Shown here: positions 1 through 64,000 of the stretch, piece after piece
How the letters are laid out: every line of letters begins with the position of its first letter
How positions within the stretch are numbered: the stretch's first letter is position 1
From: Bacillota bacterium
Lineage (GTDB): Bacteria > Bacillota > Sulfobacillia > JAJYWN01
Direction of reading: 5' to 3'
NCBI GenBank assembly: GCA_021791495.1
Contig: JAJYWN010000023.1
Span: forward strand, 1-64,000
Length of the DNA stretch: 64,000 nt
Notes under the pieces: generated by a model
Database searches by the model: none
What the model saw: the letters and a program-made list of their open reading frames with translations, nothing else
What the model was told of the DNA's origin: nothing
Made by a program: the position numbers and the translations under genes

Positions 1-381
1 GGTGGCAGCGCCGGCGACTGGTTGGCCTTCATCTTGGGCATCGCCGCCGCGGTCGCCCTGGCCGTGGCCGCCTCCTCATCCACCGCCCGGTTGGACCTGC
101 GGCGGTTCTTCAAGGTTTCGGGACTGCTACTCGTTCTCTTCGGCGGGGGGCTTCTGGCCCACGGCATTCACGAGTTCCAGGAGGCCGGTGTGCTGCCTGT
201 CGTGGTCGAACACGTCTGGGACCTGGGAAAGTACCTCAGCGACGAACGTGGCCTGGGACAGCTGCTTCGGGCGCTGTTCGGTTACAGCAGTGCTCCTTCG
301 CTGCTTGAAGTGATAGCGTGGATTACTTTCGTTTTCTTCGCGGGGCGAAGCTACCTGAAAACCGGCTCGGGAAACCCGTGA
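1..381 (+). CDS. FTR1-family iron permease, C-terminal part (start outside window)
   Basis: An open frame runs from the first base with no start, so the gene begins upstream; 126 residues are visible. Three hydrophobic segments lie near residues 8-24, 40-56 and 103-118. The motif HGIHEFQEAG around residue 54 is typical of the C-terminal part of FTR1/EfeU-type membrane iron permeases, which import iron across the cytoplasmic membrane. The REXXE iron-binding motifs that define the family belong to the missing N-terminal part and cannot be checked. The next gene starts about 150 bases later and is functionally unrelated, so this is probably the end of a separate transcription unit. Confidence 0.75.
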   Translation, partial: GGSAGDWLAFILGIAAAVALAVAASSSTARLDLRRFFKVSGLLLVLFGGGLLAHGIHEFQEAGVLPVVVEHVWDLGKYLSDERGLGQLLRALFGYSSAPSLLEVIAWITFVFFAGRSYLKTGSGNP

Positions 382-531
382 ATTTCAGACCATGCGGCGC
401 CCTGCGCAGAAGGCAAGTCCTCCCACACCAGCGAAAAGAACCTTCCATAAACGGTCCGATCCCCCAAAGGCCAACCCCTTCATGACGCGGGCAGCCCGTA
501 GGTGCTCCGGACGCCAGAGGAGGCAACTTTC

Positions 532-1896
532 TTGTACAAGGACTACGCCGAGCAATACGGCGACCACGTCTTCTTCCGCGACGTCAACAAGGACATGCCC
601 GTCATCGTCAGGGCCCAAGGCATCTACCTTTACGATGACAAGGGCAAGGAGTACATCGACGGCTGTTCCGGGTCCCAGGTGACCAACATCGGCCACGGGG
701 TCGAGGAAGTGGCCGAGGCCATCGGCCGCCAGGCGAAGACGGTGGCGTTTACACACCTTTCCCGCTTTGCCAGCGTGCCCATCATGCGGTTGGCTCAGCA
801 GGTGGCCGAACTGGCCCCGCCAGGACTATCGCGCGTCTACTTCGTTTCCGGCGGTTCGGAAGCGGTGGAAGCGGCCATCAAGTTCGCCCGCACCTACTTC
901 CTGGAGCGCGACGGCGCCGACACGAAGAAGCACAAGATCATCGCGCGCTGGCACAGCTACCACGGGAACACGCTGGGCGCCCTGTCCGTCACCGGCCACA
1001 TGCCCCGCCGGAAGAAATATGACCCTATGCTGGTGGATTTCCCGCATATCCCGGCCTGCTACTGTTACCGGTGCTTCGCCGGGAAGAGTCAGGGCAGCTG
1101 TAACCTGGATTGCGCCAATGCCCTGGAAGCAACCATCCTGGAGCACGGGGCGGAGAACATCGCGGCCTTCATGGCCGAACCCTTCGTCGGGGCGGCATCG
1201 GGGGCCGTCCCGCCGGCCGAGGGGTATTGGGCCCGGATCCGTGAGATCTGCGACAAGTACGACATCCTTCTCATCGCCGATGAGGTCATGACCGGCTTCG
1301 GGCGTACCGGCGCCGATTTCGCCGTGGACCACTGGGGCGTGGTGCCCGACATCATCTCCTGCGCGAAAGGGATGAGCGCCGGTTACGCGCCTCTGGGGGC
1401 CTTCATCGTGAAGGAAGACCTGTTCAAGGTGCTCCAACGCGGTTCCGGTAAGTTCACCCACGGCCATACCTACGGGGGCAACCCCCTGGCGGCGGCGGCC
1501 GGAGTGGCGGTCCTGGACTACTACAAGCGTCACAACCTCTGTGAGAACTCGCGTCTCATGGGAGAGCGCCTGTTCGCCGCGCTCGATCCCTTGGAGGAGA
1601 CCAGTCCCATCGTGGGTGATGTGCGCGGGCGCGGCCTGTTCTGCGGCGTGGAGATCGTTCAGGATAAGGCTTCCCGCAAGCCCTTCCCGCCCGAGATGAG
1701 CATCGGCGAAAAGCTGACCCTGAAGTGCATGGACCACGGGTTGGTGGTCTATCCGGGCAGCGGGCACGCCGACGGGCGCGCCGGCGACCACGTCCTCATC
1801 GGGCCGCCCCTCACCATCACGGCGGCCGAAGTGGACGAACTGGCCCGCCGCTTCAAGGCGGGGCTGAAAGACCTGGAAAAGGAATTGGGGTACTAG
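532..1896 (+). CDS. Class III PLP-dependent aminotransferase
   Basis: Cytosolic fold-type I aminotransferase of class III (omega-amino acid:pyruvate / 4-aminobutyrate type), 454 residues, normal length. Lys279 in the context SCAKGMSAGYAPLG is the expected Schiff-base lysine, and Asp250 in DEVMTGFGRTG pairs with the PLP ring nitrogen. The glycine-rich FVSGGSEAVEAA cofactor segment is also present. I chose the TTG at 532 because GAGGAGG (517-523) lies 8 bases before it; a GTG at 502 would add ten residues but has no ribosome site. The amidohydrolase gene follows 109 bases later in the same direction, so the pair may act in sequence on an amino compound. The amine substrate cannot be read from sequence. 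Confidence 0.9.
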   Translation: MYKDYAEQYGDHVFFRDVNKDMPVIVRAQGIYLYDDKGKEYIDGCSGSQVTNIGHGVEEVAEAIGRQAKTVAFTHLSRFASVPIMRLAQQVAELAPPGLSRVYFVSGGSEAVEAAIKFARTYFLERDGADTKKHKIIARWHSYHGNTLGALSVTGHMPRRKKYDPMLVDFPHIPACYCYRCFAGKSQGSCNLDCANALEATILEHGAENIAAFMAEPFVGAASGAVPPAEGYWARIREICDKYDILLIADEVMTGFGRTGADFAVDHWGVVPDIISCAKGMSAGYAPLGAFIVKEDLFKVLQRGSGKFTHGHTYGGNPLAAAAGVAVLDYYKRHNLCENSRLMGERLFAALDPLEETSPIVGDVRGRGLFCGVEIVQDKASRKPFPPEMSIGEKLTLKCMDHGLVVYPGSGHADGRAGDHVLIGPPLTITAAEVDELARRFKAGLKDLEKELGY

Positions 1897-2005
1897 CTGG
1901 ACTTTGGGGGCCTGCGCCGAGCACGCGGGCCCTTTGCGCCGCCCGCGGCGGCCATCCCCTTGAGGCGGTCGGGAACGGTCATTTGTAAGAAGGAGGGTTC
2001 TCTAG

Positions 2006-3442
2006 GTGGATAGATACGACCTCATTATCAAGAACGGCTGGGTCGTCGACCCCTTGAACAAGGTTAACGGCCGGTTCGATGTGGGTGTGGGCGGCGGAAA
2101 GGTGCAGGCTGTGACCGAATCCCTGGCCGGTGCCACCGCACCCCAAGTCATCGACGCCGCCGGGCGCCTGGTAATGCCGGGTATCGTTGACTCCCACGTC
2201 CACATCCCCGGGCGCGGTATCGCCCACCGGGCCATGGCTCTGGCAGGAGTGACCACGGCCGTGGATTACGGGCGGTTCCGCAAAACCATGTCCGAGTTAC
2301 CGGAGGCCGGCGCCGGCCTTAACATCGCCGGGCTGGAGATCTTGGGACCCTGGGTCGAGGAGCAGCCCACACTGGAAGAACTGGAGAAAATGACCGACCA
2401 GGTCCTGAGCGAGGGGGCCGTCGGCATCAAGATCATGGGCGGCCACCACCCGTCCACCCCGGCGGCCACCGCACGCATGATCCAGGCCGCGAATAACCGG
2501 AAGGCTTACGTGGGCTATCACGTGGGGAGCACGGCCACGGCCAGTAACCTCCTGGGACTGCGCGAGGCCTTCGAGCTGGCAGGACGCAACCGCCTTCACC
2601 TGGCGCACATCAACGCCTACATCCGTGGCATGATCCGCCCGGTCATGGAGGAGATCGCGGAAGCTCTGGACCTCCTGGCCGAGCACTATTGGATCGTGTC
2701 CGAGACGCACCTGGGCCCACGTAACGGGACGGGCGGCAAGATGGGCCCGGATGGCCAGCCAAACGATTGGGTCACCCGGAACTGCCTGAAGATGCGGGGC
2801 TACCCTTGGACGTACGACGGTCTGAAGCAGGCCCTACTGGACGGGTACGCCGCCGTCAGCGTGGTCCGCGAAGGCCAACTGGTGCAGGTCTTCGGAACCG
2901 AAGCGGCGCGCCTCTGGGAAGAGGCCAAGACCGACATCAGTCTCAGCTTCCCGGTGAACGTGCGGGTCACGGCTCAGGCCTTGGCTACCGCTGTGGTCCG
3001 GCGCGCCGACGGGCGGCGGGAGGACGTCATCGACGCCATCGCCACCGATGGGGGCGCTTGGCGCAACTTCATCGCCCAGAACGGCCTGGCGCTGGTCCGC
3101 TTTGGCGCCTTGGGCATTGAGGATTTCGTACGGAAGACTTCCCTGACGCCGGCGCGGCTCTACGGCATGCACGGGAAGGGCCACCTTTCGGTGGGTGCCG
3201 ACGCCGACATCAGCATCCTGGACTACCAGCGACTGGCGGCCTACGCGGCCATCGTGGGCGGTAAGGTGGCGATGCTGGACGGGGTCGTGGTCGGGAGCGG
3301 CGCCACCATCGTCTGCACCGAGCGCGGCAGGGCCGCCCTTGAAGCCAAGGGGTTCCCGACGCAGGTGGTCAACATCGAGGAGAGCCTCTTCTGGACCAAG
3401 GGCGACCGTGATCCGGGACCAGGAGTGGTGGAAGCGGTCTAG
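2006..3442 (+). CDS. Amidohydrolase superfamily enzyme (hydantoinase/dihydroorotase-like)
   Basis: 478-residue metal-dependent TIM-barrel amidohydrolase. It opens with the usual beta-sandwich strand (DLIIKNGWVVDP), carries the HxH metal motif at His64/His66 (SHVHI), a candidate bridging lysine at Lys142 (GIKIMGG), a histidine in HLAHINAY, an aspartate in AIATDGG, and ends with the typical ADISILD sandwich segment. Family members hydrolyse cyclic or linear amides such as hydantoins, dihydropyrimidines or N-acyl amino acids. The protein does not closely follow the canonical D-hydantoinase pattern, so substrate is open. The GTG at 2006 is preceded by AGGAGGG (1991-1997) with 8-base spacing. It sits between the aminotransferase and the molybdenum hydroxylase genes. 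Confidence 0.85.
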   Translation: MDRYDLIIKNGWVVDPLNKVNGRFDVGVGGGKVQAVTESLAGATAPQVIDAAGRLVMPGIVDSHVHIPGRGIAHRAMALAGVTTAVDYGRFRKTMSELPEAGAGLNIAGLEILGPWVEEQPTLEELEKMTDQVLSEGAVGIKIMGGHHPSTPAATARMIQAANNRKAYVGYHVGSTATASNLLGLREAFELAGRNRLHLAHINAYIRGMIRPVMEEIAEALDLLAEHYWIVSETHLGPRNGTGGKMGPDGQPNDWVTRNCLKMRGYPWTYDGLKQALLDGYAAVSVVREGQLVQVFGTEAARLWEEAKTDISLSFPVNVRVTAQALATAVVRRADGRREDVIDAIATDGGAWRNFIAQNGLALVRFGALGIEDFVRKTSLTPARLYGMHGKGHLSVGADADISILDYQRLAAYAAIVGGKVAMLDGVVVGSGATIVCTERGRAALEAKGFPTQVVNIEESLFWTKGDRDPGPGVVEAV

Positions 3443-3842
3443 CTCCTGTCGTCACCCCAGAGCCTAGACATGTGACGAGGCGTTTTACCATGAGGCGCCT
3501 CGTCTCTCCTTATGGTTCCTGTTGGTCAATCTTCCAGGAAGACGGAGACTGACGATTTCTCTCTCAAGCTCTATGCTTACATTACACGGTAGACCGTTCA
3601 TGGTACTGCTCGTATGAATTGAACATCAACTGGCGGCCACTCATGTTCCCTCTTGGTAAGCCCGCCAAACGCGTCCAGCTACCCCTGAACATAACAGTGA
3701 CTACCCAAAGTTAGGCTCCTGGCCTGTCCATCTCCGACTTTTCATCTAGCGGAAAGCATGGTTCAGAATTGTCATCAGTACACAAGGCGGGTCTTCGTGG
3801 GTATCCAACACTCCCTTAGTGACTGATTGAAAGGGGGCCAAT
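3443..3842. other. 400-base intergenic spacer before the molybdenum hydroxylase operon
   Basis: No credible coding frame. The 5' end holds a hairpin (see 3474-3504), and AGGGGG just before 3843 is the ribosome site of the next gene. The middle is relatively AT-rich for this genome and should hold the promoter, but I see no -35/-10 pair with good spacing. The spacer separates the aminotransferase-amidohydrolase pair from the downstream operon. Confidence 0.5.
3474..3504 (+). terminator. Hairpin after the amidohydrolase gene
   Basis: GACGAGGCG (3474-3482) pairs perfectly with CGCCTCGTC (3496-3504) across a 13-base loop. It lies 31 bases after the amidohydrolase stop. There is no clear run of T after it, so intrinsic termination would be weak; it may instead protect the 3' end of the message. 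Confidence 0.4.
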
Positions 3843-4730
3843 ATGACCAAGAAAGACCTCAACTACCTGGCTCCGGCCGGTCTCGAACCGCTACTCAATA
3901 TCCTGGTCGAATACGGTGAAAAGGCAAGGCTCCTTGCGGGCGGCACGGACCTCATCCCGGCCATGCATAAGGACAAGCTCGACCCCAAAGTCACCACTCT
4001 GGTCAGTCTGAAGCGTACGGCTCTGGGGTATATCCACGAAAGGGACGGGAACCTGGTTATCGGTTCGGCCACGACCCACACCGATGTGGCGACTTCTCCA
4101 CTGGTTAGGACCAAGGCGGCCTTACTGGCCACCGGGTCCGGAGCGGTCGGGTCACTCCAGATCCGGAACGTGGCCACCATCGGCGGCAACGTCTGCAACG
4201 CCGGCCCCAGCGCTGACACATCGGCCCCGCTCATGGCTTTGGACGCACAGCTTGTGGCAGCTTCGAAACGCGGGCGGCGGGTCGTGCCGGTCAGCCAATG
4301 GTATTTGGGCCCCTCGAGGAACACCCTTTTGCCCGACGAGGCCCTAGTCGAGATCGTCATCCCCGGGTTACCGCCGCGGACGGGCACTCATTACCAGAAA
4401 TTCAGCCCCAGGAGCTACATGGACCTGGCCTGGGTCGGAGTCGCCGTCGTCGTCACCCTGGACCACAAGCTCAAACGCTGCGAGGACGTACGCATCGGCC
4501 TGTCCGCGGTATCCCCTAGCCCCATGCGGGCGATCAAGGCGGAGGCCATCCTCAAAAGCGTGGAGATCAGCGAAGACTTGATCGACCGGGCGGCCCTGGC
4601 GGCTTCTGAGGAATGTAACCCCAACCCGCGGTCCAGGCGAGTCCCAGCATGGTACAGACGGGAGATGGTACGGGTCCTCACCAAAAGGGGATTCCTCGAA
4701 GCCATGCGTCTCGCCTCGGCCGCAGTATGA
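3843..4730 (+). CDS. Molybdenum hydroxylase FAD-binding medium subunit (CoxM/XdhB-like)
   Basis: 295-residue FAD subunit of a xanthine dehydrogenase/carbon monoxide dehydrogenase-type molybdenum hydroxylase. The first FAD motif LLAGGTDL lies near residue 30, and the second, IRNVATIGGNVCNA, near residue 105, followed by DTSAPLMALDA; both are hallmarks of this flavoprotein fold. It passes electrons between the iron-sulfur subunit and an external acceptor. The ATG at 3843 follows AGGGGG at a good distance. Its stop overlaps the region where the small subunit begins, and the large subunit follows, giving the order FAD, Fe-S, Mo. Substrate is likely a purine, pyridine or other N-heterocycle or aldehyde, which sequence alone does not decide. 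Confidence 0.93.
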   Translation: MTKKDLNYLAPAGLEPLLNILVEYGEKARLLAGGTDLIPAMHKDKLDPKVTTLVSLKRTALGYIHERDGNLVIGSATTHTDVATSPLVRTKAALLATGSGAVGSLQIRNVATIGGNVCNAGPSADTSAPLMALDAQLVAASKRGRRVVPVSQWYLGPSRNTLLPDEALVEIVIPGLPPRTGTHYQKFSPRSYMDLAWVGVAVVVTLDHKLKRCEDVRIGLSAVSPSPMRAIKAEAILKSVEISEDLIDRAALAASEECNPNPRSRRVPAWYRREMVRVLTKRGFLEAMRLASAAV

Positions 4731-4744
4731 AGGGGGACTGGAGA

Positions 4745-5209
4745 TTGCTTTCCATCACTCTGAATGTCAACGGCATCAGCCGCAAAGTTGACGTGGAAGC
4801 CACCACCACACTCTTAGATGTACTCCGTGACCGTCTTGGGCTGCTCGGAACGAAGAAACGTTGCGAGGCAGGAGACTGCGGGGCCTGCACCGTCATCCTT
4901 GATGGACGGGCGGTGGCTTCCTGCCTCATTTTGGCCGTGGAGGCCGATGGTCGCAAAGTCCTGACCGTCGAGAGCCTCTCCAACGCGTCGGGAGAACTCA
5001 GCCCCCTCCAAAAAGCGTTCATAGACAAAGGCGCCGTCCAATGTGGCTTCTGCACTCCCGGCATGCTCATGAGCGCCAAGGCGCTGCTGGACCGGAATCC
5101 GCACCCCACCGAAGACGAGATCCGTGAGGCCATCGCCGGCAACCTCTGCCGGTGCACCGGTTACGCCAAAATCGTCGAGGCGATCATGGAGGTGAGCCGC
5201 CGTGGATGA
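4745..5209 (+). CDS. Molybdenum hydroxylase [2Fe-2S] small subunit (CoxS/XdhC-like)
   Basis: 154-residue iron-sulfur subunit with two [2Fe-2S] domains. The plant-ferredoxin-like cluster is seen in CEAGDCGACTVILDG near residues 40-54, and the all-helical cluster in QCGFCTPGM and NLCRCTGY further on. These are complete, so the subunit should be functional. I prefer the TTG at 4745, which follows AGGGGG (4730-4735) and gives the usual LSITLNVNG start; an ATG at 4727 that overlaps the previous stop in an ATGA arrangement would add six residues. The stop overlaps the start of the large subunit by eight bases, so translation is coupled. Confidence 0.93.
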   Translation: MLSITLNVNGISRKVDVEATTTLLDVLRDRLGLLGTKKRCEAGDCGACTVILDGRAVASCLILAVEADGRKVLTVESLSNASGELSPLQKAFIDKGAVQCGFCTPGMLMSAKALLDRNPHPTEDEIREAIAGNLCRCTGYAKIVEAIMEVSRRG

Positions 5210-7487
5210 TGAGAAGATCCTTGGTGCCCGCAAACCTCGCGTCGACGGGGCGGCCAAGGTCAGCGGCAAGTTCACCTTCCCCACGGACACCGTTCTTCCA
5301 GGCATGCTGGTCGGGAAGATACTACGCAGTCCGCACCCCCACGCGACGGTCCGTGATATCGACCCCTCGGCAGCCCGGGCCATGGAGGGCGTGTTCGCCG
5401 TGGTCACCGCCGAGGACTTCCCGATGCGGGTCTACGGCCAGGATATCCCCGATGAAACTATCCTTGCCACCCATAAGGTCCGCTATATCGGGGACGAAGT
5501 CGCCGCGGTGGCAGCCATCGACGAGGAAACGGCCGATAGGGCCCTCGAAGCTATCAAGGTTGACTATGAGGTGCTTCCCGCCCTGCTTGACCCAATAGAC
5601 GCCCTCCGCGCCGCCAAATCCGAACAGCCGGTACTGGTCCACCAGAACCGGCCCGACAACATCGCCCAGGAATACCACATCGATCGTGGCAACGTCGTGG
5701 TCGGTTTTCAGGAAGCCGACTACATCTCCGAAGCCACTTACAAGACTCCTCGCGTTCATCAGGCCTACATGGAAGCGAACGTCGCCGTCGCCCATGCCAC
5801 CCCCGACGGCCGGTTGACCATCTGGCCCAGCACCCAGTGGCCGTCGCGCTCCCGCGAAGATATCGCGGAAGTCTTGGGTATGGACGTCAGCCGCATCAGA
5901 ATCATCCAGGCCGGCGTGGGAGGAGGATTCGGCGGCAAGTTCTGCCCGAAGGTGGCCATGGTCACCGCACTATTGGCTTTGAAATGCGGTCGTCCGATCC
6001 GCATCCTGAACACCTTGAGTGACGACTTCGAGGCCGCCCGGCCCTTTGTAGCTACCGAGATCAGGGCAAAGACCGGCGTCCGGAAGGACGGCACCATCTC
6101 CGCCCGACAGCTATGGACCATCGTCGATAACGGGCCCTATAGCGCCAGTGGCGCCGGATGCCTGAGTGTGGCGTCCAGCCGTGGCAACAACCTCTACAGG
6201 ATGCAGAACGTGAAATCCGATGGACTCTTGGTCTACACGAATCTGGTCCCGACGGGCGCCTATCGCGGCTACGGCAACCAGGCCCTGGCTTTCGCCTTGG
6301 AGTCCGAAATGGACAGCATCGCCAAGGCCATGGGATGGGACCCGGCCGAGTTCCGGAAGAAGATCGCCACCCGGACCGGTGATGTCACCGTTGACGGCTG
6401 GAAAATCGGGAGTTCCGGGCTGGTCGAGTGTATCGACTGGGTGGTAGAGGCTTCGGATTTCCACAACCGCCGGCCCACCCACGGGCCCATCCGCTATGGG
6501 AAAGGCATGGCCTGCGGAACCCACGTATCTGGGAACATTGTGTCCTACAAGCACTGGGACGGGTCGGGCGCCATCATCAAGGTCGACCGCGACGGCCGGG
6601 TCCACCTCTTTACCTCCGAACCGGACATCGGCCAGGGCGCTTTCACCGCGCTGGCACAGATCGCGGCCGAAGGGGTGGGTGTTAGGTACGAGGATGTTGA
6701 TGTCCACGACAACGACACCGACATTACACCCTTCGGCGTGGGCGCGACCGGAAGCCACATCACCACCGTGGGCGGCAATGCGGTGAAGATCGCCGCGGAG
6801 AAAGCCCGCCACGAGATCTTGGCCTGGGCCGGTCGCATGCTGAAACTTGCTCCGGAGAACCTGGATGTCCACGGCGGCCGGATCTACATGAAAGCCCAGC
6901 CAACCGCAGCCCTCCTATCCGTGCCCGAGGTGGCTTCCGACTATTTCGTAAACAACTACATTCCGCTCTTTGCCAATGGGTCATACCGCACTCCGGGCGC
7001 CGTCGACAAGGCTACCAAGTACGGTAGTCCTTCCCCGGCCTACTCCTTCGCCAGTCATGTGGCGGAAGTCTCCGTGGACATGGAAACCGGCAAGGTGCGG
7101 GTTCTCAACTACTGGGCGGCGCACGATGTCGGTAGGGTCGTGAACGAGATGGCCGTCGAGGGCCAGGTGGAAGGCGGAGTGGCTCAAGGCATAGGCTTCG
7201 CTCTGACGGAAGAAATGCTGTTTGCCAACGGCAAGGTGACCAACAGCGACTTCCTGGATTACAAATGTGCCGTGTCCACCGATATGCCGAGAATCCACAC
7301 CCATTTCGTCGAACCCATCGATCCCCTTGGTCCTTACGGCGCGAAGGGCATTGGTGAGTTAGCCTTCGTCCCGGTGGCGGCGGCCATCGCCAATGCCGTC
7401 GCCGATGCCACGGGCATCCGTTTCACACAGCTGCCGATCACCCCGTTCCGACTACTTGAAGCCGTGCGGAAGTCCCGAACCAGATAG
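5202..7487 (+). CDS. Molybdenum hydroxylase large catalytic subunit (CoxL/XdhA-like)
   Basis: 761-residue molybdopterin subunit of the xanthine oxidase family. Seen are the N-terminal alpha/beta hammerhead domain (residues about 20-130), the molybdenum-pterin motif GVGGGFGGK near residue 240, the AYRGYGNQA segment, the GQGAFTALAQIAAE segment, and the C-terminal GAKGIGEL with the expected catalytic glutamate. The GTG start at 5202 has GGAGGTGA (5188-5195) six bases upstream, inside the previous gene. The motif YRGYGNQA resembles general aldehyde/heterocycle hydroxylases rather than the CO dehydrogenase active-site loop, so CO oxidation is unlikely. The enzyme should hydroxylate a C-H bond next to nitrogen or oxidise an aldehyde. 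Confidence 0.93.
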   Translation: MDDEKILGARKPRVDGAAKVSGKFTFPTDTVLPGMLVGKILRSPHPHATVRDIDPSAARAMEGVFAVVTAEDFPMRVYGQDIPDETILATHKVRYIGDEVAAVAAIDEETADRALEAIKVDYEVLPALLDPIDALRAAKSEQPVLVHQNRPDNIAQEYHIDRGNVVVGFQEADYISEATYKTPRVHQAYMEANVAVAHATPDGRLTIWPSTQWPSRSREDIAEVLGMDVSRIRIIQAGVGGGFGGKFCPKVAMVTALLALKCGRPIRILNTLSDDFEAARPFVATEIRAKTGVRKDGTISARQLWTIVDNGPYSASGAGCLSVASSRGNNLYRMQNVKSDGLLVYTNLVPTGAYRGYGNQALAFALESEMDSIAKAMGWDPAEFRKKIATRTGDVTVDGWKIGSSGLVECIDWVVEASDFHNRRPTHGPIRYGKGMACGTHVSGNIVSYKHWDGSGAIIKVDRDGRVHLFTSEPDIGQGAFTALAQIAAEGVGVRYEDVDVHDNDTDITPFGVGATGSHITTVGGNAVKIAAEKARHEILAWAGRMLKLAPENLDVHGGRIYMKAQPTAALLSVPEVASDYFVNNYIPLFANGSYRTPGAVDKATKYGSPSPAYSFASHVAEVSVDMETGKVRVLNYWAAHDVGRVVNEMAVEGQVEGGVAQGIGFALTEEMLFANGKVTNSDFLDYKCAVSTDMPRIHTHFVEPIDPLGPYGAKGIGELAFVPVAAAIANAVADATGIRFTQLPITPFRLLEAVRKSRTR

Positions 7488-7510
7488 CCCAGAAGGAGGC
7501 CAACCGAACA

Positions 7511-8257
7511 GTGCCCTCTGAAGTCAGTCAATCACCCGAAACGCCGACCCAACCGCCGCTCCAACCGGCCGCCCAGCCGGCGTCCGCCAGGATTCTGGCC
7601 ATTGCTTGGAGTCCAAGAGCCAAGGGCAACACGGAAATCATCATCGACGAGGCCATTGCCGGGGCTCTAGAGGTCCCCGGAGTTACCGTCGAGAGATACA
7701 GCATGGTCGGCAAGAAAGTGGCTTCGTGCGTCGAGTGCTACCGATGTCGCGAACTGGGGACCTGCTACCAGAAGGACAACTTCCAAGAGATTCTGGATAA
7801 ATGGCTTTCAGCCGATGGACTTATTTACGCCTTCCCCGTGATGCACTTCGGGATTCCGGGTTCGGCCAAAGTGGTGTTAGACAAGTTAGCTCATGTGATG
7901 TTCGCCAAGTTCAACCGCAAACTGCCCCGGTTCGCCAAGCCCGCCGCCGTCCTGGCACAAGGTTCCAGCCGCTACGGCGGCCAGGAAGTTACCATCCAGA
8001 ATGTCCACGGTGGACTCCTCATGATGAACTGCCTACCGGTTTCCGGGGATACCCCGGGGAGCTATATCGGTGGTCCAGGCTTCTCGGCCACTTGGGAGAA
8101 GGGGAGCATCCTCCAGGATGAGCAGAGCCTGCAAGTGGCCCGCAACCTCGGGCGGCGGCTGGCGGAAATGACGCTCGTGGTCAAGAGTGGCCTCATGGCC
8201 ATGGAGTCACGGTTGCCAGAAGGCTACTACTTCACTTGGCAGCGGGCGGGCCTCTAG
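7511..8257 (+). CDS. Flavodoxin-like NAD(P)H-dependent FMN reductase
   Basis: 248-residue protein of the NADPH-dependent FMN reductase / iron-sulfur flavoprotein-like family. The phosphate-binding loop is WSPRAKGNTE near residue 36, and the aromatic loop is FPVMHFGIPG near residue 115. Four cysteines occur in CVECYRCRELGTC (about residues 75-87), a spacing like that of iron-sulfur flavoproteins but shorter than classic, so a metal cluster is possible, not proven. The first 30 residues are a proline/glutamine-rich tail. AAGGAGG (7493-7499) precedes the GTG start by 11 bases. It lies 23 bases after the molybdenum subunit gene and is a plausible electron acceptor or donor for it. Confidence 0.82.
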   Translation: MPSEVSQSPETPTQPPLQPAAQPASARILAIAWSPRAKGNTEIIIDEAIAGALEVPGVTVERYSMVGKKVASCVECYRCRELGTCYQKDNFQEILDKWLSADGLIYAFPVMHFGIPGSAKVVLDKLAHVMFAKFNRKLPRFAKPAAVLAQGSSRYGGQEVTIQNVHGGLLMMNCLPVSGDTPGSYIGGPGFSATWEKGSILQDEQSLQVARNLGRRLAEMTLVVKSGLMAMESRLPEGYYFTWQRAGL

Positions 8258-8383
8258 AGGAGGTGACACAGCGGGGAGGCGCCACGAAAGACGGGGAGCC
8301 GCTTCATCCCGCGAACGGGCAGCAGCCCCCTGAAGGCATTGTCCATAGGGTCCCGGTTTCTAAGAACCTCAGGAGGTGGATAA

Positions 8384-9565
8384 ATGATCGGATCCAAGCA
8401 TGTACTCCGTAGTCGAGTGCTGGTGTTGGCCTTGCTCCTGGTTATCGTCTCGGCCTCCTTGGCTGGATGCTCGAGCAAGAAAGCCAACGATGAAGCCATC
8501 AAGATCGGGGTTATCGCCCCCATGACTGGTCCGCAGCAGTTCGAAGGCCAGACCGAGGTCGATGCCGTCAGAATGGCTGTGGACGAAGTCAATAAGGCCG
8601 GCGGTATCCTCGGCGGCCGGATGATCACGCTGGTAGCTGAGGACGACGGGGCGCAGCCCGCCCAGGGCGCCAGCGCCGTGGAGAAACTGATTACCAAAGA
8701 TAAGGTTGTCGCCATCCAGGGCGCCCAGTGGAGCTCAGTCTCTAAGGCGGTCATGCCTATTCTGGAGAAATACGGCGTGCCCGCCGTGACGGCCATATCT
8801 ACCGCTCCGGATATCACCGAAGGCAACCTCCCCGGCAAGGATTGGATCTTCCGGGTCATCCCCCACGACGGCCTGGTTGCCTCGGCCATCGCTGAGTTCA
8901 TCAAGACCAACCTCAAGGCCACCAAGGTCGACGTCTTGGCCGTAAACGATGACTGGGGCCGGCAGAGCACCGCGGCCGTCAAGGCTGAGTTGGAGAAGCG
9001 GGGCGGCACGCTTCCCAAGATCGAATACTACACCGGCGGCGAGACCAACTTCCTGCCCCAGTTGACCGCTATCAAGAACGACAATCCCGACGCCCTGTTC
9101 CTGGTCGGCCAGAGCCAAGATGGTTCGATGATTGTGAAGCAGCTGAAAGAGCTGAAGTGGTCCAAACCGGTCATCGGCCTCGGCGCGTTTGCTTCCGACA
9201 CCTTCATCAGCCTGGCCAAGGACGCCGCCGAGGGAGTCTACTCCCTGGCCCAGTACGTCGATAGTGTTGACTCGCCCATCAACAAGAGTTTCGTCAACGC
9301 CTGGAAGACTCGCTATCCGAAATCACTCCTTCCGGACAAGTATGCTTGGGGTCCATACACAGCCACCAAGGTCATCATCGAGGCTATCAAGAAAGCCGGA
9401 TCCACTGATCCCAAGAAGATCCAAGAAGCATTGAAATCGGTTACCTACGATGGAGCCACTGGCAAGATTGCTTTCGACGCTAAGCACCAGGCGCACCCGG
9501 ATGTCTACATCACCGTGATCAAGAACGGGAAGGCCGTGATTCAGACTCCGATTTCCACCAAGTGA
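8384..9565 (+). CDS. Branched-chain amino acid-type ABC transporter substrate-binding lipoprotein
   Basis: 393-residue periplasmic-binding-fold protein of the Leu/Ile/Val (LivJ/LivK) family. A lipoprotein signal with basic start, hydrophobic core and lipobox LAGC places Cys29 as the lipid anchor, as expected for a Gram-positive type envelope. The mature N-terminus IKIGVIAPMTGPQQFEG and the DDGAQPAQG segment are typical for the family. Its ligand need not be leucine; relatives bind amides, aromatic acids and urea. AGGAGGTG precedes the ATG. A strong hairpin without T run separates it from the permease genes, which fits the usual excess of binding protein over membrane parts. Confidence 0.93.
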   Translation: MIGSKHVLRSRVLVLALLLVIVSASLAGCSSKKANDEAIKIGVIAPMTGPQQFEGQTEVDAVRMAVDEVNKAGGILGGRMITLVAEDDGAQPAQGASAVEKLITKDKVVAIQGAQWSSVSKAVMPILEKYGVPAVTAISTAPDITEGNLPGKDWIFRVIPHDGLVASAIAEFIKTNLKATKVDVLAVNDDWGRQSTAAVKAELEKRGGTLPKIEYYTGGETNFLPQLTAIKNDNPDALFLVGQSQDGSMIVKQLKELKWSKPVIGLGAFASDTFISLAKDAAEGVYSLAQYVDSVDSPINKSFVNAWKTRYPKSLLPDKYAWGPYTATKVIIEAIKKAGSTDPKKIQEALKSVTYDGATGKIAFDAKHQAHPDVYITVIKNGKAVIQTPISTK

Positions 9566-9638
9566 ACGAAAACTCAGTATCGCCGGCAGCAACTAACGCA
9601 GTAACAGCAATGCAGTGACGGCAGAACGTTTGGCACTA

Positions 9639-9679
9639 GGAAGGCGGGCGCCTCCTCCCGTCGGGGGCGCCCGCCTTCC
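9639..9679 (+). promoter_or_regulatory. Long hairpin between binding-protein and permease genes
   Basis: GGAAGGCGGGCGCC (9639-9652) pairs perfectly over 14 bases with 9666-9679 across a 13-base loop. There is no T run, and the permease ribosome site AAGGAG follows directly. Such hairpins usually block 3' to 5' decay or partly terminate, raising binding-protein message over transporter message. Confidence 0.6.
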
Positions 9680-9697
9680 GGGTCAAGGAGTGATGAA

Positions 9698-10570
9698 ATG
9701 GGTCAGTTAGCACAGCAACTCCTGAACGGGGTCGTCATGGGGGGCATCTATGCCCTCAGTGCCTTGGGGCTGACGATGGTCTATGGAATGATGAACATCG
9801 TCAATGTTGCCCATGGGGAGCTCTACATGCTCGGCGCCCTCTTCACCTACTACCTTACCAGTACGCTTGGGTTACCCTATCTCCCATCGGTTCTCGCGGC
9901 CCTTGTTCTGGTCGCCTTGATCGGAGGGGCCATGGAGCGGAGCTCGCTGCGGCGGATCAGAGGCCAGACCATGGTCGTCACGACCTTGGTCACGCTGGGG
10001 TGGTCTCTGATTCTACAGAACGTGTCCCTGATTCTCACCGGCGGCATCCCCCGCTACATTACCTCCCCCTTTCCGGAGACCTCGTTGGTCCTGGGTGGAT
10101 TGCAGATCGCGCCGTCCAGGCTTTTCGCCGCTCTAGCGGCCGGTGCGGTCATTGTCCTGACCCACCTGTTTCTGCAAAAGACGGTCCTGGGCAATGCGAT
10201 GCGGGCTTCCTTCCAGGACAAGGACGCGGCTTCTCTGGTAGGCATCAACGTCGGTCTCATCTACATGCTGACCTTCGCTCTGGGCGCCGCCTTGGCGGCG
10301 CTGAGCGGTGGCCTCCTCGGCACCATCTCCTATGTCGACCCCTCCATGGGGGCGAAAGGTTTGATGAAATCCTTTGTCGTGGTGACCATCGGTGGTATGG
10401 GTAGCTTCATCGGCGCCATCTTCGGCGGACTCATCCTGGGCATCGTTGAGGCCTTGGCGGCAGCCTACATTTCCTCAGCCTATAAGGATTTCATTGGCTT
10501 CATCATGGTCGTGGTAATCCTCTTGTTCCTGCCGTCTGGGCTGTTCGGAAAAAGGGAGAGGTACGCATGA
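9698..10570 (+). CDS. livH: Liv-type ABC transporter permease LivH
   Basis: 290-residue inner-membrane permease with about eight hydrophobic segments. It starts with LAQQLLNGVVMGGIYALSALGLTMVYGMM, whose GxxYALxALGLT pattern is characteristic of LivH, and contains the cytoplasmic coupling segment near ALSGGLLG and GGMGSFIGAIFGG. AAGGAG lies just before the ATG. Its last codon overlaps the livM start (ATGA), so the two permeases are translationally coupled. Together with livM it forms the channel for the substrate delivered by the lipoprotein upstream. Confidence 0.95.
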   Translation: MGQLAQQLLNGVVMGGIYALSALGLTMVYGMMNIVNVAHGELYMLGALFTYYLTSTLGLPYLPSVLAALVLVALIGGAMERSSLRRIRGQTMVVTTLVTLGWSLILQNVSLILTGGIPRYITSPFPETSLVLGGLQIAPSRLFAALAAGAVIVLTHLFLQKTVLGNAMRASFQDKDAASLVGINVGLIYMLTFALGAALAALSGGLLGTISYVDPSMGAKGLMKSFVVVTIGGMGSFIGAIFGGLILGIVEALAAAYISSAYKDFIGFIMVVVILLFLPSGLFGKRERYA

Positions 10571-11574
10571 AGCCAAGAGCGATGAACTACGTGAAACCGA
10601 CCAGAAGAAGGACCGGCACCATCCTGTCCCTGGCCGCATTGGGTCTGGCGGCTCTGGCGCCGAACGTTCTGGATAGCTACACTAGGCACGTCCTGATGCT
10701 GGCCATGATTAACATCATCCTCGGGCTCGGCCTGAACTTCACTCTGGGGTACGTCGGCCAACCGAACTTCGGCCAGGCTGCCCTTTTTGGGTTTGGTGCC
10801 TACACCTCAGCTATTCTGGCCATGAAGATGCATGTTTCTTTCCTCGTTTCCATTGTTGCCGCCGGGTTGGTCACTCTGATGGCCGGATACGTCTTAGGGT
10901 ACATCTCTCTGCAACTCCGTGGGGCGTACTTCTGCATGGTCACCATCGCTCTTGGCCAGGCCTTGTTGCTGATGGCCTCAAACCTCCTGCGGCTCACCGG
11001 CGGGCCCATGGGGCTGGCAGGGATTCCCGGACCAAAGCTGGCTGGGCTGCTGTCCAGTACTTACAGCTTGTGGCTGGTGGCCCTGGGGCTACTGGCCCTG
11101 ATGCTTCTGGTTACCCGGCTCCTCGAAAGATCGGTCATGGGCAGGGCGTGGGTAGCCATCCGTGAAAGCGAGACGCTGGCCCGTTCGACCGGGGTGGACA
11201 CTTTTCACTACGCTCTTTTGGCGTATGTGGCCGGGGCGTTGTTCGCCGGCCTCGGGGGGTCTCTCTACGCCCACTATGTCGGCTTCGTCGATCCGAGCAT
11301 CTTTGCCTTCTCGTGGTCGTCCATGTCCGTGGTCGCGGTGGTCATCGGCGGAAGGGGCACTATCTGGGGGCCGGTCATCGGTGGTCTGCTGGTGACGCTC
11401 CTTCCTGAGTACCTTAGGGTCGCCGCCTTGTGGCGACTACCCATGTTTGGGTTGGTATTGATCTTGATCATTACCTTCATGCCGGACGGACTGGTCGCGT
11501 TGCCCCGCCTGCTCGCGCAGGTCCGTAGCCGTGGGAAGACAGGCGTCGCCCTGCCTGGCGGAGGAGGTGACTAA
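10567..11574 (+). CDS. livM: Liv-type ABC transporter permease LivM
   Basis: 335-residue membrane permease, the usual partner of LivH. The segment LGLNFTLGYVGQPNFGQAALFGFGAY near residues 58-83 is the LivM hallmark, and GGRGTIWGPVIGG near residue 260 is the coupling region. It has roughly nine to ten transmembrane segments and a basic N-terminus. The start overlaps the livH stop; livG begins two bases after its stop. Nothing suggests decay. Confidence 0.95.
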   Translation: MKPRAMNYVKPTRRRTGTILSLAALGLAALAPNVLDSYTRHVLMLAMINIILGLGLNFTLGYVGQPNFGQAALFGFGAYTSAILAMKMHVSFLVSIVAAGLVTLMAGYVLGYISLQLRGAYFCMVTIALGQALLLMASNLLRLTGGPMGLAGIPGPKLAGLLSSTYSLWLVALGLLALMLLVTRLLERSVMGRAWVAIRESETLARSTGVDTFHYALLAYVAGALFAGLGGSLYAHYVGFVDPSIFAFSWSSMSVVAVVIGGRGTIWGPVIGGLLVTLLPEYLRVAALWRLPMFGLVLILIITFMPDGLVALPRLLAQVRSRGKTGVALPGGGGD

Positions 11575-11576
11575 CC

Positions 11577-12350
11577 ATGAGTCTTTTGGAGGTACGAGAA
11601 TGCACGATGAGGTTCGGCGGGCTTACCGCGGTCAAGGAAGTCACCCTGGACGTTAAGGAAGGGGAGATTGTCGGGCTTGTCGGGCCGAACGGCGCCGGGA
11701 AGACGACGACCTTCAATGTGATTTCCGGCTATCTTAGGCCGACCTCCGGGAGCATCCTGTTCGAGGGTCGAGACGTCACCGCCCTTCCCCCATTTGATCG
11801 GACACGGATCGGGATGGTCCGCACCTTCCAGAAGAACGAGTTGTACGGCAAGTGCACGGCTCTGGAGAATATCCTCATGGCCCACCATCTGGCCTGCGGG
11901 GGATGGCGCTACGGCAACGCTCTGGTCACTAGTTCACTTTCGACCGGCAGCCGGCGGGCGACCGAAAGGGAGGCACTGTCGAAGGCGAAGGAGGTCCTCT
12001 CGTTCATCGGCCTCGATCACCGGAGGGATGTGGCGGCTCGAAGCCTGCCTCACGGGGAACAGCGTATGCTTGGAATCGGTGTCGCCCTATCGACCGGACC
12101 CAGGTTACTGATGCTGGACGAACCGGTGGGCGGCATGACGGCCGGTGAGGCCAACAAAGTCATTGACCTGATCCACCAAGTGAGGGACCGCGGCGTGACT
12201 GTCCTTCTGATCGAGCACAACATGGCGGTGGTTATGGGAATCTCAGACCGCGTCTATGTCCTTGACCACGGGGAGAAGATCGCGGAGGGGCGTCCTTCTG
12301 AGGTCCAGACCGACCAGCGAGTCATTGAGGCCTATCTGGGGAAATGGTGA
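11577..12350 (+). CDS. livG: Liv-type ABC transporter ATPase LivG
   Basis: 257-residue cytoplasmic ATPase. Walker A is GPNGAGKTT near residue 39, Walker B is LLMLDEPVGG near residue 176 and the switch histidine lies in LLIEHNM. The signature is degenerate (LPHGEQRMLGIG in place of LSGGQQR), as often seen in LivG. The C-terminal YVLDHGEKIAEGRP segment is typical. The start is the ATG at 11577, two bases after livM, with GGAGGTGAC across the junction as ribosome site. Confidence 0.94.
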   Translation: MSLLEVRECTMRFGGLTAVKEVTLDVKEGEIVGLVGPNGAGKTTTFNVISGYLRPTSGSILFEGRDVTALPPFDRTRIGMVRTFQKNELYGKCTALENILMAHHLACGGWRYGNALVTSSLSTGSRRATEREALSKAKEVLSFIGLDHRRDVAARSLPHGEQRMLGIGVALSTGPRLLMLDEPVGGMTAGEANKVIDLIHQVRDRGVTVLLIEHNMAVVMGISDRVYVLDHGEKIAEGRPSEVQTDQRVIEAYLGKW

Positions 12351-12354
12351 TAAG

Positions 12355-13086
12355 ATGCTAGAGCTGACTAACCTGGACGTCTTCTACGGTGGAATCCACG
12401 CCATAAGAGCAGTCAACCTGAGAGTTAACGAAGGGGAGTTTGTCGCCTTGATCGGGGCCAACGGTGCCGGCAAAACGACCCTTCTGCGGACTATTTCGGG
12501 CCTGAAGAGACCGGGCCGTGGCTCTCTCCGGTTCAATGGCGCTGAACTCTCAACGTTGCCTCCTGAAAAGATCGTCGCCCTTGGCATATCTCACTGTCCG
12601 GAAGGACGCCACGTCTGGAACCATATGACCGTGCGGGAGAACCTCATGCTGGGGGCCTATGCCAGGCGCGGCTCTCGGAGCCTGCCCAAGGACCTCAAGC
12701 GGATCTACGCGATCTTCCCGAAGCTGGAAGAACGCCAGCGCCAGACCGCGGGCACGTTGAGCGGCGGTGAGCAGCAGATGTTGGCTGTGGGCCGTGCGCT
12801 GATGGGTGCGCCGAAACTGCTCCTCTTGGACGAGCCCTCCTTAGGCTTGGCGCCCGTGGTGGTGCAGGAGTTGGCTCGCGTATTCAGCCGGATCAACCTG
12901 GAGGGTACTTCCATCCTACTAGTGGAACAGAACGCCACCATGGCCTTGCGTCTGGCATCAAGGACCTATGTTCTTGAAACCGGCTCCGTCGTGAAGGAGG
13001 GGACCAGCGCCGACCTGGTCAGCGACCCTTCCATCCGGGACGCCTACCTTGGGGGTCAGAGCCTAAGGACCGGAGCCGCTCGCTAG
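12355..13086 (+). CDS. livF: Liv-type ABC transporter ATPase LivF
   Basis: 243-residue second ATPase of the importer. It starts MLELTNLDVFYGGIHAIR, has Walker A GANGAGKTT near residue 37, signature LSGGEQQML near residue 137, Walker B LLLLDEPSLGLAP, and the switch histidine position is replaced by glutamine in LLVEQNA, which is normal for LivF. I start at the ATG at 12355, four bases after livG; longer frames upstream only overlap livG. Its stop faces the stop of the iclR-type gene nine bases away, so the importer operon ends here by convergence. Confidence 0.94.
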   Translation: MLELTNLDVFYGGIHAIRAVNLRVNEGEFVALIGANGAGKTTLLRTISGLKRPGRGSLRFNGAELSTLPPEKIVALGISHCPEGRHVWNHMTVRENLMLGAYARRGSRSLPKDLKRIYAIFPKLEERQRQTAGTLSGGEQQMLAVGRALMGAPKLLLLDEPSLGLAPVVVQELARVFSRINLEGTSILLVEQNATMALRLASRTYVLETGSVVKEGTSADLVSDPSIRDAYLGGQSLRTGAAR

Positions 13087-13095
13087 ATGCCGGCG

Positions 13096-13884
13096 CTAGA
13101 AGAAAGACGCGTTGGCGAACTTCAAGGTCTGCGTGATCTCGGCCGCCGACTTGGTGATCATCGGGATCAGGGTCTGTATTCTCTCGATCGGCATCCGGGT
13201 GACCGGTCCGGAGATGCTGAGGGCACAGAACACTCTGCCGTCGGCCCCCATGATCGGTGCACCCAGGCAACGGGCACCAGACTCAAACTCCTCCATGTCG
13301 ACAGTGTAGCCTTGTTTCCGGCAGCGCGAAATCTCCGTCGCCAGTGCTTCGGCCGAGGTTATGGTGTTCGGCGTATACCGTTTGAGCCCTGCCCCAGCTA
13401 TCTGCCTGATCTCGGCATCATCGACGCCCATCAGGAGAGCTTTACCCACCGCAGTGCAATGCAGTGGTACGCTACGGCCGACTTCGGTCACAGTGCGAAG
13501 AAAATGCGTTCCGGTCACTTGCTCCACGTAGGCGACTTGGTTACCGCCTCGGATAGCAAGGTTGGCGGTCTCCCCCGTTCTCTCCATAAGAGTTTGAAGG
13601 AAAGGCCGGGAGACCTGGCGGAGGACGCTGACGTGGGTTACCGAGCTACCTATCTGAAAGGCCTGAATCCCTAAAGAGTATTTGCCGTCAGCCGGGTCCT
13701 GAGCGACAAACCCATGCGCTTCCATGGTGTGAAGAAGGCGGTGCGTGGTGGTGGGGTCCAAGTCGACCAAACGCGATATGGCCACCAAGCCGAGGGGAGA
13801 TTCCTCGCGGGCCATCACGGTCAGGATAGTCAGCGCCCGGCTGACCGCTCGCACTAAGGTACTATCCGAGGCCGGATCTTTCAC
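13096..13884 (-). CDS. IclR-family transcriptional regulator
   Basis: 262-residue repressor or activator. The N-terminal winged helix (about residues 5-65) reads VSRALTILTVMAREESPLG with recognition helix region DPTTTHRLLHTME, followed by the IclR effector domain with RSVPLHCTAVGKALL and SGARCLGAPI signatures. I start at the GTG at 13884, preceded by GAGGTGAT; a longer frame begins at 13935. The gene faces away from the M24 hydrolase gene, so the 80-base gap between them should contain both promoters and its operator. Relatives respond to aromatic acids, allantoin or other carbon sources, so it probably controls this island. Confidence 0.93.
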   Translation of the reverse strand: MKDPASDSTLVRAVSRALTILTVMAREESPLGLVAISRLVDLDPTTTHRLLHTMEAHGFVAQDPADGKYSLGIQAFQIGSSVTHVSVLRQVSRPFLQTLMERTGETANLAIRGGNQVAYVEQVTGTHFLRTVTEVGRSVPLHCTAVGKALLMGVDDAEIRQIAGAGLKRYTPNTITSAEALATEISRCRKQGYTVDMEEFESGARCLGAPIMGADGRVFCALSISGPVTRMPIERIQTLIPMITKSAAEITQTLKFANASFF

Positions 13885-13964
13885 ATGATCACCTCTCAAC
13901 GATTCTAATCTAAAGGGTTCGAGCTTGGTTTGCAACGTTCAAGGTCAAATTGGAGGGAGCAGGT

Positions 13965-15089
13965 GTGTCGGAAACTGGAAAAGAGGTCTTGAAGAAAGTC
14001 GCAGCTTCATTATCAGGTGAAGGGCTTGCGGCAGTGGTGGCCATGTCTCCGGAGAACGCTCCTTACGTTGCCGGATTCGCCGTCCCCTCGCAGAAAATCA
14101 TCCGAGGCAGGCTGGTCATGTGCGTGGTGGCCGCCGACGGTCAGTCCTGCCACGTCGTGGCGGACATGGAGGAGAGCTACACGAGGGCTTCCACTTCCCT
14201 GGCCACAGTCCGCGCCTATAACGAGTTCACGGAAACCCCGATGAAAGCCTTGGCCGACGTTTTGACCCAGATGGGTCTGGCGAAGGAGAAAATAGCCATC
14301 GACCTGGACTACCTTCCGGCCTTGGCCTGGGAGGAACTGCGCCGGCTTCTGCCGGCGGTCGCGTTTGTGGATTCGGCCTCCTTTTTCTCGAAGATGCGGG
14401 CTATCAAGACTCCCGCCGAAATCGAAACCCTGCGGACCCTGGGCCGCGCCGTCGAGGGGGCCCACCAGGCCGTGGCCGCGCAAGCCAAGTCCGGCATGAC
14501 CGAGATGGACGTGGCCCTGATTCTGTACGATTACCTCTTCCGCCACGGCGCCGACGACATCGCCCAACTCTGTGTAGGGTCCGGCGAGCGCAGCACCCAT
14601 GCGAACCCTTACGCCACGGCCCGGCGCCTGGTGAAGGGCGACGTCATGCGCATCGACATCTACGCCAAGCTGAACTCCTATCTATCGGACTGCGCCCGGA
14701 CCTACGTGATCGGTGAACCCACCACCGAGGAGAAGGACTTGTGGGAGAAGATGCTGGAAACCCGCCGCCTCTGCCTGGACATGGTCAAGCCCGGCGCGCA
14801 CACGGCCGACATTTATAAGGTCTTCTATGAGAAATTCACCGGATGGAACCTGAAGCCCATCAATTTCGTCGGCCACGGACTGGGGCTTTCCCTTCACGAA
14901 GACCCCTATATAGGCCGGTACGGAGATTGGGTGCTTCAGGAAGGCATGGTCCTATGCGTCGAACCGTACGTCGTCTTCCCAGAGAAGAACGCCGGTTTCC
15001 AGGTGGAAGACGAAGTTCTGGTGACTTCGATGGGCTACGAGCTCTTGACCGGTTTCGGAAAGACGCCACCCCTGTTCGTGCTCCGCTAG
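13965..15089 (+). CDS. M24-family metallohydrolase (Xaa-Pro peptidase/creatinase fold)
   Basis: 374-residue pita-bread enzyme with a creatinase-type N-terminal domain (about 1-130) and M24 catalytic domain. All five metal ligands can be placed: two aspartates in RIDIYAKLNSYLSDCART, the histidine in GHGLGLSLHEDP, and glutamates in CVEPYV and QVEDEV. Members cleave Xaa-Pro peptides, creatine, ectoine or related C-N bonds. In this catabolic setting a small N-substituted amino acid is as likely a substrate as a dipeptide. The GTG at 13965 is preceded by GGAGGGAG (13952-13959); an in-frame TTG at 13950 lies inside that site and is less likely. Confidence 0.9.
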   Translation: MSETGKEVLKKVAASLSGEGLAAVVAMSPENAPYVAGFAVPSQKIIRGRLVMCVVAADGQSCHVVADMEESYTRASTSLATVRAYNEFTETPMKALADVLTQMGLAKEKIAIDLDYLPALAWEELRRLLPAVAFVDSASFFSKMRAIKTPAEIETLRTLGRAVEGAHQAVAAQAKSGMTEMDVALILYDYLFRHGADDIAQLCVGSGERSTHANPYATARRLVKGDVMRIDIYAKLNSYLSDCARTYVIGEPTTEEKDLWEKMLETRRLCLDMVKPGAHTADIYKVFYEKFTGWNLKPINFVGHGLGLSLHEDPYIGRYGDWVLQEGMVLCVEPYVVFPEKNAGFQVEDEVLVTSMGYELLTGFGKTPPLFVLR

Positions 15090-15257
15090 ACCTTTTTGCC
15101 ACGGGTCGGAAAGGCCTTTCATAGCTCGGAAAAGGCTTCGTCCAGTTGCCACCAAGGGCAAAGGTCGGACCCGAAGTGTGTCCAAGAAGTCCAGCAGGTT
15201 GAAATGCGGCTCCCACAGCTCAAGACATACCAACCAGACCCTCGGAGGTGTGCTCTA

Positions 15258-16388
15258 GTGAAGAAAGTCGAAACCATCACCATCGTCGGCGGGGGAAACG
15301 GCGCCTTCATACATGCGGCCGACCTCTCTCTGAACCGGGGATTCAAAGTCAACCTCTTTGAAGCTCCTGAACTTGCCAAGAGCATCGAAGGTGTGATGGA
15401 AACCAAGACCATCACCTTGACCACGAAACAGAACCCCGGCATCGGCGAGGGAGTGGCGAGAATCCACAAGGTCACCACGGATGCCCAGGAGGCCGTGACC
15501 GGCGCGGACGTCGTCCTCGTGGTGGTCCCCGCTTTTGGTCAGCGCCGGATGGCGGAGCTTCTGGCCGACCACCTCACTGAAGACCAGGTCGTGGTCCTTG
15601 AACCCGGGAACTTCGGCGGTTCCCTGGAATTCGCCCAGGTCATGCTGGCCAAGGGCCGGACTAAGCTGCCCATCCTGGTGGAGTTCCAGTGCATGATGTA
15701 CACGGGTTGGAAAGACAGCCCAACCACTGTCTGGACCAGCGGCTTTAAGCGCGGTACCTGGGCTTCGGCCTTCCCGGCCAACCGCAACAAGGAAGCCATG
15801 GCCGTCCTCCACCAGATCTATCCCGACCTCATCGAAGCGCACAACGTGTTTGAGACCGGTATGTCGAATGTCAATACGGTCTTCCACGCGCCCATGATGA
15901 TGTGCAACGTCGGCTGGCTGGAGTTCACCGGCGGCGACTTCATGCTCTACCGGGACGGCGACAGCAAGTCGGTGGGCAACCTGGTCCAGGCCGTCGACAA
16001 CGAACGCCTGGCGGTCGGCCGGGCGGCCGGCATGAACCTTGAGCCTTCCATGGACATCATCCTGCGTTGGTACGGGTATATGGGCTGCAAGGGCAACACC
16101 CTCTGGGAGGCCATGACCACCAACCCCGCTTACCAGTTGGACAGGGCTCCGTCTTCCATCACCCACCGGTTCTTCACCGAAGACATCCCCTACGGGATGA
16201 TCCCCCTGCGCGACTTGGGTAGGCTGGCCGGCGTACCGACTCCCAACACCGCGGCCATCGCCACCATCGTCTCCACTTTGCTCCAACGGGATCTGGAGAA
16301 GGAAGCCCGTAGCCTCGACCGGCTGGGCCTGAAAGGCCTGGACCTCCAGGGAGTGAAGAAGGTCCTGACCGAAGGCTTCAAGGCCTAG
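15258..16388 (+). CDS. NAD(P)-dependent opine dehydrogenase-family protein, copy 1
   Basis: 376-residue member of the octopine/nopaline dehydrogenase family. The dinucleotide loop is TIVGGGNGAF near residue 8, and the C-terminal helical domain carries the conserved MSNVNTVFHAP segment with the histidine thought to act in catalysis. Family members reversibly join an amino acid and a 2-oxoacid by reductive amination. In a fermentative island the oxidative direction (opine to amino acid plus 2-oxoacid) is favoured, which is inference. The GTG at 15258 follows GGAGGTG (15244-15250). A related enzyme lies at 21081-22181. Confidence 0.88.
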   Translation: MKKVETITIVGGGNGAFIHAADLSLNRGFKVNLFEAPELAKSIEGVMETKTITLTTKQNPGIGEGVARIHKVTTDAQEAVTGADVVLVVVPAFGQRRMAELLADHLTEDQVVVLEPGNFGGSLEFAQVMLAKGRTKLPILVEFQCMMYTGWKDSPTTVWTSGFKRGTWASAFPANRNKEAMAVLHQIYPDLIEAHNVFETGMSNVNTVFHAPMMMCNVGWLEFTGGDFMLYRDGDSKSVGNLVQAVDNERLAVGRAAGMNLEPSMDIILRWYGYMGCKGNTLWEAMTTNPAYQLDRAPSSITHRFFTEDIPYGMIPLRDLGRLAGVPTPNTAAIATIVSTLLQRDLEKEARSLDRLGLKGLDLQGVKKVLTEGFKA

Positions 16389-16420
16389 GGGCGGCCGGCG
16401 GATGGGAGAGACCTGTCACC

Positions 16421-17755
16421 ATGAGCCTTGAACGACTGTTCCGCGCCCGTTCTGTCGCGGTGGTCGGCGCCTCCGCCAACCCCGGCAAGCTGGGCCATAC
16501 CATACTCAAGAACCTGATAGAGGGTGGGTTCCAGGGCCCGGTTTACCCTATCAACCGCAAGGAAACGGAGATCCTCGGCCTGCGGGCCTATCCGGGCCTG
16601 CTGGACGTCCCCAGGGATGTTGACCTGGCGGTCGTGGCCGTCCCGGCCGGCGCGGTGCTGGCGGTCGTCCAGGAGGCCATTCAGAAGAAAGTCGGGGCCG
16701 CCATCATCGTCAGCGGAGGTTTCCGGGAGGCCGGAAACTCTGAAGGCGAAAGGGAACTGGTGCGGATCGTCCGGGAGGGCGGCCTGCGTCTGGTCGGTCC
16801 CAACTGTCAGGGCCTGGCCTATTTGCCTAACAACCTCTGCGCCACCTGGCCGGTGCAGCGGAGCCGCGGTCCCATCGCCGTCATTTCCCAGAGCGGCACC
16901 GTGGCGGCGGCCCTGGCGGATTGGGCGGCCCGGGACGGGCTGGGCATATCCTGCATGCTGGCTTTGGGAAACAAGACCGATGTCAACGAGACCGAGGCCA
17001 TCGATTTCCTGGCCAACGACGGGGAAACCAAAGTGATCGCCGTCTACAGCGAGGGTTTCGGCGATGGCCGAGGCTTCATGCAGACCTTGAAGCGTGCCAC
17101 TGCCAAGGTACCGGTGGTGCTGTTGCGTGGGGGGCGTACCCCCACCGGCCACGCGGCCGCCCAAACGCACACGAAGTCCCTGGCCGGGCAGTACCAGGTC
17201 TTTTCGAGCCTGGCCGAAGCCAACGGAGCCACCGTCGTTATAAGTATCGAGGACCTCTACGATTCCGCCAAGTCTCTCGGCACTCTAGGGAAGCCGACGG
17301 GAAATCGGTTCTGCATCGTCACCAGCTCGGGCGGTGCCGGGGTCCTGGCAACCGACGCGGGGATCGAGGCAGGACTTCAGTTGGCGTCGCTGGCCGAGGT
17401 GACGAGCGCGGCTCTGCGCTCCAGCCTGCCTACATATTGCTCGATCCGTAACCCGGTGGACCTCACCGGCGACGCCACCGCAGAGATGTACGAGACGGTC
17501 ATCCGGACGGCGGCGAGGGATCCGAATGTCGATTCCTTCCTGGTCATTTTCGGAGACCCCATACCGGGGGCGGCGGAGGCCATCAAGCGTGTACAGCGCG
17601 ACTTCTCCAAGCCCCTGGCCGTGGCTTTCCTGGGCGGCGGCGAGGTCGAGGCTCAGGAACGCAAGGTCTTCGCCGAAGCCAGGATCCCTGTGTTCTCCAG
17701 TTCCGAAAGAGCCGCCAGAGGTCTGGGCCTCGTGGCGCGTCAGAAAGGGGCGTAA
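16421..17755 (+). CDS. Acyl-CoA synthetase (ADP-forming) alpha subunit, CoA-binding
   Basis: 444-residue subunit with a CoA-binding Rossmann domain (VAVVGASANPGKLGH near residue 12) and two succinyl-CoA-synthetase-like flavodoxin domains. HTKSLAG near residue 250 fits the HTGSLAG phosphohistidine loop of ADP-forming acetyl-CoA synthetases. These enzymes make ATP while releasing the free acid from acyl-CoA. The matching ATP-grasp beta subunit is encoded separately at 20374-21036, with the indolepyruvate-type oxidoreductase genes in between, so the oxidoreductase product is probably its substrate. It starts 33 bases after the opine dehydrogenase gene. Confidence 0.92.
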   Translation: MSLERLFRARSVAVVGASANPGKLGHTILKNLIEGGFQGPVYPINRKETEILGLRAYPGLLDVPRDVDLAVVAVPAGAVLAVVQEAIQKKVGAAIIVSGGFREAGNSEGERELVRIVREGGLRLVGPNCQGLAYLPNNLCATWPVQRSRGPIAVISQSGTVAAALADWAARDGLGISCMLALGNKTDVNETEAIDFLANDGETKVIAVYSEGFGDGRGFMQTLKRATAKVPVVLLRGGRTPTGHAAAQTHTKSLAGQYQVFSSLAEANGATVVISIEDLYDSAKSLGTLGKPTGNRFCIVTSSGGAGVLATDAGIEAGLQLASLAEVTSAALRSSLPTYCSIRNPVDLTGDATAEMYETVIRTAARDPNVDSFLVIFGDPIPGAAEAIKRVQRDFSKPLAVAFLGGGEVEAQERKVFAEARIPVFSSSERAARGLGLVARQKGA

Positions 17756-17758
17756 AAG

Positions 17759-19738
17759 GTGAAAGACGATCTATACCTGGCGGGTAAGCCCGGCACCGAC
17801 GAAGTCATGCTGGGGAACCACGCCTTGGCCAGAGGGGCGGTGGAGGCCGGCGTTGACGTCGTCACCGCCTACCCCGGGACACCATCATCTGAGATAGTCG
17901 AAGCCTTGAACGAAGTCAGTCTGGCCCAAGGTTTCCACTCCGAATGGAGCACCAACGAGAAGGTGGCCATCGATGTGGCGTCAGGCGCCTCCCTGGTAGG
18001 AGCCCGGGCCTTGGTGGCGATGAAGTCAGCCGGTATCAACGTGGCCATGGATACTTTCGTGACCATGCCTTACGGTGGGGTGAAAGGGGCTCTGGTGATC
18101 GTGGTCGCCGACGACCCGGACGCCCACTTCTCCTCGACGGAGCACGACAGCCGCCCCTTGGCCAGGCAGGCCGAGATCCTGTGCCTGGAGCCGGCCGACG
18201 CCGGCGAAGCCAAGGAAATGGTCCGCCAGGCCTTCGATCTTTCCCATGAGCTGGAGCTCCCCGTGCTCGTCCGTTCGGTCAGCCGCGTCTCCCACGGCAG
18301 TGCCAACGTTACCCTTGGCCCCATCCGCCGCGATGAGACCAACCCGGCCTTCAACAAGCACTATGGGTTCCAGTATCGCTGGAACGTCTACGGACCCCCG
18401 GGGACCCGCAGTAAGCACGAATGGCTGGTACAGCAATTCCCCAAGCTGGAAGCTTACGCGGAGCGGTCGCCCTTCAACGACCTGAAACTGACACCGGGCG
18501 CCCGGATCGGCGTCATCGCGGCCGGCCTTGGGAGCGCCTACGCCTACGAGGCCATCCGCCGCCTGGGCCTGGATGGGAAGGTCCACTGGCTCAAGCTCGG
18601 GACGGCCTTCCCGCTGCCCACCGAAAAGGTCTCCCAGGTGCTTGAGAACAGCGACAAGGTCCTGGTGGTGGAAGACGGTACCAACTGGGTCGAAGGCCTG
18701 GTCCGGGAGACCGCCCAGCGCATCGGGTCTATGTGCCGGATTTCTGGGAAGGGGCCTGGTGAGGCGGGCGAGGCCATGCCTCTCTGGGGAGAAATCAACA
18801 CCGATATGGTGGTCCGCGCCCTGGCCGCGGTGGCCGCCGTGGAACTGAAAGAAGACGAGGCGCGACGCCAGCTCAAGGTCCAATTGGAAGGCGGGGTATG
18901 CCCCCGTTCCTCCACGCTCTGCGCCGGTTGCCCCCACCTCGGTTCCTATTGGGGTCTGCGGCTGGCCCTTCAGAGGTATCGGGATGACGTGCACATCCTG
19001 AACGGCGACATCGGTTGCTATGAACAGGCTGGGTACGGCATCTTCGCCGAGAACCTATTCAGCGGGGACGACAGCCACCTCTGGAAAGCGCAGAGCGTTT
19101 ACGAGATGCTGGACACCATCTATGTCATGGGCAGCGCCCTCGGGATGGCTCAGGGGCAGTCCCTGGCAGATTACAAGGGCGGCAAGGTAGTGGCCATCGC
19201 CGGCGACTCCACCTTCTACCATGCCTGCCTTCCCGCCGTCGCCAACCTGGCGTGGAACGGTGGCCAGGTGGTCTTCATGATTGTTGATAACCGTTGGACG
19301 GCCATGACCGGACACCAGGCCAACCCGTCCACCGGGTTGGTGGGCAACGGCTCGGAAGCCAAGAGGCTGGACATCTCCGAGGCCACCAAGGCTTTGGGCG
19401 TGGAACATGTCCTAACGGCCAACGCCTACGACATCAAAACGGTCAAGTCCGCTCTGGACCAGGCGTTCAAACTGGATGGGCCGGTGGCGCTGGTCATATC
19501 TGGAGAATGCCGCCTACAGATGATCCGGCGCGAAAGGAATATGGCCCGGCCGACTACCGTCGTGGATCCGGACCGGTGCAACGGTTGCGGCCTCTGTTTG
19601 CGGTTTGGTTGCCCCGGTTTGGGCCTGGGGCCGGACGGAAAAAAGGTCCAGATTGACCAAATCCAGTGCAATAGCTGCGGCCTCTGCAGCCAGGTCTGCA
19701 ACCGCGCGGCCATCACCGTCCAGGGAGGCACACACTGA
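17759..19738 (+). CDS. iorA: Indolepyruvate-type ferredoxin oxidoreductase alpha subunit
   Basis: 659-residue thiamine-diphosphate-dependent oxidoreductase. The pyrimidine-binding domain opens with TAYPGTPSSEIVEAL near residue 40, the TPP-binding domain has GDIGCYEQ and AGDSTFYHA near residues 420-490, and two ferredoxin clusters end the chain (CNGCGLC and CNSCGLC). It oxidises a 2-oxoacid, often arylpyruvate, to acyl-CoA, CO2 and reduced ferredoxin in the cytosol. The GTG start follows AAAGGGG; the gap to acdA is three bases and the stop overlaps iorB by one base, so the four genes form one unit. The first cluster lacks the commonest spacing before its last cysteine (GCP after four residues). 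Confidence 0.93.
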   Translation: MKDDLYLAGKPGTDEVMLGNHALARGAVEAGVDVVTAYPGTPSSEIVEALNEVSLAQGFHSEWSTNEKVAIDVASGASLVGARALVAMKSAGINVAMDTFVTMPYGGVKGALVIVVADDPDAHFSSTEHDSRPLARQAEILCLEPADAGEAKEMVRQAFDLSHELELPVLVRSVSRVSHGSANVTLGPIRRDETNPAFNKHYGFQYRWNVYGPPGTRSKHEWLVQQFPKLEAYAERSPFNDLKLTPGARIGVIAAGLGSAYAYEAIRRLGLDGKVHWLKLGTAFPLPTEKVSQVLENSDKVLVVEDGTNWVEGLVRETAQRIGSMCRISGKGPGEAGEAMPLWGEINTDMVVRALAAVAAVELKEDEARRQLKVQLEGGVCPRSSTLCAGCPHLGSYWGLRLALQRYRDDVHILNGDIGCYEQAGYGIFAENLFSGDDSHLWKAQSVYEMLDTIYVMGSALGMAQGQSLADYKGGKVVAIAGDSTFYHACLPAVANLAWNGGQVVFMIVDNRWTAMTGHQANPSTGLVGNGSEAKRLDISEATKALGVEHVLTANAYDIKTVKSALDQAFKLDGPVALVISGECRLQMIRRERNMARPTTVVDPDRCNGCGLCLRFGCPGLGLGPDGKKVQIDQIQCNSCGLCSQVCNRAAITVQGGTH

Positions 19739-20373
19739 TGAGCACGACCAACGTCATCGTGGCAGGAGTGGGCGGCCAAGGGTCGATCCTTATTGCGCAC
19801 ATCTTGGGGAAAGCGGCCCTCAGGCAAGCGGCAAAGGCCAGCCGCACTGTTCAAGTCCGGATCGGGGAAACCTACGGAGCCGCCATGCGTGGCGGCAAAG
19901 TCTCTTCCCATGTCCGCTTCGGAGACGCCCGGGCTCCTCTGACCATGGAGGACGGCGCCGACCTTGTCATCGGGCTAGAACCGCTGGAGACCCTCCGGAT
20001 GTCCATCCCCTACCTTGCCCCCGAGGGTACCTGCATCTTCAACACCGCTCCTTACATGCCGGCCGATGTGAAGATGGGACGGGCCGAATATCCCGATATC
20101 GATGGACTTCTAACCGGGTTGAGGCGGCTGGGGCGCCAAGTCATATCTCTGGACGCCACCGGGATGGCTCAGGAACTCGGGAAGTCCCAGGTCATGAGCG
20201 TGGTGATGCTCGGGGCGGCCAGCGCCACGGGCGCTCTCCCGCTGGACCAGGATATCCTGATGGACACCATAGCCGGGGAAGTCCCTAAAGGCACGTCCGA
20301 CCTCAATCTGAGGGCTTTTTCCAGGGGGAGGAGCCTGGCCGAAAATCTACTAGGGACTGGGGCGAGTTCCTAG
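19738..20373 (+). CDS. iorB: Indolepyruvate-type ferredoxin oxidoreductase beta subunit
   Basis: 211-residue gamma-domain partner of IorA. It begins NVIVAGVGGQGSILIAHILG, the classic start of 2-oxoacid:ferredoxin oxidoreductase gamma/beta chains, and continues with the GETYGAAMRGGKVSSHVR segment. It completes the CoA-binding part of the enzyme. The ATG overlaps the iorA stop by one base, and the next gene begins directly after its stop. Length is normal. Confidence 0.93.
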   Translation: MSTTNVIVAGVGGQGSILIAHILGKAALRQAAKASRTVQVRIGETYGAAMRGGKVSSHVRFGDARAPLTMEDGADLVIGLEPLETLRMSIPYLAPEGTCIFNTAPYMPADVKMGRAEYPDIDGLLTGLRRLGRQVISLDATGMAQELGKSQVMSVVMLGAASATGALPLDQDILMDTIAGEVPKGTSDLNLRAFSRGRSLAENLLGTGASS

Positions 20374-21036
20374 ATGACCGAAGGGTACCGGAACTTGTCT
20401 GAGGCTGAAATGTATCGTCTTCTGGCGGGCGCCGGCATCGGCACCGTCCCGTCCGAAGTGGCCACCACTCCGGAGGAAGCCGTCCGCGCGGCGGAGAGCA
20501 TCGGATACCCGGTCGTGTGCAAGATCCTCTCGCCCGACATCCTGCACAAGTCGAAACTGGGAGGGGTCGCCATGGACCTGTATTCGGCGGACCAGGTAAG
20601 GGTAGCCTTCTCCCGCATTCTGTCTTCGGTGGGCCGGGCCCGGCCGGAGGCGAGAATCGAGGGCTGCCTCGTCTGCGGTCAGGCCCCCAAGGGGCTGGCC
20701 GAGATCATTATCGGATCTTCCGTGGATGAGGAATTTGGCCCCGTGGTCATGTTCGGTGTGGGCGGCGAATTCGCCGAAGTCCTAAGGAAAGTGGAGTTCG
20801 GCTCCATTCCGGTGGATCTTGAAGACGCGACCAGAATGGTCCGACGCGTCCAGAAGACTATGGGGGCGGCGCAGGGATGGGGTAGAATGAACCCCCTGGT
20901 GGTGGCCGGTCTCATCCACAGGTTTTCCCAGTTGGCAAGCGCGCACCCGGAAACAGAGAGCATCGACCTGAACCCGGTCATCGTCTATGAAGACCGCTGT
21001 GTGGTGGTGGATGCCAAAGGAACGCTGTGTCAATAG
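20374..21036 (+). CDS. Acyl-CoA synthetase (ADP-forming) beta subunit, ATP-grasp
   Basis: 220-residue ATP-grasp protein. It starts with a helix-rich segment (LSEAEMYRLLAGAGIG), then the nucleotide-binding strand YPVVCKILSPDILHKSKLGGV near residue 45, FGPVVMFGVGGEFAEVLR near residue 127, and ends IDLNPVIVYEDRCVVVDAK. These match the separate beta subunits of archaeal and bacterial ADP-forming acetyl-CoA synthetases. With the alpha subunit at 16421 it should convert acyl-CoA, ADP and phosphate to acid, CoA and ATP. It starts immediately after iorB. Confidence 0.92.
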   Translation: MTEGYRNLSEAEMYRLLAGAGIGTVPSEVATTPEEAVRAAESIGYPVVCKILSPDILHKSKLGGVAMDLYSADQVRVAFSRILSSVGRARPEARIEGCLVCGQAPKGLAEIIIGSSVDEEFGPVVMFGVGGEFAEVLRKVEFGSIPVDLEDATRMVRRVQKTMGAAQGWGRMNPLVVAGLIHRFSQLASAHPETESIDLNPVIVYEDRCVVVDAKGTLCQ

Positions 21037-21080
21037 CCGCGTCGGTAGCGATCAACCGCAATCGGGAGGTGTCCAGAAGA

Positions 21081-22181
21081 GTGAAACGAGTAGCCATTTT
21101 CGGGGCGGGCAACGCCGGTCAGGCTGCCGCGGCCCACATGACCAAGATGGGTCTGGAAGTCAGACTCTACAACCGGTGGGCCAACGAGATCGAGGCTATT
21201 AAGGCCGCCGGCGGTATCAATCTGAAGGGAGTCCTAGGCGAGGGTTTCTATAAGATCCCGGTGATCACCGCGGACGTGAAAGAAGCCGTCGAAGGGGCCG
21301 ATCTATTCTGGGTGGCCACGCCGGCCGTGGCCCACGAATTCCTGGCCGCCGAGTTGGCCCCGATTCTGCCCGAAAGGGCCAAGGTGTTTCTGAATCCCGG
21401 TAGCACCGGGGGCGCACTGGCCTTCACCAATACGCTACGGAAGCACGGTGGGCCCAAGGAAGTGGTGGTGGGCGAGACCAACACGAACATCTACATCACC
21501 CGTATCACCGGACCGGCCACGGTAACTGTATGGAACGTGGGTGGAGTGCTCTTCTCCACCTTCCCTGGAAAGAAACGCGAGGAGTTTTTCGCCGAGGTGT
21601 CCCCGTATTACCCGAGTCTGGTACTGTCCAAGACTGTTCTCGACACTGCTTTCGCCAATGTCAACGCGGTGATGCATCCGGCCGGCATCATTATGAACGC
21701 AGGCTGGATCGAGCACACCGGGGGCAACTTCCGGTTCTACACCGAAGGCGGGACTCCGGCCGTCGGGGCGGTCATCGACCAGTTGGAACGCGAGCGGGTG
21801 GCCACCATGGTCGCCTTGGGAATCACCCCCAAGCCCTTCGTGGAGGTCTTCTATCTCTATGGCGCCACGTCCAAGGAAGCGGTGGAGACGGGCTCCTGCT
21901 ACATCGCCCTGCGTGACAGTGAGGCCAACAAGGAGATCATGGCTCCGCCCAGTATGAAACACCGTTTCATGACGGAGGACCTGCCCTTCGGTATTGTCCC
22001 CTACAAACACCTGGCGACTCTGGCCGGCGTCCAGACGCCCGTCATCGACTCCCTCATCACCCTGGCCTCGGTGGTCAGCGCCACGGACTGGCTCTCCAAA
22101 GGGCTGACTCTGGAAAAAATGGGGCTAGCCGCGGTGGCTAAGTACAACCTGTTGAACTTCCTTCGGGAGGGGACCATCTAG
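21081..22181 (+). CDS. NAD(P)-dependent opine dehydrogenase-family protein, copy 2
   Basis: 366-residue enzyme related to the one at 15258. The Rossmann loop is VAIFGAGNAGQAAAAH near residue 4; the catalytic-domain signature is FANVNAVMHPAG near residue 195. The two copies share architecture but differ clearly in sequence, so they may handle different amino acid partners or 2-oxoacids. I start at the GTG at 21081, which has GGGAGGTG (21064-21071) upstream; a GTG at 21027 overlaps the previous gene and lacks a ribosome site. A hairpin follows 40 bases after the stop and closes the cluster. Confidence 0.88.
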   Translation: MKRVAIFGAGNAGQAAAAHMTKMGLEVRLYNRWANEIEAIKAAGGINLKGVLGEGFYKIPVITADVKEAVEGADLFWVATPAVAHEFLAAELAPILPERAKVFLNPGSTGGALAFTNTLRKHGGPKEVVVGETNTNIYITRITGPATVTVWNVGGVLFSTFPGKKREEFFAEVSPYYPSLVLSKTVLDTAFANVNAVMHPAGIIMNAGWIEHTGGNFRFYTEGGTPAVGAVIDQLERERVATMVALGITPKPFVEVFYLYGATSKEAVETGSCYIALRDSEANKEIMAPPSMKHRFMTEDLPFGIVPYKHLATLAGVQTPVIDSLITLASVVSATDWLSKGLTLEKMGLAAVAKYNLLNFLREGTI

Positions 22182-22792
22182 ACAGACAGCTGGAAGTTCA
22201 TTTCAGCCAAAGACACGAGAAAGGCCGCTGTTGCAAGGCTTTCTTACCACAGTGGCCTTCTTGAGCCATGTGCCCATCTCACCCTTCCCCCCCTTCTTGC
22301 CCATTCCCGGATCCTGGCGAGTTCTCGCTCCGATGCCGCCAGCAGCTAGTTGGGTTGCAGGTAGTGGGCTTGATCCAAGGAATCCAACTGTGGGGGATGA
22401 TGCCATGGGCCTGTGTGATGACGGTAGGGTCGACTGCTACCAGGTGGGGGTCGAACTGATTTGCCCCCGAGGCCGGGACTTGTACACTGCGGCTTTCGGA
22501 GGCAGTCCCGGTGTCCGGAGAGTTGGAGGTAGCCCTCTCCTACGCCGGTGAGCTGGGAGTCGTCGCGCCTTGGGAGGTAAACCGGATCACTCCCCAGATA
22601 CCAGCTACCAGCTGCTGGGGTTGGGCTAGGTGGCCCAACGGGAACCGGGGCGATGGAGCTTACGTTCCAATCGCCCGGTCGGGGATATCGTGCTCCTGGC
22701 GGCACCCAACCTCATGCGGCATTTGGAGCGGCGGACGGGACCGAAGGGCGGCCCCCCCCCCGCGCCGAGGTGTGTTACGTGAATGGGGATGA
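22182..22792. other. Decayed 611-base region with no intact gene
   Basis: No frame here has convincing length, start and codon use. Short stretches in different frames look protein-like, for example GDIVLLAAPNLMRHL in the frame starting at a GTG near 22629 and GELEVALSYAGELGVV near 22515, as expected of gene remains broken by frameshifts. I could not assign a family. A run of ten C occupies 22752-22761 and could be a site of slippage or sequencing error. The 5' end holds the hairpin at 22221-22259. Confidence 0.5.
22221..22259 (+). terminator. Hairpin ending the catabolic cluster
   Basis: AAGGCCGCTGT (22221-22231) pairs with ACAGTGGCCTT (22249-22259), eleven pairs including one G-T wobble, loop 17 bases. 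It lies 40 bases after the second opine dehydrogenase. Only a weak T-rich stretch follows (TTCTTG). Confidence 0.5.
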
Positions 22793-23047
22793 ACAAGATA
22801 GGGCCGGGGGAGTGGGCCGGCTCTGTCTGGACTACTCAACTTCTTCCAGAGGTGGCTGGACAATGCCGAAGGTTTGTCGGTGACGGTGGTGGCGGCGCCC
22901 CGGACCCGCAGCGGCGCCTATGTGCGGCCCGGCCTCATCGTTCTGCAGTCTTTCGATGGTTACGAACACGGCCCGGAGCGTTTCGTGCGCTTCTTGGCCC
23001 ACGAGCTCGACCACGATCAGGGACTGGGAGTGGTGGAAGTTGTCTGA
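22793..23047 (+). pseudogene. Fragment with peptide-deformylase-like C-terminus
   Basis: This frame is open from 22793 to the TGA at 23045-23047 and ends FVRFLAHELDHDQGLGVVEVV-like, carrying the HELDH zinc motif in the position and context found at the C-terminus of peptide deformylases. The N-terminal half, with the GxGLAAPQ and EGCLS motifs, is not found in any frame upstream, and the frame is closed by a stop at 22790. Its stop overlaps the start of the nucleotidyltransferase gene, an arrangement expected of once-coupled genes. It could also be a small, unrelated HExxH protein; the deformylase match rests on one short motif region. Confidence 0.4.
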
Positions 23048-23669
23048 TGTGGCCTTCTTGGCGAGCCTGCCTGACCGTGTCAAAGGCCCTCTCCAGGTAT
23101 TCCTTGACCGTACCATCAAGCGAAATGACGTTCGTGCCGTAGCTTTGGCCGGTTCGTGGGCCTCGGGACGCGGCGGACCCCGGAGCGACCTAGACTTGAT
23201 GGTGATCACCACCGGCAACCTCTCTGTCCGCGAGGCTGAATGGGCAGAGGGAGTGGAAATCCAGGTCATGGAGGGGCCGCCGTCCTGGTATCACCTGGCC
23301 TTTGCCGAGAGGAAGGTGGGCACCGTCCAACGGATGATGGCCGGTTGCGTGGCATTGTGGGATCCTGACGGGCTCGTCAGCCGGCTTCAGTCGGAAGCCG
23401 CCGAAGAGGTGGCCCGCGGGCCGGACCCGGCCGATGACATCGCCATCAGGCGGGCTCGGTTCAGAGTTACCGAAGCCCTGGATGACCTGGAGGACCTGGC
23501 ACGGTCTTCAGAACCCGACTGGGGAGCAATTGGCGTGGTCAATGCGGAGCTTGTCCAGTGCCTTCTGGATGCCTTCTGGCTCACGCGCCGGTGTTGGCCG
23601 GAGAAGGCCAAGTACGCCCTGGAAGCCGTTTGGGCGGTTGAGCCCGCAGCAGCAGACAGCTTGAGATGA
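23040..23669 (+). CDS. MNT-type nucleotidyltransferase-fold protein
   Basis: 209-residue protein of the DNA polymerase beta-like nucleotidyltransferase fold. LAGSWASGRGGPRSDLDLMV near residues 39-58 gives the GS motif and the two metal-binding aspartates, spaced as in minimal nucleotidyltransferases and kanamycin nucleotidyltransferase relatives. The C-terminal half is helical and acidic, ending without a second recognisable domain. I start at the TTG at 23040, overlapping the stop of the preceding fragment; a GTG at 23049 is an alternative. There is no HEPN partner gene next to it, so a toxin-antitoxin role is not supported. Substrate unknown. Confidence 0.75.
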   Translation: MSDVAFLASLPDRVKGPLQVFLDRTIKRNDVRAVALAGSWASGRGGPRSDLDLMVITTGNLSVREAEWAEGVEIQVMEGPPSWYHLAFAERKVGTVQRMMAGCVALWDPDGLVSRLQSEAAEEVARGPDPADDIAIRRARFRVTEALDDLEDLARSSEPDWGAIGVVNAELVQCLLDAFWLTRRCWPEKAKYALEAVWAVEPAAADSLR

Positions 23670-23738
23670 ATCTTGGTCGGCACCCCCCGAGGCTAGGTGG
23701 ATAGTCTCGGACGCACGATAGAAGGTTCCGCCGTGAAC

Positions 23739-25331
23739 TTACCAATCCAGCAGCCGCCGCTGACCCTCGAGCCCGCGGACGCGCGTCACATCCTGGACGA
23801 CTTCCAGCGTGCCGCGGTACTTGCGGTTCTCGTCCCGGACGGCGAAGTACCTGATGTAGATGAACTTACCGCCCAGTTCCAGCCAGAACTCGGCTACATC
23901 CTGAGTGCCCGCCCGGAACTCGTCCAGGATCCGCTGGACGATGTGGACGCTCTTGGGCGGGTGGCAGTTCTGCACCTTGCGGCCGATCACGCCGGGGCTG
24001 CGCGGGAAGACCCGGTCGCCCTCCGAGTAATAGCGGACCTCGTCGTTTTCATCCACGAAGGTAACGTCCACGGGCAGGTGGCGGAAGAGCAACTGCACCT
24101 GTTCCACGGTAAGTAGTCCTGTCTTCAGCGGTATCCCTTGTAGGCCCTCGGCCGCCCCGACGGCGGCCTGCCCGCCCGCCTCCTCCGCTCGGCGTTCGGC
24201 CTGACGCAGCTCGGACGTGTCCCGGGCCACCCCGGTCTGCCCGACCACCGCCGTGGCCGTCCGGCCACCATCCGGTCCGACCTCAGGAAGCTTGGGCTTC
24301 CACTCATCCCCCGGAGTGACGAGAGCGTATCCGAATTCCCCGCCCCCGTCACGAACGACGACCCAGTCTTCATCGGAGAACGTTTGGAGGCATAGAGGGA
24401 AGAGGATGCGTTCCTCCTTGAAGAACATATCCTCTACCATCTTAAAGAGCATCTTCGCGTCGACCACCAGCGCCTGCGGGTTCTCCTCCATGAGTTCGCG
24501 GCGCACCGCTTTGATGAGCGCGCGGATGTCGTCGTGGACGGCCCACATGACCTTAGGGGGCGCGTCGATGCCATACTTTTCGAGGATGGGGAAGATCTCG
24601 TATTCCTTGCGCAAGTAGTGCCGCTCCACCTGGGCCAGCATGTCAAACCCTTCCTCGATGTTACGCCGGTTTTCACGGAGTCTTTCCGGCGCCGGCGGGG
24701 TGCCCAATTGGGCCAGGGCCGTGTCGAGCCATTCGATGACGGCCCCGAGGGCCTCGTTTTCTTTGCGCATGGTGTGGATGGGATGACCCGCTGGGACGCG
24801 CGTTTCCTCCTGGCCTTCCAGGGAACGGCGGAAGATTTCGGCGTGCACGTCGCACAGGCGCTTGATCTCCGTCTCCGGCAGTCCCTCGGCCACCAACTGG
24901 TGTTCCATTTCCGCGATCTCGCTGGGGCTCACGTCGCGGACCAGCGTGGCGAAGCGTTGGGTGAGTTCCTCACGGTCCTTGCCCGCGTGGAGGTCGCGGA
25001 TGATCTTCTTCAGGGTTTCGAGGCGCGCCCTCTTGGTAGCGTCGGCGTCATCGGACGGGGCGACTGCGCCGGCCGCCTTCCCCGCGTTCTCAACTTCCGG
25101 CTGCTCCCCGGTGTGCTCCCGGATGGCCGTGGCTATCGCATCGATGAGGGCTTCAAGGTCTACGCCCCCGAGCCCGGCCGCCATCGAGAGGGTGGCGACG
25201 GCCCCCATGGTTTTCCGCATGACCGGATTCCGGAGCTTCCCGAACTCCGGGGCATACCCGGCCAACAAGTCGATCAGAAAAGGGTAGGTGTCCAGCAATT
25301 GGCCGATACGGGTCTGCGGACTGATCTTCAT
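23739..25331 (-). CDS. DUF1858-DUF438-hemerythrin-PAS multidomain sensor protein
   Basis: 530-residue cytosolic protein with four modules in order: DUF1858-like (residues about 1-65, ISPQTRIGQLLDTYP), DUF438 (about 100-165), a hemerythrin-type HHE domain with several histidines (about 180-315, including GHPIHTMRKENE, VERHYLRKEYEIFP and MWAVHDDIR), and a C-terminal PAS domain (about 400-525, with FVDENDEVRYYSEGDRVFPRSPGVIG). This architecture is known from anaerobes and suggests sensing of oxygen, nitric oxide or redox state through a di-iron site and PAS. The region around residues 355-390 is low-complexity. I start at the ATG at 25331 after GAGGGAG; an upstream ATG at 25376 would add 15 residues. 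It lies downstream of the HD-GYP gene in the same direction. Confidence 0.9.
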   Translation of the reverse strand: MKISPQTRIGQLLDTYPFLIDLLAGYAPEFGKLRNPVMRKTMGAVATLSMAAGLGGVDLEALIDAIATAIREHTGEQPEVENAGKAAGAVAPSDDADATKRARLETLKKIIRDLHAGKDREELTQRFATLVRDVSPSEIAEMEHQLVAEGLPETEIKRLCDVHAEIFRRSLEGQEETRVPAGHPIHTMRKENEALGAVIEWLDTALAQLGTPPAPERLRENRRNIEEGFDMLAQVERHYLRKEYEIFPILEKYGIDAPPKVMWAVHDDIRALIKAVRRELMEENPQALVVDAKMLFKMVEDMFFKEERILFPLCLQTFSDEDWVVVRDGGGEFGYALVTPGDEWKPKLPEVGPDGGRTATAVVGQTGVARDTSELRQAERRAEEAGGQAAVGAAEGLQGIPLKTGLLTVEQVQLLFRHLPVDVTFVDENDEVRYYSEGDRVFPRSPGVIGRKVQNCHPPKSVHIVQRILDEFRAGTQDVAEFWLELGGKFIYIRYFAVRDENRKYRGTLEVVQDVTRVRGLEGQRRLLDW

Positions 25332-25446
25332 GACGGCGCTCCCTCGCTTCTCCCGGGTCTTCAGCCGGGCTACCATTGTCTTCCGAGCCTATGTTACCCC
25401 GGGGAGCGCGCGACTTCCTTGACGGCGGTCATGAATGGGAGGGAGA

Positions 25447-26775
25447 TTACTGGACCTCGGGCGGGTTCACTTCTGAAACGTCTATCTGGGCCTGGGTCAC
25501 GGCGGCTTCCTCCTGGACGTGGTGCCATTCGGTGATAGCGTTTGGTTCCTCCTCGACCCAAACCAGGAACGCATCGACCGCCTTCGGGTCGAACTGTGTC
25601 CCGCGGTTGGCCTTGAGTTCCAGCACCGCCTGAGTGACGGACATGGCCCGGCGGTAAGGGCGGTCGGAAGTCATAGCGTCGAAAGCGTCGGCCACGGCGA
25701 TGATCCGCGAACCCAGTGGAATGCGGTCGCCGACCAATCCCCCGGGATAGCCCGTGCCGTCGTAATGTTCGTGGTGGTACCGCACCAGGTGAGCGCCTTT
25801 CTGATATAAGCGGAGGCGGCTGGCGGCTTCCGCTCCAGACTCGGGGTGGCGCCGGATGATCTCCCAATCCTTCTCGCCCAGGCGACCCTTCTTCATCAAG
25901 ACGGAGTTATCCACGCCGATTTTGCCCAGGTCGTGAATGCGCGCAGCCTGCACGATCAACTCGGTCTGCTCTTCATTCAGGTCCATCCTGGCGCAAATCT
26001 CTCGGGCGCATTGGGCTACGCGCATGGAGTGCCGGTAGGTGTAGACGTCCCGCTGGTCGATGAGGTCGGCCAGGAGCTCAAGGGTATCCTTGGTCTCGGT
26101 CCTCAGCCCCACGTAGCTGCGAAGTGCATAGTGTATGATCATCACCGGCAGGATCATCAACAGGATGCCGGCCGGCTTCAGCATGTAGATCGTGGCGATG
26201 AGGATGCCGATGGCCGCGCTGGCGAAATAGAGGAAAGCCTCCTGGTTCTGAAAGTGAGTGTGCCACAGCATAAAGGGTGAACGTCCCGTGGTCAGCCCAA
26301 CCACCATGGAGATAGCCGTGACATTCAGGGCGTAGTACATGACCGTCATCGCGATCAGCGCCGGCGCGTCGCGAATGAGGTCCAAGCCTGCGGGGGCCCA
26401 CTTAAGGACGTGGAAGACCAAACCGGCCGATCCGATGCACACGGCGTACTGGGCGGCATTGAAAGCGGCCTTGTAGAACTTGCGCCGCGTCACCAGGTCG
26501 GCGATCAAGCTGGTGAACACACCCATCCACACTGCAACACCCAGCGGGAAGAGGATTACCGAGGCTAGGTGGAAGGCGGGTATCACCGTGATCACACCGT
26601 ACTCCGGCACAGAGATGGGTGAGAGTTCAGCACCGACCGAAGCGGCCGTGAAGAGGATCACGTCGAAAACTTTCGGCTTGGCTAGCCAGTCCCGGGAAAC
26701 CGCGATGACCAGAAGCGTTCCCAAGATGACGACTGCTAGAACAAAACGCCGTGCGTTTTGCGGCATGCGGGCCAT
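25447..26775 (-). CDS. Membrane-bound HD-GYP domain phosphodiesterase
   Basis: 442-residue protein with about 210 N-terminal residues of membrane segments (six or seven hydrophobic stretches, starting RFVLAVVILGTLLVIAV) and a C-terminal HD-GYP domain. The catalytic motif HDLGKIG lies near residue 280 and HHEHYDGTGYPGGL near residue 335, with DAFDAMTSDRPYR following, so all metal-binding and GYP residues are kept. HD-GYP proteins degrade cyclic di-GMP. The membrane part is not one I recognise and may sense an extracellular or lipid signal. A 26-residue peptide gene lies 61 bases upstream in the same direction. The ATG follows GGAGGTACCG. Confidence 0.93.
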   Translation of the reverse strand: MARMPQNARRFVLAVVILGTLLVIAVSRDWLAKPKVFDVILFTAASVGAELSPISVPEYGVITVIPAFHLASVILFPLGVAVWMGVFTSLIADLVTRRKFYKAAFNAAQYAVCIGSAGLVFHVLKWAPAGLDLIRDAPALIAMTVMYYALNVTAISMVVGLTTGRSPFMLWHTHFQNQEAFLYFASAAIGILIATIYMLKPAGILLMILPVMIIHYALRSYVGLRTETKDTLELLADLIDQRDVYTYRHSMRVAQCAREICARMDLNEEQTELIVQAARIHDLGKIGVDNSVLMKKGRLGEKDWEIIRRHPESGAEAASRLRLYQKGAHLVRYHHEHYDGTGYPGGLVGDRIPLGSRIIAVADAFDAMTSDRPYRRAMSVTQAVLELKANRGTQFDPKAVDAFLVWVEEEPNAITEWHHVQEEAAVTQAQIDVSEVNPPEVQ

Positions 26776-26836
26776 CGGTACCTCCGGGTGGATAGGGCTG
26801 CGGGCCTGCCCCCAGTTCTAAGCGTCTATGTGAGAC

Positions 26837-26917
26837 TCAGTCCCACTTATGGAAAGCGCCACTGGCCAGGAGCAAAACGGCTACGGTCGTGAGAAAAGCT
26901 ACGATTCTCCACCTCAT
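26837..26917 (-). CDS. Small membrane peptide upstream of the HD-GYP gene
   Basis: A 26-codon frame starts at an ATG at 26917 and stops at 26837. A perfect ribosome site, GGGAGGTG, lies at the right distance before the start. The peptide has a basic start (MRWR), one hydrophobic stretch of about 17 residues (IVAFLTTVAVLLLASGA) and a short polar end (FHKWD). It could be a single-pass membrane peptide, a leader peptide, or a signal. No cysteine is present, so it is not a classic AgrD-like lactone peptide. The evidence is the ribosome site, the peptide shape and the position; homologues cannot be checked here. Confidence 0.5.
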   Translation of the reverse strand: MRWRIVAFLTTVAVLLLASGAFHKWD

Positions 26918-27319
26918 TCGCGATTTCACCTCCCGTGCCCTTGCGGGCGAAAACCCGTAAGGCGGAACCAACTCAGGATCGGATATCTGGACAGACCCAG
27001 TGAGAAACGACGGGGGCAGACCCGCGAGAGAGCCAATTCTTTGCAGACAAACATATATCCTCCATCACCCATTATTTGAAGTTGCGGCTGTCGATATATA
27101 TCGGGCGGAAACAGCTCTCGCTTAACAGAGGGTTCCAGACGCGGGTGCCGGACTAAGTCAGACCTCTAGTCCGCAGCTACCCTCGGAGCAGCAGTCAGCC
27201 GTCGCGCCAACGCCGTCCGGCGGAGTTAGGTGGCATATGCCAGTTGCAAGCCACCAATATAGGTCGCCCCGAGGTCTTCGCGACCCCGGGGCGACGGAAA
27301 ACCGGATAGGTTTCGCCGG
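26918..27319 (-). other. 402-base structured leader region upstream of the small peptide gene
   Basis: No credible gene. Read on the minus strand it contains several hairpins: one just before the peptide ribosome site (CCTTACGGG with CCCGCAAGG, 26938-26961), one with GGACTA/TAGTCC arms near 27150-27172, and CGCCG/CGGCG arms near 27211-27222. A perfect 12-base palindrome CGATATATATCG lies at 27092-27103. The length and pairing suggest a 5' regulatory leader, but I could not match it to a known riboswitch class. The end nearest 27319 holds the terminator of the neighbouring transaminase gene. Confidence 0.4.
27263..27295 (-). terminator. Hairpin after the D-amino-acid transaminase gene
   Basis: Arms 27263-27276 and 27282-27295 pair over 14 bases with one mismatch or wobble around a five-base loop. 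It lies 25 bases after the transaminase stop, reading on the minus strand; the following CTATATTGG is only mildly T-rich. Confidence 0.6.
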
Positions 27320-28177
27320 CTAGATCTTAAGCGGCTCGCCCCAGTTTACCTCGTGGAACTTCTTGTAGAGGGCCAGGGAGACAGGGCCCATCTTGCCGCC
27401 GCCGGCCACCTTGCCGTCCACGTTCGTGACCGGATAGACGTCGATGCTGACCGAAGAGATGAACATCTCCTGGGCGGTCCAGATTTTCTCCTCCGGGATA
27501 CCTTCCTCCACGATGGGGATGCCAAGCTCCTTGGCAAACTTGAAAATGAAACTCCGGGTGATGCCGCCGAGGATGCGCGGGGTCTTCGGGTAGGTATAGA
27601 TCTTCCCGTCCAAGACGGCGTAGAAGTTGGCTGCGGCCGCTTCGATGGCGACACCGTCTCGGATGAGGATGGCCTCATAGCATCCCTTCTCCGCTGCCGC
27701 CTGCCGCGCCAGCACGTTGGGGAGGAGGTTTACCGTCTTGATGTCGCACCGGCCCCAGCGTAGGTCGGGGAAGGTGACACACTTGATGCCCTTCTGCCGG
27801 TCTTCCCAACTGGGGAACTTGGCCGGGCGCGCGGTCATGAAGATGCTGGGCTTGGCGTCCTTCGGGAACTGGTGGAGGCGGGGCGCCACGCCGCGCGACA
27901 CCTGCAGATATACAAGGGTGTTCGTCAAGCCGTTCAGCTCCTGGAGCTTCTCGGCGACACCGATGATCTCATCATCTGACCAGGGGATGTCCAGTTTGAT
28001 CTGCTCGGCCCCGTAACGCAGACGGGCCATGTGCTCGCGCGAGCCGAAAAAGACCTTGTTATGCGAGCACCAGGCTTCGTAGAGGGCGTCCGCGAAAAGG
28101 AGCCCGCGGTCATCGATGGGAACCTTGCACTCTTCGTGGGGTAGGAATTCGCCGTTGAGGTATGAGATCTGAGCCAT
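27320..28177 (-). CDS. dat: D-amino-acid transaminase (PLP class IV)
   Basis: 285-residue fold-type IV aminotransferase. The lysine in CDIKTVNLLPNVLA near residue 146 is the PLP anchor, and EAILIRDGVAIEAAAANFYAV gives the conserved E and N around the cofactor. KTVNLLPNVLARQAA is closer to D-alanine/D-amino-acid transaminases than to branched-chain (IlvE) enzymes. Such enzymes supply D-Ala and D-Glu for peptidoglycan or degrade D-amino acids. The ATG follows GGAGGAACC. It stands alone between the structured region and the divergent AIR-synthase-like gene. Confidence 0.88.
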   Translation of the reverse strand: MAQISYLNGEFLPHEECKVPIDDRGLLFADALYEAWCSHNKVFFGSREHMARLRYGAEQIKLDIPWSDDEIIGVAEKLQELNGLTNTLVYLQVSRGVAPRLHQFPKDAKPSIFMTARPAKFPSWEDRQKGIKCVTFPDLRWGRCDIKTVNLLPNVLARQAAAEKGCYEAILIRDGVAIEAAAANFYAVLDGKIYTYPKTPRILGGITRSFIFKFAKELGIPIVEEGIPEEKIWTAQEMFISSVSIDVYPVTNVDGKVAGGGKMGPVSLALYKKFHEVNWGEPLKI

Positions 28178-28378
28178 GACTGGTTCCTCCTAGCTTTTTT
28201 CGCGTTTCGAATGGTTTCGCGTAGCAGCGCCGGTTTCCTTCCGTCATCAGAGTGCCACAAGCCGGCCCCTCCTTAGTTACCCTGCCCGGCTCCGGCAGCT
28301 TATAATGAGGGCGGGACAGGCATGCCGCACGCCGCACGCCACGCACCACCATGACGTTGAAGGGTGGCACGGAGGTTA

Positions 28379-29428
28379 ATGGGGTTGAGAGTTGGAAAGC
28401 TGACGCCGCAGCAATTGCGCACTTTGGTCTACAGGCAGCTTGGGGCACGGCGGCCCGAAGTGCTCGTCGGCGCGGACATCGGGCGCGATGCGGCGGTATT
28501 GGACCCCGGTGAGAAACTGCTCGTAGCTACAGCCGACCCTATCACTGGCGCCGGGCACGACGTCGGCTGGCTGGCGGTCCATGTGAACTGCAACGATTTG
28601 GCCACCTGCGGTGCGCGGCCGCTGGGATTGCTTCTGACAGTAATGGCGCCGCCGGGAACGGCCGAAGGGGACTTGGCAGCCGTGATGGATGGGGCGCACC
28701 GGGCGGCCGAGGCGGTGGGCGTGGAGATTATCGGCGGGCACACCGAGGTGGTGCCTGTGGTCACCCAAATGGTCGTCTCGGCGGCCGCCCTCGGGTTGGT
28801 GGAGCGGGGGAGGCTGGTACGAAACGACGGCGGAAGACCGGGAGACGCCCTGGTAATGACCAAGTGGGCCGGTCTGGAGGGAACGGCCATTCTAGCGACG
28901 GACCATGCCGCTGAACTGGAAGCGGCTTTCGCGGCGCTGGACTCACCGCCGCAGCTCGGTTCGGACGGGGTGCGCCCTGGAGCGTCGGCGGCCGCCGAAA
29001 GAGCGCGCGGCCTGGCCGGCCGGTTGAGCGTGGTCAAGGAGGGCCTTCTGGCGGCGGCCAACGGTGCCACCGCCATGCACGACGCCACCGAGGGCGGGGT
29101 CTTGGGCGCGGCCTACGAGATGGCGGAGGCCTGCGGGTGCGGGCTCTATGTGGATGCCGACAGGATCCCGGTTCTGCCCGAGACGGAGGTGGTGGCCCGG
29201 CATTTCGGCCTCGACCCGTTGCGGCTCATCTCCAGCGGGTGCCTACTTATCGCCTGCGGCGACGGAGAAGACATGGCCACGGCCCTCCGGGACGCGGGGG
29301 TGCCAGCCACGGTCATCGGACGGTTGACGGCACCGGCCCAGGGGCGCTCGGTGGCTTCCCAAGGGAAGCTGGGGATTCTAGCGGAACCGGGTCCGGACGA
29401 GCTCTGGAAGGTCCAGGGGCGCGAGTGA
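28379..29428 (+). CDS. AIR synthase-like (HypE/ThiL/PurM superfamily) protein
   Basis: 349-residue protein with the PurM two-domain fold. The N-terminal domain has VGADIGRDAAVLD and VHVNCNDLATCGARPLGLLLTV, the ATP/metal segment of the superfamily; the C-terminal domain has HDATEGGVLGAAYEMAEACG and LISSGCLLIAC. It lacks the C-terminal cysteine tail of HypE and selenocysteine/cysteine loop of SelD, so it is an uncharacterised subgroup, often named AIR synthase family protein. I use the ATG at 28379; GGAGG lies very close to it, so the TTG at 28385 is a strong alternative. The DUF3870 gene follows 49 bases later. Confidence 0.82.
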   Translation: MGLRVGKLTPQQLRTLVYRQLGARRPEVLVGADIGRDAAVLDPGEKLLVATADPITGAGHDVGWLAVHVNCNDLATCGARPLGLLLTVMAPPGTAEGDLAAVMDGAHRAAEAVGVEIIGGHTEVVPVVTQMVVSAAALGLVERGRLVRNDGGRPGDALVMTKWAGLEGTAILATDHAAELEAAFAALDSPPQLGSDGVRPGASAAAERARGLAGRLSVVKEGLLAAANGATAMHDATEGGVLGAAYEMAEACGCGLYVDADRIPVLPETEVVARHFGLDPLRLISSGCLLIACGDGEDMATALRDAGVPATVIGRLTAPAQGRSVASQGKLGILAEPGPDELWKVQGRE

Positions 29429-29477
29429 AGGCGGCCGCACGGGGTGCGCGCTGCCCACGGTGAAGGGGCTGACAGCT

Positions 29478-29831
29478 TTGACTCGACCGACGTGTTTCGT
29501 GACCGGATACGCCAAGCTGCCGGCGGGCATTACCGCCAGCGAGCTGTCGAAGATGGTAGGGATCGCCTTGGAACTGGACCCGGCTGACAGCCGTATCGTG
29601 CGGGCCGACTGCACCCTGGCGACGCGACTGGCTCGAGAGTTCTTCGCCTCCTTGGTCGAGGGGAAGCGGCTGCGTGATGACCTTGAAGCCATCGTCCGGG
29701 AAATCGAATCCCGGTATTTCGGGAGCGCGCAGAAGCCGCTCATTGCGGCTCTACGGATCGCCCTGGAGCGTTTCGAAAGCCGGGGCGGCCGAGAGATACG
29801 CTCGCCCTCCATCAATACCAAGTCGCCGTGA
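29478..29831 (+). CDS. DUF3870 protein
   Basis: 117-residue protein with the family signature FVTGYAKLPAGITASEL at the start, VRADCTLATRLAREFF in the middle and RYFGSAQKPLIAALRIALE near the end. Function is unknown; the domain is common in Firmicutes, often near amino acid or ligand catabolic genes. I prefer the TTG at 29478, nine bases after AAGGGG; a GTG at 29460 would add six residues. The stop lies next to the stop of the convergent reductase gene. Confidence 0.82.
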   Translation: MTRPTCFVTGYAKLPAGITASELSKMVGIALELDPADSRIVRADCTLATRLAREFFASLVEGKRLRDDLEAIVREIESRYFGSAQKPLIAALRIALERFESRGGREIRSPSINTKSP

Positions 29832-29832
29832 C

Positions 29833-30888
29833 CTATGCTTTCGGGTATTTCCCGCGTCCGTACTGGGTCGGCCAGTAATCGACCTCCACACCCAGCTCGT
29901 GGGCAGCCCTGAGCGGGAAATACGGGTCGCGCAGGAGCTGGCGGCCCAGAATGACGACGTCGGCCTTGCCGTCCGCCAGAATCCCCTCGGCCTGCCGCGC
30001 CGTGGTGATGAGGCCCACCGCCCCCGTGGGGATGCCGGCCTCTTGCCGGACCTTCTCGGCGCCGGGTACCTGGTAAAGTGGGCCAAGGTACGGTATCTTC
30101 TGCTGTCGCGAGTTCCCGCCCGAAGAGCAGTCCACAAGGTCGACGCCCCACACCTTCATCTGGCGCGCCAGCTCGACAGACTGCTCGTGGTCCCAACCGC
30201 CTTCCACCCAGTCGGTGGCGCTGATGCGCACCCAGATGGGGCGGTCGGCCGGGAAGTTGTCCCGCACCGCCTCGAACACTCGCTTCAGGAGGCGGATGCG
30301 GTTCTCAAAAGAGCCGCCGTACTCATCATCGCGATGGTTGGACAGGGGCGACAGGAACTCATGGACAAGGTAACCGTGGGCGGCATGTATCTCGACGCTG
30401 TCGAAACCGGCCGCGCCGGCGCGTGCCGCCGCCGTGCCGAAGGCCGCCACCACGCGGTCGATCCCGGCCTTGTCCAACGCAACGGGCGTCTGCCACTCCG
30501 GGGTATAAGCAATGGCGCTCGGGGCCACCGCCGGCTCCGGGCCCTGGCCCTTCGCCGTGGTCCAGGCCTTGCGGCCGGCGTGGGCGAGCTGCACGCTAAA
30601 CGCCGCCCCCCGGCTGTGGGCGAAGTCGATGATGCGCCGGTAGGCTTCGGCCTGGACATCGTTCCATAGCCCCAGGTCACTGGGCTCAATCCGGCCGCGC
30701 GGCTCCACGGCGGTAGCTTCGGTGATGATTAGGCCGACCCCGCCCACCGCGCGCGAACCGTAATGGACGAAGTGCCAATCGGTGAGAATGCCGTCCGGAC
30801 CCGCCACCCACATGCACATGGGGGCCACTACAATGCGGTTCCGCATTTTCAAGGACTTCTGTTGGAAAGGCTCAAAGAGGCGCGCCAC
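29833..30888 (-). CDS. namA: NADPH dehydrogenase NamA-type old yellow enzyme
   Basis: 351-residue FMN-dependent ene-reductase of the YqjM/NamA group. Cys25 in VVAPMCMW corresponds to the redox-tuning cysteine of YqjM, and QLAHAGRK holds the substrate-binding histidine region. HAAHGYLVHEFLSPLSNHRDDEYGGSFENR, split here as the typical barrel segments near residue 175, is very well kept. It reduces activated alkenes and nitro compounds in the cytosol. It is convergent with DUF3870 and divergent from the ATP pyrophosphatase gene. Confidence 0.93.
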   Translation of the reverse strand: MARLFEPFQQKSLKMRNRIVVAPMCMWVAGPDGILTDWHFVHYGSRAVGGVGLIITEATAVEPRGRIEPSDLGLWNDVQAEAYRRIIDFAHSRGAAFSVQLAHAGRKAWTTAKGQGPEPAVAPSAIAYTPEWQTPVALDKAGIDRVVAAFGTAAARAGAAGFDSVEIHAAHGYLVHEFLSPLSNHRDDEYGGSFENRIRLLKRVFEAVRDNFPADRPIWVRISATDWVEGGWDHEQSVELARQMKVWGVDLVDCSSGGNSRQQKIPYLGPLYQVPGAEKVRQEAGIPTGAVGLITTARQAEGILADGKADVVILGRQLLRDPYFPLRAAHELGVEVDYWPTQYGRGKYPKA

Positions 30889-31089
30889 GGTTCTACGTTC
30901 CCCTCCCCAATGACGCCGGCCGTCTTCCGCGACTGCCGACCCGTCAACCGGCGGCGATACCCGTCAACCCATCGACCACAAATATGCCCAGCTTTTCTAG
31001 CCGGCTTCGGGGCAGGGTGTTCGCTGTCGAATCTTGTCTTCCTTCGTGTATACTGGGGCTGTGGCGCGCGGAAAGGACGGAGGAGAACC

Positions 31090-31764
31090 GTGACGAGGCC
31101 GAAAGCGTGGATCGCCTGGAGCAGCGGTAAGGACAGCGCCTGGGCCCTTTACCAGGCGCGGCAGCAAGGCGAGGTGGAGGTGGTGGGCATGCTCTCCACC
31201 GTTACCGAAGCTTACGACCGCGTATCCATGCACGGTGTTCGCGTCAGTATACTGGAAGCCCAGGCCGAAGCGGCTGGCCTCCCGCTACGTAAGGTCCTCA
31301 TTCCGGTCCCGTGCACTAACGAGCAGTATGAGGCCGCGATGCGTGCGGCGATGGAAGAGGCGAAGGCGCAAGGGGTTACCGGCATGGTCTTCGGCGATCT
31401 CTTCCTGGAGGACATACGCCACTACCGCGAGACCCAACTGACCAGAGTCGGGATGACGCCCTTCTTTCCCGTCTGGGGCCTCGACACCGTAGCCCTAGCG
31501 GAGGAGATGATCGCCGGCGGTCTGCACGCCCACGTAACCTGCCTGGACCCCCGCAAGATGCCCCGCGCTCTAGCCGGGCACGCCTTCGACCGCGCTTTCC
31601 TGGCGGCCCTGCCCGCGGGCATCGACCCGTGCGGCGAGAACGGCGAATTCCACACCTGCGTCCACGCCGGCCCGATGTTCAGCCATCCCTTGGCCGTGAA
31701 GGTGGGGGCGACGGTCGAACGCGACGGTTTCGTCTTCACCGACTTGGGCCTAGAGGGCCTTTAG
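31090..31764 (+). CDS. Diphthine-ammonia ligase-like ATP pyrophosphatase
   Basis: 224-residue PP-loop protein. WSSGKDSAWALY near residue 10 is the ATP pyrophosphatase loop; GMVFGDLFLEDIRHYRE near residue 100 and GENGEFHTCVHAGP near residue 180 match the diphthine-ammonia ligase/YbdK-like group known as MJ0570-related. Bacteria lack diphthamide, so the true substrate is unknown; B12-binding or tRNA-related roles have been proposed for relatives. The GTG at 31090 follows AGGAGAACC; the frame continues upstream without any ribosome site and that part is not counted. Confidence 0.85.
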   Translation: MTRPKAWIAWSSGKDSAWALYQARQQGEVEVVGMLSTVTEAYDRVSMHGVRVSILEAQAEAAGLPLRKVLIPVPCTNEQYEAAMRAAMEEAKAQGVTGMVFGDLFLEDIRHYRETQLTRVGMTPFFPVWGLDTVALAEEMIAGGLHAHVTCLDPRKMPRALAGHAFDRAFLAALPAGIDPCGENGEFHTCVHAGPMFSHPLAVKVGATVERDGFVFTDLGLEGL

Positions 31765-31823
31765 GACCGCCATGTGGTCGCTCTTGCCTGACCACCAAGG
31801 GTCGCCCAGCATTATGGCTCGAC

Positions 31824-32231
31824 TCAGAATGGCCTTGGATCGCTTGCGGCGACTACTTGCTCGACAACCTTCTTCGGCGGCACACCGTAACCAGCCCAAT
31901 ACGTCAGAATCCCTGCCACATGCTGGTTCAGGCTGATCCCATCCGACTCAGCCTGTGACTTGAGCTCCCGGTGCACCCATTTGGGGATGCGGATCAGAAG
32001 ACGGCCCCCAGGTCCGTTCGCGGGGGGAGGGACTGGCCTGTTCCTGCCCATCTGAACTTCGATGTAGGCCGGTATTGATGCAAGTAAGTGCTGTACAGCG
32101 GCTTCGGGCGACTTCTCGGCGGCCTCACACCCCGGTAGTTCGGCCGCCCGCGCAACCCAAACTCCTCCGTGATCCGTGATTTCCCTGCGCAGGATCATGG
32201 TGTAGTTTCGGATATCTCCGTCCCAATTCAT
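31824..32231 (-). CDS. HicB-like antitoxin/regulator
   Basis: 135-residue protein with a HicB-type N-terminal domain (YTMILRREITDHGGVWVARAAELPGCEA, ending in the conserved LPGC turn) and a C-terminal ribbon-helix-helix-like part (LIRIPKWVHRELKSQAESDGISLNQHV). HicB proteins neutralise the HicA mRNA interferase and repress their own promoter. The ATG at 32231 overlaps the stop of the upstream partner in an ATGA arrangement, so the two are translationally coupled. The order toxin then antitoxin is usual for hicAB. A longer frame to 32438 overlaps the partner and is rejected. Confidence 0.75.
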   Translation of the reverse strand: MNWDGDIRNYTMILRREITDHGGVWVARAAELPGCEAAEKSPEAAVQHLLASIPAYIEVQMGRNRPVPPPANGPGGRLLIRIPKWVHRELKSQAESDGISLNQHVAGILTYWAGYGVPPKKVVEQVVAASDPRPF

Positions 32232-32521
32232 CGTCGTTCTCGCCCCTCCGGTCCCAGGGATTTTAGGTACCCCAGGCGCCTCAGTTCCCTTACGGCGCCG
32301 ACAAACCGCTGGATATCGTCGGGGCCCAACCCGCTGTCGTTCGGAGACGACAAGCCAATCAATATAGGGCAAGGTATGGCGGGATGGGTTAGGAGGCAGT
32401 CCACCGGACCGAAATGTCTCTTGAAACCGCAGAACCATGCGAAAGCCAAGAGATCCTTGAGGTGAACTGCCTTGGAATGGGGCTGAGTGAGGAGAGCCCA
32501 GAACTGGCGACGTCTATCCAC
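32228..32521 (-). CDS. HicA-like toxin candidate
   Basis: 97-residue protein in the HicA position. The pattern HLKDLLAFAWFCGFKRHFGP, then LLTHPAIPCPILIGL, then DIQRFVGAVREL follows the strand order of the longer HicA variant in which a double-stranded-RNA-binding fold carries a histidine before a proline. The catalytic histidine of classic HicA (G-S-H) is replaced by the GPVDCLLTH context, so activity is uncertain. I start at the GTG at 32521, preceded by GGAG; an upstream start at 32608 would run through the terminator hairpin at 32601-32624. Coupled with the HicB-like gene. Confidence 0.55.
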   Translation of the reverse strand: MDRRRQFWALLTQPHSKAVHLKDLLAFAWFCGFKRHFGPVDCLLTHPAIPCPILIGLSSPNDSGLGPDDIQRFVGAVRELRRLGYLKSLGPEGRERR

Positions 32522-32600
32522 GGTCAATCGCTCCGAGCCCCTGTGAACTACCTTGATAGCATATATGATAGCACCCAATCCCACAGGGGGCAAAACCTGA

Positions 32601-32624
32601 ACGGGCACCCCATGCTGGGTGCCC
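32601..32624 (-). terminator. Terminator after the SPFH/Arc genes
   Basis: CGGGCACCC (32601-32609) pairs perfectly with GGGTGCCCG (32616-32624), loop six bases. On the minus strand it is followed by TTCAGGTTTTGC, T-rich enough for intrinsic termination of the upstream SPFH/Arc unit. Confidence 0.65.
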
Positions 32625-32694
32625 GCAGAGATGTTGCTGTTCAGGAAAGTTCCAGAACAAAGACGAGAAGGACATGAGGAAGGGCGCCCCTAGA

Positions 32695-32925
32695 TCACCG
32701 TCGCTCTCTAGATCGTGGCAATCGACCAGCTTCCCGGGCGGCCTGCCGGAGCAAGAACTCGATCTGGGCGTTAACGCTGCGGAGTTCGTCGGCCGCCCAT
32801 TGCTCCATCACGTCGTAAAGGGCTGGGTTCAGGCGCAGCAGGAACTTCTTTGGTCCCGCATCGGGCGGCCCTGAAGCCGAAGGCCCGGCCGGGGGCGGCC
32901 GGTCGCCGCTGCCAGGAACGGACAT
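32695..32925 (-). CDS. Arc-like ribbon-helix-helix protein next to SPFH gene
   Basis: 76-residue protein with a proline-rich N-terminal part and a ribbon-helix-helix core ([37 protein letters not shown]). The core is the Arc/MetJ-type DNA-binding fold often seen directly downstream of prohibitin-like genes in Firmicutes. It starts 15 bases after the SPFH stop, so the two are co-transcribed. DNA target is unknown; it might repress its own operon. Confidence 0.8.
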
Positions 32926-32940
32926 GGTCGAGCGCCTTCT

Positions 32941-33804
32941 TTAGTAGAGCGAACCGGTATTGATGATAGGCTGGGCGCCACGCTCACCCACGATGGCCAC
33001 CATCAGGTTATTGACCATGGCCGCCTTGCGTTCTTCGTCAAGGTTCACGACGTTCTCCACCTGCAGCTTCTGGAGGGCCATCTGGGCCATGCCCACGGCG
33101 CCCTCCACGATCTTCTGCCGCGCCGCCACGATGGCCGAAGCCTGCTGCCGCTGGAGCATCGCCGCCGCGATCTCCGGCGCGTAGGCCAGATGCGTCAGGC
33201 GCGTCTCCAGAACCACCACGCCCGCCGCCGCCAGCCGTTCCTGCAGCTCGCCCCGGAGCATCTCGGCCGCCTCCTCCGGATTTCCGCGCAGCGAATGCTC
33301 ACTTTCATCGTAGGCGTCGTACGGGAACCGGCTGGCCAGGTGCCTCACGGCCGTCTCGCTCTGGATGGCCACGAAGTGTTCGTAGTCCTGTACGTCGAAG
33401 AGAGCCTTAGCCGAATCGACTACCTTATAGACCACCACCGCGGCGATCTCGATGGGGTTCCCGACGGCATCGTTCACCTTGATCTTCTCGCTGCTGAAGT
33501 TCCGCACCCGCAGGGACACGCGTTTCTTCGATGTGAAGGGGGCGGTGAACCAGAAGCCGTGTTGGCGGGTGCTACCCTTGTAGTTGCCCAGCAAGACCAG
33601 GGCCCGCGCTTCGTTCGGCTGCACCACGAAGAAACCGCTCCAGGCGATGAATACGCCGATGTAGATGACGAATCCACCGGCGATGGGCACCCACGCTTCC
33701 GCCAGGCCGCCGATGACAAACAGGTAGATCCCCAGCCCCAAAAGGGCCAAGGTGAGGAAAAACGGCAGGAAACCGTTGATAGCCCAGGCTCTGCGTTCTT
33801 GCAT
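32941..33804 (-). CDS. SPFH/prohibitin-family membrane protein
   Basis: 287-residue protein with two N-terminal hydrophobic segments (LPFFLTLALLGLGIYLFVIGG and IAGGFVIYIGVFIAWSGFFVV, residues about 13-65) and an SPFH domain starting VQPNEARALVLLGNYKGS. The region RNFSSEKIKVNDAVGNPIEIAAVVVYKV and the C-terminal helical tail rich in QRQQASAIVAARQKIVEG are typical. SPFH proteins assemble into large rings or microdomains in the membrane. The ATG follows GGGGAGGTATCTGAC, and a promoter lies at 33854-33882. Confidence 0.9.
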   Translation of the reverse strand: MQERRAWAINGFLPFFLTLALLGLGIYLFVIGGLAEAWVPIAGGFVIYIGVFIAWSGFFVVQPNEARALVLLGNYKGSTRQHGFWFTAPFTSKKRVSLRVRNFSSEKIKVNDAVGNPIEIAAVVVYKVVDSAKALFDVQDYEHFVAIQSETAVRHLASRFPYDAYDESEHSLRGNPEEAAEMLRGELQERLAAAGVVVLETRLTHLAYAPEIAAAMLQRQQASAIVAARQKIVEGAVGMAQMALQKLQVENVVNLDEERKAAMVNNLMVAIVGERGAQPIINTGSLY

Positions 33805-33853
33805 GTCAGATACCTCCCCTACTTAGTAGCACGTTGATATCACTCTGATAACC

Positions 33854-33882
33854 ATAATACTCCAACCGCGCCGGGCCGGCAA
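33854..33882 (-). promoter_or_regulatory. Promoter of the SPFH/Arc unit
   Basis: On the minus strand TTGCCG (33882-33877) and TATTAT (33859-33854) form a -35/-10 pair with 17-base spacing, about 50 bases upstream of the SPFH start. Four and five of six positions match the vegetative consensus. Confidence 0.5.
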
Positions 33883-34229
33883 CCATTGGGCCGCGTCATC
33901 GCGAGCGCCAGTGAAATCACAAGGCCTTTTGACAGGAATCGCACCTCGCGTGACGTAATAAGAAGAAACGTAAAACCGAAGCCGACAGGCCCAGCCACGT
34001 TGCGGATGCATTTCAACTACGGGCTTGTTGTCCGCTCAGCGTCGCCCTTCTCGGGGGACGGGGCCGAACCCCCCATCCTGACGAACGAGAGGGTTGCACC
34101 GGCTGGAGCTCTACCGAGTTGTTGGTGAGCCGGCCGGTTAATTGTTTGTGGTAGCGGATTCGGGCGCGGCGCCCGTGACATAGGGCGCCGTGCGCGAAGG
34201 ACGAATGGCAGCAAGAGGAGGGGGATCCG
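33883..34229. other. Intergenic region before the fumarase operon, with a structured leader
   Basis: No gene seen between the divergent SPFH and fumarase units. TTGACA at 33929-33934 is a good -35 element, but the nearest -10-like sequence (TAATAA at 33956) is 21 bases away, so the promoter is uncertain. The 3' half contains the nested hairpin at 34045-34093. A ribosome site GAGGAGGGG precedes the fumarase start. A tRNA-like stretch here fails the cloverleaf test. Confidence 0.45.
34045..34093 (+). promoter_or_regulatory. Nested hairpin in the leader of the fumarase operon
   Basis: CCCTTCTCG (34045-34053) pairs with CGAGAGGG (34086-34093) with one bulged T, and inside it GGGG pairs with CCCC around GCCGAA. 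It lies about 140 bases before the fumarase start. A role in attenuation or message stability is possible but not shown. Confidence 0.35.
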
Positions 34230-35069
34230 ATGCGCGTGATAGAGGCCGGCAAGGTGACGGAAGAGGTCCGCCGCCTGTGCATCGAGGCCAACTACTTCCT
34301 GGGTGAGGACATGGAGAAGGCGCTTCGGGAGGCCGCAGACACCGAGGAGTCGCCCGTGGGTAAGGACATCCTTGGGCAGATCATCGAGAACGCCCGCATC
34401 GCCCGCGAGGAGCAGTGCCCCATCTGCCAGGACACCGGCACAGCCGTAGTCTTTGTTGAGCTGGGGCAGGAGGTCCACATTACCGGCGGCGATTTCGTGA
34501 CCGCCATAAACGAGGGCGTCCGCCAAGGCTATAAAGACGGCTACCTGCGCAAATCCATGTGCCACCCTTTCGCCCGGAAGAACACCGGCGATAACACTCC
34601 GGCCGTCATCTACACCGACATCGTCCCCGGTGACCGCCTGAAGCTAACGGTGGTGGCCAAGGGCGGCGGCAGCGAGAACATGAGCGCCGTGAAGATGCTC
34701 ACCCCGGCCGCCGGCAAGAAAGGTGTCAAGGATTTCGTCGTCAAGACCGTGGTCGAGGCCGGCCCCAACCCTTGTCCGCCCGTGGTGGTGGGTGTCGGCG
34801 TGGGCGGCACTTTCGAGAAGACGGCCTTGCTGGCGAAGAAAGCCCTCCTCCGAGAGGTCGGAGTGCACAGCCCCGACCCCGAACTGGCCCAGATGGAAGC
34901 CGAGGTTCTGGAGGAGATCAATAAGTCCGGCGTTGGCCCGCAGGGCCTGGGCGGCCGCGTCACCGCCATGTGGGTGGCTATCGAGATGATCCCTTGCCAT
35001 ATCGCCTCCTTCCCGGCGGCCGTGAACATTAACTGCCACGTCGCCCGCCACAAGGAAGTCGTCATCTAG
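34230..35069 (+). CDS. Class I fumarate hydratase alpha subunit
   Basis: 279-residue N-terminal-type subunit of the two-part, iron-sulfur, oxygen-sensitive fumarase (or the related tartrate dehydratase). Cysteines in CPICQDTG near residue 69, SMCHPFARKN near residue 112 and GPNPCPPVVVGVGVGGT near residue 185 are in the positions that bind the [4Fe-4S] cluster in this family. It converts fumarate to malate in the cytosol. The setting next to sdh and malic enzyme favours fumarase over tartrate dehydratase. The beta subunit follows 14 bases later. GAGGAGGGG is the ribosome site. Confidence 0.93.
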   Translation: MRVIEAGKVTEEVRRLCIEANYFLGEDMEKALREAADTEESPVGKDILGQIIENARIAREEQCPICQDTGTAVVFVELGQEVHITGGDFVTAINEGVRQGYKDGYLRKSMCHPFARKNTGDNTPAVIYTDIVPGDRLKLTVVAKGGGSENMSAVKMLTPAAGKKGVKDFVVKTVVEAGPNPCPPVVVGVGVGGTFEKTALLAKKALLREVGVHSPDPELAQMEAEVLEEINKSGVGPQGLGGRVTAMWVAIEMIPCHIASFPAAVNINCHVARHKEVVI

Positions 35070-35083
35070 GGGAGGATGAGAAA

Positions 35084-35638
35084 ATGTCGTCCAAGAAAAT
35101 CCGGACACCCTTCGGCCCCGAGGTGGCCCGCACGCTGCGTGCCGGAGACCGCGTCCTCCTGACCGGAACCATCCTGACGGGCCGCGATGCCGCCCACAAG
35201 CGCCTCTTTGAGTTGCTACAGGCCGGCAAACCCTTCCCCGTGGACATCAAGGACATGCTCATTTACTACGTGGGTCCCTCACCGGCGAAACCAGGCAGGC
35301 CCATCGGTTCCGCCGGCCCCACCACCAGCCTGCGCATGGACCCTTACGCCCCGGCCCTTATGGAGGCTGGCCTGCGCGGCATGATCGGCAAAGGTTCGCG
35401 CGCCAAACTCGTGAAGGACGCCATTGTCAAATATGGTGGCGTTTACTTCGCGGCCGTGGGAGGCGCGGCGGCCCTGATCGCCAAATCCATAAAAGCGGCC
35501 AAGATCGTTGCCTACGAAGACTTGGGCCCCGAAGCCATCTACCAGCTCGAGGTGGAGGACTTCCCGGTCATCGTCATTAACGACGCTGAGGGCAACGACT
35601 TGTACGAGCAAGGAGTAGCCGAGTACAAGAGGGCCTAG
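35084..35638 (+). CDS. Class I fumarate hydratase beta subunit
   Basis: 184-residue C-terminal-type subunit. It begins KIRTPFGPEVARTLRAGDRVLLTGTILTGRDAAHKR, the conserved swivelling-domain start, and has YYVGPSPAKPGRPIGSAGPTTS with the substrate-binding residues and GAAALIAKSIKAAK. It pairs with the alpha subunit just upstream. An ATG with GGGGAGGATGAGAAA ahead marks the start. The succinate dehydrogenase genes follow about 30 bases later. Confidence 0.93.
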   Translation: MSSKKIRTPFGPEVARTLRAGDRVLLTGTILTGRDAAHKRLFELLQAGKPFPVDIKDMLIYYVGPSPAKPGRPIGSAGPTTSLRMDPYAPALMEAGLRGMIGKGSRAKLVKDAIVKYGGVYFAAVGGAAALIAKSIKAAKIVAYEDLGPEAIYQLEVEDFPVIVINDAEGNDLYEQGVAEYKRA

Positions 35639-35669
35639 AAAAGCCCCCATTTCTATGGAGGTGGCAAGG

Positions 35670-36071
35670 TTGTCAACAAGGCAAAGCACTTGGGACGCCA
35701 GGCGCAACGCCGACTATTGGCCGGGAAATGTCCGGGTCGGCGCTTGGGCCTTCCTGTTCCACCGCATCACCGGGTTGGCTCTCATCTTTTACCTATTGCT
35801 CCATGTCATCGTCATCTCGTCCGTCCTCATGGGCGGCGGCAGCTTCGACACGGTGATGTCCACGTTGACCACGCCGTTCTTCCTTGTGGTCGACCTCTTC
35901 CTGGCCCTGGCGGTCGTCTACCATGGGCTCAACGGTATCCGCCTCATCCTGTTCGACCTCGGTGTGGCTGTGACGGCGCAGGCGGCAGTGTGGTGGGTGG
36001 TCGTGGCTATCACCGCCGCCTCCTGGGTCTGGGCCTGGGTCCGCGTCTGGCCGCACATCGTCGGGAAGTAG
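35670..36071 (+). CDS. sdhC: Succinate dehydrogenase/fumarate reductase cytochrome b subunit SdhC
   Basis: 133-residue membrane anchor with three hydrophobic helices. FHRITGLALIFYLLLHVIVI near residues 29-48 gives the RxTG quinone-site pattern and a heme-ligand candidate histidine, and YHGLNGIRLILFD near residue 87 gives a second one. It anchors the catalytic subunits and passes electrons to or from quinone. The TTG at 35670 is preceded by GGAGGTGG (35657-35664); the ATG at 35655 lies before that site and is less likely. Confidence 0.88.
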   Translation: MSTRQSTWDARRNADYWPGNVRVGAWAFLFHRITGLALIFYLLLHVIVISSVLMGGGSFDTVMSTLTTPFFLVVDLFLALAVVYHGLNGIRLILFDLGVAVTAQAAVWWVVVAITAASWVWAWVRVWPHIVGK

Positions 36072-36135
36072 ACGACTAGTCGCGCCCCGCGCGGAGCGCG
36101 TGGGTTGAAACAGATGGAAGGAGGGGCTAATACCT

Positions 36136-36486
36136 ATGAAGTTTTCCGCCGCGTCTGCCTGGGCTTGGATCCTGCAACGCCTCACCGGGATCCTGCTCAT
36201 CGTCTTCCTTGGGATTCACATGTGGATCGGCCATTTCGCCGACCCCTCGGTCAAAATCACCTTCCTGGGCTCTTCGACCAGGCTGAAAGACCTTCTCTAC
36301 GTCGTCGTCGACTGGGGTCTCCTGGCAACGGCTCTCTTCCACGGCTTGAACGGCTTCAGGAACGTCCTCCACGACTGGGGTCTGTCCCAAGCCGCCGCGC
36401 GCGCCACCGCCCTCGTGGTCTGGGTCATCGGCGTCGTGTGGTTACTATATGGCCTGTGGGCCTTGACGCCGTTCCTGGTTTCCTAG
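36136..36486 (+). CDS. sdhD: Succinate dehydrogenase/fumarate reductase membrane anchor SdhD
   Basis: 116-residue second anchor with three hydrophobic helices. LQRLTGILLIVFLGIHMWIGH near residue 13 and FHGLNGFRNVLHDW near residue 67 mirror the motifs of SdhC, which shows the two are distant homologues forming a two-subunit cytochrome b. The ATG is preceded by GGAAGGAGGGG. It lies between sdhC and the flavoprotein gene in the usual C-D-A-B order. Confidence 0.88.
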   Translation: MKFSAASAWAWILQRLTGILLIVFLGIHMWIGHFADPSVKITFLGSSTRLKDLLYVVVDWGLLATALFHGLNGFRNVLHDWGLSQAAARATALVVWVIGVVWLLYGLWALTPFLVS

Positions 36487-36529
36487 CCGCGGAGACGAGA
36501 CGGACGACAAGAAGGAGGACTTAGAGAGC

Positions 36530-38242
36530 ATGAGATATCATCAGATAATCGTCGTCGGGGGAGGGCTGGCGGGCCTGCGTGCCGCTATCGAGGCGAAGAT
36601 GCAGGGCCTCGACGTGGCCATCCTCTCCCGCGTCCATCCGGTCCGCTCCCACTCCGTGGCCGCCCAGGGCGGGGTCAACGCCTCGTTGGCCAACGTCCCC
36701 GAGGGTAAGGAAGACTCGCCCGAACGCCACGCTTTCGATACCACGAAAGGCTCCGACTATTTGGCCGACCAGGACGCCGTGTTCGCCATGACCGAGGACG
36801 CGCCCATCCGCGTCATCGAGATGGAGCACTGGGGCTGCCCCTTCAGCCGCACGCCCGAAGGGAAGATCGCCCAGCGTCCCTTCGGAGGCGCCGGTTTCCC
36901 GCGCACCTGCTACGCCGCGGACAAGACCGGCCACGCCCTGCTCCACACCATGTACGAACGGACCGTCTCTTACGACATCCCGGTCTACGAGGAATGGGTC
37001 GTCCTGTCCCTCATCCGTGACGCCGACCGGTGCCGGGGCGTCGTGGCCATGAACCTGCAGACCGGGGATATCGACGCCATCTTGGCCGACGCCGTGGTTT
37101 TCGGGACCGGCGGCTCGGGCCGCGTTTTCGGCCGCTCCACCAATAACATCATCAGCAGCGGCAGCGGCATGGCCGTGGCCTACCTGGCCGGCGTGCCTCT
37201 AAAGGACTTGGAGTTCGTCCAGTTCCACCCGACCTCGCTCTTCGGGAACAACGTCCTCATCTCCGAGGCGGCCCGCGGCGACGGCGGGTATCTCCGGAAC
37301 GCTAAGGGCGAACGCTTCATGGAGAAGTACGCTCCCAAGGCCATGGAGCTGGCGCCGCGCGACATCACGGCCCGTTCCATCCAGACCGAGATCAACGAAG
37401 GACGCGGGTTCCCGGGCGGCTACGTCCACCTGGACCTCACCCACCTGGGCGCCAAGCGCATCCTGGAACGCCTCCCCGCCATCCGCGACATCGCCATCCA
37501 CTTCGCCGGGGTGGACTGCATCGAGAAGCCCATCCCCATCCAGCCGGGGCAGCATTACTTTATGGGCGGCATCGACGTCGACAAGGACGCCGCCTCCATT
37601 CTCCCCGGGTTCTACGCGGCCGGCGAGTGCTCGTGCGTCAGCGTTCACGGCGCCAACCGTCTGGGTGGCAACTCCCTCCTTGAGACCATCGTTTTCGGCG
37701 CCCGCGCCGGCAAGGCGGCGGCCCGCTACCTGGCCGGGTTGCAGGGTGGGACCGGGAACACGCCCGAGGGGCGGAAACTGGCAGACGAGACCTTGGAACG
37801 CACCGTGCTGCAGATTAACCGCATCCGGCGCGCTGAGGGCCCGGAAGACCCGTCGGACATCAGAGAGAAGATGCGCTCCACCATGATCGAGCAGATCGGC
37901 ATCTTCCGCAAGCAGGACCAGATGGAGGACGCCCTGGTGAAGGTCAAGGAACTGCAGGACCGCTACACCCGGATCGGCCTGCGCTACCACGGCCTGAAGT
38001 ACAACCTGGACCTCCTGACCAATTACGAGCTGGGCCTTCAGCTTATGCTGGCGGAGATCATCGCCAAGGGGGCCATCGCCCGGACCGAGAGCCGCGGCTC
38101 CCACTTCCGCACCGACTTCAAGGAACGCGACGACGCCAACTGGCTCAAGCACACCATGGCGCGGTACACGCCGGACGGGCCGGAGATGTCCTACAAGCCC
38201 GTGACCATCACCAAGTTCCAGCCCGAAGCGAGGAGGTACTAG
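36530..38242 (+). CDS. sdhA: Succinate dehydrogenase/fumarate reductase flavoprotein SdhA
   Basis: 570-residue flavoprotein. The N-terminal FAD loop is IIVVGGGLAGLRAA, and HSVAAQGGVNASL near residue 40 carries the histidine that covalently binds FAD. The active-site arginine/histidine segments FVQFHPTSL and HGANRLGGNSLLE are intact. It oxidises succinate or reduces fumarate. The C-terminal domain ends SYKPVTITKF, as in other Gram-positive enzymes. AAGGAGG precedes the ATG. sdhB starts three bases after the stop. Confidence 0.96.
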   Translation: MRYHQIIVVGGGLAGLRAAIEAKMQGLDVAILSRVHPVRSHSVAAQGGVNASLANVPEGKEDSPERHAFDTTKGSDYLADQDAVFAMTEDAPIRVIEMEHWGCPFSRTPEGKIAQRPFGGAGFPRTCYAADKTGHALLHTMYERTVSYDIPVYEEWVVLSLIRDADRCRGVVAMNLQTGDIDAILADAVVFGTGGSGRVFGRSTNNIISSGSGMAVAYLAGVPLKDLEFVQFHPTSLFGNNVLISEAARGDGGYLRNAKGERFMEKYAPKAMELAPRDITARSIQTEINEGRGFPGGYVHLDLTHLGAKRILERLPAIRDIAIHFAGVDCIEKPIPIQPGQHYFMGGIDVDKDAASILPGFYAAGECSCVSVHGANRLGGNSLLETIVFGARAGKAAARYLAGLQGGTGNTPEGRKLADETLERTVLQINRIRRAEGPEDPSDIREKMRSTMIEQIGIFRKQDQMEDALVKVKELQDRYTRIGLRYHGLKYNLDLLTNYELGLQLMLAEIIAKGAIARTESRGSHFRTDFKERDDANWLKHTMARYTPDGPEMSYKPVTITKFQPEARRY

Positions 38243-38245
38243 GCC

Positions 38246-38974
38246 ATGGCCGATCGGACGATCAACCTTGACGTTTACCGTTATAACCCGGACGTCGATG
38301 CCCGGCCCTACTTCGACCGCTACGAGCTGCCTTTCCGGCACGGCATGACCGTCCTGGATTCGCTCTTCGACGTGTTGGAGAAGAAGGACGGCTCCCTGGC
38401 CTTCCGCTACTCCTGCCGGGAGGCCATCTGCGGGGCGTGCGCCATGTTCGTGAACGGCCACTACGTTCTGGCCTGCCAGACCCAGGTCGACAGTCTGAAA
38501 ACCGACAACATCACGGTGAGCCCCTTGCCGCACCTGAAGGTCATCAAGGACCTGGTGGTGGACATGACGCCCTTCTGGAATAACTACAAGGCCATCATGC
38601 CTTACCTGGTGCAGCGGGCCGAGACGCAGGAGAAGGAGAACATCCAGTCTCCGGAAGACCGCAAGCGCATCGATAAGATGGTGGACTGTGTGCTCTGCTC
38701 CTCGTGCTATTCGTCCTGCCCCGCCACCTGGACGGGGAACCGCCAGTTCTTGGGGCCATCGGCGATGCAGAAGGCCGCGCGGTTTGCCTTCGACACCCGC
38801 GATGCGAAGCACGGAGAGCGGGTGGACTTGGTCTCGACCGAGGCCGGTCTGTTCCGGTGCCATGCCGCCTTTAACTGCATGGAGGCCTGCCCGAAGGATA
38901 TCCCGGTGTCGGAAGCCATCCATGCCTTGAAGCGGGCCAGCATGGCGCGGCGCCTGGGAATCGGGCGGAAGTAA
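38246..38974 (+). CDS. sdhB: Succinate dehydrogenase/fumarate reductase iron-sulfur subunit SdhB
   Basis: 242-residue protein with three iron-sulfur clusters: [2Fe-2S] in SCREAICGACAM plus a later C, a second in CVLCSSCYSSCP and a third in CHAAFNCMEACPKDIPV. The first motif is near residue 55, the others near 150 and 210. It carries electrons between SdhA and the cytochrome b anchor. GAGGAGG just before the ATG is the ribosome site, inside the end of sdhA. Confidence 0.96.
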   Translation: MADRTINLDVYRYNPDVDARPYFDRYELPFRHGMTVLDSLFDVLEKKDGSLAFRYSCREAICGACAMFVNGHYVLACQTQVDSLKTDNITVSPLPHLKVIKDLVVDMTPFWNNYKAIMPYLVQRAETQEKENIQSPEDRKRIDKMVDCVLCSSCYSSCPATWTGNRQFLGPSAMQKAARFAFDTRDAKHGERVDLVSTEAGLFRCHAAFNCMEACPKDIPVSEAIHALKRASMARRLGIGRK

Positions 38975-39013
38975 GCGCAAGGCACAGCTAGTTAGGAAAG
39001 GGAGGAATAAGCC

Positions 39014-40261
39014 GTGGCTCTGAGGGACGACGCACTGAAACTTCACAAGGACAACCAGGGCAAAATTGAGGTCATCTCCAAGGTACCTCTGACCGAGCGC
39101 CAACACATGAACTTGGCCTACACCCCCGGTGTGGCCGAACCCTGCAAAGAGATTCACGCTAACAAGGACGCCGTCTACGACTATACGGCCAAGGGCAACC
39201 TGGTCGCTGTGGTCTCCGACGGTACCGCCGTCCTGGGTCTCGGAGACATCGGTCCCGAAGCCGCCATGCCCGTCATGGAAGGCAAGTCCGTCCTATTCAA
39301 ATGCTTTGGTGGGGTGGATGCCTTCCCGATCTGCGTGGCCACGAAGAAAGTCGACGAAGTCGTGGCCATCGTAAAGGCCCTCGAACCCACCTTCGGCGGC
39401 GTGAACCTGGAGGACATCTCCGCCCCGCGGTGCTTCGAGATCGAGCAGCGGCTGAAGAAAGAAACCAACATCCCCATCTTCCACGATGACCAGCACGGGA
39501 CGGCGGTCGTGGTCTTGACCGCCATCATCAACGGCCTGAAAGTCGTGAAGAAGGACATCAAGAACATCACCATCGCCATCAATGGCGCGGGCGCGGCAGG
39601 CATGGCCGTCACCAACCTCCTGCTCGACATGGGCGCGGGGAACGTCATTTTGTGCGACACCAAGGGCACCATCTACGAAGGCCGGACGGAAGGCATGAAC
39701 CCCTTCAAGGAAGCCGTGGCCAAGCGCACCAACAAGACGAAGATCAAGGGTACCCTGGCCGACGCCATGAAAGGCGCCGACGCCTTCATCGGTCTCTCGG
39801 TGGCCGGCATCGTCAATAGGGAGATGGTGGCCTCCATGAACAAGGACGCCATCGTCATTGCCATGGCCAACCCCGTACCCGAGATCTTCCCGGACGAGGC
39901 CAAGGCGGGCGGGGCAGTGGTAGTAGGCACCGGGCGTTCGGACTATCCGAACCAAGTTAACAACGTGTCGGCCTTCCCGGGCATCTTCCGCGGCGCCCTG
40001 GACGTGCGGGCCACCGACATCAACGAAGCCATGAAGATCGCGGCGGCCAAAGCTCTGGCAGACCTGGTGTCGCCGGAAGAGTTGTCGGCGGACTTCATCG
40101 TGGCCAGCGCTCTCGACCGGCGCGCGGCGCCCGCGGTGGCGGCGGCCGTGGCCAAGGCGGCGATGGACAGCGGCGTGGCTCGGCTGAAGCGCGATCCCGA
40201 ATGGGTCGCCCAGCACACGCGCGAGCTAGTGGAGCAGGTCTACACGAAGATTCCTAAGTAG
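39014..40261 (+). CDS. NAD-type malic enzyme (short form)
   Basis: 415-residue malate dehydrogenase (decarboxylating). LAYTPGVAEPCKEI near residue 36 and the lysine/aspartate active-site segments (VEVISKVPL region, EDISAPRCFEIE, HDDQHGTAVV) are conserved, and the NAD loop is INGAGAAGMAVTNLLLDMG near residue 195. It lacks the C-terminal phosphotransacetylase-like domain of long MaeB enzymes. It links malate made by the fumarase upstream to pyruvate. GGGAGGAATAAGCC precedes the GTG start; the gene follows sdhB by 39 bases. Confidence 0.94.
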   Translation: MALRDDALKLHKDNQGKIEVISKVPLTERQHMNLAYTPGVAEPCKEIHANKDAVYDYTAKGNLVAVVSDGTAVLGLGDIGPEAAMPVMEGKSVLFKCFGGVDAFPICVATKKVDEVVAIVKALEPTFGGVNLEDISAPRCFEIEQRLKKETNIPIFHDDQHGTAVVVLTAIINGLKVVKKDIKNITIAINGAGAAGMAVTNLLLDMGAGNVILCDTKGTIYEGRTEGMNPFKEAVAKRTNKTKIKGTLADAMKGADAFIGLSVAGIVNREMVASMNKDAIVIAMANPVPEIFPDEAKAGGAVVVGTGRSDYPNQVNNVSAFPGIFRGALDVRATDINEAMKIAAAKALADLVSPEELSADFIVASALDRRAAPAVAAAVAKAAMDSGVARLKRDPEWVAQHTRELVEQVYTKIPK

Positions 40262-40323
40262 ACTCCAAGATAGTCGTCAGCCGAGACCATATACAGGTTT
40301 CCAGGCAGAACTCCGACAGGCCA

Positions 40324-40360
40324 GCGCCCCGGATGGAACGGTGGTTCCACTCCGGGGCGC
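40324..40360 (+). terminator. Terminator of the fumarase-sdh-malic enzyme unit
   Basis: GCGCCCCGGA (40324-40333) pairs perfectly with TCCGGGGCGC (40351-40360), and the stem continues with TGGAAC/GTTCCA after one bulged C, giving 16 pairs and a four-base loop. CTGTGTTCTG follows. It is the strongest hairpin in this spacer. Confidence 0.65.
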
Positions 40361-40448
40361 CTGTGTTCTGTGGGGTCTGGCGGCCTTGCCGTGGCGGCTC
40401 TGACACCAAGGCGCGGCCCGGTCGTGGATGCGGGGGAGGTTCTTGCCG

Positions 40449-40496
40449 CCTATGGACTTTGGTAGTATAGCCGGCGATACTACCAAGACCCATAGG
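40449..40496. repeat. 20-base-arm imperfect inverted repeat
   Basis: CCTATGGACTTTGGTAGTAT (40449-40468) and 40477-40496 are inverted repeats matching at 17 of 20 positions, with the eight-base centre AGCCGGCG. Such a long palindrome is more than a terminator needs; it may be an operator, a second terminator, or a small palindromic repeat element. Confidence 0.5.
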
Positions 40497-40688
40497 TATG
40501 AAAACAGTAGGACGCGGGAGAGGAGGAAGCACGCAAGCGCGGGAGCGGCTTCGGCATCGCTCGGCGGCTCTGGTTGGCTCTGGAGGTATTTCCGTACGCG
40601 AAGCGTATTTGAACGTAAAGACGGTGCCCGCATTGCACCGGCAGACACCCCATGGAAGAAGTGAAGTGCTAGCGAAAGGGGAAGATTG

Positions 40689-41867
40689 ATGCAGTTTCGC
40701 ACCTTTGGGAAGAAAGTAACGGATTTCCACCCGTCGGCGCTGGGGTTCGGGGCCATGCGCCTGCCGCTCCTTGACGACGTCCCGGCCCGTATCAACGAAC
40801 CCGAGGCCATCCGGATGATTCGTTATGCCATTGACCACGGCGTGAACTATGTGGACACGGCTTACCCCTATCACGGCGGCCAGAGTGAGATTGTGGTCGG
40901 GAAGGCCTTGCAGGACGGTTATCGCGATAAGGTGATGCTGGCGACCAAGCTTCCGGTGTCGCAGGTGAAGGTGGAAGCCGACACGGAGCGTTTCCTTGAG
41001 GAGCAGTTGAAGAAGCTGGACGTGGACCATATCGACTTCTACCTGTGCCACGGGATCGGAAAGAGTCGTTGGGAGACGATGAAGCAGACGCGCGTGCTGG
41101 ACACCCTGGCAAAGGCTCTAAACGACGGCCGTATCCGACACCTGGGCTTCTCCTTCCACGACGACTTGGCGGCCTTCAAGACCATCGTCGACGGGTCGGA
41201 CATGTGGGAGTTCTGCCAGATCCAGTACAACTACATGGACATCCAGCGGCAGGCCGGCACGGAAGGCCTGCGCTATGCCGCCGGCAAGGGGTTGGGCGTG
41301 GTCATCATGGAGCCGCTCCTGGGTGGCCGGCTGGCCAACACCAGACCACCCGAAGCCATCCAGCGCATCTGGGACGCGGCGCCCGTACGCCGGACTCCGG
41401 CCGAGTGGGGGCTGCAATGGGTCTGGAACCAGCCCGAAGTGTCGGTGGTGTTGAGCGGCATGAACACTTTCGAGCAGGTGGTCCAGAACGTCGAGAGCGC
41501 CGGCCGGTCGGGCGTGGGCTCCTTGACGCCGGCCGAATTGGAGGTCATCGACAAGGTACGCGAAACCTACCGTGCGCTTCAGCCGATCGCCTGCACGGCC
41601 TGCAACTACTGCCAGCCTTGCCCCAGCGGCATCCCTATTCCCGACCATTTCGCCCGGTACAACGATGCGGTGGCCTATAACGCCTTCCCTATGTACCGGC
41701 GGGGTTACTCCCGAATGGACGAGAACAAGAAAGCCAACGCCTGCGCCGTGTGCCGCGAGTGCCTGGACAAATGCCCGCAGCACCTGGAGATCCCGGACCT
41801 CCTGGTGGAAGTCCACCGCGTTCTGGGGGAGAACCAGGACCCGTCACCGCTGTCACCGCTGTCTTAG
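40689..41867 (+). CDS. Aldo/keto reductase with C-terminal ferredoxin domain
   Basis: 392-residue protein: an aldo/keto reductase barrel (residues about 1-290, LGFGAMRLPLLDD, YVDTAYPYHGGQSE with the catalytic tyrosine, and HLGFSFHD) and a C-terminal iron-sulfur domain (CTACNYCQPCPSGIPIP and CAVCRECLDKCPQHLEIP). Many anaerobes encode this form; the ferredoxin part suggests coupling of NAD(P)H oxidoreduction to ferredoxin. I start at the ATG at 40689, preceded by AAAGGGG; a TTG directly before it is ignored. The C-terminus ends in a short repeated SPLSPLS. A second such enzyme is at 63025. Confidence 0.9.
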   Translation: MQFRTFGKKVTDFHPSALGFGAMRLPLLDDVPARINEPEAIRMIRYAIDHGVNYVDTAYPYHGGQSEIVVGKALQDGYRDKVMLATKLPVSQVKVEADTERFLEEQLKKLDVDHIDFYLCHGIGKSRWETMKQTRVLDTLAKALNDGRIRHLGFSFHDDLAAFKTIVDGSDMWEFCQIQYNYMDIQRQAGTEGLRYAAGKGLGVVIMEPLLGGRLANTRPPEAIQRIWDAAPVRRTPAEWGLQWVWNQPEVSVVLSGMNTFEQVVQNVESAGRSGVGSLTPAELEVIDKVRETYRALQPIACTACNYCQPCPSGIPIPDHFARYNDAVAYNAFPMYRRGYSRMDENKKANACAVCRECLDKCPQHLEIPDLLVEVHRVLGENQDPSPLSPLS

Positions 41868-41987
41868 GGCGAGTCAACGTCCGACGCGCCAGACGGGCGA
41901 GCGGCCGACCGAAGGCGGGCGAACGGCCTGCTACCGGCCTCCCCTGCCAGGTAGGCTGACCCCAACAGGTTCTCGATACGCTATACG

Positions 41988-42027
41988 CCGGCGCTCACCG
42001 CGAAGTGGGCGCCGGTGTCCTTTTTCT
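41988..42027 (+). terminator. Rho-independent terminator after aldo/keto reductase
   Basis: CCGGCGCTCAC (41988-41998) pairs with GTGGGCGCCGG (42005-42015) with one wobble and a six-base loop, followed by TGTCCTTTTTCT. The stem overlaps the 3' end of the convergent membrane-protein gene, so it may serve both genes. Confidence 0.75.
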
Positions 42028-42363
42028 CTGGCCCCGTCCGACAAAGGCCAGAATGGCTCCGATGACGAAGAGCGGGCCCGCATAGACGAAGCCCGGTACC
42101 TGCATCAGGAAGCCGAGGACTCCTGAGAGCAGCATGAGGACGGTCGCCACTCCGGGACGGGTGCGGGCGAAGAGGGCGCCCAGCAACCCCATCAGGCAGA
42201 TGATGACGATGATCGCCAGCATCACACCAATGGCGGCCAGGACGGCCGGTTCGCCTTTCGGAGCAGGGCCGGACGAGGCGATGCTCTGGGAGACGGCGGA
42301 AATGACATTGACGATTGCGGCCAGTGAACCAAGTAAGCCAAACACCATAGCGGCGATGCGCAT
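41995..42363 (-). CDS. DUF4064-like small membrane protein
   Basis: 122-residue protein with four hydrophobic segments (MRIAAMVFGLLGSLAAIVNVI; LAAIGVMLAIIVIICLMGLLGA; VATVLMLLSGVLGFLMQV; FVYAGPLFVIGAILAFVG) and a short basic tail. The pattern is that of the DUF4064 family of Gram-positive membrane proteins, function unknown. I start at the ATG at 42363, preceded by GGGGGA; a TTG at 42369 overlaps that site. The stop lies within the shared terminator stem. Confidence 0.7.
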   Translation of the reverse strand: MRIAAMVFGLLGSLAAIVNVISAVSQSIASSGPAPKGEPAVLAAIGVMLAIIVIICLMGLLGALFARTRPGVATVLMLLSGVLGFLMQVPGFVYAGPLFVIGAILAFVGRGQRKRTPAPTSR

Positions 42364-42487
42364 TTTCAATCCCCCAAGTCTTTGCCTTCTTGCCTATGAC
42401 GTCAGCCTATTCGGAGAAGGTCGGGCGCGACTTCGCGGGTACGGCGGGTGGGTCCGACCAGCTATGAGCGGCCGTAAATGTAGGAAT

Positions 42488-42513
42488 GGCGCCCTTCTTC
42501 GACGAAGGGCGCC
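42488..42513. terminator. Isolated perfect hairpin
   Basis: GGCGCCCTTC (42488-42497) pairs perfectly with GAAGGGCGCC (42504-42513), six-base loop, followed on the plus strand by a pyrimidine-rich stretch with TTTTTCC. No gene ends near it on the plus strand; on the minus strand it lies after the transporter relic. Confidence 0.5.
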
Positions 42514-42651
42514 CGATTCCTTCCCGGATTTTTCCAGGTTGTGAGCGCCGGCCCTGGCCCGGGCCGGACGACCGAGGGGGGAGGGGGTCCGGTGCCCATG
42601 GCGAGTAGGCAGGGCCACGGGTCGTGGTCGGCCGCCGCACACTTCAGGCGT

Positions 42652-42813
42652 TCATACGACCCAACAGGCCACCTTTTGCCCATCCCCTCTGTCGGTCAGG
42701 TCAGGGCTTTTCTCGGCGCAGACCTTCCGCGCCAGGCGGCAACGCGTGCGGAAGCGGCAGCCGCTGGGCGGGTTGATGGGGCTGGGCACGTCGCCCTCAA
42801 GGATGATGCGCAT
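42652..42813 (-). pseudogene. Relic of oligopeptide ABC transporter ATPase (OppF/DppF C-terminus)
   Basis: The frame reads IILEGDVPSPINPPSGCRF, then RTRCRLARKVCAEKSPDL and ends DGQKVACWVV. This is the oligo_HPY C-terminal segment of OppF/DppF-type ATPases, including the two cysteine positions of the CxFxxRC region. The nucleotide-binding domain that should come before it is missing: upstream sequence in all frames does not resemble an ATPase. So about 54 residues of a roughly 320-residue protein survive. No other peptide transporter genes are in the window. Confidence 0.8.
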
Positions 42814-43080
42814 TCGCGAGACGCGAGAAGGAGTAATTCTTGCCAAAGCCGCCACTCGAAGGTGCATTTTTTGCATTTTCCGGTCGACATCAGGCCGCTG
42901 GGGCGGCCAGAGGCCCCTTGAGACACCCTCTTGGAACCCCGCGGGCGGCGGGCAACGGCTCTAGGAGACCGTAACAGCCACCTTCCGTCTACTCCGTTCA
43001 TTCAGCCGCCAGGATTCTGCAGAAAATGCTCTTTCCGATAGGGTCAAATGCAAGGATTACCACTCCGGTCAACACGTGCT

Positions 43081-43160
43081 AGTGGTGGGGGGTGGGGATG
43101 GAGGTGGGGGTAGGGGTGGGGAGGGAGCGCGGGTCGGTTTCAGGGGCGGAGGGGCACAAA
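43081..43160 (+). repeat. G-rich tract with quadruplex potential
   Basis: Within about 60 bases the plus strand has runs of six, four, five, four, four and three or more G separated by one to five bases. This satisfies the usual pattern for a G-quadruplex. It lies about 200 bases upstream of the winged-helix/nuclease gene. Confidence 0.6.
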
Positions 43161-43328
43161 GAGGTCGTAGAGAGGACTCGGACACCAGTTTCCAGGAGAG
43201 GGATATGCCGATTGTGCGGGTAAGCGGTGACGTGTGGCTGACTGACCAGAAGCCAGGGGAGGGGTGAGGCCACCACCAACTCCCAACAACCAAACTCGAA
43301 AGAAAACGAAAGACGGGAGAAGAGACGG

Positions 43329-44099
43329 TTGGAGGACGACAAGATCAGACCTGATCGCGTATTCGTGTCAGTGGAAGTGCTCCTATCGAAGGACCTAACC
43401 TTGCCGGTCAAGGGGCTATACGCCGCGATGCTGGCCTTGACCGGAAAGGACGGTGTCTGCAACCTTACCGAACGACAGCTAGCCGATTTGGTCATGATCG
43501 CCGATAGGAGGACCATTCGCAAGCACATCGGGACCCTTATCAAGGCCGGCCTTGCCCAACTCCAGGAGCGAAGCCGCTACGTTATGCTGGATCCGGTGAC
43601 CAACTACTACGCCACTCTTCTTAAGGACGCCCAGCGCCGACTGGCCAGAGCTGAGTACTTTGGCGAAGCCCTGATGCGCGAGTGGCTCACGCTCTTGATC
43701 GCCGTCCAGAACTACATTGACAACGCCCGGCTGCCGTTCATGCGTAACCCACAGAGTCGCGAACTTTTCGAACTTGACCGCCACTATCCCCCGCGGGTGG
43801 CCTTCGAGTTCAACGGACCCCAACACTACGGGCCGACGGTGAAATACCCCGACCCGACCAAGGCTGCGCAGCAGGAAGGGCATGACCTTATGAAACAAGG
43901 TCTGTGTACCATCCATGGCATCACCTTTGGTGGTCGTGAAACCCGAGGATCTAAGCTGCGAAGGAATGCTGAAGAAGATAGGGAACTTGCTGCCGTTGCG
44001 ACCGGGGGCCGCAGAAAGCCCAGTGGCCGCATTCCTCGAGAAGGAGAGCCGGCGCTACCGCAGCCGTTACTTCGACTGAACGACAAGTGGCGACCCTGA
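43329..44099 (+). CDS. Winged-helix protein with C-terminal nuclease-like domain
   Basis: 256-residue protein. The N-terminal part (about 1-85) is a helix-turn-helix/winged-helix of the type used in replication initiators and phage regulators (LLSKDLTLPVKGLYAAMLALTG, LTERQLADLV, DRRTIRKHIGTLIKAGL). The middle and C-terminal part (about 130-215) has PRVAFEFNGPQHYGP, a lysine-rich helix and GLCTIHGITF, a layout resembling restriction-endonuclease-fold domains of the VSR/DUF559 kind (E-F-N-G-x-Q-H, then K, then GI). Catalytic residues are not fully assigned. The TTG start follows GGGAGAAG. The last codons lie in a tandem repeat that continues into the spacer. Confidence 0.65.
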   Translation: MEDDKIRPDRVFVSVEVLLSKDLTLPVKGLYAAMLALTGKDGVCNLTERQLADLVMIADRRTIRKHIGTLIKAGLAQLQERSRYVMLDPVTNYYATLLKDAQRRLARAEYFGEALMREWLTLLIAVQNYIDNARLPFMRNPQSRELFELDRHYPPRVAFEFNGPQHYGPTVKYPDPTKAAQQEGHDLMKQGLCTIHGITFGGRETRGSKLRRNAEEDRELAAVATGGRRKPSGRIPREGEPALPQPLLRLNDKWRP

Positions 44100-44160
44100 A
44101 GAGTGGCGACCCTGGAAGGCGGCGACTCTGGAAGGCGGCGACCTAAATAGTGACGACCGT
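44088..44160 (+). repeat. Short degenerate tandem repeats at the end of the nuclease-like gene
   Basis: Units of 14-17 bases with core GGCGACCCTGGAAGGC recur about five times: 44088-44103, 44104-44120, 44121-44136, 44137-44150, and a weaker unit from 44151. The first unit overlaps the stop codon of the gene, so the tail residues may have come from repeat growth. Confidence 0.6.
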
Positions 44161-44182
44161 GCCTGGCGCTTGTCCCGAAAAC

Positions 44183-44191
44183 TGCTATACT
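44183..44191 (+). promoter_or_regulatory. Extended -10 promoter for folC
   Basis: TGCTATACT at 44183-44191 is an extended -10 element (TGn plus TATACT, five of six). The -35 region is weak. The start point would fall near 44198, about 16 bases before the riboswitch. Confidence 0.5.
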
Positions 44192-44213
44192 AAGACGGCA
44201 AGGTAAGTACATA

Positions 44214-44357
44214 GGCAGAGTAGGCGTCGCGCGTTAAGTGCCCTGGGATGGGAAGTCGCCCGGGGACGAAAGGGAGCAACTGGTCTACCAGTGCGGTGGC
44301 GTAGGCCGCCGGCGGCGGGTCCGGGAGCCCTGCGGTGCAACGTCGCATCCGCTGTCC
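44214..44357 (+). ncRNA. Tetrahydrofolate riboswitch (folT type)
   Basis: The aptamer elements of the tetrahydrofolate riboswitch are recognisable in order: P1 strand GGCAG (44214-44218), the conserved GCGTTAAGTG (44231-44240), the GGGATG block (44245-44250), the GGGGACGAAAGGGAGC region, GTGCGGTGG (44291-44299), and the closing GCATCCGCT (44345-44353) with the P1 partner up to 44357. An extra GC-rich hairpin lies between the last two blocks, making it longer than usual. It precedes folC, which fits folate control. The downstream hairpin at 44413-44464 is the likely switch. Confidence 0.85.
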
Positions 44358-44412
44358 ACTACAGTGGGGCCTGAAAGGCTCGCTTCCGATGGAGGCGAGT
44401 TCCTACTTAGCA

Positions 44413-44464
44413 GAAACCCCCTCCTATAGTCGGCACGGTCTCTGCCGCGATATGAGGGGGTTTC
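44413..44464 (+). promoter_or_regulatory. Hairpin masking the folC ribosome site
   Basis: GAAACCCCCTC (44413-44423) pairs perfectly with GAGGGGGTTTC (44454-44464). The right arm contains GAGGGGG, the best ribosome-site sequence before the folC start at 44475. A smaller CGGCA/TGCCG stem lies in the loop. So the hairpin can hide the site, giving translational control. Confidence 0.65.
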
Positions 44465-44474
44465 GACATACGCG

Positions 44475-46052
44475 ATGACATATGACGAAGCGCTGGATTA
44501 CATTCACGGGCTGTCCCGTTTCGGCAGCAAGCTCGGCTTGGGGCGGCTACAGGTCTTCTTAGCGAGGCTCGGGCACCCGGAGCGTCACATGAAGTACGTT
44601 CACGTCGCCGGCACCAACGGGAAGGGTTCGACCACCGCCATGGTGGCTTCGATGTTGCAGGCCGCCGGTTTCAAGACCGGGATGTACATCTCGCCGCACC
44701 TGACGACTTTCAACGAACGCATCGCCGTGAACGGTGAACTTGTCCCCGATCAGCGGGTGGCCGAGTTGGTGGCCAAGCTGGCGCCGGTGGCCGAAGCCAT
44801 GGCGGCGGAAGCGGCGGCGGCCGGGTTGGTCGGCACCGCCGGCTTGGGAGGCGACGGCACTTTGGCCGAACACGCCACGGAATTCGAATTCATCACGGCC
44901 ATGGCCTTCGAGTACTTCCGTCAGGAGGGCGTGGACGTGGTCGCCCTTGAAGTCGGGATGGGCGGGCGCTTCGACGCCACCAACATCATCGCCCCCCAAG
45001 ACTGTCTGGCCGCGGTGATACCGACCATCGGCTGGGACCACATGGAACGGCTCGGCGGCACGTTGGAGAAAATCGCTTTCGAAAAAGCCGGGATCATAAA
45101 GCCTGGTAGACCCGTCATCACCGGTACACGCCCAGCTGGGGCCCTGGCCGTCATCGAGGCCGTGGCGCGGCAGAACGGCGCACCGCTGTGGACGGTAGCC
45201 GAGGAAAGTGAACAGGCGGAGTGGCTGGACGAGGCGGCAAGGTCCAGGGTCGACGAGGCCCTCGCGCAGACTTCGATCGGCGGGGCGCCTATCACTGGCC
45301 GAACCTTCGGCGCGGTGGCCGAAGCGGGTTCGGGCGCGGGGGACGAGGCTCGCGGGGCTGGCGGGCGTTATGGCACCGCTGATACCGGCACCATCCGGTG
45401 GCGGCCCAACGGTCCCTTGACCGCTGATGGACAAGTCTTCGACCTCGCCATGCCCGACGGAACCATGTACCGCGACCTGCGCACCCGTCTCCTCGGACGC
45501 CACCAGCTTGACAATGCTGCCTGCGCCGTCGGGGCCATCCACGCCTTGCGGGGGAGCGGCCGGGCCATCGGCGAGGAAGCCATTCGGACCGGGTTGGCCA
45601 GGGCGACCTGGGAGGGCCGTTTCGAGATCATGGCGCGCCGCCCCTGGATCGTGGTGGACGGTGCGCATAACCCCGAAGGGGCGGCCGTGCTCCGCCGCAC
45701 CTTCGAGACCCTTTTCCCCGGGCGGCAGCCCGTGATGGTCATGGGCATCCTCGGCGACAAGGCGGTCGGGCCCGTCGTGGATACCATCGCTCCCATGGCC
45801 CGCGAGATCGTGGCCACGTCGCCGAACTACCAGGGGAGGGCCCTGCCGGCCGAAGCCCTGGCGGTGGAACTCCGCTCCAGGGGAACGCCGACCAGCGTGG
45901 CGCCGTCCATCGCCGCCGCGGTGGATGAAGGGTTGCGCCGGCTGCGGGGACCGGACGACGTCCTCCTTGTCACGGGGTCTCTGTATCTCGTCGGTGACGT
46001 GCGACCGATGGTTCTGAAGCACCTGGCGGCGGCACAGCCGGTCATGTTCTAG
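44475..46052 (+). CDS. folC: Folylpolyglutamate/dihydrofolate synthase FolC
   Basis: 525-residue Mur-ligase-fold enzyme that adds glutamates to folates and may make dihydrofolate. It starts MTYDEALDYIHGLSRFG, has the ATP loop VAGTNGKGSTTAM near residue 43, the folate-loop LTTFNERIAVNG near residue 77, VALEVGMGGRFDATN near residue 157, and the C-terminal RPWIVVDGAHNPEGA near residue 393. The protein is about 90 residues longer than usual because of an Ala/Gly-rich insert near residues 110-135 and a polar, low-complexity insert near 280-312. It is under the riboswitch upstream and ends at a perfect hairpin. Confidence 0.95.
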   Translation: MTYDEALDYIHGLSRFGSKLGLGRLQVFLARLGHPERHMKYVHVAGTNGKGSTTAMVASMLQAAGFKTGMYISPHLTTFNERIAVNGELVPDQRVAELVAKLAPVAEAMAAEAAAAGLVGTAGLGGDGTLAEHATEFEFITAMAFEYFRQEGVDVVALEVGMGGRFDATNIIAPQDCLAAVIPTIGWDHMERLGGTLEKIAFEKAGIIKPGRPVITGTRPAGALAVIEAVARQNGAPLWTVAEESEQAEWLDEAARSRVDEALAQTSIGGAPITGRTFGAVAEAGSGAGDEARGAGGRYGTADTGTIRWRPNGPLTADGQVFDLAMPDGTMYRDLRTRLLGRHQLDNAACAVGAIHALRGSGRAIGEEAIRTGLARATWEGRFEIMARRPWIVVDGAHNPEGAAVLRRTFETLFPGRQPVMVMGILGDKAVGPVVDTIAPMAREIVATSPNYQGRALPAEALAVELRSRGTPTSVAPSIAAAVDEGLRRLRGPDDVLLVTGSLYLVGDVRPMVLKHLAAAQPVMF

Positions 46053-46061
46053 TCAAAGCAA

Positions 46062-46085
46062 GGGTCCGCTCGGGTGAGCGGACCC
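46062..46085. terminator. Shared hairpin between folC and the convergent propeller gene
   Basis: GGGTCCGCTC (46062-46071) pairs perfectly with GAGCGGACCC (46076-46085) around GGGT. It lies ten bases after the folC stop and 49 bases after the stop of the convergent gene, so it may end both messages. T run is weak. Confidence 0.65.
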
Positions 46086-46133
46086 CTGATAAGGCAGATT
46101 CGTACACGGTCGGCAACGCCGTGCTTCGATCGG

Positions 46134-48977
46134 TCAGGGCTCCATGCTGAACCGCAGCAACCGGGTAGAGAACTTGAACTCGCCCACCCAGAGATGGCTG
46201 CCGTCGAAAGCGATTCCCCTGGGCAGGAATAACTTATCCGGAGCCAGGGCAGGCGCCACAGGGCTCCAGTTGCCGCCGGCGCCCGCGGTACGTGGATAGT
46301 CGGTTCCACCGAGGATAGCGTCGGGCTCTTTCCCAGCCAGGGCGTCCCCGATGGACTTCCAGGCAACGACCCGGTTCACCCAGTTATCGACGACGAACAG
46401 GTGCCCGTCGGCCGGCAAGGCGCTGATGGGGAAACTTGACGTCGCAATCGTTGTCGCCTGCGGCTGCGGCTGAGCCTGCCCACCGCCGGCCAGGTCGGCC
46501 ACCCGGTAGACCTTAACCCAGCCGTTTATGTCTGCCCGCGTCACCGCCAAATAGGTCCCATCGCTCGCCAGCCGGTAATTGCCGTTAGGCACGCCGACGC
46601 TCAAGACCGGGTCCACCTGGGCGGATGGTACGCCGCGGTAGACATACAGCTTCCCGGCGTCCCCGTCGGCGACGTACAGATAGCTGTCATCAATGGCGAC
46701 GCCACTCAGGTGCCGGAACGGTCTCCCGCCGGGGCCGGAGATCATCGCGCTCGGCCCGGCGTCCTCCATATCCAGAGGAAGATGGTTCCAGATCATAAGG
46801 CTGCCGGCGTTGGTCACGGCCATGGAGTCTCCGTGCACCGCGAAATCGGCGCCGCCGACCTTGATGATCAGATCGGGCCGGGCTCCGCCTTCACTGGGGA
46901 GATTCCGCCAGATGCTTAGAGTAGAGTCGAAATCCGAAAACACGAGGAGCTTGCCATCGCTGATGGCGGGGTTGGGGTTGTGGATGAAGAAGTCCGCGGT
47001 CAGCGTATTGGTGCGGATGTCCGGGCTCCCGATCGCGAAGTCGGGGAGTTGGTCGTCGCTCGTGGGAATGGACCGGTAGCCCACCACCTTGTTACTGTAG
47101 CCTCCGGACACATAGACCCGGTTGCCCGTCACTACCAGGTTCTGCCCGTCGCCATTTCCGAACTGCTGACCGGTGATGACGACATCGGGCGGCGTATCGC
47201 TATTCGGCGGCAGGGAGTTCCATACATACAAGGTCTTACCGAGGACCACCAGCTTGCCGTCGGCCGCAAACCCTCCACCTAACCAGGAGAGGCCGCCAAC
47301 CGGGTCCCTCAGCAAGTAGTCCGGGGGCTGCTCGCCGGTGGTCGGGAAGGTCTTCCACACGTAGGTCCCGGCACCGGCATAGGAGCCGTTCCAGTAGGCG
47401 TTGTGGTCTCCCACCAGAAGTGAATGACCATCGCTGATGATGGTCCGGGGAGTGCCCAGCTGGCCAGCCGCGGTCAAGACGAGGTCGGGAGCCTGATCCG
47501 CCTTGGCCGGGAAGTTGTTCCAGACAAGGACGGCGTTGCCCTGTGTCGCCGTGGCCGCCAGGCGCTGCCCGTCGGTCCACACGGCCCAAGGCCAGAGAAA
47601 GTGCCGGCTGGCATCCGCCGTGGGCAGGGCGCTCAGCTGGATGATCATGTCCGCGGGAGCGCCACTGACCGTGGGGAAAGTGTTCCAGACCATCAGTCGG
47701 TCGTTCCAAGTGTCGGCCACGACCAGCCGGCCGCCACCGACGGCCACGCCCACCGGCCAGTTCATCTCGGCCGGACCTTTGCCGGCGTGGTTAGAGTTGA
47801 AGTCCGTCTGCCCCAGAACCACGTCCGGCGGGGTGTTGCCGTCGGGCAACTGGTTCCAGATCAACACCCGGTTGTTGAAGTTATCAGTCAGGATGAGGTG
47901 AGTCCCGTCACTGGCAATGGCGCCGGGGTGGTTGAACATCAAGGGTCCACCCGTCTGGCCCAGGTCGAGGCCAGACAGGTTGAAATCGGCGCTCTGGCCG
48001 GTCTTGAACCAGCCGGAGGGGCTGGTGCCGCCGGGAGGAGCGGACTGGTAGACGGAGTTGTAACGCGTGACCGCGTAGTTGCCCAGCTTGGGCCACGAGG
48101 CCACGTCCGCCGGGTCGAAGCCCAGATCTTTCGGCTCTACTCCCAGGTGGTAGAGCGCCAGAGCGGCATTATCCATGTCCGAGGAAGTCGGAAGGGTCCC
48201 TTGACGCAGTCCGACCAGCCTGGTGGCCGGAGTGTTCTGAAGCATAAGGTGGTCGAAACCGTCCGGGATGGATACCGAGCCGTCCAGAACGGCGGCCACA
48301 GCTCTAGGCGGGTACTTGGCGCGGGCCGCACTCAGTTCTATTCCGGGCGGGACATAACCAGGCTGCCCCGGGTTGGGTGGCCAGTTGCCGTCGACAGTGG
48401 CCACCGGCGCGGACTGGGGCTGCTGGCCGGGTTGGCCAGGTTGACCCGGTGTGACGGGACCGGGCTGACCAGGTGTGATTGGGCCAGGCTGGCCGGACCC
48501 AGGCTGCCAAGGTTGCCCGATCGGGCCGGGTCCCTGGGACACTGCCCCGGCGGACGTAATCCGCACCGTGTGGACTGGGCCGTCCCAAATCACGGTAGCC
48601 CCCATGGCTTCGCTGACGAAGCGCGCGGGGACGAGAGTGCGGCCGTCCACGATCTCCGCGGGTTGGTCGAGCGGTACGGAGTTGGTCCCTACCTTGGCCG
48701 TGGGGTTCCCGACCTGCAAGGTGACGGTGAGGGCACCCTTGACGGCCGTCGCCGTTCGCGTCTCCTGATCCCAGGATACCGTTGCTCCCAGGCGCTCGAA
48801 TATGGCACGGAGGGGCACCATGGTGCGCCCGTTCATGATGCGCGGGGGAACATCGAACGGGATCTCTGAGCCGTCCAGAAACACCGCGATGCGAGGATCC
48901 TCCGCTCGTGCCGGGGCTACCCAAACCGCCAACAGGACGACAACCAAGACCGTAACTAGCCGGCGAACTCTGGTCAC
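46134..48977 (-). CDS. Secreted protein: stalk domain, collagen-like linker and long beta-propeller
   Basis: 947-residue extracellular protein. A signal peptide (VRRLVTVLVVVLLAVWVAPARA, cleavage near residue 25) is followed by a copper-amine-oxidase-N-terminal type stalk domain (about 30-145, with NGRTMVPLRAIFERLGA and DGRTLVPARFVSEAMGA), a Gly-Pro-Gln linker (about 150-190, repeating PGQPGP), and some 750 residues of NHL-like propeller repeats. At least ten repeats end in a W-N-x-[LF]-P then P-D pattern, e.g. VLIWNQLPDGNTPPDVVLG and LYVWNSLPPNSDTPPDVVI. No enzyme site is seen. A cell-surface binding or scaffold role is likely. The GTG follows GGAAGGAT. Confidence 0.85.
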   Translation of the reverse strand: MTRVRRLVTVLVVVLLAVWVAPARAEDPRIAVFLDGSEIPFDVPPRIMNGRTMVPLRAIFERLGATVSWDQETRTATAVKGALTVTLQVGNPTAKVGTNSVPLDQPAEIVDGRTLVPARFVSEAMGATVIWDGPVHTVRITSAGAVSQGPGPIGQPWQPGSGQPGPITPGQPGPVTPGQPGQPGQQPQSAPVATVDGNWPPNPGQPGYVPPGIELSAARAKYPPRAVAAVLDGSVSIPDGFDHLMLQNTPATRLVGLRQGTLPTSSDMDNAALALYHLGVEPKDLGFDPADVASWPKLGNYAVTRYNSVYQSAPPGGTSPSGWFKTGQSADFNLSGLDLGQTGGPLMFNHPGAIASDGTHLILTDNFNNRVLIWNQLPDGNTPPDVVLGQTDFNSNHAGKGPAEMNWPVGVAVGGGRLVVADTWNDRLMVWNTFPTVSGAPADMIIQLSALPTADASRHFLWPWAVWTDGQRLAATATQGNAVLVWNNFPAKADQAPDLVLTAAGQLGTPRTIISDGHSLLVGDHNAYWNGSYAGAGTYVWKTFPTTGEQPPDYLLRDPVGGLSWLGGGFAADGKLVVLGKTLYVWNSLPPNSDTPPDVVITGQQFGNGDGQNLVVTGNRVYVSGGYSNKVVGYRSIPTSDDQLPDFAIGSPDIRTNTLTADFFIHNPNPAISDGKLLVFSDFDSTLSIWRNLPSEGGARPDLIIKVGGADFAVHGDSMAVTNAGSLMIWNHLPLDMEDAGPSAMISGPGGRPFRHLSGVAIDDSYLYVADGDAGKLYVYRGVPSAQVDPVLSVGVPNGNYRLASDGTYLAVTRADINGWVKVYRVADLAGGGQAQPQPQATTIATSSFPISALPADGHLFVVDNWVNRVVAWKSIGDALAGKEPDAILGGTDYPRTAGAGGNWSPVAPALAPDKLFLPRGIAFDGSHLWVGEFKFSTRLLRFSMEP

Positions 48978-49333
48978 ACGGATCCATCCTTCCGATCTAT
49001 GACGTGGCGGGCTCCCGCGAGCCCTCAGTTTGAGAAGGTAGAATACTCCTTTCTAGGGCGGAGATTCCTGCTAGAACCCCCTTGGCCGTTCGTATCTTCT
49101 GGGCAGCCGACCACACGGGCTTCGCGCACCCGTATCTTCCGCCGCGCTTTGACCTGGTTGGAGAGGGAGGATTGAACTCCGTAGGCAAGAAAACCTAAGT
49201 GACAAGCAGCGGAGCGGCGCGGGTCAGCGGCAACCGTTCCAGCACACACATGGAAACTCCGCGACGCACGGTAGACTCCGCGACACGCTGGGGCTTCGTA
49301 AGAGGCGGAGATGGAGATAGGGAGGGTGGCTTC
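48978..49333. other. 356-base divergent spacer between the propeller gene and sucC
   Basis: No gene is supported. Both flanking genes point away from this stretch, so it should hold two promoters. TTGACC at 49149-49154 is a fair -35 for sucC, but the -10 at the right distance is poor. GGGAGG just before 49334 is the sucC ribosome site. An in-frame extension of sucC to 49199 has no start signal. Confidence 0.5.
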
Positions 49334-50563
49334 GTGAAACTCTACGAATACATGGCGAAGGAGCAGTTCGCCAAGTTTGGAATCCTGCCCCCCAAGGGGC
49401 GGGTGGCGTCGACCCCCGACGAGGCGGCCGCCATCTGCACTGAAGTGGGCGGGGCGGTAGCCATAAAATCGCAGGTCCTGGCGGGCGGCCGCGGCAAGGC
49501 CGGCGGCATCGCTTTCGCCAACACCCCCGATGAAGCACGGGTCGCCGCAGCGCGCATCCTCGGCTCTGAATTGAAGGGCTTCAAGGTCGAGCGCGTCCTG
49601 GTCGAGCAGAAACTGAAGATCGATAAAGAAATATACCTCGGCCTCATCGTCGAAGGCGGTCGCCGCCGCTCCACCTTCATCGCCTCGGCCGAAGGCGGCA
49701 TGAGCATCGAAGAGGTCCCGGAGGACAAGATCGTCCGTGTCCCCATCGATCCGACCTGGGGTTTTCAGCCGTATCAGGGCTGGCAAGTGGCCAACCGCCT
49801 GGGTTTGACCGGCGACATTGCCAAGCAAGTCGCCGCCATCGCCTACCGGCTCTACCGGGTCTTCGCCGCCATGGACGCCGAGCTCACCGAGATTAACCCC
49901 CTGGTCATCTCCGGCGACAAGGTCATCGCCGCCGACGGTCGCCTCAACACCGATCAGGACGCCATGTTCCGCCACAAGGACCTCCCGTTGGTGGCGGAGG
50001 GCAGTGAGTTGGAACAGAAGGTCAAGGCCATCGGGCTGGCTTTCGTCCAGTTGGATGGCGACATTGCGGTCATGGCGAACGGGGCCGGCATCAACATGGC
50101 CACCCTTGACGTCCTCCAGCACTATGGTGGCCGCCCCGCCAACTTCCTCGACGCGGGTGGCGGGGCCGGTGTAGAGCCCACGGCGAAAGCCTTGGAGATA
50201 CTCCTCGCCACGAACCCGAAAGCCATCTTCATCAACATCTTCGGCGGCATCACCCGGTGCGACCTGGTGGCCCAGGCCTTGGTCCAGGTGAAACAAACGC
50301 GCGGCATCCCGGTGCCCATGGTGGTACGTATGGTCGGCACGAACGAAGCCGAGGGCGTTAAGCTGCTGAAAGAGAACGGTATGGAGGCCTACCGCGGCAT
50401 GGACGAGGCGGCCCGCAAAGTCGTTGAGCTGGCGAAAGCCGACGGCGCGCTGGGCGGCGGTGGCGATGCGGCCGCCGGCGATGCGGCCGGCGACGACGGG
50501 TTGGCCGATGGTGGCGACGCGGCGGGCTGTGATGGCGCGGCCGACGCCGGGGAGGGACGCTAA
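49334..50563 (+). CDS. sucC: Succinyl-CoA synthetase beta subunit
   Basis: 409-residue ATP-grasp subunit. It starts VKLYEYMAKEQFAKFGILPPKG, has the nucleotide-binding AIKSQVLAGGRGKAGGI near residue 43, the grasp loop EINPLVISGDKVIAADGRLN near residue 190, and the C-terminal ligase domain with GGGAGVEPTAKALEILL and NIFGGITRCDLVA. It makes ATP or GTP from succinyl-CoA. The GTG at 49334 is preceded by GGGAGG. Unusually the last 37 or so residues form a Gly/Ala/Asp tail with repeated GDAA, beyond the normal end near residue 372. Confidence 0.94.
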   Translation: MKLYEYMAKEQFAKFGILPPKGRVASTPDEAAAICTEVGGAVAIKSQVLAGGRGKAGGIAFANTPDEARVAAARILGSELKGFKVERVLVEQKLKIDKEIYLGLIVEGGRRRSTFIASAEGGMSIEEVPEDKIVRVPIDPTWGFQPYQGWQVANRLGLTGDIAKQVAAIAYRLYRVFAAMDAELTEINPLVISGDKVIAADGRLNTDQDAMFRHKDLPLVAEGSELEQKVKAIGLAFVQLDGDIAVMANGAGINMATLDVLQHYGGRPANFLDAGGGAGVEPTAKALEILLATNPKAIFINIFGGITRCDLVAQALVQVKQTRGIPVPMVVRMVGTNEAEGVKLLKENGMEAYRGMDEAARKVVELAKADGALGGGGDAAAGDAAGDDGLADGGDAAGCDGAADAGEGR

Positions 50564-50564
50564 G

Positions 50565-51437
<873 letters not shown>

Positions 51438-51484
51438 AGGCCGCTGCGGCTGAAGGTAAGCGCAGCCCCGGATCGCCGCTCAAG

Positions 51485-51507
51485 ACCCCGCCTTCGGGCG
51501 GGGTTTT
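51485..51507 (+). terminator. Intrinsic terminator of sucCD
   Basis: CCCCGCC (51486-51492) pairs with GGCGGGG (51497-51503) around a TTCG tetraloop, with an outer A-T pair, followed by TTTT. A textbook rho-independent terminator. Confidence 0.85.
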
Positions 51508-51565
51508 CCGTTGCCGTACTCACAGTCAGATTTCCCGGATCCACCTTTCCTCTCCGGGTGGGAAT

Positions 51566-51770
51566 CTGCCAAAACGTAGCACCCTCCACATCGAGAAACG
51601 CCAAGATCTGTCATAGTCAGAATTTGGAAGGTCGATTTCCGCTAATTTTTGGTGGTCACGCCCGCTGAACCGCTAAGACTTAGCGGATATCTGACCCCTG
51701 AGCCCCCTACGGGGCGGTCAATCGCCAAAATCTAGCGATTCGTCCACTGCTGACCGCCAGATTTTATCGA
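51566..51770. repeat. Array of six 17-base near-palindromic sites
   Basis: Six copies of a 17-base site with consensus YCGCCAARATYTAGCGR lie at 51566-51582, 51598-51614, 51639-51655 (inverse orientation), 51670-51686, 51722-51738 and 51754-51770. The best copy, CCGCTAAGACTTAGCGG, is an almost perfect palindrome; CGCCAAAATCTAGCG at 51723-51737 is the next best. Centres are 32, 41, 31, 52 and 32 bases apart, all close to whole turns of the DNA helix. They behave like operators for a dimeric protein, not CRISPR repeats. Confidence 0.7.
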
Positions 51771-51812
51771 ATTCCCCCGGCGATGGATGCGACCAAGGAT
51801 GACCGGAGACCG

Positions 51813-51841
51813 TTGACGTCTATGGCGTAAGGAAGTACATT
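51813..51841 (+). promoter_or_regulatory. Promoter of the tetR-ABC exporter operon
   Basis: TTGACG (51813-51818, five of six) and TACATT (51836-51841, four of six) are separated by exactly 17 bases. The start point would fall near 51848, just before the operator. Confidence 0.6.
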
Positions 51842-51854
51842 AGACTCAAAGAGG

Positions 51855-51872
51855 TTACTAACCGATTAGTAA
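51855..51872. promoter_or_regulatory. TetR-type operator
   Basis: TTACTAACCGATTAGTAA has seven-base inverted arms (TTACTAA/TTAGTAA) around CCGA. It overlaps the start of the transcript, about 30 bases before the tetR start, an ideal place for self-repression. Confidence 0.7.
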
Positions 51873-51902
51873 GTCGAAGACCTATCGTTGGAGGGTCTAC
51901 GC

Positions 51903-52694
51903 TTGCCAAGGAATAGGAAGAAGGTAGCCCGCCCGGCGGCTGACGTGGATGGGGCAAATACGTCAGTTGCAGCTACACCCCCGTCCACTGGACGTAAAGA
52001 TGAGATTCTGCAGGCTGCCCTGCGGGTTTTCGCCAAGAAAGGTTACAAGGCTGCGACCAACAAGGACATCGCCGCCGAGGCCGGCGTGACTACGGCGGCC
52101 CTCTATTACTACTTTCCCAGCAAGGAAGCTATGTTCGACGAGGTGTTGGCGGCGCGGAAGGCTCCCTTGAAGGACGTGCGGGCGGCGCTGAACGACTTCG
52201 GCGATCTGCCGCCGGACAAACTGCTCCCCTTGGCCCTGTCCGTAGTCTCCACCGTCGCCAAGCAGGCCGAGGCGCTGCAGCAAGGAAGGTTCATTATCAC
52301 CTCCGCCCTCCACGACCCCAAGGTGGCCGCCCACATGTATGAGAACTTCTTTCGTCCCATGGCGGGTGAGTTCAGGACCTACTTCGAACACCAGATCGCC
52401 CTCGGGAACATGCGGGCCGTGGACCCGGGTCTCGCGGCCGCCTCTTTATTGGCACCCGTCTTCGGCCTGGTCATCTGGCGGGTCTTGATCGGTGAGATTC
52501 CCGAGGTGCCCTGGGATCCCGTGCTGCGTTTCTCACTCGATGAATACTTGGCCTGGATCAGGCCCACGGGGGACCCGGCCGCCGCACCGGCGGGACCGGC
52601 AACACTCGCACCGGCAGCACCCGCGCCGGTAGTGCCGGCACCCGCTCCTATCCCTTGGATTAGTTCCCCGAAAGAAGGCGACAAGAATGGTTGA
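51903..52694 (+). CDS. TetR/AcrR-family transcriptional regulator
   Basis: 263-residue regulator. After a 30-residue basic, polar lead the TetR helix-turn-helix spans about residues 33-80 (ILQAALRVFAKKGYKAATNKDIAAEAGVTTAALYYYF). The ligand-binding domain resembles TetR_C members that control drug exporters. The last 45 residues are rich in Ala and Pro and look unstructured. I start at the TTG at 51903, seven bases after GGAGGG; a TTG at 51888 lies before the site. It overlaps the permease gene by eight bases, forming an operon with the exporter it probably controls. Confidence 0.92.
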   Translation: MPRNRKKVARPAADVDGANTSVAATPPSTGRKDEILQAALRVFAKKGYKAATNKDIAAEAGVTTAALYYYFPSKEAMFDEVLAARKAPLKDVRAALNDFGDLPPDKLLPLALSVVSTVAKQAEALQQGRFIITSALHDPKVAAHMYENFFRPMAGEFRTYFEHQIALGNMRAVDPGLAAASLLAPVFGLVIWRVLIGEIPEVPWDPVLRFSLDEYLAWIRPTGDPAAAPAGPATLAPAAPAPVVPAPAPIPWISSPKEGDKNG

Positions 52695-54003
52695 CCGCCT
52701 CTCCGCCCTGGTAAAGAAGGAATTCATCCAGATCCGCCGCGACCGCCGCACCCTCGGGATTTCGCTGATCGTGCCCGTGTTGTGGCTGATTCTTTTTGGC
52801 TACGCCGCTACCTTCGACGTGAAGAACATCCCCATCGCCGTCCAGGACCAGGCAGACAACGCACGGAGCCGGGAACTGGTGGTCGGGTTACAGGCGACGG
52901 ACAGGTTCACTTTCGCGACACCGGTCACCGATCGCCAAGACCTTGAGGACCGGATCAAGCGCGGCGACATCGTGGTGGGTCTCATCATCCCCAAGGGGTT
53001 CGGCGAGGTGTCGGCTGCATCGTCCGGGGGCGGTGCCGGGACCGGCGGAGGCGGCGGGAGTGCCGGCGACGGGGCGACCGGAGGGTCCGCCGGATCCGGT
53101 TCCAGCGCGGTCGGAAGCGGCACAAACGCGCCGCAGGCCCCCGTCGAAATCCTGATGGACGGGTCTCAACTCTTTAGCGCCACCACGGCGATCCGCTTCC
53201 TGCAGGCCGAGGCGGCGAAAGTCCAGGCCGAAGCCATCCAAGCCGCCTTTGAACAGGCCGCCAAAACCCCCACCATCCAGGTGCCACCCGCTACTCCGAC
53301 GGCGGTGGCCGGCGTGATCCAGCAGATTCTCGCACAGTTCAGACCCGCCCTTCCCGCGGCACCTCCGGCGCCCAAGATAGAGACGCTCTACAACCCCGAT
53401 CTCAGCAGCGTGAACTTCATGATCCCGGCCCTGCTGGGCATGGTCGTGATGTTCATGACCACCTTCTTGACCGCCATGGCCATCGTGCGGGAGCGGGAGA
53501 ACGGAACCTTGGAGCAGATCGCCATCACTCCCATCCGGTCGGTGGAGCTAATGCTGGGGAAGATCATCCCCTACGCTATCATCGGACTGGTGGATTTCTG
53601 GCTGGTGCTGGCGGCGGCGGTGTACATCTTCAAGATCCCCTTTGTGGGCAACGTCTGGATCTTTTTCGCCCTGGCTTTGTTCTTTGAGGCCGCCACCCTG
53701 TCGGTGGGTCTGCTCATTTCCACCATCGCCCAGAACCAGCCGCAGGCCATGCAGATGGCGATCCTCTACATGTTCCCGCAGTTCGCCCTTTCCGGTCTGA
53801 TTTTCCCGCTGTCTGCCATGCCTTCGTGGCTCCGCTGGGTGTCGGTGGCGTTCCCCTTGACCTTCTTCGCCCCTATCTCGCGCGGCATGTTCCTGAAAGG
53901 CATCGGCCTGGAGATCCTGTGGCCCCAGGCTCTGGCGCTGGTCGGTTTTGCTCTCTTCCTGGTGGTTCTGGCTTCGGTGCAGTTCCGAAGGAGGCTGGGA
54001 TAG
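52687..54003 (+). CDS. ABC-2 type exporter permease
   Basis: 438-residue permease of the YbhR/YhhJ type. One N-terminal membrane helix (ISLIVPVLWLILFGYAATF) precedes an extracytoplasmic domain of about 210 residues, then five C-terminal helices (NFMIPALLGMVVMFMTTFLTAMA onward). The motif VRERENGTLEQIAITPIRSVELMLGK is typical of ABC-2 membrane proteins. A Gly/Ser-rich linker of about 45 residues near 110-155 interrupts the outer domain and is unusual. It overlaps tetR and is followed directly by the ATPase gene, so the three genes encode a regulated efflux system. Confidence 0.9.
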   Translation: MVDRLSALVKKEFIQIRRDRRTLGISLIVPVLWLILFGYAATFDVKNIPIAVQDQADNARSRELVVGLQATDRFTFATPVTDRQDLEDRIKRGDIVVGLIIPKGFGEVSAASSGGGAGTGGGGGSAGDGATGGSAGSGSSAVGSGTNAPQAPVEILMDGSQLFSATTAIRFLQAEAAKVQAEAIQAAFEQAAKTPTIQVPPATPTAVAGVIQQILAQFRPALPAAPPAPKIETLYNPDLSSVNFMIPALLGMVVMFMTTFLTAMAIVRERENGTLEQIAITPIRSVELMLGKIIPYAIIGLVDFWLVLAAAVYIFKIPFVGNVWIFFALALFFEAATLSVGLLISTIAQNQPQAMQMAILYMFPQFALSGLIFPLSAMPSWLRWVSVAFPLTFFAPISRGMFLKGIGLEILWPQALALVGFALFLVVLASVQFRRRLG

Positions 54004-55800
54004 ATGAGTGCGAACGACGGTGCCGCGGCTGCCCCAGCCATTCGTGTAGAGTCTCTCGCCAAGTCCTTCGGTAACGTCAAGGCCGTGGATGGCGTCACCC
54101 TCGAAGTGCTACCTGGGCAGGTCTTCGGGCTGGTGGGTCCAGACGGGGCGGGGAAGACCACCTTACTCCGCCTGATCGGCGGCGTCTTGGAGCCCACGTC
54201 GGGCAAAACCGTTTTGGCGGCGCCGGGCAGCCTGGGCTACGTGAGCCAGGCCTTCAGCCTCTATCCCGACCTGACCGTGTCGGAGAACATCCAGTTCTTC
54301 GGGAAGGTCCACGGGGTGGCCGAGGGCGAGATCGAGCGCAGGGCCAAGGAGCTGCTAGGATGGGTAGGCCTCGGTTCTTTCGGGGACCGGCTGGCCGGGA
54401 TGCTCAGTGGCGGCATGAAACAGAAGCTCAGCCTGGTGGCGGCGATGCTACCGCGGCCTCGCGTCCTTCTGCTCGACGAACCGTCCACCGGCGTGGATCC
54501 GGTGTCGAGGAGGGAGTTCTGGCGCCTGGTGCGGGAGTTGGCGGGGGCGGGAACGGCCGTCTTGGTGTCCACGCCCTATCTTGACGAAGCCGATCGGTGT
54601 GACGTGGTGGGGCTGCTCTATCAGGGGCGCCTTCTGGCGGCGGGTACTCCCGCGGAGATCAAAGCGATGGTGCCGTACCGCATTTTGGAGCTCACAGCGG
54701 CGGGGGCCGAGTCGGTAAGGGTGGGTCCGAAGGTGGGTGCCGGTGCGGCCGCCGGCGCTGGCGCCGGCCGGACGGAGCTGGAGGCGGCCGAAGCCGCCGT
54801 CGTTGGGGCCATCCACAGCTATACCGTGGGATCCAGCGTGCACGTGGCCGTGAGACCGGATAGGGAGGCGGTCGCCGTCGCCACATCGACCGTGCCTGAC
54901 GGATTCCGGGCGGTCGCGCAGCCACCCTCCTTCGAGGACGCCTATATAAGCTTGGTGATGGGGGCGGAGAGCGAGCGGGTGGAAAGCGGGCCGGCGGAGA
55001 AGACGGCCGTCCGGCAGCCAGAGGCCCGTCCGGAGCTGGGGCCGAAGGGCGACGTCCCTGCCATCACTATCCAGACGGAAGGTCTGACCCGCCGTTTCGG
55101 CCGCTTCACCGCCGTGGACGGAGTCTCTCTCTCTTTGGAGCGAGGGGCCATCCTCGGTCTGCTCGGGCCCAACGGTTCGGGCAAGACGACCTTCATCCGC
55201 ATGCTCTGCGGTCTTCTGGAGCCCAGCGGCGGCCGCGCCTCGGTCCTGGGGTTCGACCCGACTCGCGACCCGGCGCACCTGCGCGAGCACATCGGGTACA
55301 TGTCGCAGAAGTTCAGCCTGTATAAAGACCTGACCGTTTCCGAGAACCTGGAGTTCTTCGCCCGGACCTATGGCCTGCGGAACTCCGAGGCGCGGGAGCG
55401 ACGTAACATCCTGCTGGACTGGGCCAGCCTGGCGGACCGGCGGGACCGGCTGGTGGCGGAGTTGCCGACCGGCTGGCGGCAACAGTTGGCCTTCGCCTGC
55501 GCCGTGGTCCACCGGCCGCCGCTGCTCCTCCTTGACGAGCCGACCAGTGGCATCGACCCCTTGAGCCGGCGCCGTTTCTGGAAGCTCCTGTACGATATGA
55601 CGGCCGAAGGGTCGACCATCCTGGTCACCACCCATTACATGGATGAAGCAGCCCATTGCGACCGCCTGGGGATTCTCCTGGCCGGCAAGCTGGTGGCGGC
55701 AGGCACGCCGGCGGAGATCAAGGCCCGGTACGGCGACTCGCGCGAACCAACCTTGGAGGACGCTTTTGTCAACCTGGCCGGGGGGAAGAACGCGAGCTAG
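54004..55800 (+). CDS. Tandem ABC-transporter ATPase (two nucleotide-binding domains)
   Basis: 598-residue YbhF-like protein with two ATPase domains. Domain 1: Walker A GPDGAGKTT near residue 44, signature LSGGMKQKLSL near residue 137. Domain 2: Walker A GPNGSGKTT near residue 390, degenerate signature LPTGWRQQLAF near residue 488, Walker B LLLLDEPTSGIDP. A linker of about 100 residues joins them. With the ABC-2 permease it forms an exporter; a second permease and the usual membrane-fusion protein are absent here. Its ATG follows the permease stop immediately. Confidence 0.93.
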   Translation: MSANDGAAAAPAIRVESLAKSFGNVKAVDGVTLEVLPGQVFGLVGPDGAGKTTLLRLIGGVLEPTSGKTVLAAPGSLGYVSQAFSLYPDLTVSENIQFFGKVHGVAEGEIERRAKELLGWVGLGSFGDRLAGMLSGGMKQKLSLVAAMLPRPRVLLLDEPSTGVDPVSRREFWRLVRELAGAGTAVLVSTPYLDEADRCDVVGLLYQGRLLAAGTPAEIKAMVPYRILELTAAGAESVRVGPKVGAGAAAGAGAGRTELEAAEAAVVGAIHSYTVGSSVHVAVRPDREAVAVATSTVPDGFRAVAQPPSFEDAYISLVMGAESERVESGPAEKTAVRQPEARPELGPKGDVPAITIQTEGLTRRFGRFTAVDGVSLSLERGAILGLLGPNGSGKTTFIRMLCGLLEPSGGRASVLGFDPTRDPAHLREHIGYMSQKFSLYKDLTVSENLEFFARTYGLRNSEARERRNILLDWASLADRRDRLVAELPTGWRQQLAFACAVVHRPPLLLLDEPTSGIDPLSRRRFWKLLYDMTAEGSTILVTTHYMDEAAHCDRLGILLAGKLVAAGTPAEIKARYGDSREPTLEDAFVNLAGGKNAS

Positions 55801-55848
55801 GGGCCAGGGCCTTGAGCTCAGCTTCCAGGGGAAATCGCCTGGGGTACC

Positions 55849-56250
55849 CTAGGAAACCTTCTGTGGAGCTTTCCTAGCCAGGACCTCTTTCACCTCGTTG
55901 GACGCGCGTAGGGTGCCGTAGATACGGAACGAGCGGAAGGTCTCATCAACGAGTTCGGCGGGGATATCCGCTTGGAACACCGCCATACCGACCGCAGTGA
56001 GATCCATTCGGCGACCCTTAGCACGCATGGCCTCAAGATCACTCCGGGAATAAGAAACGATACCCATGACTCCCGAAGCACGGACCACCTTCTCGCGGAC
56101 CGCCACCTCATGGGTGTCTAGAGCCCGCCGGATGGAGTCCTTGACGAAGTCGGTGCGGTTGGCGAAGAAGCCTTGCTCCACGAGGAGATCGATCTTCCCA
56201 AGGTCCACGACGCTCAGGTTCACGGTGATCTTCTCTGTTGCCTCAGGCAT
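55849..56250 (-). CDS. CopG-like ribbon-helix-helix regulator
   Basis: 133-residue protein starting MPEATEKITVNLSVVDLGKIDLLVEQGFFANRTDFVKDSIRRAL, a ribbon-helix-helix DNA-binding segment of the CopG/ParD type, followed by a C-terminal part with VVRASGVMGIVSYSRSDLEAM that is shared by a subgroup of unknown role. I start at the ATG at 56250, preceded by GGGAGGGGACC; a longer frame to 56286 lacks a ribosome site. It faces the end of the exporter operon and lies downstream of the broken ABC exporter gene, with which it might be co-transcribed. Confidence 0.75.
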   Translation of the reverse strand: MPEATEKITVNLSVVDLGKIDLLVEQGFFANRTDFVKDSIRRALDTHEVAVREKVVRASGVMGIVSYSRSDLEAMRAKGRRMDLTAVGMAVFQADIPAELVDETFRSFRIYGTLRASNEVKEVLARKAPQKVS

Positions 56251-56350
56251 CAGTCTGGTCCCCTCCCGTTGGAATCCTGTCACCATCCCGTGGGATGGTA
56301 TAACTCCGCTCCCAGTATGTCACGGGGTAGGGGATCCGTCAAGATCTTTT

Positions 56351-57361
56351 CTAGGACCGGTTAGCCTCCGGCTCCCGATACCTGTCCGCTTGCTGATGAT
56401 ACATCGTGGCGTACAGGCCGCCCTTATCGAGCAACTCGATGTGGGTGCCCTCCTCGACGATGCGCCCGCCGTCCAGGACCACGATGCGGTCGGCCATCCG
56501 GACCGTGGTGAAGCGGTGGGAGATGAGGAGGCAGATCTTCCCCTTGACCATTTCCTTGAATTTCAGGTAGAGGTCGTACTCGGCTTGGGCGTCCAGGGCT
56601 GCGCTGGGTTCGTCGAGGATGAGGAAATCGCCGTCCCGCAGCAGCGCCCGCGCCAGGGCCACTTTCTGCCATTCCCCGCCCGACAGTTCGGGGCCGCCGA
56701 ACCGCCTCCCAAGCTGCGCGTCGAGCCCATCCGGCAGCCGGCCCGCCACCTCGGCCGCGCCGGCGGTGCTTAAGGCCCCCCAGATAGCCTCGTCATCCGC
56801 CACCCGCTCGATATCGCCGACCGCGACGTTCTCTCGCAGCGTCAGGAAGAACCGGCCAAAGTCCTGGAAGATGCAACTCATTCGCCTCCGCAAGACCCCG
56901 GGCTGGTAGTCCAGGATGTTCCGCCCGTTCACCAGCACCTGGCCTTCTTTCGCGGCGTACAGGCCCAACAGCAGCTTGGCCAAAGTGGTTTTGCCCGCTC
57001 CGTTCAGACCCACCACAGCCACAGTTTCGCCGCGCCGCAGCTTCAGGTCGATTCCGTGCAGCACCTGCCTGTTGTTACCTGGATAAGAGAAGCCCAGGCC
57101 GGCGACTTCCACCGTGGTGATGGACCCCTCTAGCATGGCGACGCCCCGCTGCCGCTCCCGCGCCTTGACCTGGTCCAACAGAGCGCGCAGCTTCTCCATG
57201 AAGCGGGAGTTCTCCACCATGGCCTCATAGTTGTTGCCGATGGTGGCGAGGATGGAGTTCAGCGATTGGACCGACACGATGGCCATCACCAGGTCCCCGG
57301 CCGTCCCCATGCCTGTCATCACCTGGCGGGCCGCGGTGACTACGGCGAAGACCGCACCCCC
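56351..57361 (-). pseudogene. ABC exporter, C-terminal part (ATPase) after a frameshift
   Basis: About 336 residues carry the last membrane helices (GGAVFAVVTAARQVMTGMG) and an ATPase domain with Walker A GLNGAGKTT, signature LSGGEWQKVALARAL, Walker B FLILDEPSAALDAQ and switch LLISHRFTTVR. It belongs with the N-terminal part at 57340-58176: the two are in different frames and join at the run of six G (minus strand) at 57357-57362. One added G restores a single protein of about 608 residues. No ribosome site is near the join, so this half is unlikely to be made alone. Confidence 0.85.
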
Positions 57362-58176
57362 CAGGAGCAGAGGGCCAGGATGAGGTTGGCGCTCAGGCGT
57401 TTCTTGTAGACACCGGCCCACACCTGGAGGGTCCGGTGGAAGAGCTCGCTGTACTTGGACTTGAGGTAGGACACGATACCGAAGAGCCGTACCTCCTGGG
57501 CAGTTTGCTCCTGGAAAATCAGTTCTTGCAGGTAGGATAGGCGCCGGCTTTCCGGTGCCCGGCTGATGAGGCCATTCCATGAAACGTTCATCATGTTCTT
57601 GGCTAGGAGGAGCCGGGGTAGGCCGGCCAGGATTACCACGGCCGGGATCCAGGGATTCACCCGCCACAGCGGGTAGAGAAACGACAGACCTCGCACCAGA
57701 ACCGTCGCAAGGGTTATGACGCCGTAGACAGCGAAAGACACGCGAGACCCCAAGAACCGGAGAACGCTCACGGCGTCGTGGTAGGCCGGGGAATCGAAGA
57801 CCTCCAGGGTCGACACATTGTCCAACGCTCCGGCCACCGTGAGCAGCGCCCTTTCTTCCACACCTTCCTTCAACATCCCGGTAAGGTAGAAGTGCAGGTT
57901 CTCGGCCAGCGGCTCCAAGAGGTAGATGAGAAGGATCACTGCGGCGAACTTGAAGACCTCGCCGCCGGCGCCTCTGATGGCCGAGTCGACCAGGGGTTTG
58001 CTAATCAGGGCACCGACCGCCGGCAGGACTGCCCCGAAGAAAACCAACAGGGCATTGAGGACGAAGTAGAGGGAATTCCCAGCGAAATACAGCCGCGTGG
58101 CGAAAAGACAGTCCTTCCACACGCTGCTCTTTTCGTTGGCGCTGTTGCGGCCGGATACCTTGCTCCCATCTCGCAT
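57340..58176 (-). pseudogene. ABC exporter, N-terminal part (membrane domain) before a frameshift
   Basis: 278 residues with the first four or five transmembrane helices of an ABC type-1 exporter (LYFVLNALLVFFGAVLPAVGALI; FKFAAVILLIYLLEPLAENLHFYL; VYGVITLATVLVRGLSFLYPL; WIPAVVILAGLPRLLLAKNMM). The frame then leaves the exporter pattern after ILALCSWG and ends 14 codons later. The ATG at 58176 follows GGAGGCTATGCC; a frame to 58215 lacks a better start. Sequence error, true mutation or programmed slippage are all possible. Confidence 0.85.
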
Positions 58177-58512
58177 GTCGGCATAGCCTCCATGGGGTCG
58201 GTTTGGACGGACCACAAACCGTTGCCAATCACCGGGGACAGAGGAACCGAGAGGTGGGGCCTTAGAACCTTGGGGACGTTCTCCGGTAGGCTGTTCGAGG
58301 GGCCATTGCTTTCCTCCTGCCCTGCATGCTTCCCAAACTTCGCACGGCCCTTGACTCTTTGGTCGGTCCCGCGTTACCTTTAGGTCGTTCGCCAGAATAC
58401 CTGGACTTTCAGCGATGGCGGCTGCGCCCGAATCCCAGCTACAATAATAGACACCGATCAGGCCGTTAGCGTCTTAAGCACCATTGCCAGAACAAAGGAG
58501 CAACAGCCCTCC
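58177..58512. other. 336-base divergent spacer between the broken exporter and the LolD-like gene
   Basis: No gene. Both neighbours are transcribed away from it. A -10-like TACAAT lies at 58440-58445 for the plus-strand gene, without a good -35. AAAGGAG precedes the next start. No strong hairpin seen. Confidence 0.4.
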
Positions 58513-59217
58513 ATGGGTGCCTTCATCGAGTTCGAGGACGTCCGCAAGACCTATCGCGTGGGCGACGTCGACATCCACGCCGTCAACGGCGTCAACTTCA
58601 CTATTAGCAAGGGCGAGTTCGCCATCGTCGCCGGCGTCAGCGGCGCTGGGAAAAGCACGGTCCTGAACATGCTGGGGGGCATGGACACGGTGACCGGCGG
58701 CCGCATCACCGTGGGCGACCGCGAAATCAGTAAGTTCACCCCGCGCCAGATGACGGCCTACCGCCGAAACGATATCGGCTTCGTGTTCCAGTTCTACAAC
58801 CTCGTCCCGAACCTAACCGCTCTGGAAAACGTGGAACTGGCCACGGCCATCTGCCGCGACGCCTTCGACCCGGCCACGGTACTGAAACAGGTCGGGCTGG
58901 GCGAACGGCTGAACAACTTCCCGGCCCAGCTCTCCGGCGGTGAGCAGCAACGCGTCGCCATCGCTCGCGCCTACGCCAAGAACCCCAAGCTCATGCTCTG
59001 CGACGAACCCACCGGCGCCCTGGACTACGAAACGGGCAAATCGATCCTGAAGCTCCTCCACGACACCTGTCGCCAGACCGGTATGACCGTCATCGTCATC
59101 ACCCATAACCTTGCCCTGGCCCCCATGGGCGACAAGGTCATCAAGATGAAGAACGGCGAGGTCTCAAGCATCACCATCAACGAGCATCCGGCGTCCGTGG
59201 AGACCATCGAATGGTGA
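58513..59217 (+). CDS. LolD/MacB-type ABC transporter ATPase
   Basis: 234-residue ATPase. It begins [24 protein letters not shown], has Walker [19 protein letters not shown] near residue 40, signature [19 protein letters not shown] near residue 143, and Walker [13 protein letters not shown] near residue 165 with switch ITHNLALA. These are features of the LolD/MacB/FtsE group that drives FtsX-like permeases by mechanotransmission. It overlaps the permease gene by seven bases. AAAGGAG is about 13 bases before the ATG, a slightly long spacing. Confidence 0.94.
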
Positions 59218-62200
59218 GCCGCCCCCTCCTGAAGGACGCGCTGCGCGAGATCCGTGCCACCCTGAGCCGGTTCATCGCCATCCTTGTCATCATCTTCATC
59301 GGCACGGCCTTTTTCGTCGGTATCAAGACCACCGGTCCGGACATGCGCGCCACGGCCGACCGGTACTTCAAAGATACCCATTTCATGGACTTCTACCTGC
59401 TCTCGACGGTCGGCTTCAACGATGCCGACGTCGCCGCCATCCGCGCCGCGGGAGGCGTCCGCGGCGTCATGCCCGCGTACTCGGTGGATGCCTTGACCAC
59501 CACCGGTGGGCATGATTCGGTGGTCCGGGTGATGTCGCTGCCGCTGTCCTCCAATACCGCCGACCCGGATTTCATCAACCAGCCCCATCTCATCAGCGGG
59601 CGTCTTCCGGAGAAACCGGGAGAGGCCCTGGTCGAACCTTACCGGTGGACGGGAAGGCAGGCGGCCCTGGGGAGCAAGGTGACCCTGCGCTCCGGGAACG
59701 ACGACGACCTCTCCGACTCCTTGGGCCGGACCGCGTTCACCGTGGTCGGCGTGGTGGAGTCGCCGCTTTACCTTTCCCACGACCGCGGCACGTCCACCAT
59801 CGGCAACGGTTCGGTCGAGTCTTTCCTGCTCATTCCGGACGCCGACTTCAAGATGCTTGCCTACACGGCGGTGTACGTGACCGCCGACCTGCCTGCGAAG
59901 GCCACGGCCTACAGTAAGGCCTATGACGACCAGATCGCCAAGGTGGAAGACGCCCTTACCGCCGTCGCCGACCGTCGGCAGGTGGAACGGCAGAACGAGA
60001 TCACCGCCGAGGCCACCGGCAAGATCGACGTCAAGCAAAAGGAGTATGACGCGGCGGCAGCGGACACGCGGGCCAAGCTGGATAACGCCGTGGCCCAGTT
60101 GAACCAAGGCAAACAGCAGTTGGTGGACGGCCGGGCCCAGTACGATACCCAGAAAAAGGCCTATGAGCAGGGCATTGCCGACGGCCAGGCCAAGCTCGAC
60201 GCCGCCCGAGCCCAGTTGAGTCAGGGTGAACAGGCTTATGCGGCGAACCTGGCGGCCCTCCAGGCGAAGGGGCTCCCTCTGGCCGCGGCCCAGCAGCAAC
60301 TGGCACCGGTGCTGGCGCAGTTGGACGCCTCCGCCGCCCAACTGGCGGACGGCGAGAAGGCGCTGGCTGCTCAGAAACAGCAGGGCGAGCAGGGGCTGGC
60401 GACGGCCGAGGCCAAGCTTGACTCCTCGGTGGCGCGGTTAGCGGCCTCGGAGCAGAACTATCTCGCCGGCCGCGCCACCGCCGAGAAGGAACTGGCGGAC
60501 GGGGCGGCGCAATTGGCCGACGCCCGGGCGAAACTGGCCGACCTGCCGAAAGTCACCTGGTACGTGCTGGGTCGCGACAAGAACTCGGGCTATGCGGAGT
60601 ACCAGAACGCAACCGAACGCATGGACGCCATCGCCCTGGTCTTCCCGGTGGTCTTCGTCCTGGTCGCCATCCTCATTTGTCTGACCAGCATGAGTCGCAT
60701 GGTTGAAGAACAGCGCGGCTTCATCGGCACCGCGAAAGCCCTTGGCTACAGCCGTGGCGCGGTCGCGGTGAAGTTCCTGCTCTACGGGTCCCTGGCCGCC
60801 GTTGCCGGTTGCGCGGCGGGTGTGGTCGTCGGCTTCTCCTTCATGCCCACCGCCATCTTCAAGGCGTATTCCATGCTGTTCACCCTGCCAAAGTTCATCC
60901 GGGTTTTCGACGTGCCCTTCGCTCTCGCCGCGCTGGCCGTCAGCCTGGCCGTGACCACCATCTCGGCCCTCTTCGTCTGCTACAGTGAACTGCAATCCCA
61001 CGCGGCGCACCTGCTGCGTCCGCGCGCGCCCAAGGCCGGCAAGCGGGTCTGGCTGGAACGGATCGGCTTCTTGTGGCGCCGGATGAGTTTCACCCAGAAA
61101 GTCACCGCGCGGAACCTGATCCGTTACCGCAGCCGCTTCTACATGACGGTCGTGGGCGTCGCCGGCTGCACCGCCTTGCTCCTCACCGGCCTTGGTCTCA
61201 ACGACGCCCTGCGCGACATCGGCACCAAACAGTTCGGGGAAATCCACGTCTATCAGATGTCCGTCGGCCTGAGGAACGACCTGACGTCAGCCGGATCCTC
61301 CAACGGGTCTGCGAGTGGGACGAATGACTCGGCCGCCGGCGGCTCCGCGGATCGTGCCAGCGGCCGCGCCGCCATCGTTCAGACCCTTGAAAGGCAACCG
61401 GGTTTCGCGGGCAGCGAAGAGTTCCTGGAGCGGAACATCGACGTTTCCTTCAACGGCAAGGAGAAGAGCTGTGGGCTCATCGTGCCGGCCGACACCGCGC
61501 GTATGAGCGACTTCATCCGGCTCCGCGACCGGGTCACCGGCCGGAGCGTGGGGCTGCCCGCCGATGCCGTGGTGCTGACCGAGAAGCTCGCCAGCCAGTT
61601 GGGCATCCACACCGGGGATTCGATCACCATCAAGAACGGCGACGAGAGGGAGGTCACGGCCAAGGTCGCGGACACGGCCGAGAACTACTTCTTACATTAC
61701 CTCTACATGTCACCCGTCCTCTACCAGCGGCTTTACGGTGAGGTGCCCGGCTATAACCAGATCAACGTCCGGCTGACCACGCCCTTGCCGGGCCAGCAAG
61801 AATCCAAGAAGGCCATCGTCCCGTTGGCGGGCGTCAGCGGGGTTGAGCTTATTGAGGAAAGCCAGGCCAGATTCCAGGACATCATCGACAGCATCAGCAC
61901 CGTCTTCCTCATCCTGACCATCGCGGCGGCGGCGCTGTCTTTCACCGTTCTCTACACGCTCACCACCATCAACATCAACGAGCGGCTGCGGGAAATCGCT
62001 ACTATCAAGGTTCTGGGCTTCCACGACCGCGAGGTGGCGGGGTTCGTCCTGCGCGAGAACCTGGTCCTGGCGCTGATCGGAGCGGCGGGCGGGCTCGTCT
62101 TCGGCACCTACCTGGCCCGCTTCATCATCGGCACCGCCGAAGTGGACATGGTGATGTTCGGCCGGGAGATCCATCCGCTGAGCTACGTCATGGCCGCCGC

Positions 62201-62294
62201 CCTGACTATGGTCTTCACCGGGCTGGTGAACCTGGTGATGCTACGGCCGCTGGCCAGGATCGACATGATCGAGGCGCTGAAGACGGTGGAGTGA
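59211..62294 (+). CDS. FtsX-like ABC transporter permease with long coiled-coil insert
   Basis: 1027-residue permease with two FtsX units. The first helix (FIAILVIIFIGTAFFVGI) near residue 20 is followed by an outer domain and a coiled coil of about 180 residues (about 265-445, rich in Ala, Gln, Leu and Asp), then three helices (about 470-590). A second outer domain (about 650-880) has a Ser/Gly/Asn-rich stretch near 690-720, and the last three helices end at residue 1015. This layout is known from Gram-positive permeases that work in lipid, peptide or envelope processes. The ATG at 59211 overlaps the ATPase stop. Substrate unknown. Confidence 0.93.
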   Translation: MVSRPLLKDALREIRATLSRFIAILVIIFIGTAFFVGIKTTGPDMRATADRYFKDTHFMDFYLLSTVGFNDADVAAIRAAGGVRGVMPAYSVDALTTTGGHDSVVRVMSLPLSSNTADPDFINQPHLISGRLPEKPGEALVEPYRWTGRQAALGSKVTLRSGNDDDLSDSLGRTAFTVVGVVESPLYLSHDRGTSTIGNGSVESFLLIPDADFKMLAYTAVYVTADLPAKATAYSKAYDDQIAKVEDALTAVADRRQVERQNEITAEATGKIDVKQKEYDAAAADTRAKLDNAVAQLNQGKQQLVDGRAQYDTQKKAYEQGIADGQAKLDAARAQLSQGEQAYAANLAALQAKGLPLAAAQQQLAPVLAQLDASAAQLADGEKALAAQKQQGEQGLATAEAKLDSSVARLAASEQNYLAGRATAEKELADGAAQLADARAKLADLPKVTWYVLGRDKNSGYAEYQNATERMDAIALVFPVVFVLVAILICLTSMSRMVEEQRGFIGTAKALGYSRGAVAVKFLLYGSLAAVAGCAAGVVVGFSFMPTAIFKAYSMLFTLPKFIRVFDVPFALAALAVSLAVTTISALFVCYSELQSHAAHLLRPRAPKAGKRVWLERIGFLWRRMSFTQKVTARNLIRYRSRFYMTVVGVAGCTALLLTGLGLNDALRDIGTKQFGEIHVYQMSVGLRNDLTSAGSSNGSASGTNDSAAGGSADRASGRAAIVQTLERQPGFAGSEEFLERNIDVSFNGKEKSCGLIVPADTARMSDFIRLRDRVTGRSVGLPADAVVLTEKLASQLGIHTGDSITIKNGDEREVTAKVADTAENYFLHYLYMSPVLYQRLYGEVPGYNQINVRLTTPLPGQQESKKAIVPLAGVSGVELIEESQARFQDIIDSISTVFLILTIAAAALSFTVLYTLTTININERLREIATIKVLGFHDREVAGFVLRENLVLALIGAAGGLVFGTYLARFIIGTAEVDMVMFGREIHPLSYVMAAALTMVFTGLVNLVMLRPLARIDMIEALKTVE

Positions 62295-62581
62295 GCTGCA
62301 TCTCCCATTGACCCTCCACCTTGATCCAAGCGCTATCCGCCTGCAGGTCGACGTCCGGTTCAGGCAAAGTGCCCGGATCGACCGGAACCACCTTGCGCCT
62401 GGAGCGACGCGTTTTGGCACCGGTTGACTCCCGATCCGTCAAGTGGCGCCCTCCTCTCCAGCAAACATGACACCGCATCTCACCATTCGGTTCCCGGAGG
62501 TGAACGGCTCTCCTCTGGCCAAGGCGGACTGTGATGCCGCCGGACGTGATATGATGGGTCACGAGGGAAGTGAGACGAGCC

Positions 62582-63013
62582 ATGGAACGTGCGGGTCCGG
62601 AGCCGGCCCAGAAACTCAAACTGATCCACGGGAATGCCACCGAGCTGGGCATCAAGGCTCACACCAACGTCGGCCTGATCGGAGCGCCCGAAGGTTTCGA
62701 GGCCAAGCTCACACCCCTTCCGGAAGGGGCGGTCTTGAGCCGGACCATGGAACGCCCCTACGACTTAGTGCTCTGGTTTCCCACCAGCCGCCAGGACTTG
62801 GAGGAGACTATCCGCCGTATGGCCGCCATTTCGGGGCGGGGCGGTCTCTGGGTGGTCTGGCCGAAGGCCTCCTCCAACGCCGCCTGCGATATCACCCAAC
62901 CTTTCGTCCGCCGGACCGGCCTGGCCGCCGGCCTGGTAGACTATAAGTTAGCGGCCATCGACGAGGTCTGGACGGGTCTCCGGTTCGCCCGTCGGGAACG
63001 GTCCAGGGTATAG
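62582..63013 (+). CDS. DUF3052 protein
   Basis: 143-residue protein. The signature IGAPEGFEAKLTPLPEG near residue 35, YDLVLWF near residue 60, and GGLWVVWPKASSNA near residue 87 are those of the DUF3052 family, which has no known function. The C-terminus ends VWTGLRFARR, as in relatives. Start choice is uncertain: the ATG at 62582 is 14 bases after GAGGG, while a GTG at 62570 is too close. The next gene follows 11 bases later, so they may be co-transcribed. Confidence 0.8.
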   Translation: MERAGPEPAQKLKLIHGNATELGIKAHTNVGLIGAPEGFEAKLTPLPEGAVLSRTMERPYDLVLWFPTSRQDLEETIRRMAAISGRGGLWVVWPKASSNAACDITQPFVRRTGLAAGLVDYKLAAIDEVWTGLRFARRERSRV

Positions 63014-63024
63014 TAAAGGTAACC

Positions 63025-64000
63025 ATGAGCGATACCGTAGACGCTAACGCAAAGAGCACTGCGAGCCCGGGCCTGCCGCGCCGCGCCCTGGGGCGCACCG
63101 GCATCGACCTTTCCATGCTCGGCTTCGGCGGCTTCCACTTGGTGGAGATTCCGGCTCGTGCCGCCGACCGGCTGCTCAACCGCTACCTGGACGAAGGCGG
63201 GAACTACCTTGAAACCGCCGCCTCTTACGGCGATGGTGCCTCGGAAGCGAAAATCGGGGCAGCTGTGGCGCACCGCCGGGCCGAGTATCACCTTGCCACC
63301 AAGACCACACAGCGTACCGCCGCCGGCGCGGCCCAGGACCTTGAGAACAGCCTGCGCCGCCTGCAGACCGACCATGTGGACGTCTTTTTCATGCACAGCG
63401 TCGGTACCCTGAAGGACCTGGAAGCCATCCTCGCCCCCGAAGGGGCCCTGGAAGCGGCGGTCCAGGCGCGGGCGGACGGCAAGACTCGCTTCATCGGCAT
63501 CACCGCCCACGGGCTGCCGGAGGCCCTCATCGGCGCCCTGGACGAGTACCCCTTCGACGTCCTGATGACCGGCATGAACTACTACGACCGTTTCAACTTC
63601 CCGGCGGTGGAGGCGTCCCTCATCCCCAAGGCCCAGAGGCTGGGCGCCGGTCTCCTCGCCATGAAACCCATCGCCGATGGGTTCCTGTGGCGTTCTGCCA
63701 CGGCCGCTTTCAGGTTTACCTGGGGCCTGCCCGTGACCGCCATCGTGGCCGGCATCAACACCGAGGAGCAACTGGCCGCCGACCTGAACTGGGCCCGGCG
63801 CTGGACGCCGATGACGGAGGCGGAGCGCGAGGACCTTTTCCGGAGCGCTCCCGAGTTGGGCACCTACGTCTGCCGCCAGTGCGGCGAATGCCTCCCCTGC
63901 GCCGCGGGCATCGACATCCCAAGGGTCTTCGAGCTGGAAGGTTGGTACGACCGCCAAATGCGGGACGGCGCCGTGCGCGACCCCGCCGAATACGGCATGC
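63025..64000 (+). CDS. Aldo/keto reductase with ferredoxin domain (truncated by window end)
   Basis: The ATG at 63025 opens a frame that runs to the window end, 325 codons. It has an aldo/keto reductase barrel (LGRTGIDLSMLGFGGFHL near residue 24, YLETAASYGDGASE near residue 66 with the catalytic tyrosine region, LATKTTQRTAAG near 91) and a C-terminal cluster motif YVCRQCGECLPCAAGIDIP near residue 287. It resembles the enzyme at 40689 in domain plan but not closely in sequence. GGTAACC precedes the start, a weak ribosome site; coupling to DUF3052 is possible. Confidence 0.9.
   Translation, partial: MSDTVDANAKSTASPGLPRRALGRTGIDLSMLGFGGFHLVEIPARAADRLLNRYLDEGGNYLETAASYGDGASEAKIGAAVAHRRAEYHLATKTTQRTAAGAAQDLENSLRRLQTDHVDVFFMHSVGTLKDLEAILAPEGALEAAVQARADGKTRFIGITAHGLPEALIGALDEYPFDVLMTGMNYYDRFNFPAVEASLIPKAQRLGAGLLAMKPIADGFLWRSATAAFRFTWGLPVTAIVAGINTEEQLAADLNWARRWTPMTEAEREDLFRSAPELGTYVCRQCGECLPCAAGIDIPRVFELEGWYDRQMRDGAVRDPAEYGM

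Follow-up and report, generated by a model that had tools for sequence, protein, structure and literature searches.

A preliminary description of a 64-kb stretch of DNA (the window, i.e. the whole stretch that was analysed) placed a tetrahydrofolate (THF) riboswitch in front of folC and saw in it a variant, with an enlarged aptamer and a stem hiding the ribosome site of the gene. The question raised by this locus is twofold: how would such a switch act on folC, and where does its leader come from?

The aptamer and its gene

The search with the Rfam covariance models, proposed as a check in that description, returned RF01831 as the sole match in the window at gathering thresholds; it spans the full model, positions 1-99 of 99 (E 4.9e-13), and the window genome (G000) gave no second RF01831 match. 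Its score, well above the cut-off, supports the THF identity claimed earlier, and the aptamer blocks lie at the claimed sites: GCGTTAAGTG at 44231-44240, GGGATG at 44245-44250 and GCATCCGCT at 44345-44353. As for THF-II (the folE motif), it gave no match at gathering thresholds in the window. Both blocks of the THF-I pseudoknot are present and complementary, and the aptamer contains GAGUA and AUGGGAAGUCG, which may hold the ligand-contact bases. By sequence and structure, the element is recognisable as a THF-I riboswitch, whose ligand would be THF. In this class, the pseudoknot joins L3 and the P1-proximal joining region (PMC9881143, PMC11477058) and the ligand-contact bases are U7, U35 and U42 together with A8, A34 and G44 (PMC11477058).

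The downstream ORF is FolC, as had been proposed: it exceeds the TIGR01499 cut-off of 162.65 bits more than twofold (Table 1) and also matched Mur_ligase_M and Mur_ligase_C. Its start lies 118 nt 3' of the aptamer, and the THF-I match is thus in the 5' leader of a folate gene. Immediately 5' of this leader, a 256-aa ORF (43329-44099, + strand) has an HTH_36 match below cut-off (19.8 bits, cut-off 25) and no match in the NCBIfam search. Also observed, just 5' of the promoter, was a short tandem array (44086-44143; period 16, 3.6 copies, unit AGTGGCGACCCTGGAAG).

Table 1. Features of the folC leader, in positions of the window
Feature	Position	Strand	Basis
Likely promoter element TGCTATACT, extended -10; the window's -35 is poor	44183-44191	+	Sequence; TATACT alignment
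THF-I riboswitch aptamer	44214-44356	+	RF01831, 66.9 bits (gathering score 36)
P1 5' strand, GGCAG plus AG	44214-44220	+	Perfect complement of element Y
Part of loop L3, GGATG	44246-44250	+	CATCC at 44346-44350 is its complement (class-typical long-range pseudoknot)
Enlarged P4 arm, two inner hairpins (44279-44292, 44294-44311)	44272-44330	+	Sequence, predicted folds
P1 3' strand, CTGTC	44352-44356	+	RF01831 match
GTGGGG	44364-44369	+	Identical in 4/4 same-order leaders
Platform insert with 9-bp hairpin (44379-44387/44391-44399)	44371-44408 (limits approximate)	+	Absent in three related leaders
SD-hiding stem-loop, 11 perfect pairs (44413-44423 with 44454-44464)	44413-44464	+	Sequence, folds
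Element Y, CTCTGCC, complement of P1 5' strand	44440-44446	+	Loop part of the SD-hiding hairpin
Presumed Shine-Dalgarno (SD), GAGGGGG	44454-44460	+	Sequence; aligned with three folT leaders
ATA where the relatives' folT ATG aligns	44468-44470	+	Alignments
folC, folylpolyglutamate/dihydrofolate synthase, 525 aa	44475-46052	+	TIGR01499, 377.9 bits

Homologous leaders in front of folT

Overlooked so far was the homology of this leader with the folT leaders of related genomes. Three genomes of the same order (G001, G002 and G003) carry a THF-I switch in front of folT (TIGR04518 above cut-off), and the alignment of the four leaders matches up the TATACT element, the aptamer with its invariant blocks, GTGGGG, the CCCCC arm, CTCTGCCGCGA, GAGGGGGTTT and the start region. 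The folT ATG of the relatives, 7 nt after GGGGG, aligns with an ATA in the window; the folC ATG comes after it, at 44475, and the GGGGG-to-ATG gap is 14 nt before folC. What is new here is that three same-order genomes have the promoter, aptamer and platform, in homologous form, in front of folT.

Concerning the folate genes, FolC of G001 and G002 is encoded on contigs other than that of the switch, and none was found above cut-off in G003. In the window genome, the best FolT match reached 42.7 bits for a cut-off of 60, and G001 FolT used as query against it gave no match; the 42.7-bit candidate (contig C8) is better fitted by TIGR04002, although still below cut-off (69.1 of 120). Dihydropteroate synthase (DHPS) was above cut-off in none of the four same-order genomes, the window genome included, vs. 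12 of the 14 control genomes. A 39-bit DHPS match in the window genome is a 282-aa ORF beside a large methyltransferase-like ORF, presumably, judged by eye, a pterin-binding methyltransferase. As a whole, the lineage of the window appears to be without FolT and without folate synthesis by the DHPS route, and we infer that these same-order bacteria take up folate. Since the window genome is 97% complete in 81 contigs, the missing FolT match falls short of proof, and the gene could sit in the unassembled part.

In the lineage of the window, folC thus seems to have come under a leader that originally served folT. A folC-folT operon that lost its folT is also thinkable as the origin, because one locus of the survey below (L160) has folC followed by FolT.

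The platform between aptamer and folC

The perfect 11-base stem covering GAGGGGG is present as described, its strands being GAAACCCCCTC and GAGGGGGTTTC; when the 118-nt platform was dinucleotide-shuffled 500 times, a perfect stem of at least 11 bp arose twice. Folded in isolation, the platform (44355-44500) reached -59 kcal/mol vs. a shuffle mean of -45.31 (z -3.46). A second feature that had escaped attention is element Y, which complements the P1 5' strand of the aptamer without a mismatch: CTCTGCC is found in all four same-order platforms, vs. 42 to 82 of 5000 shuffles per platform. GTGGGG, for its part, may pair with the CCCC of the sequestor 5' arm in the ligand-free form, a pairing seen in the forced folds of G002 and G003.

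A search for intrinsic terminators between 43900 and 44600 gave no terminator-like site. A consensus promoter scan of the same interval reported a single site, at 44475-44504 within folC; the TATACT element, which aligns in the four same-order leaders, was not reported.

Predicted folds of the bound and free forms

When P1 was forced, the predicted energies were -118.6 (window), -87.2 (G001), -113.1 (G002) and -106.0 kcal/mol (G003); when the pairing of the P1 5' strand with Y was forced instead, they were -115.0, -84.6, -108.3 and -100.5 kcal/mol, the Y-paired form being less stable by 3.6, 2.6, 4.8 and 5.5 kcal/mol, respectively. The mean unpaired probability of the SD was 0.0, 0.11, 0.0 and 0.0 in the P1 form vs. 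0.72, 0.45, 0.49 and 0.49 in the Y-paired form. In all four leaders folded, the predicted minimum differs from both forced forms: the unconstrained minima (-129.5, -88.0, -114.3 and -107.4 kcal/mol) all keep the SD hidden. The hidden ribosome site of the preliminary description is thus supported by the predicted folds, in which the free form is never the minimum. Because the minimum of the window breaks P1 and yet hides the SD, the SD hairpin might stay shut; and because the minima hide the SD, the free form would need kinetic folding or the help of a protein or of the ribosome.

THF-I loci in the class and the phylum

The comparison set consisted of 113 oriented THF-I loci, 20 from the class and 93 from an even draw of the phylum. 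In the class, 19 of 154 genomes gave 21 matches, of which one partial copy was left out; in the draw, 90 of 398 genomes gave 95 matches, and two of these duplicated loci of the class set. On these large sets, Rfam matching was run with stricter filters, with which weak matches are lost. The partial copy (L015, at the end of contig C44 of G003) has 89 nt identical to the start of L011 and probably represents that leader, interrupted by a break between contigs. Platforms were compared in 109 loci, after exclusion of L080, L095, L123 and L153, which have no assigned target ORF or start, and 111 aptamers were compared for the part 3' of the ACGAA block, L168 and L171 being without this block.

Targets were assigned by similarity to G001 FolT or to the FolC of the window: a FolT-like ORF follows in 107 of the 113 loci, a FolC ORF in three (the window, L160 and L172) and neither in three. 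From the other direction, none of 22 FolC loci from named genomes had RF01831 at gathering score. folC is an uncommon and already reported THF-I target, PMC9881143 listing folC, folE and folT as genes under THF-I control. In L160 (G220, contig C44), the switch is followed by the folC ORF and then by the FolT-like ORF, and the platform is predicted to fold with its SD, AAGGAGGU, paired. The platforms of L160 and L172, judged by eye, are not homologous to that of the window, and their aptamer inserts lie at least partly elsewhere.

Three further loci were inspected by eye. L123 (G262, contig C1) is followed by a 245-aa ORF and then by a 189-aa FolE-like ORF. In the stretches examined, L153 (G186) and L095 (G509) are without FolT- or FolC-like ORFs; the former has an ECF-transport-like ORF, the latter a small ORF and a BirA-like ORF.

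As for aptamer size, the 143 nt of the window are the longest among the 113 loci (median 97 nt; at least 110 nt in 15), and the 86 nt on the 3' side of the ACGAA block are the longest of the 111 aptamers (median 39 nt; at least 50 nt in 12). The extra GC-rich hairpin noticed in the aptamer region is real and belongs to the P4 arm. P4 arms are also large in the folT leaders of G001, G002 and G003 (59, 75 and 76 nt, respectively), so that the enlargement follows the lineage and not folC.

Complementarity between the platform and the P1 strands

In 85 of the 109 platforms, pairing involves 75% or more of the SD, vs. 49.6 ± 4.8 (maximum 64) in 40 control replicates with the upstream part shuffled; a paired ribosome site is therefore common among THF-I leaders. 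Concerning P1, a complement of its 5' strand with a run of at least 5 was found in 66/109 platforms (20.0 expected from shuffles) and a complement of its 3' strand plus flank with a run of at least 7 in 85/109 (18.4 expected). Platforms also tend to match the P1 strands of their own locus. The exact complement of the own P1 5' pentamer occurs in 56/109 platforms vs. 33.7 ± 3.2 when strands are swapped among loci, in 13/49 vs. 3.1 ± 1.6 for pentamers other than GGCAG, and in 30/69 vs. 16.2 in a less redundant set; each of these pentamer tests gave 0 of 2000 permutations. For the P1 3' strand plus flank, complements of at least 8 pairs occur in 72/109 platforms vs. 27.9 swapped, and in 45/69 vs. 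16.7 in the less redundant set. All these permutation tests ignore ancestry.

This covariation of the platform with both P1 strands in the 109 loci suggests a four-strand exchange as the switching step, X being the platform arm complementary to the P1 3' strand. Of 52 loci that contain X as well as Y, 49 have X first, and in 51 of 60 loci tested the SD partner falls between P1 and X. This arrangement fits a nested exchange, in which P1 and X:Y would coexist in the bound form, and the P1 3' strand would pair with X inside the P1-5':Y pairing in the free form. In the order of the window, the X half is weak (longest run 4 to 6 in the four leaders) and Y complements 7 bases without a mismatch in 4/4, so that the role of anti-sequestor would more probably fall to the P1 5' strand there.

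Proposed mechanism and alternatives

The element is very probably a THF-I riboswitch through which abundant reduced folate would shut down folC translation, in a leader descended from a folT leader. An OFF switch at the level of translation is the likeliest mode, the lowering of expression by THF being carried over from the class: THF-I suppresses expression, in tandem with ZTP switches (PMC9481103), and P1 stability depends on the ligand through the pseudoknot (PMC11477058). THF binding would hold the pseudoknot and P1 (44214-44218 with 44352-44356), and the downstream hairpin would form; the GAGGGGG would be buried in it, and ribosomes would therefore not start on folC. Without THF, P1 would open, GGCAGAG of its 5' strand would pair with CUCUGCC in the hairpin, and this pairing would break the hairpin and free the ribosome site.

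The hairpins at 44379-44399 and 44413-44464 are strong and GC-rich, and a coupling of Rho-dependent termination with translational riboswitches figures in the title of a published work; control of transcription, whether by intrinsic or by Rho-dependent termination, could be read into them. The stem covers the ribosome site, however, as is also predicted in the folC leaders L160 and L172, and the interval from 43900 to 44600 has neither U-tract nor terminator-like site, which makes this the least probable of the readings considered. It is also improbable, if a little less so, that a folT leader has decayed here, its aptamer and hairpin surviving without any switching and folC translation being constant and low. 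The 14-nt gap, the ATA in place of the relatives' ATG, the 38-nt platform insert and an SD that stays hidden in the folds unless the Y pairing is forced would all suit such decay, but the aptamer core is nearly intact, with the blocks common to G001-G003 and a full-length 66.9-bit match, and the 11-bp stem and CTCTGCC were retained despite changes in adjoining bases.

The link between Y and the P1 5' strand is more delicate. X could be a copy of the P1 5' strand that serves to bind the P1 3' strand, Y merely pairing with X; family-wide, the complement of the P1 3' strand plus flank is indeed the stronger signal and X comes before Y, so the swap signal of Y may be partly indirect, via X. We regard this as a possibility of some substance, though a doubtful one, as the order of the window combines a weak X with a perfect 7-base Y complement reaching beyond P1. 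Equally tentative is the full scenario built on the direct link: that the exchange (P1-5':P1-3' with X:Y when bound; P1-3':X nested in P1-5':Y when free, the anti-SD being trapped between) is common to THF-I leaders, that mainly its P1-5':Y half was kept in the order of the window, and that the complete leader moved from folT to folC at the loss of FolT, from a control of uptake to one of retention.

Of the preliminary interpretation, the THF-I class, the folC target and the SD-hiding stem stand, while the novelty seen in the control of folC, in the SD pairing and in the large P4 does not. Compared with THF-I switches before folT, the window has the same aptamer, pseudoknot blocks and SD-hiding hairpin, and in same-order genomes the same promoter and platform; it differs by its folC target, a larger and branched P4, the platform insert and the longer start-codon gap. 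With THF-I switches before folC it shares the target. THF-II likewise has a folate ligand and blocks the ribosome site (PMC6800512, PMC9881143), but its aptamer has two helices, of which P1 contains the ribosome site, and it stands before folE in Gram-negative bacteria.

FolC adds glutamates to folate and retains it in the cell. The locus is an apparent case of a complete riboswitch leader changing its target gene between related genomes, with a junction that can be traced: an ATA stands where the folT ATG aligns, and the folC ATG lies 7 nt further. Through the P1 5' and CUCUGCC strands, the switching step of THF-I leaders is made testable.
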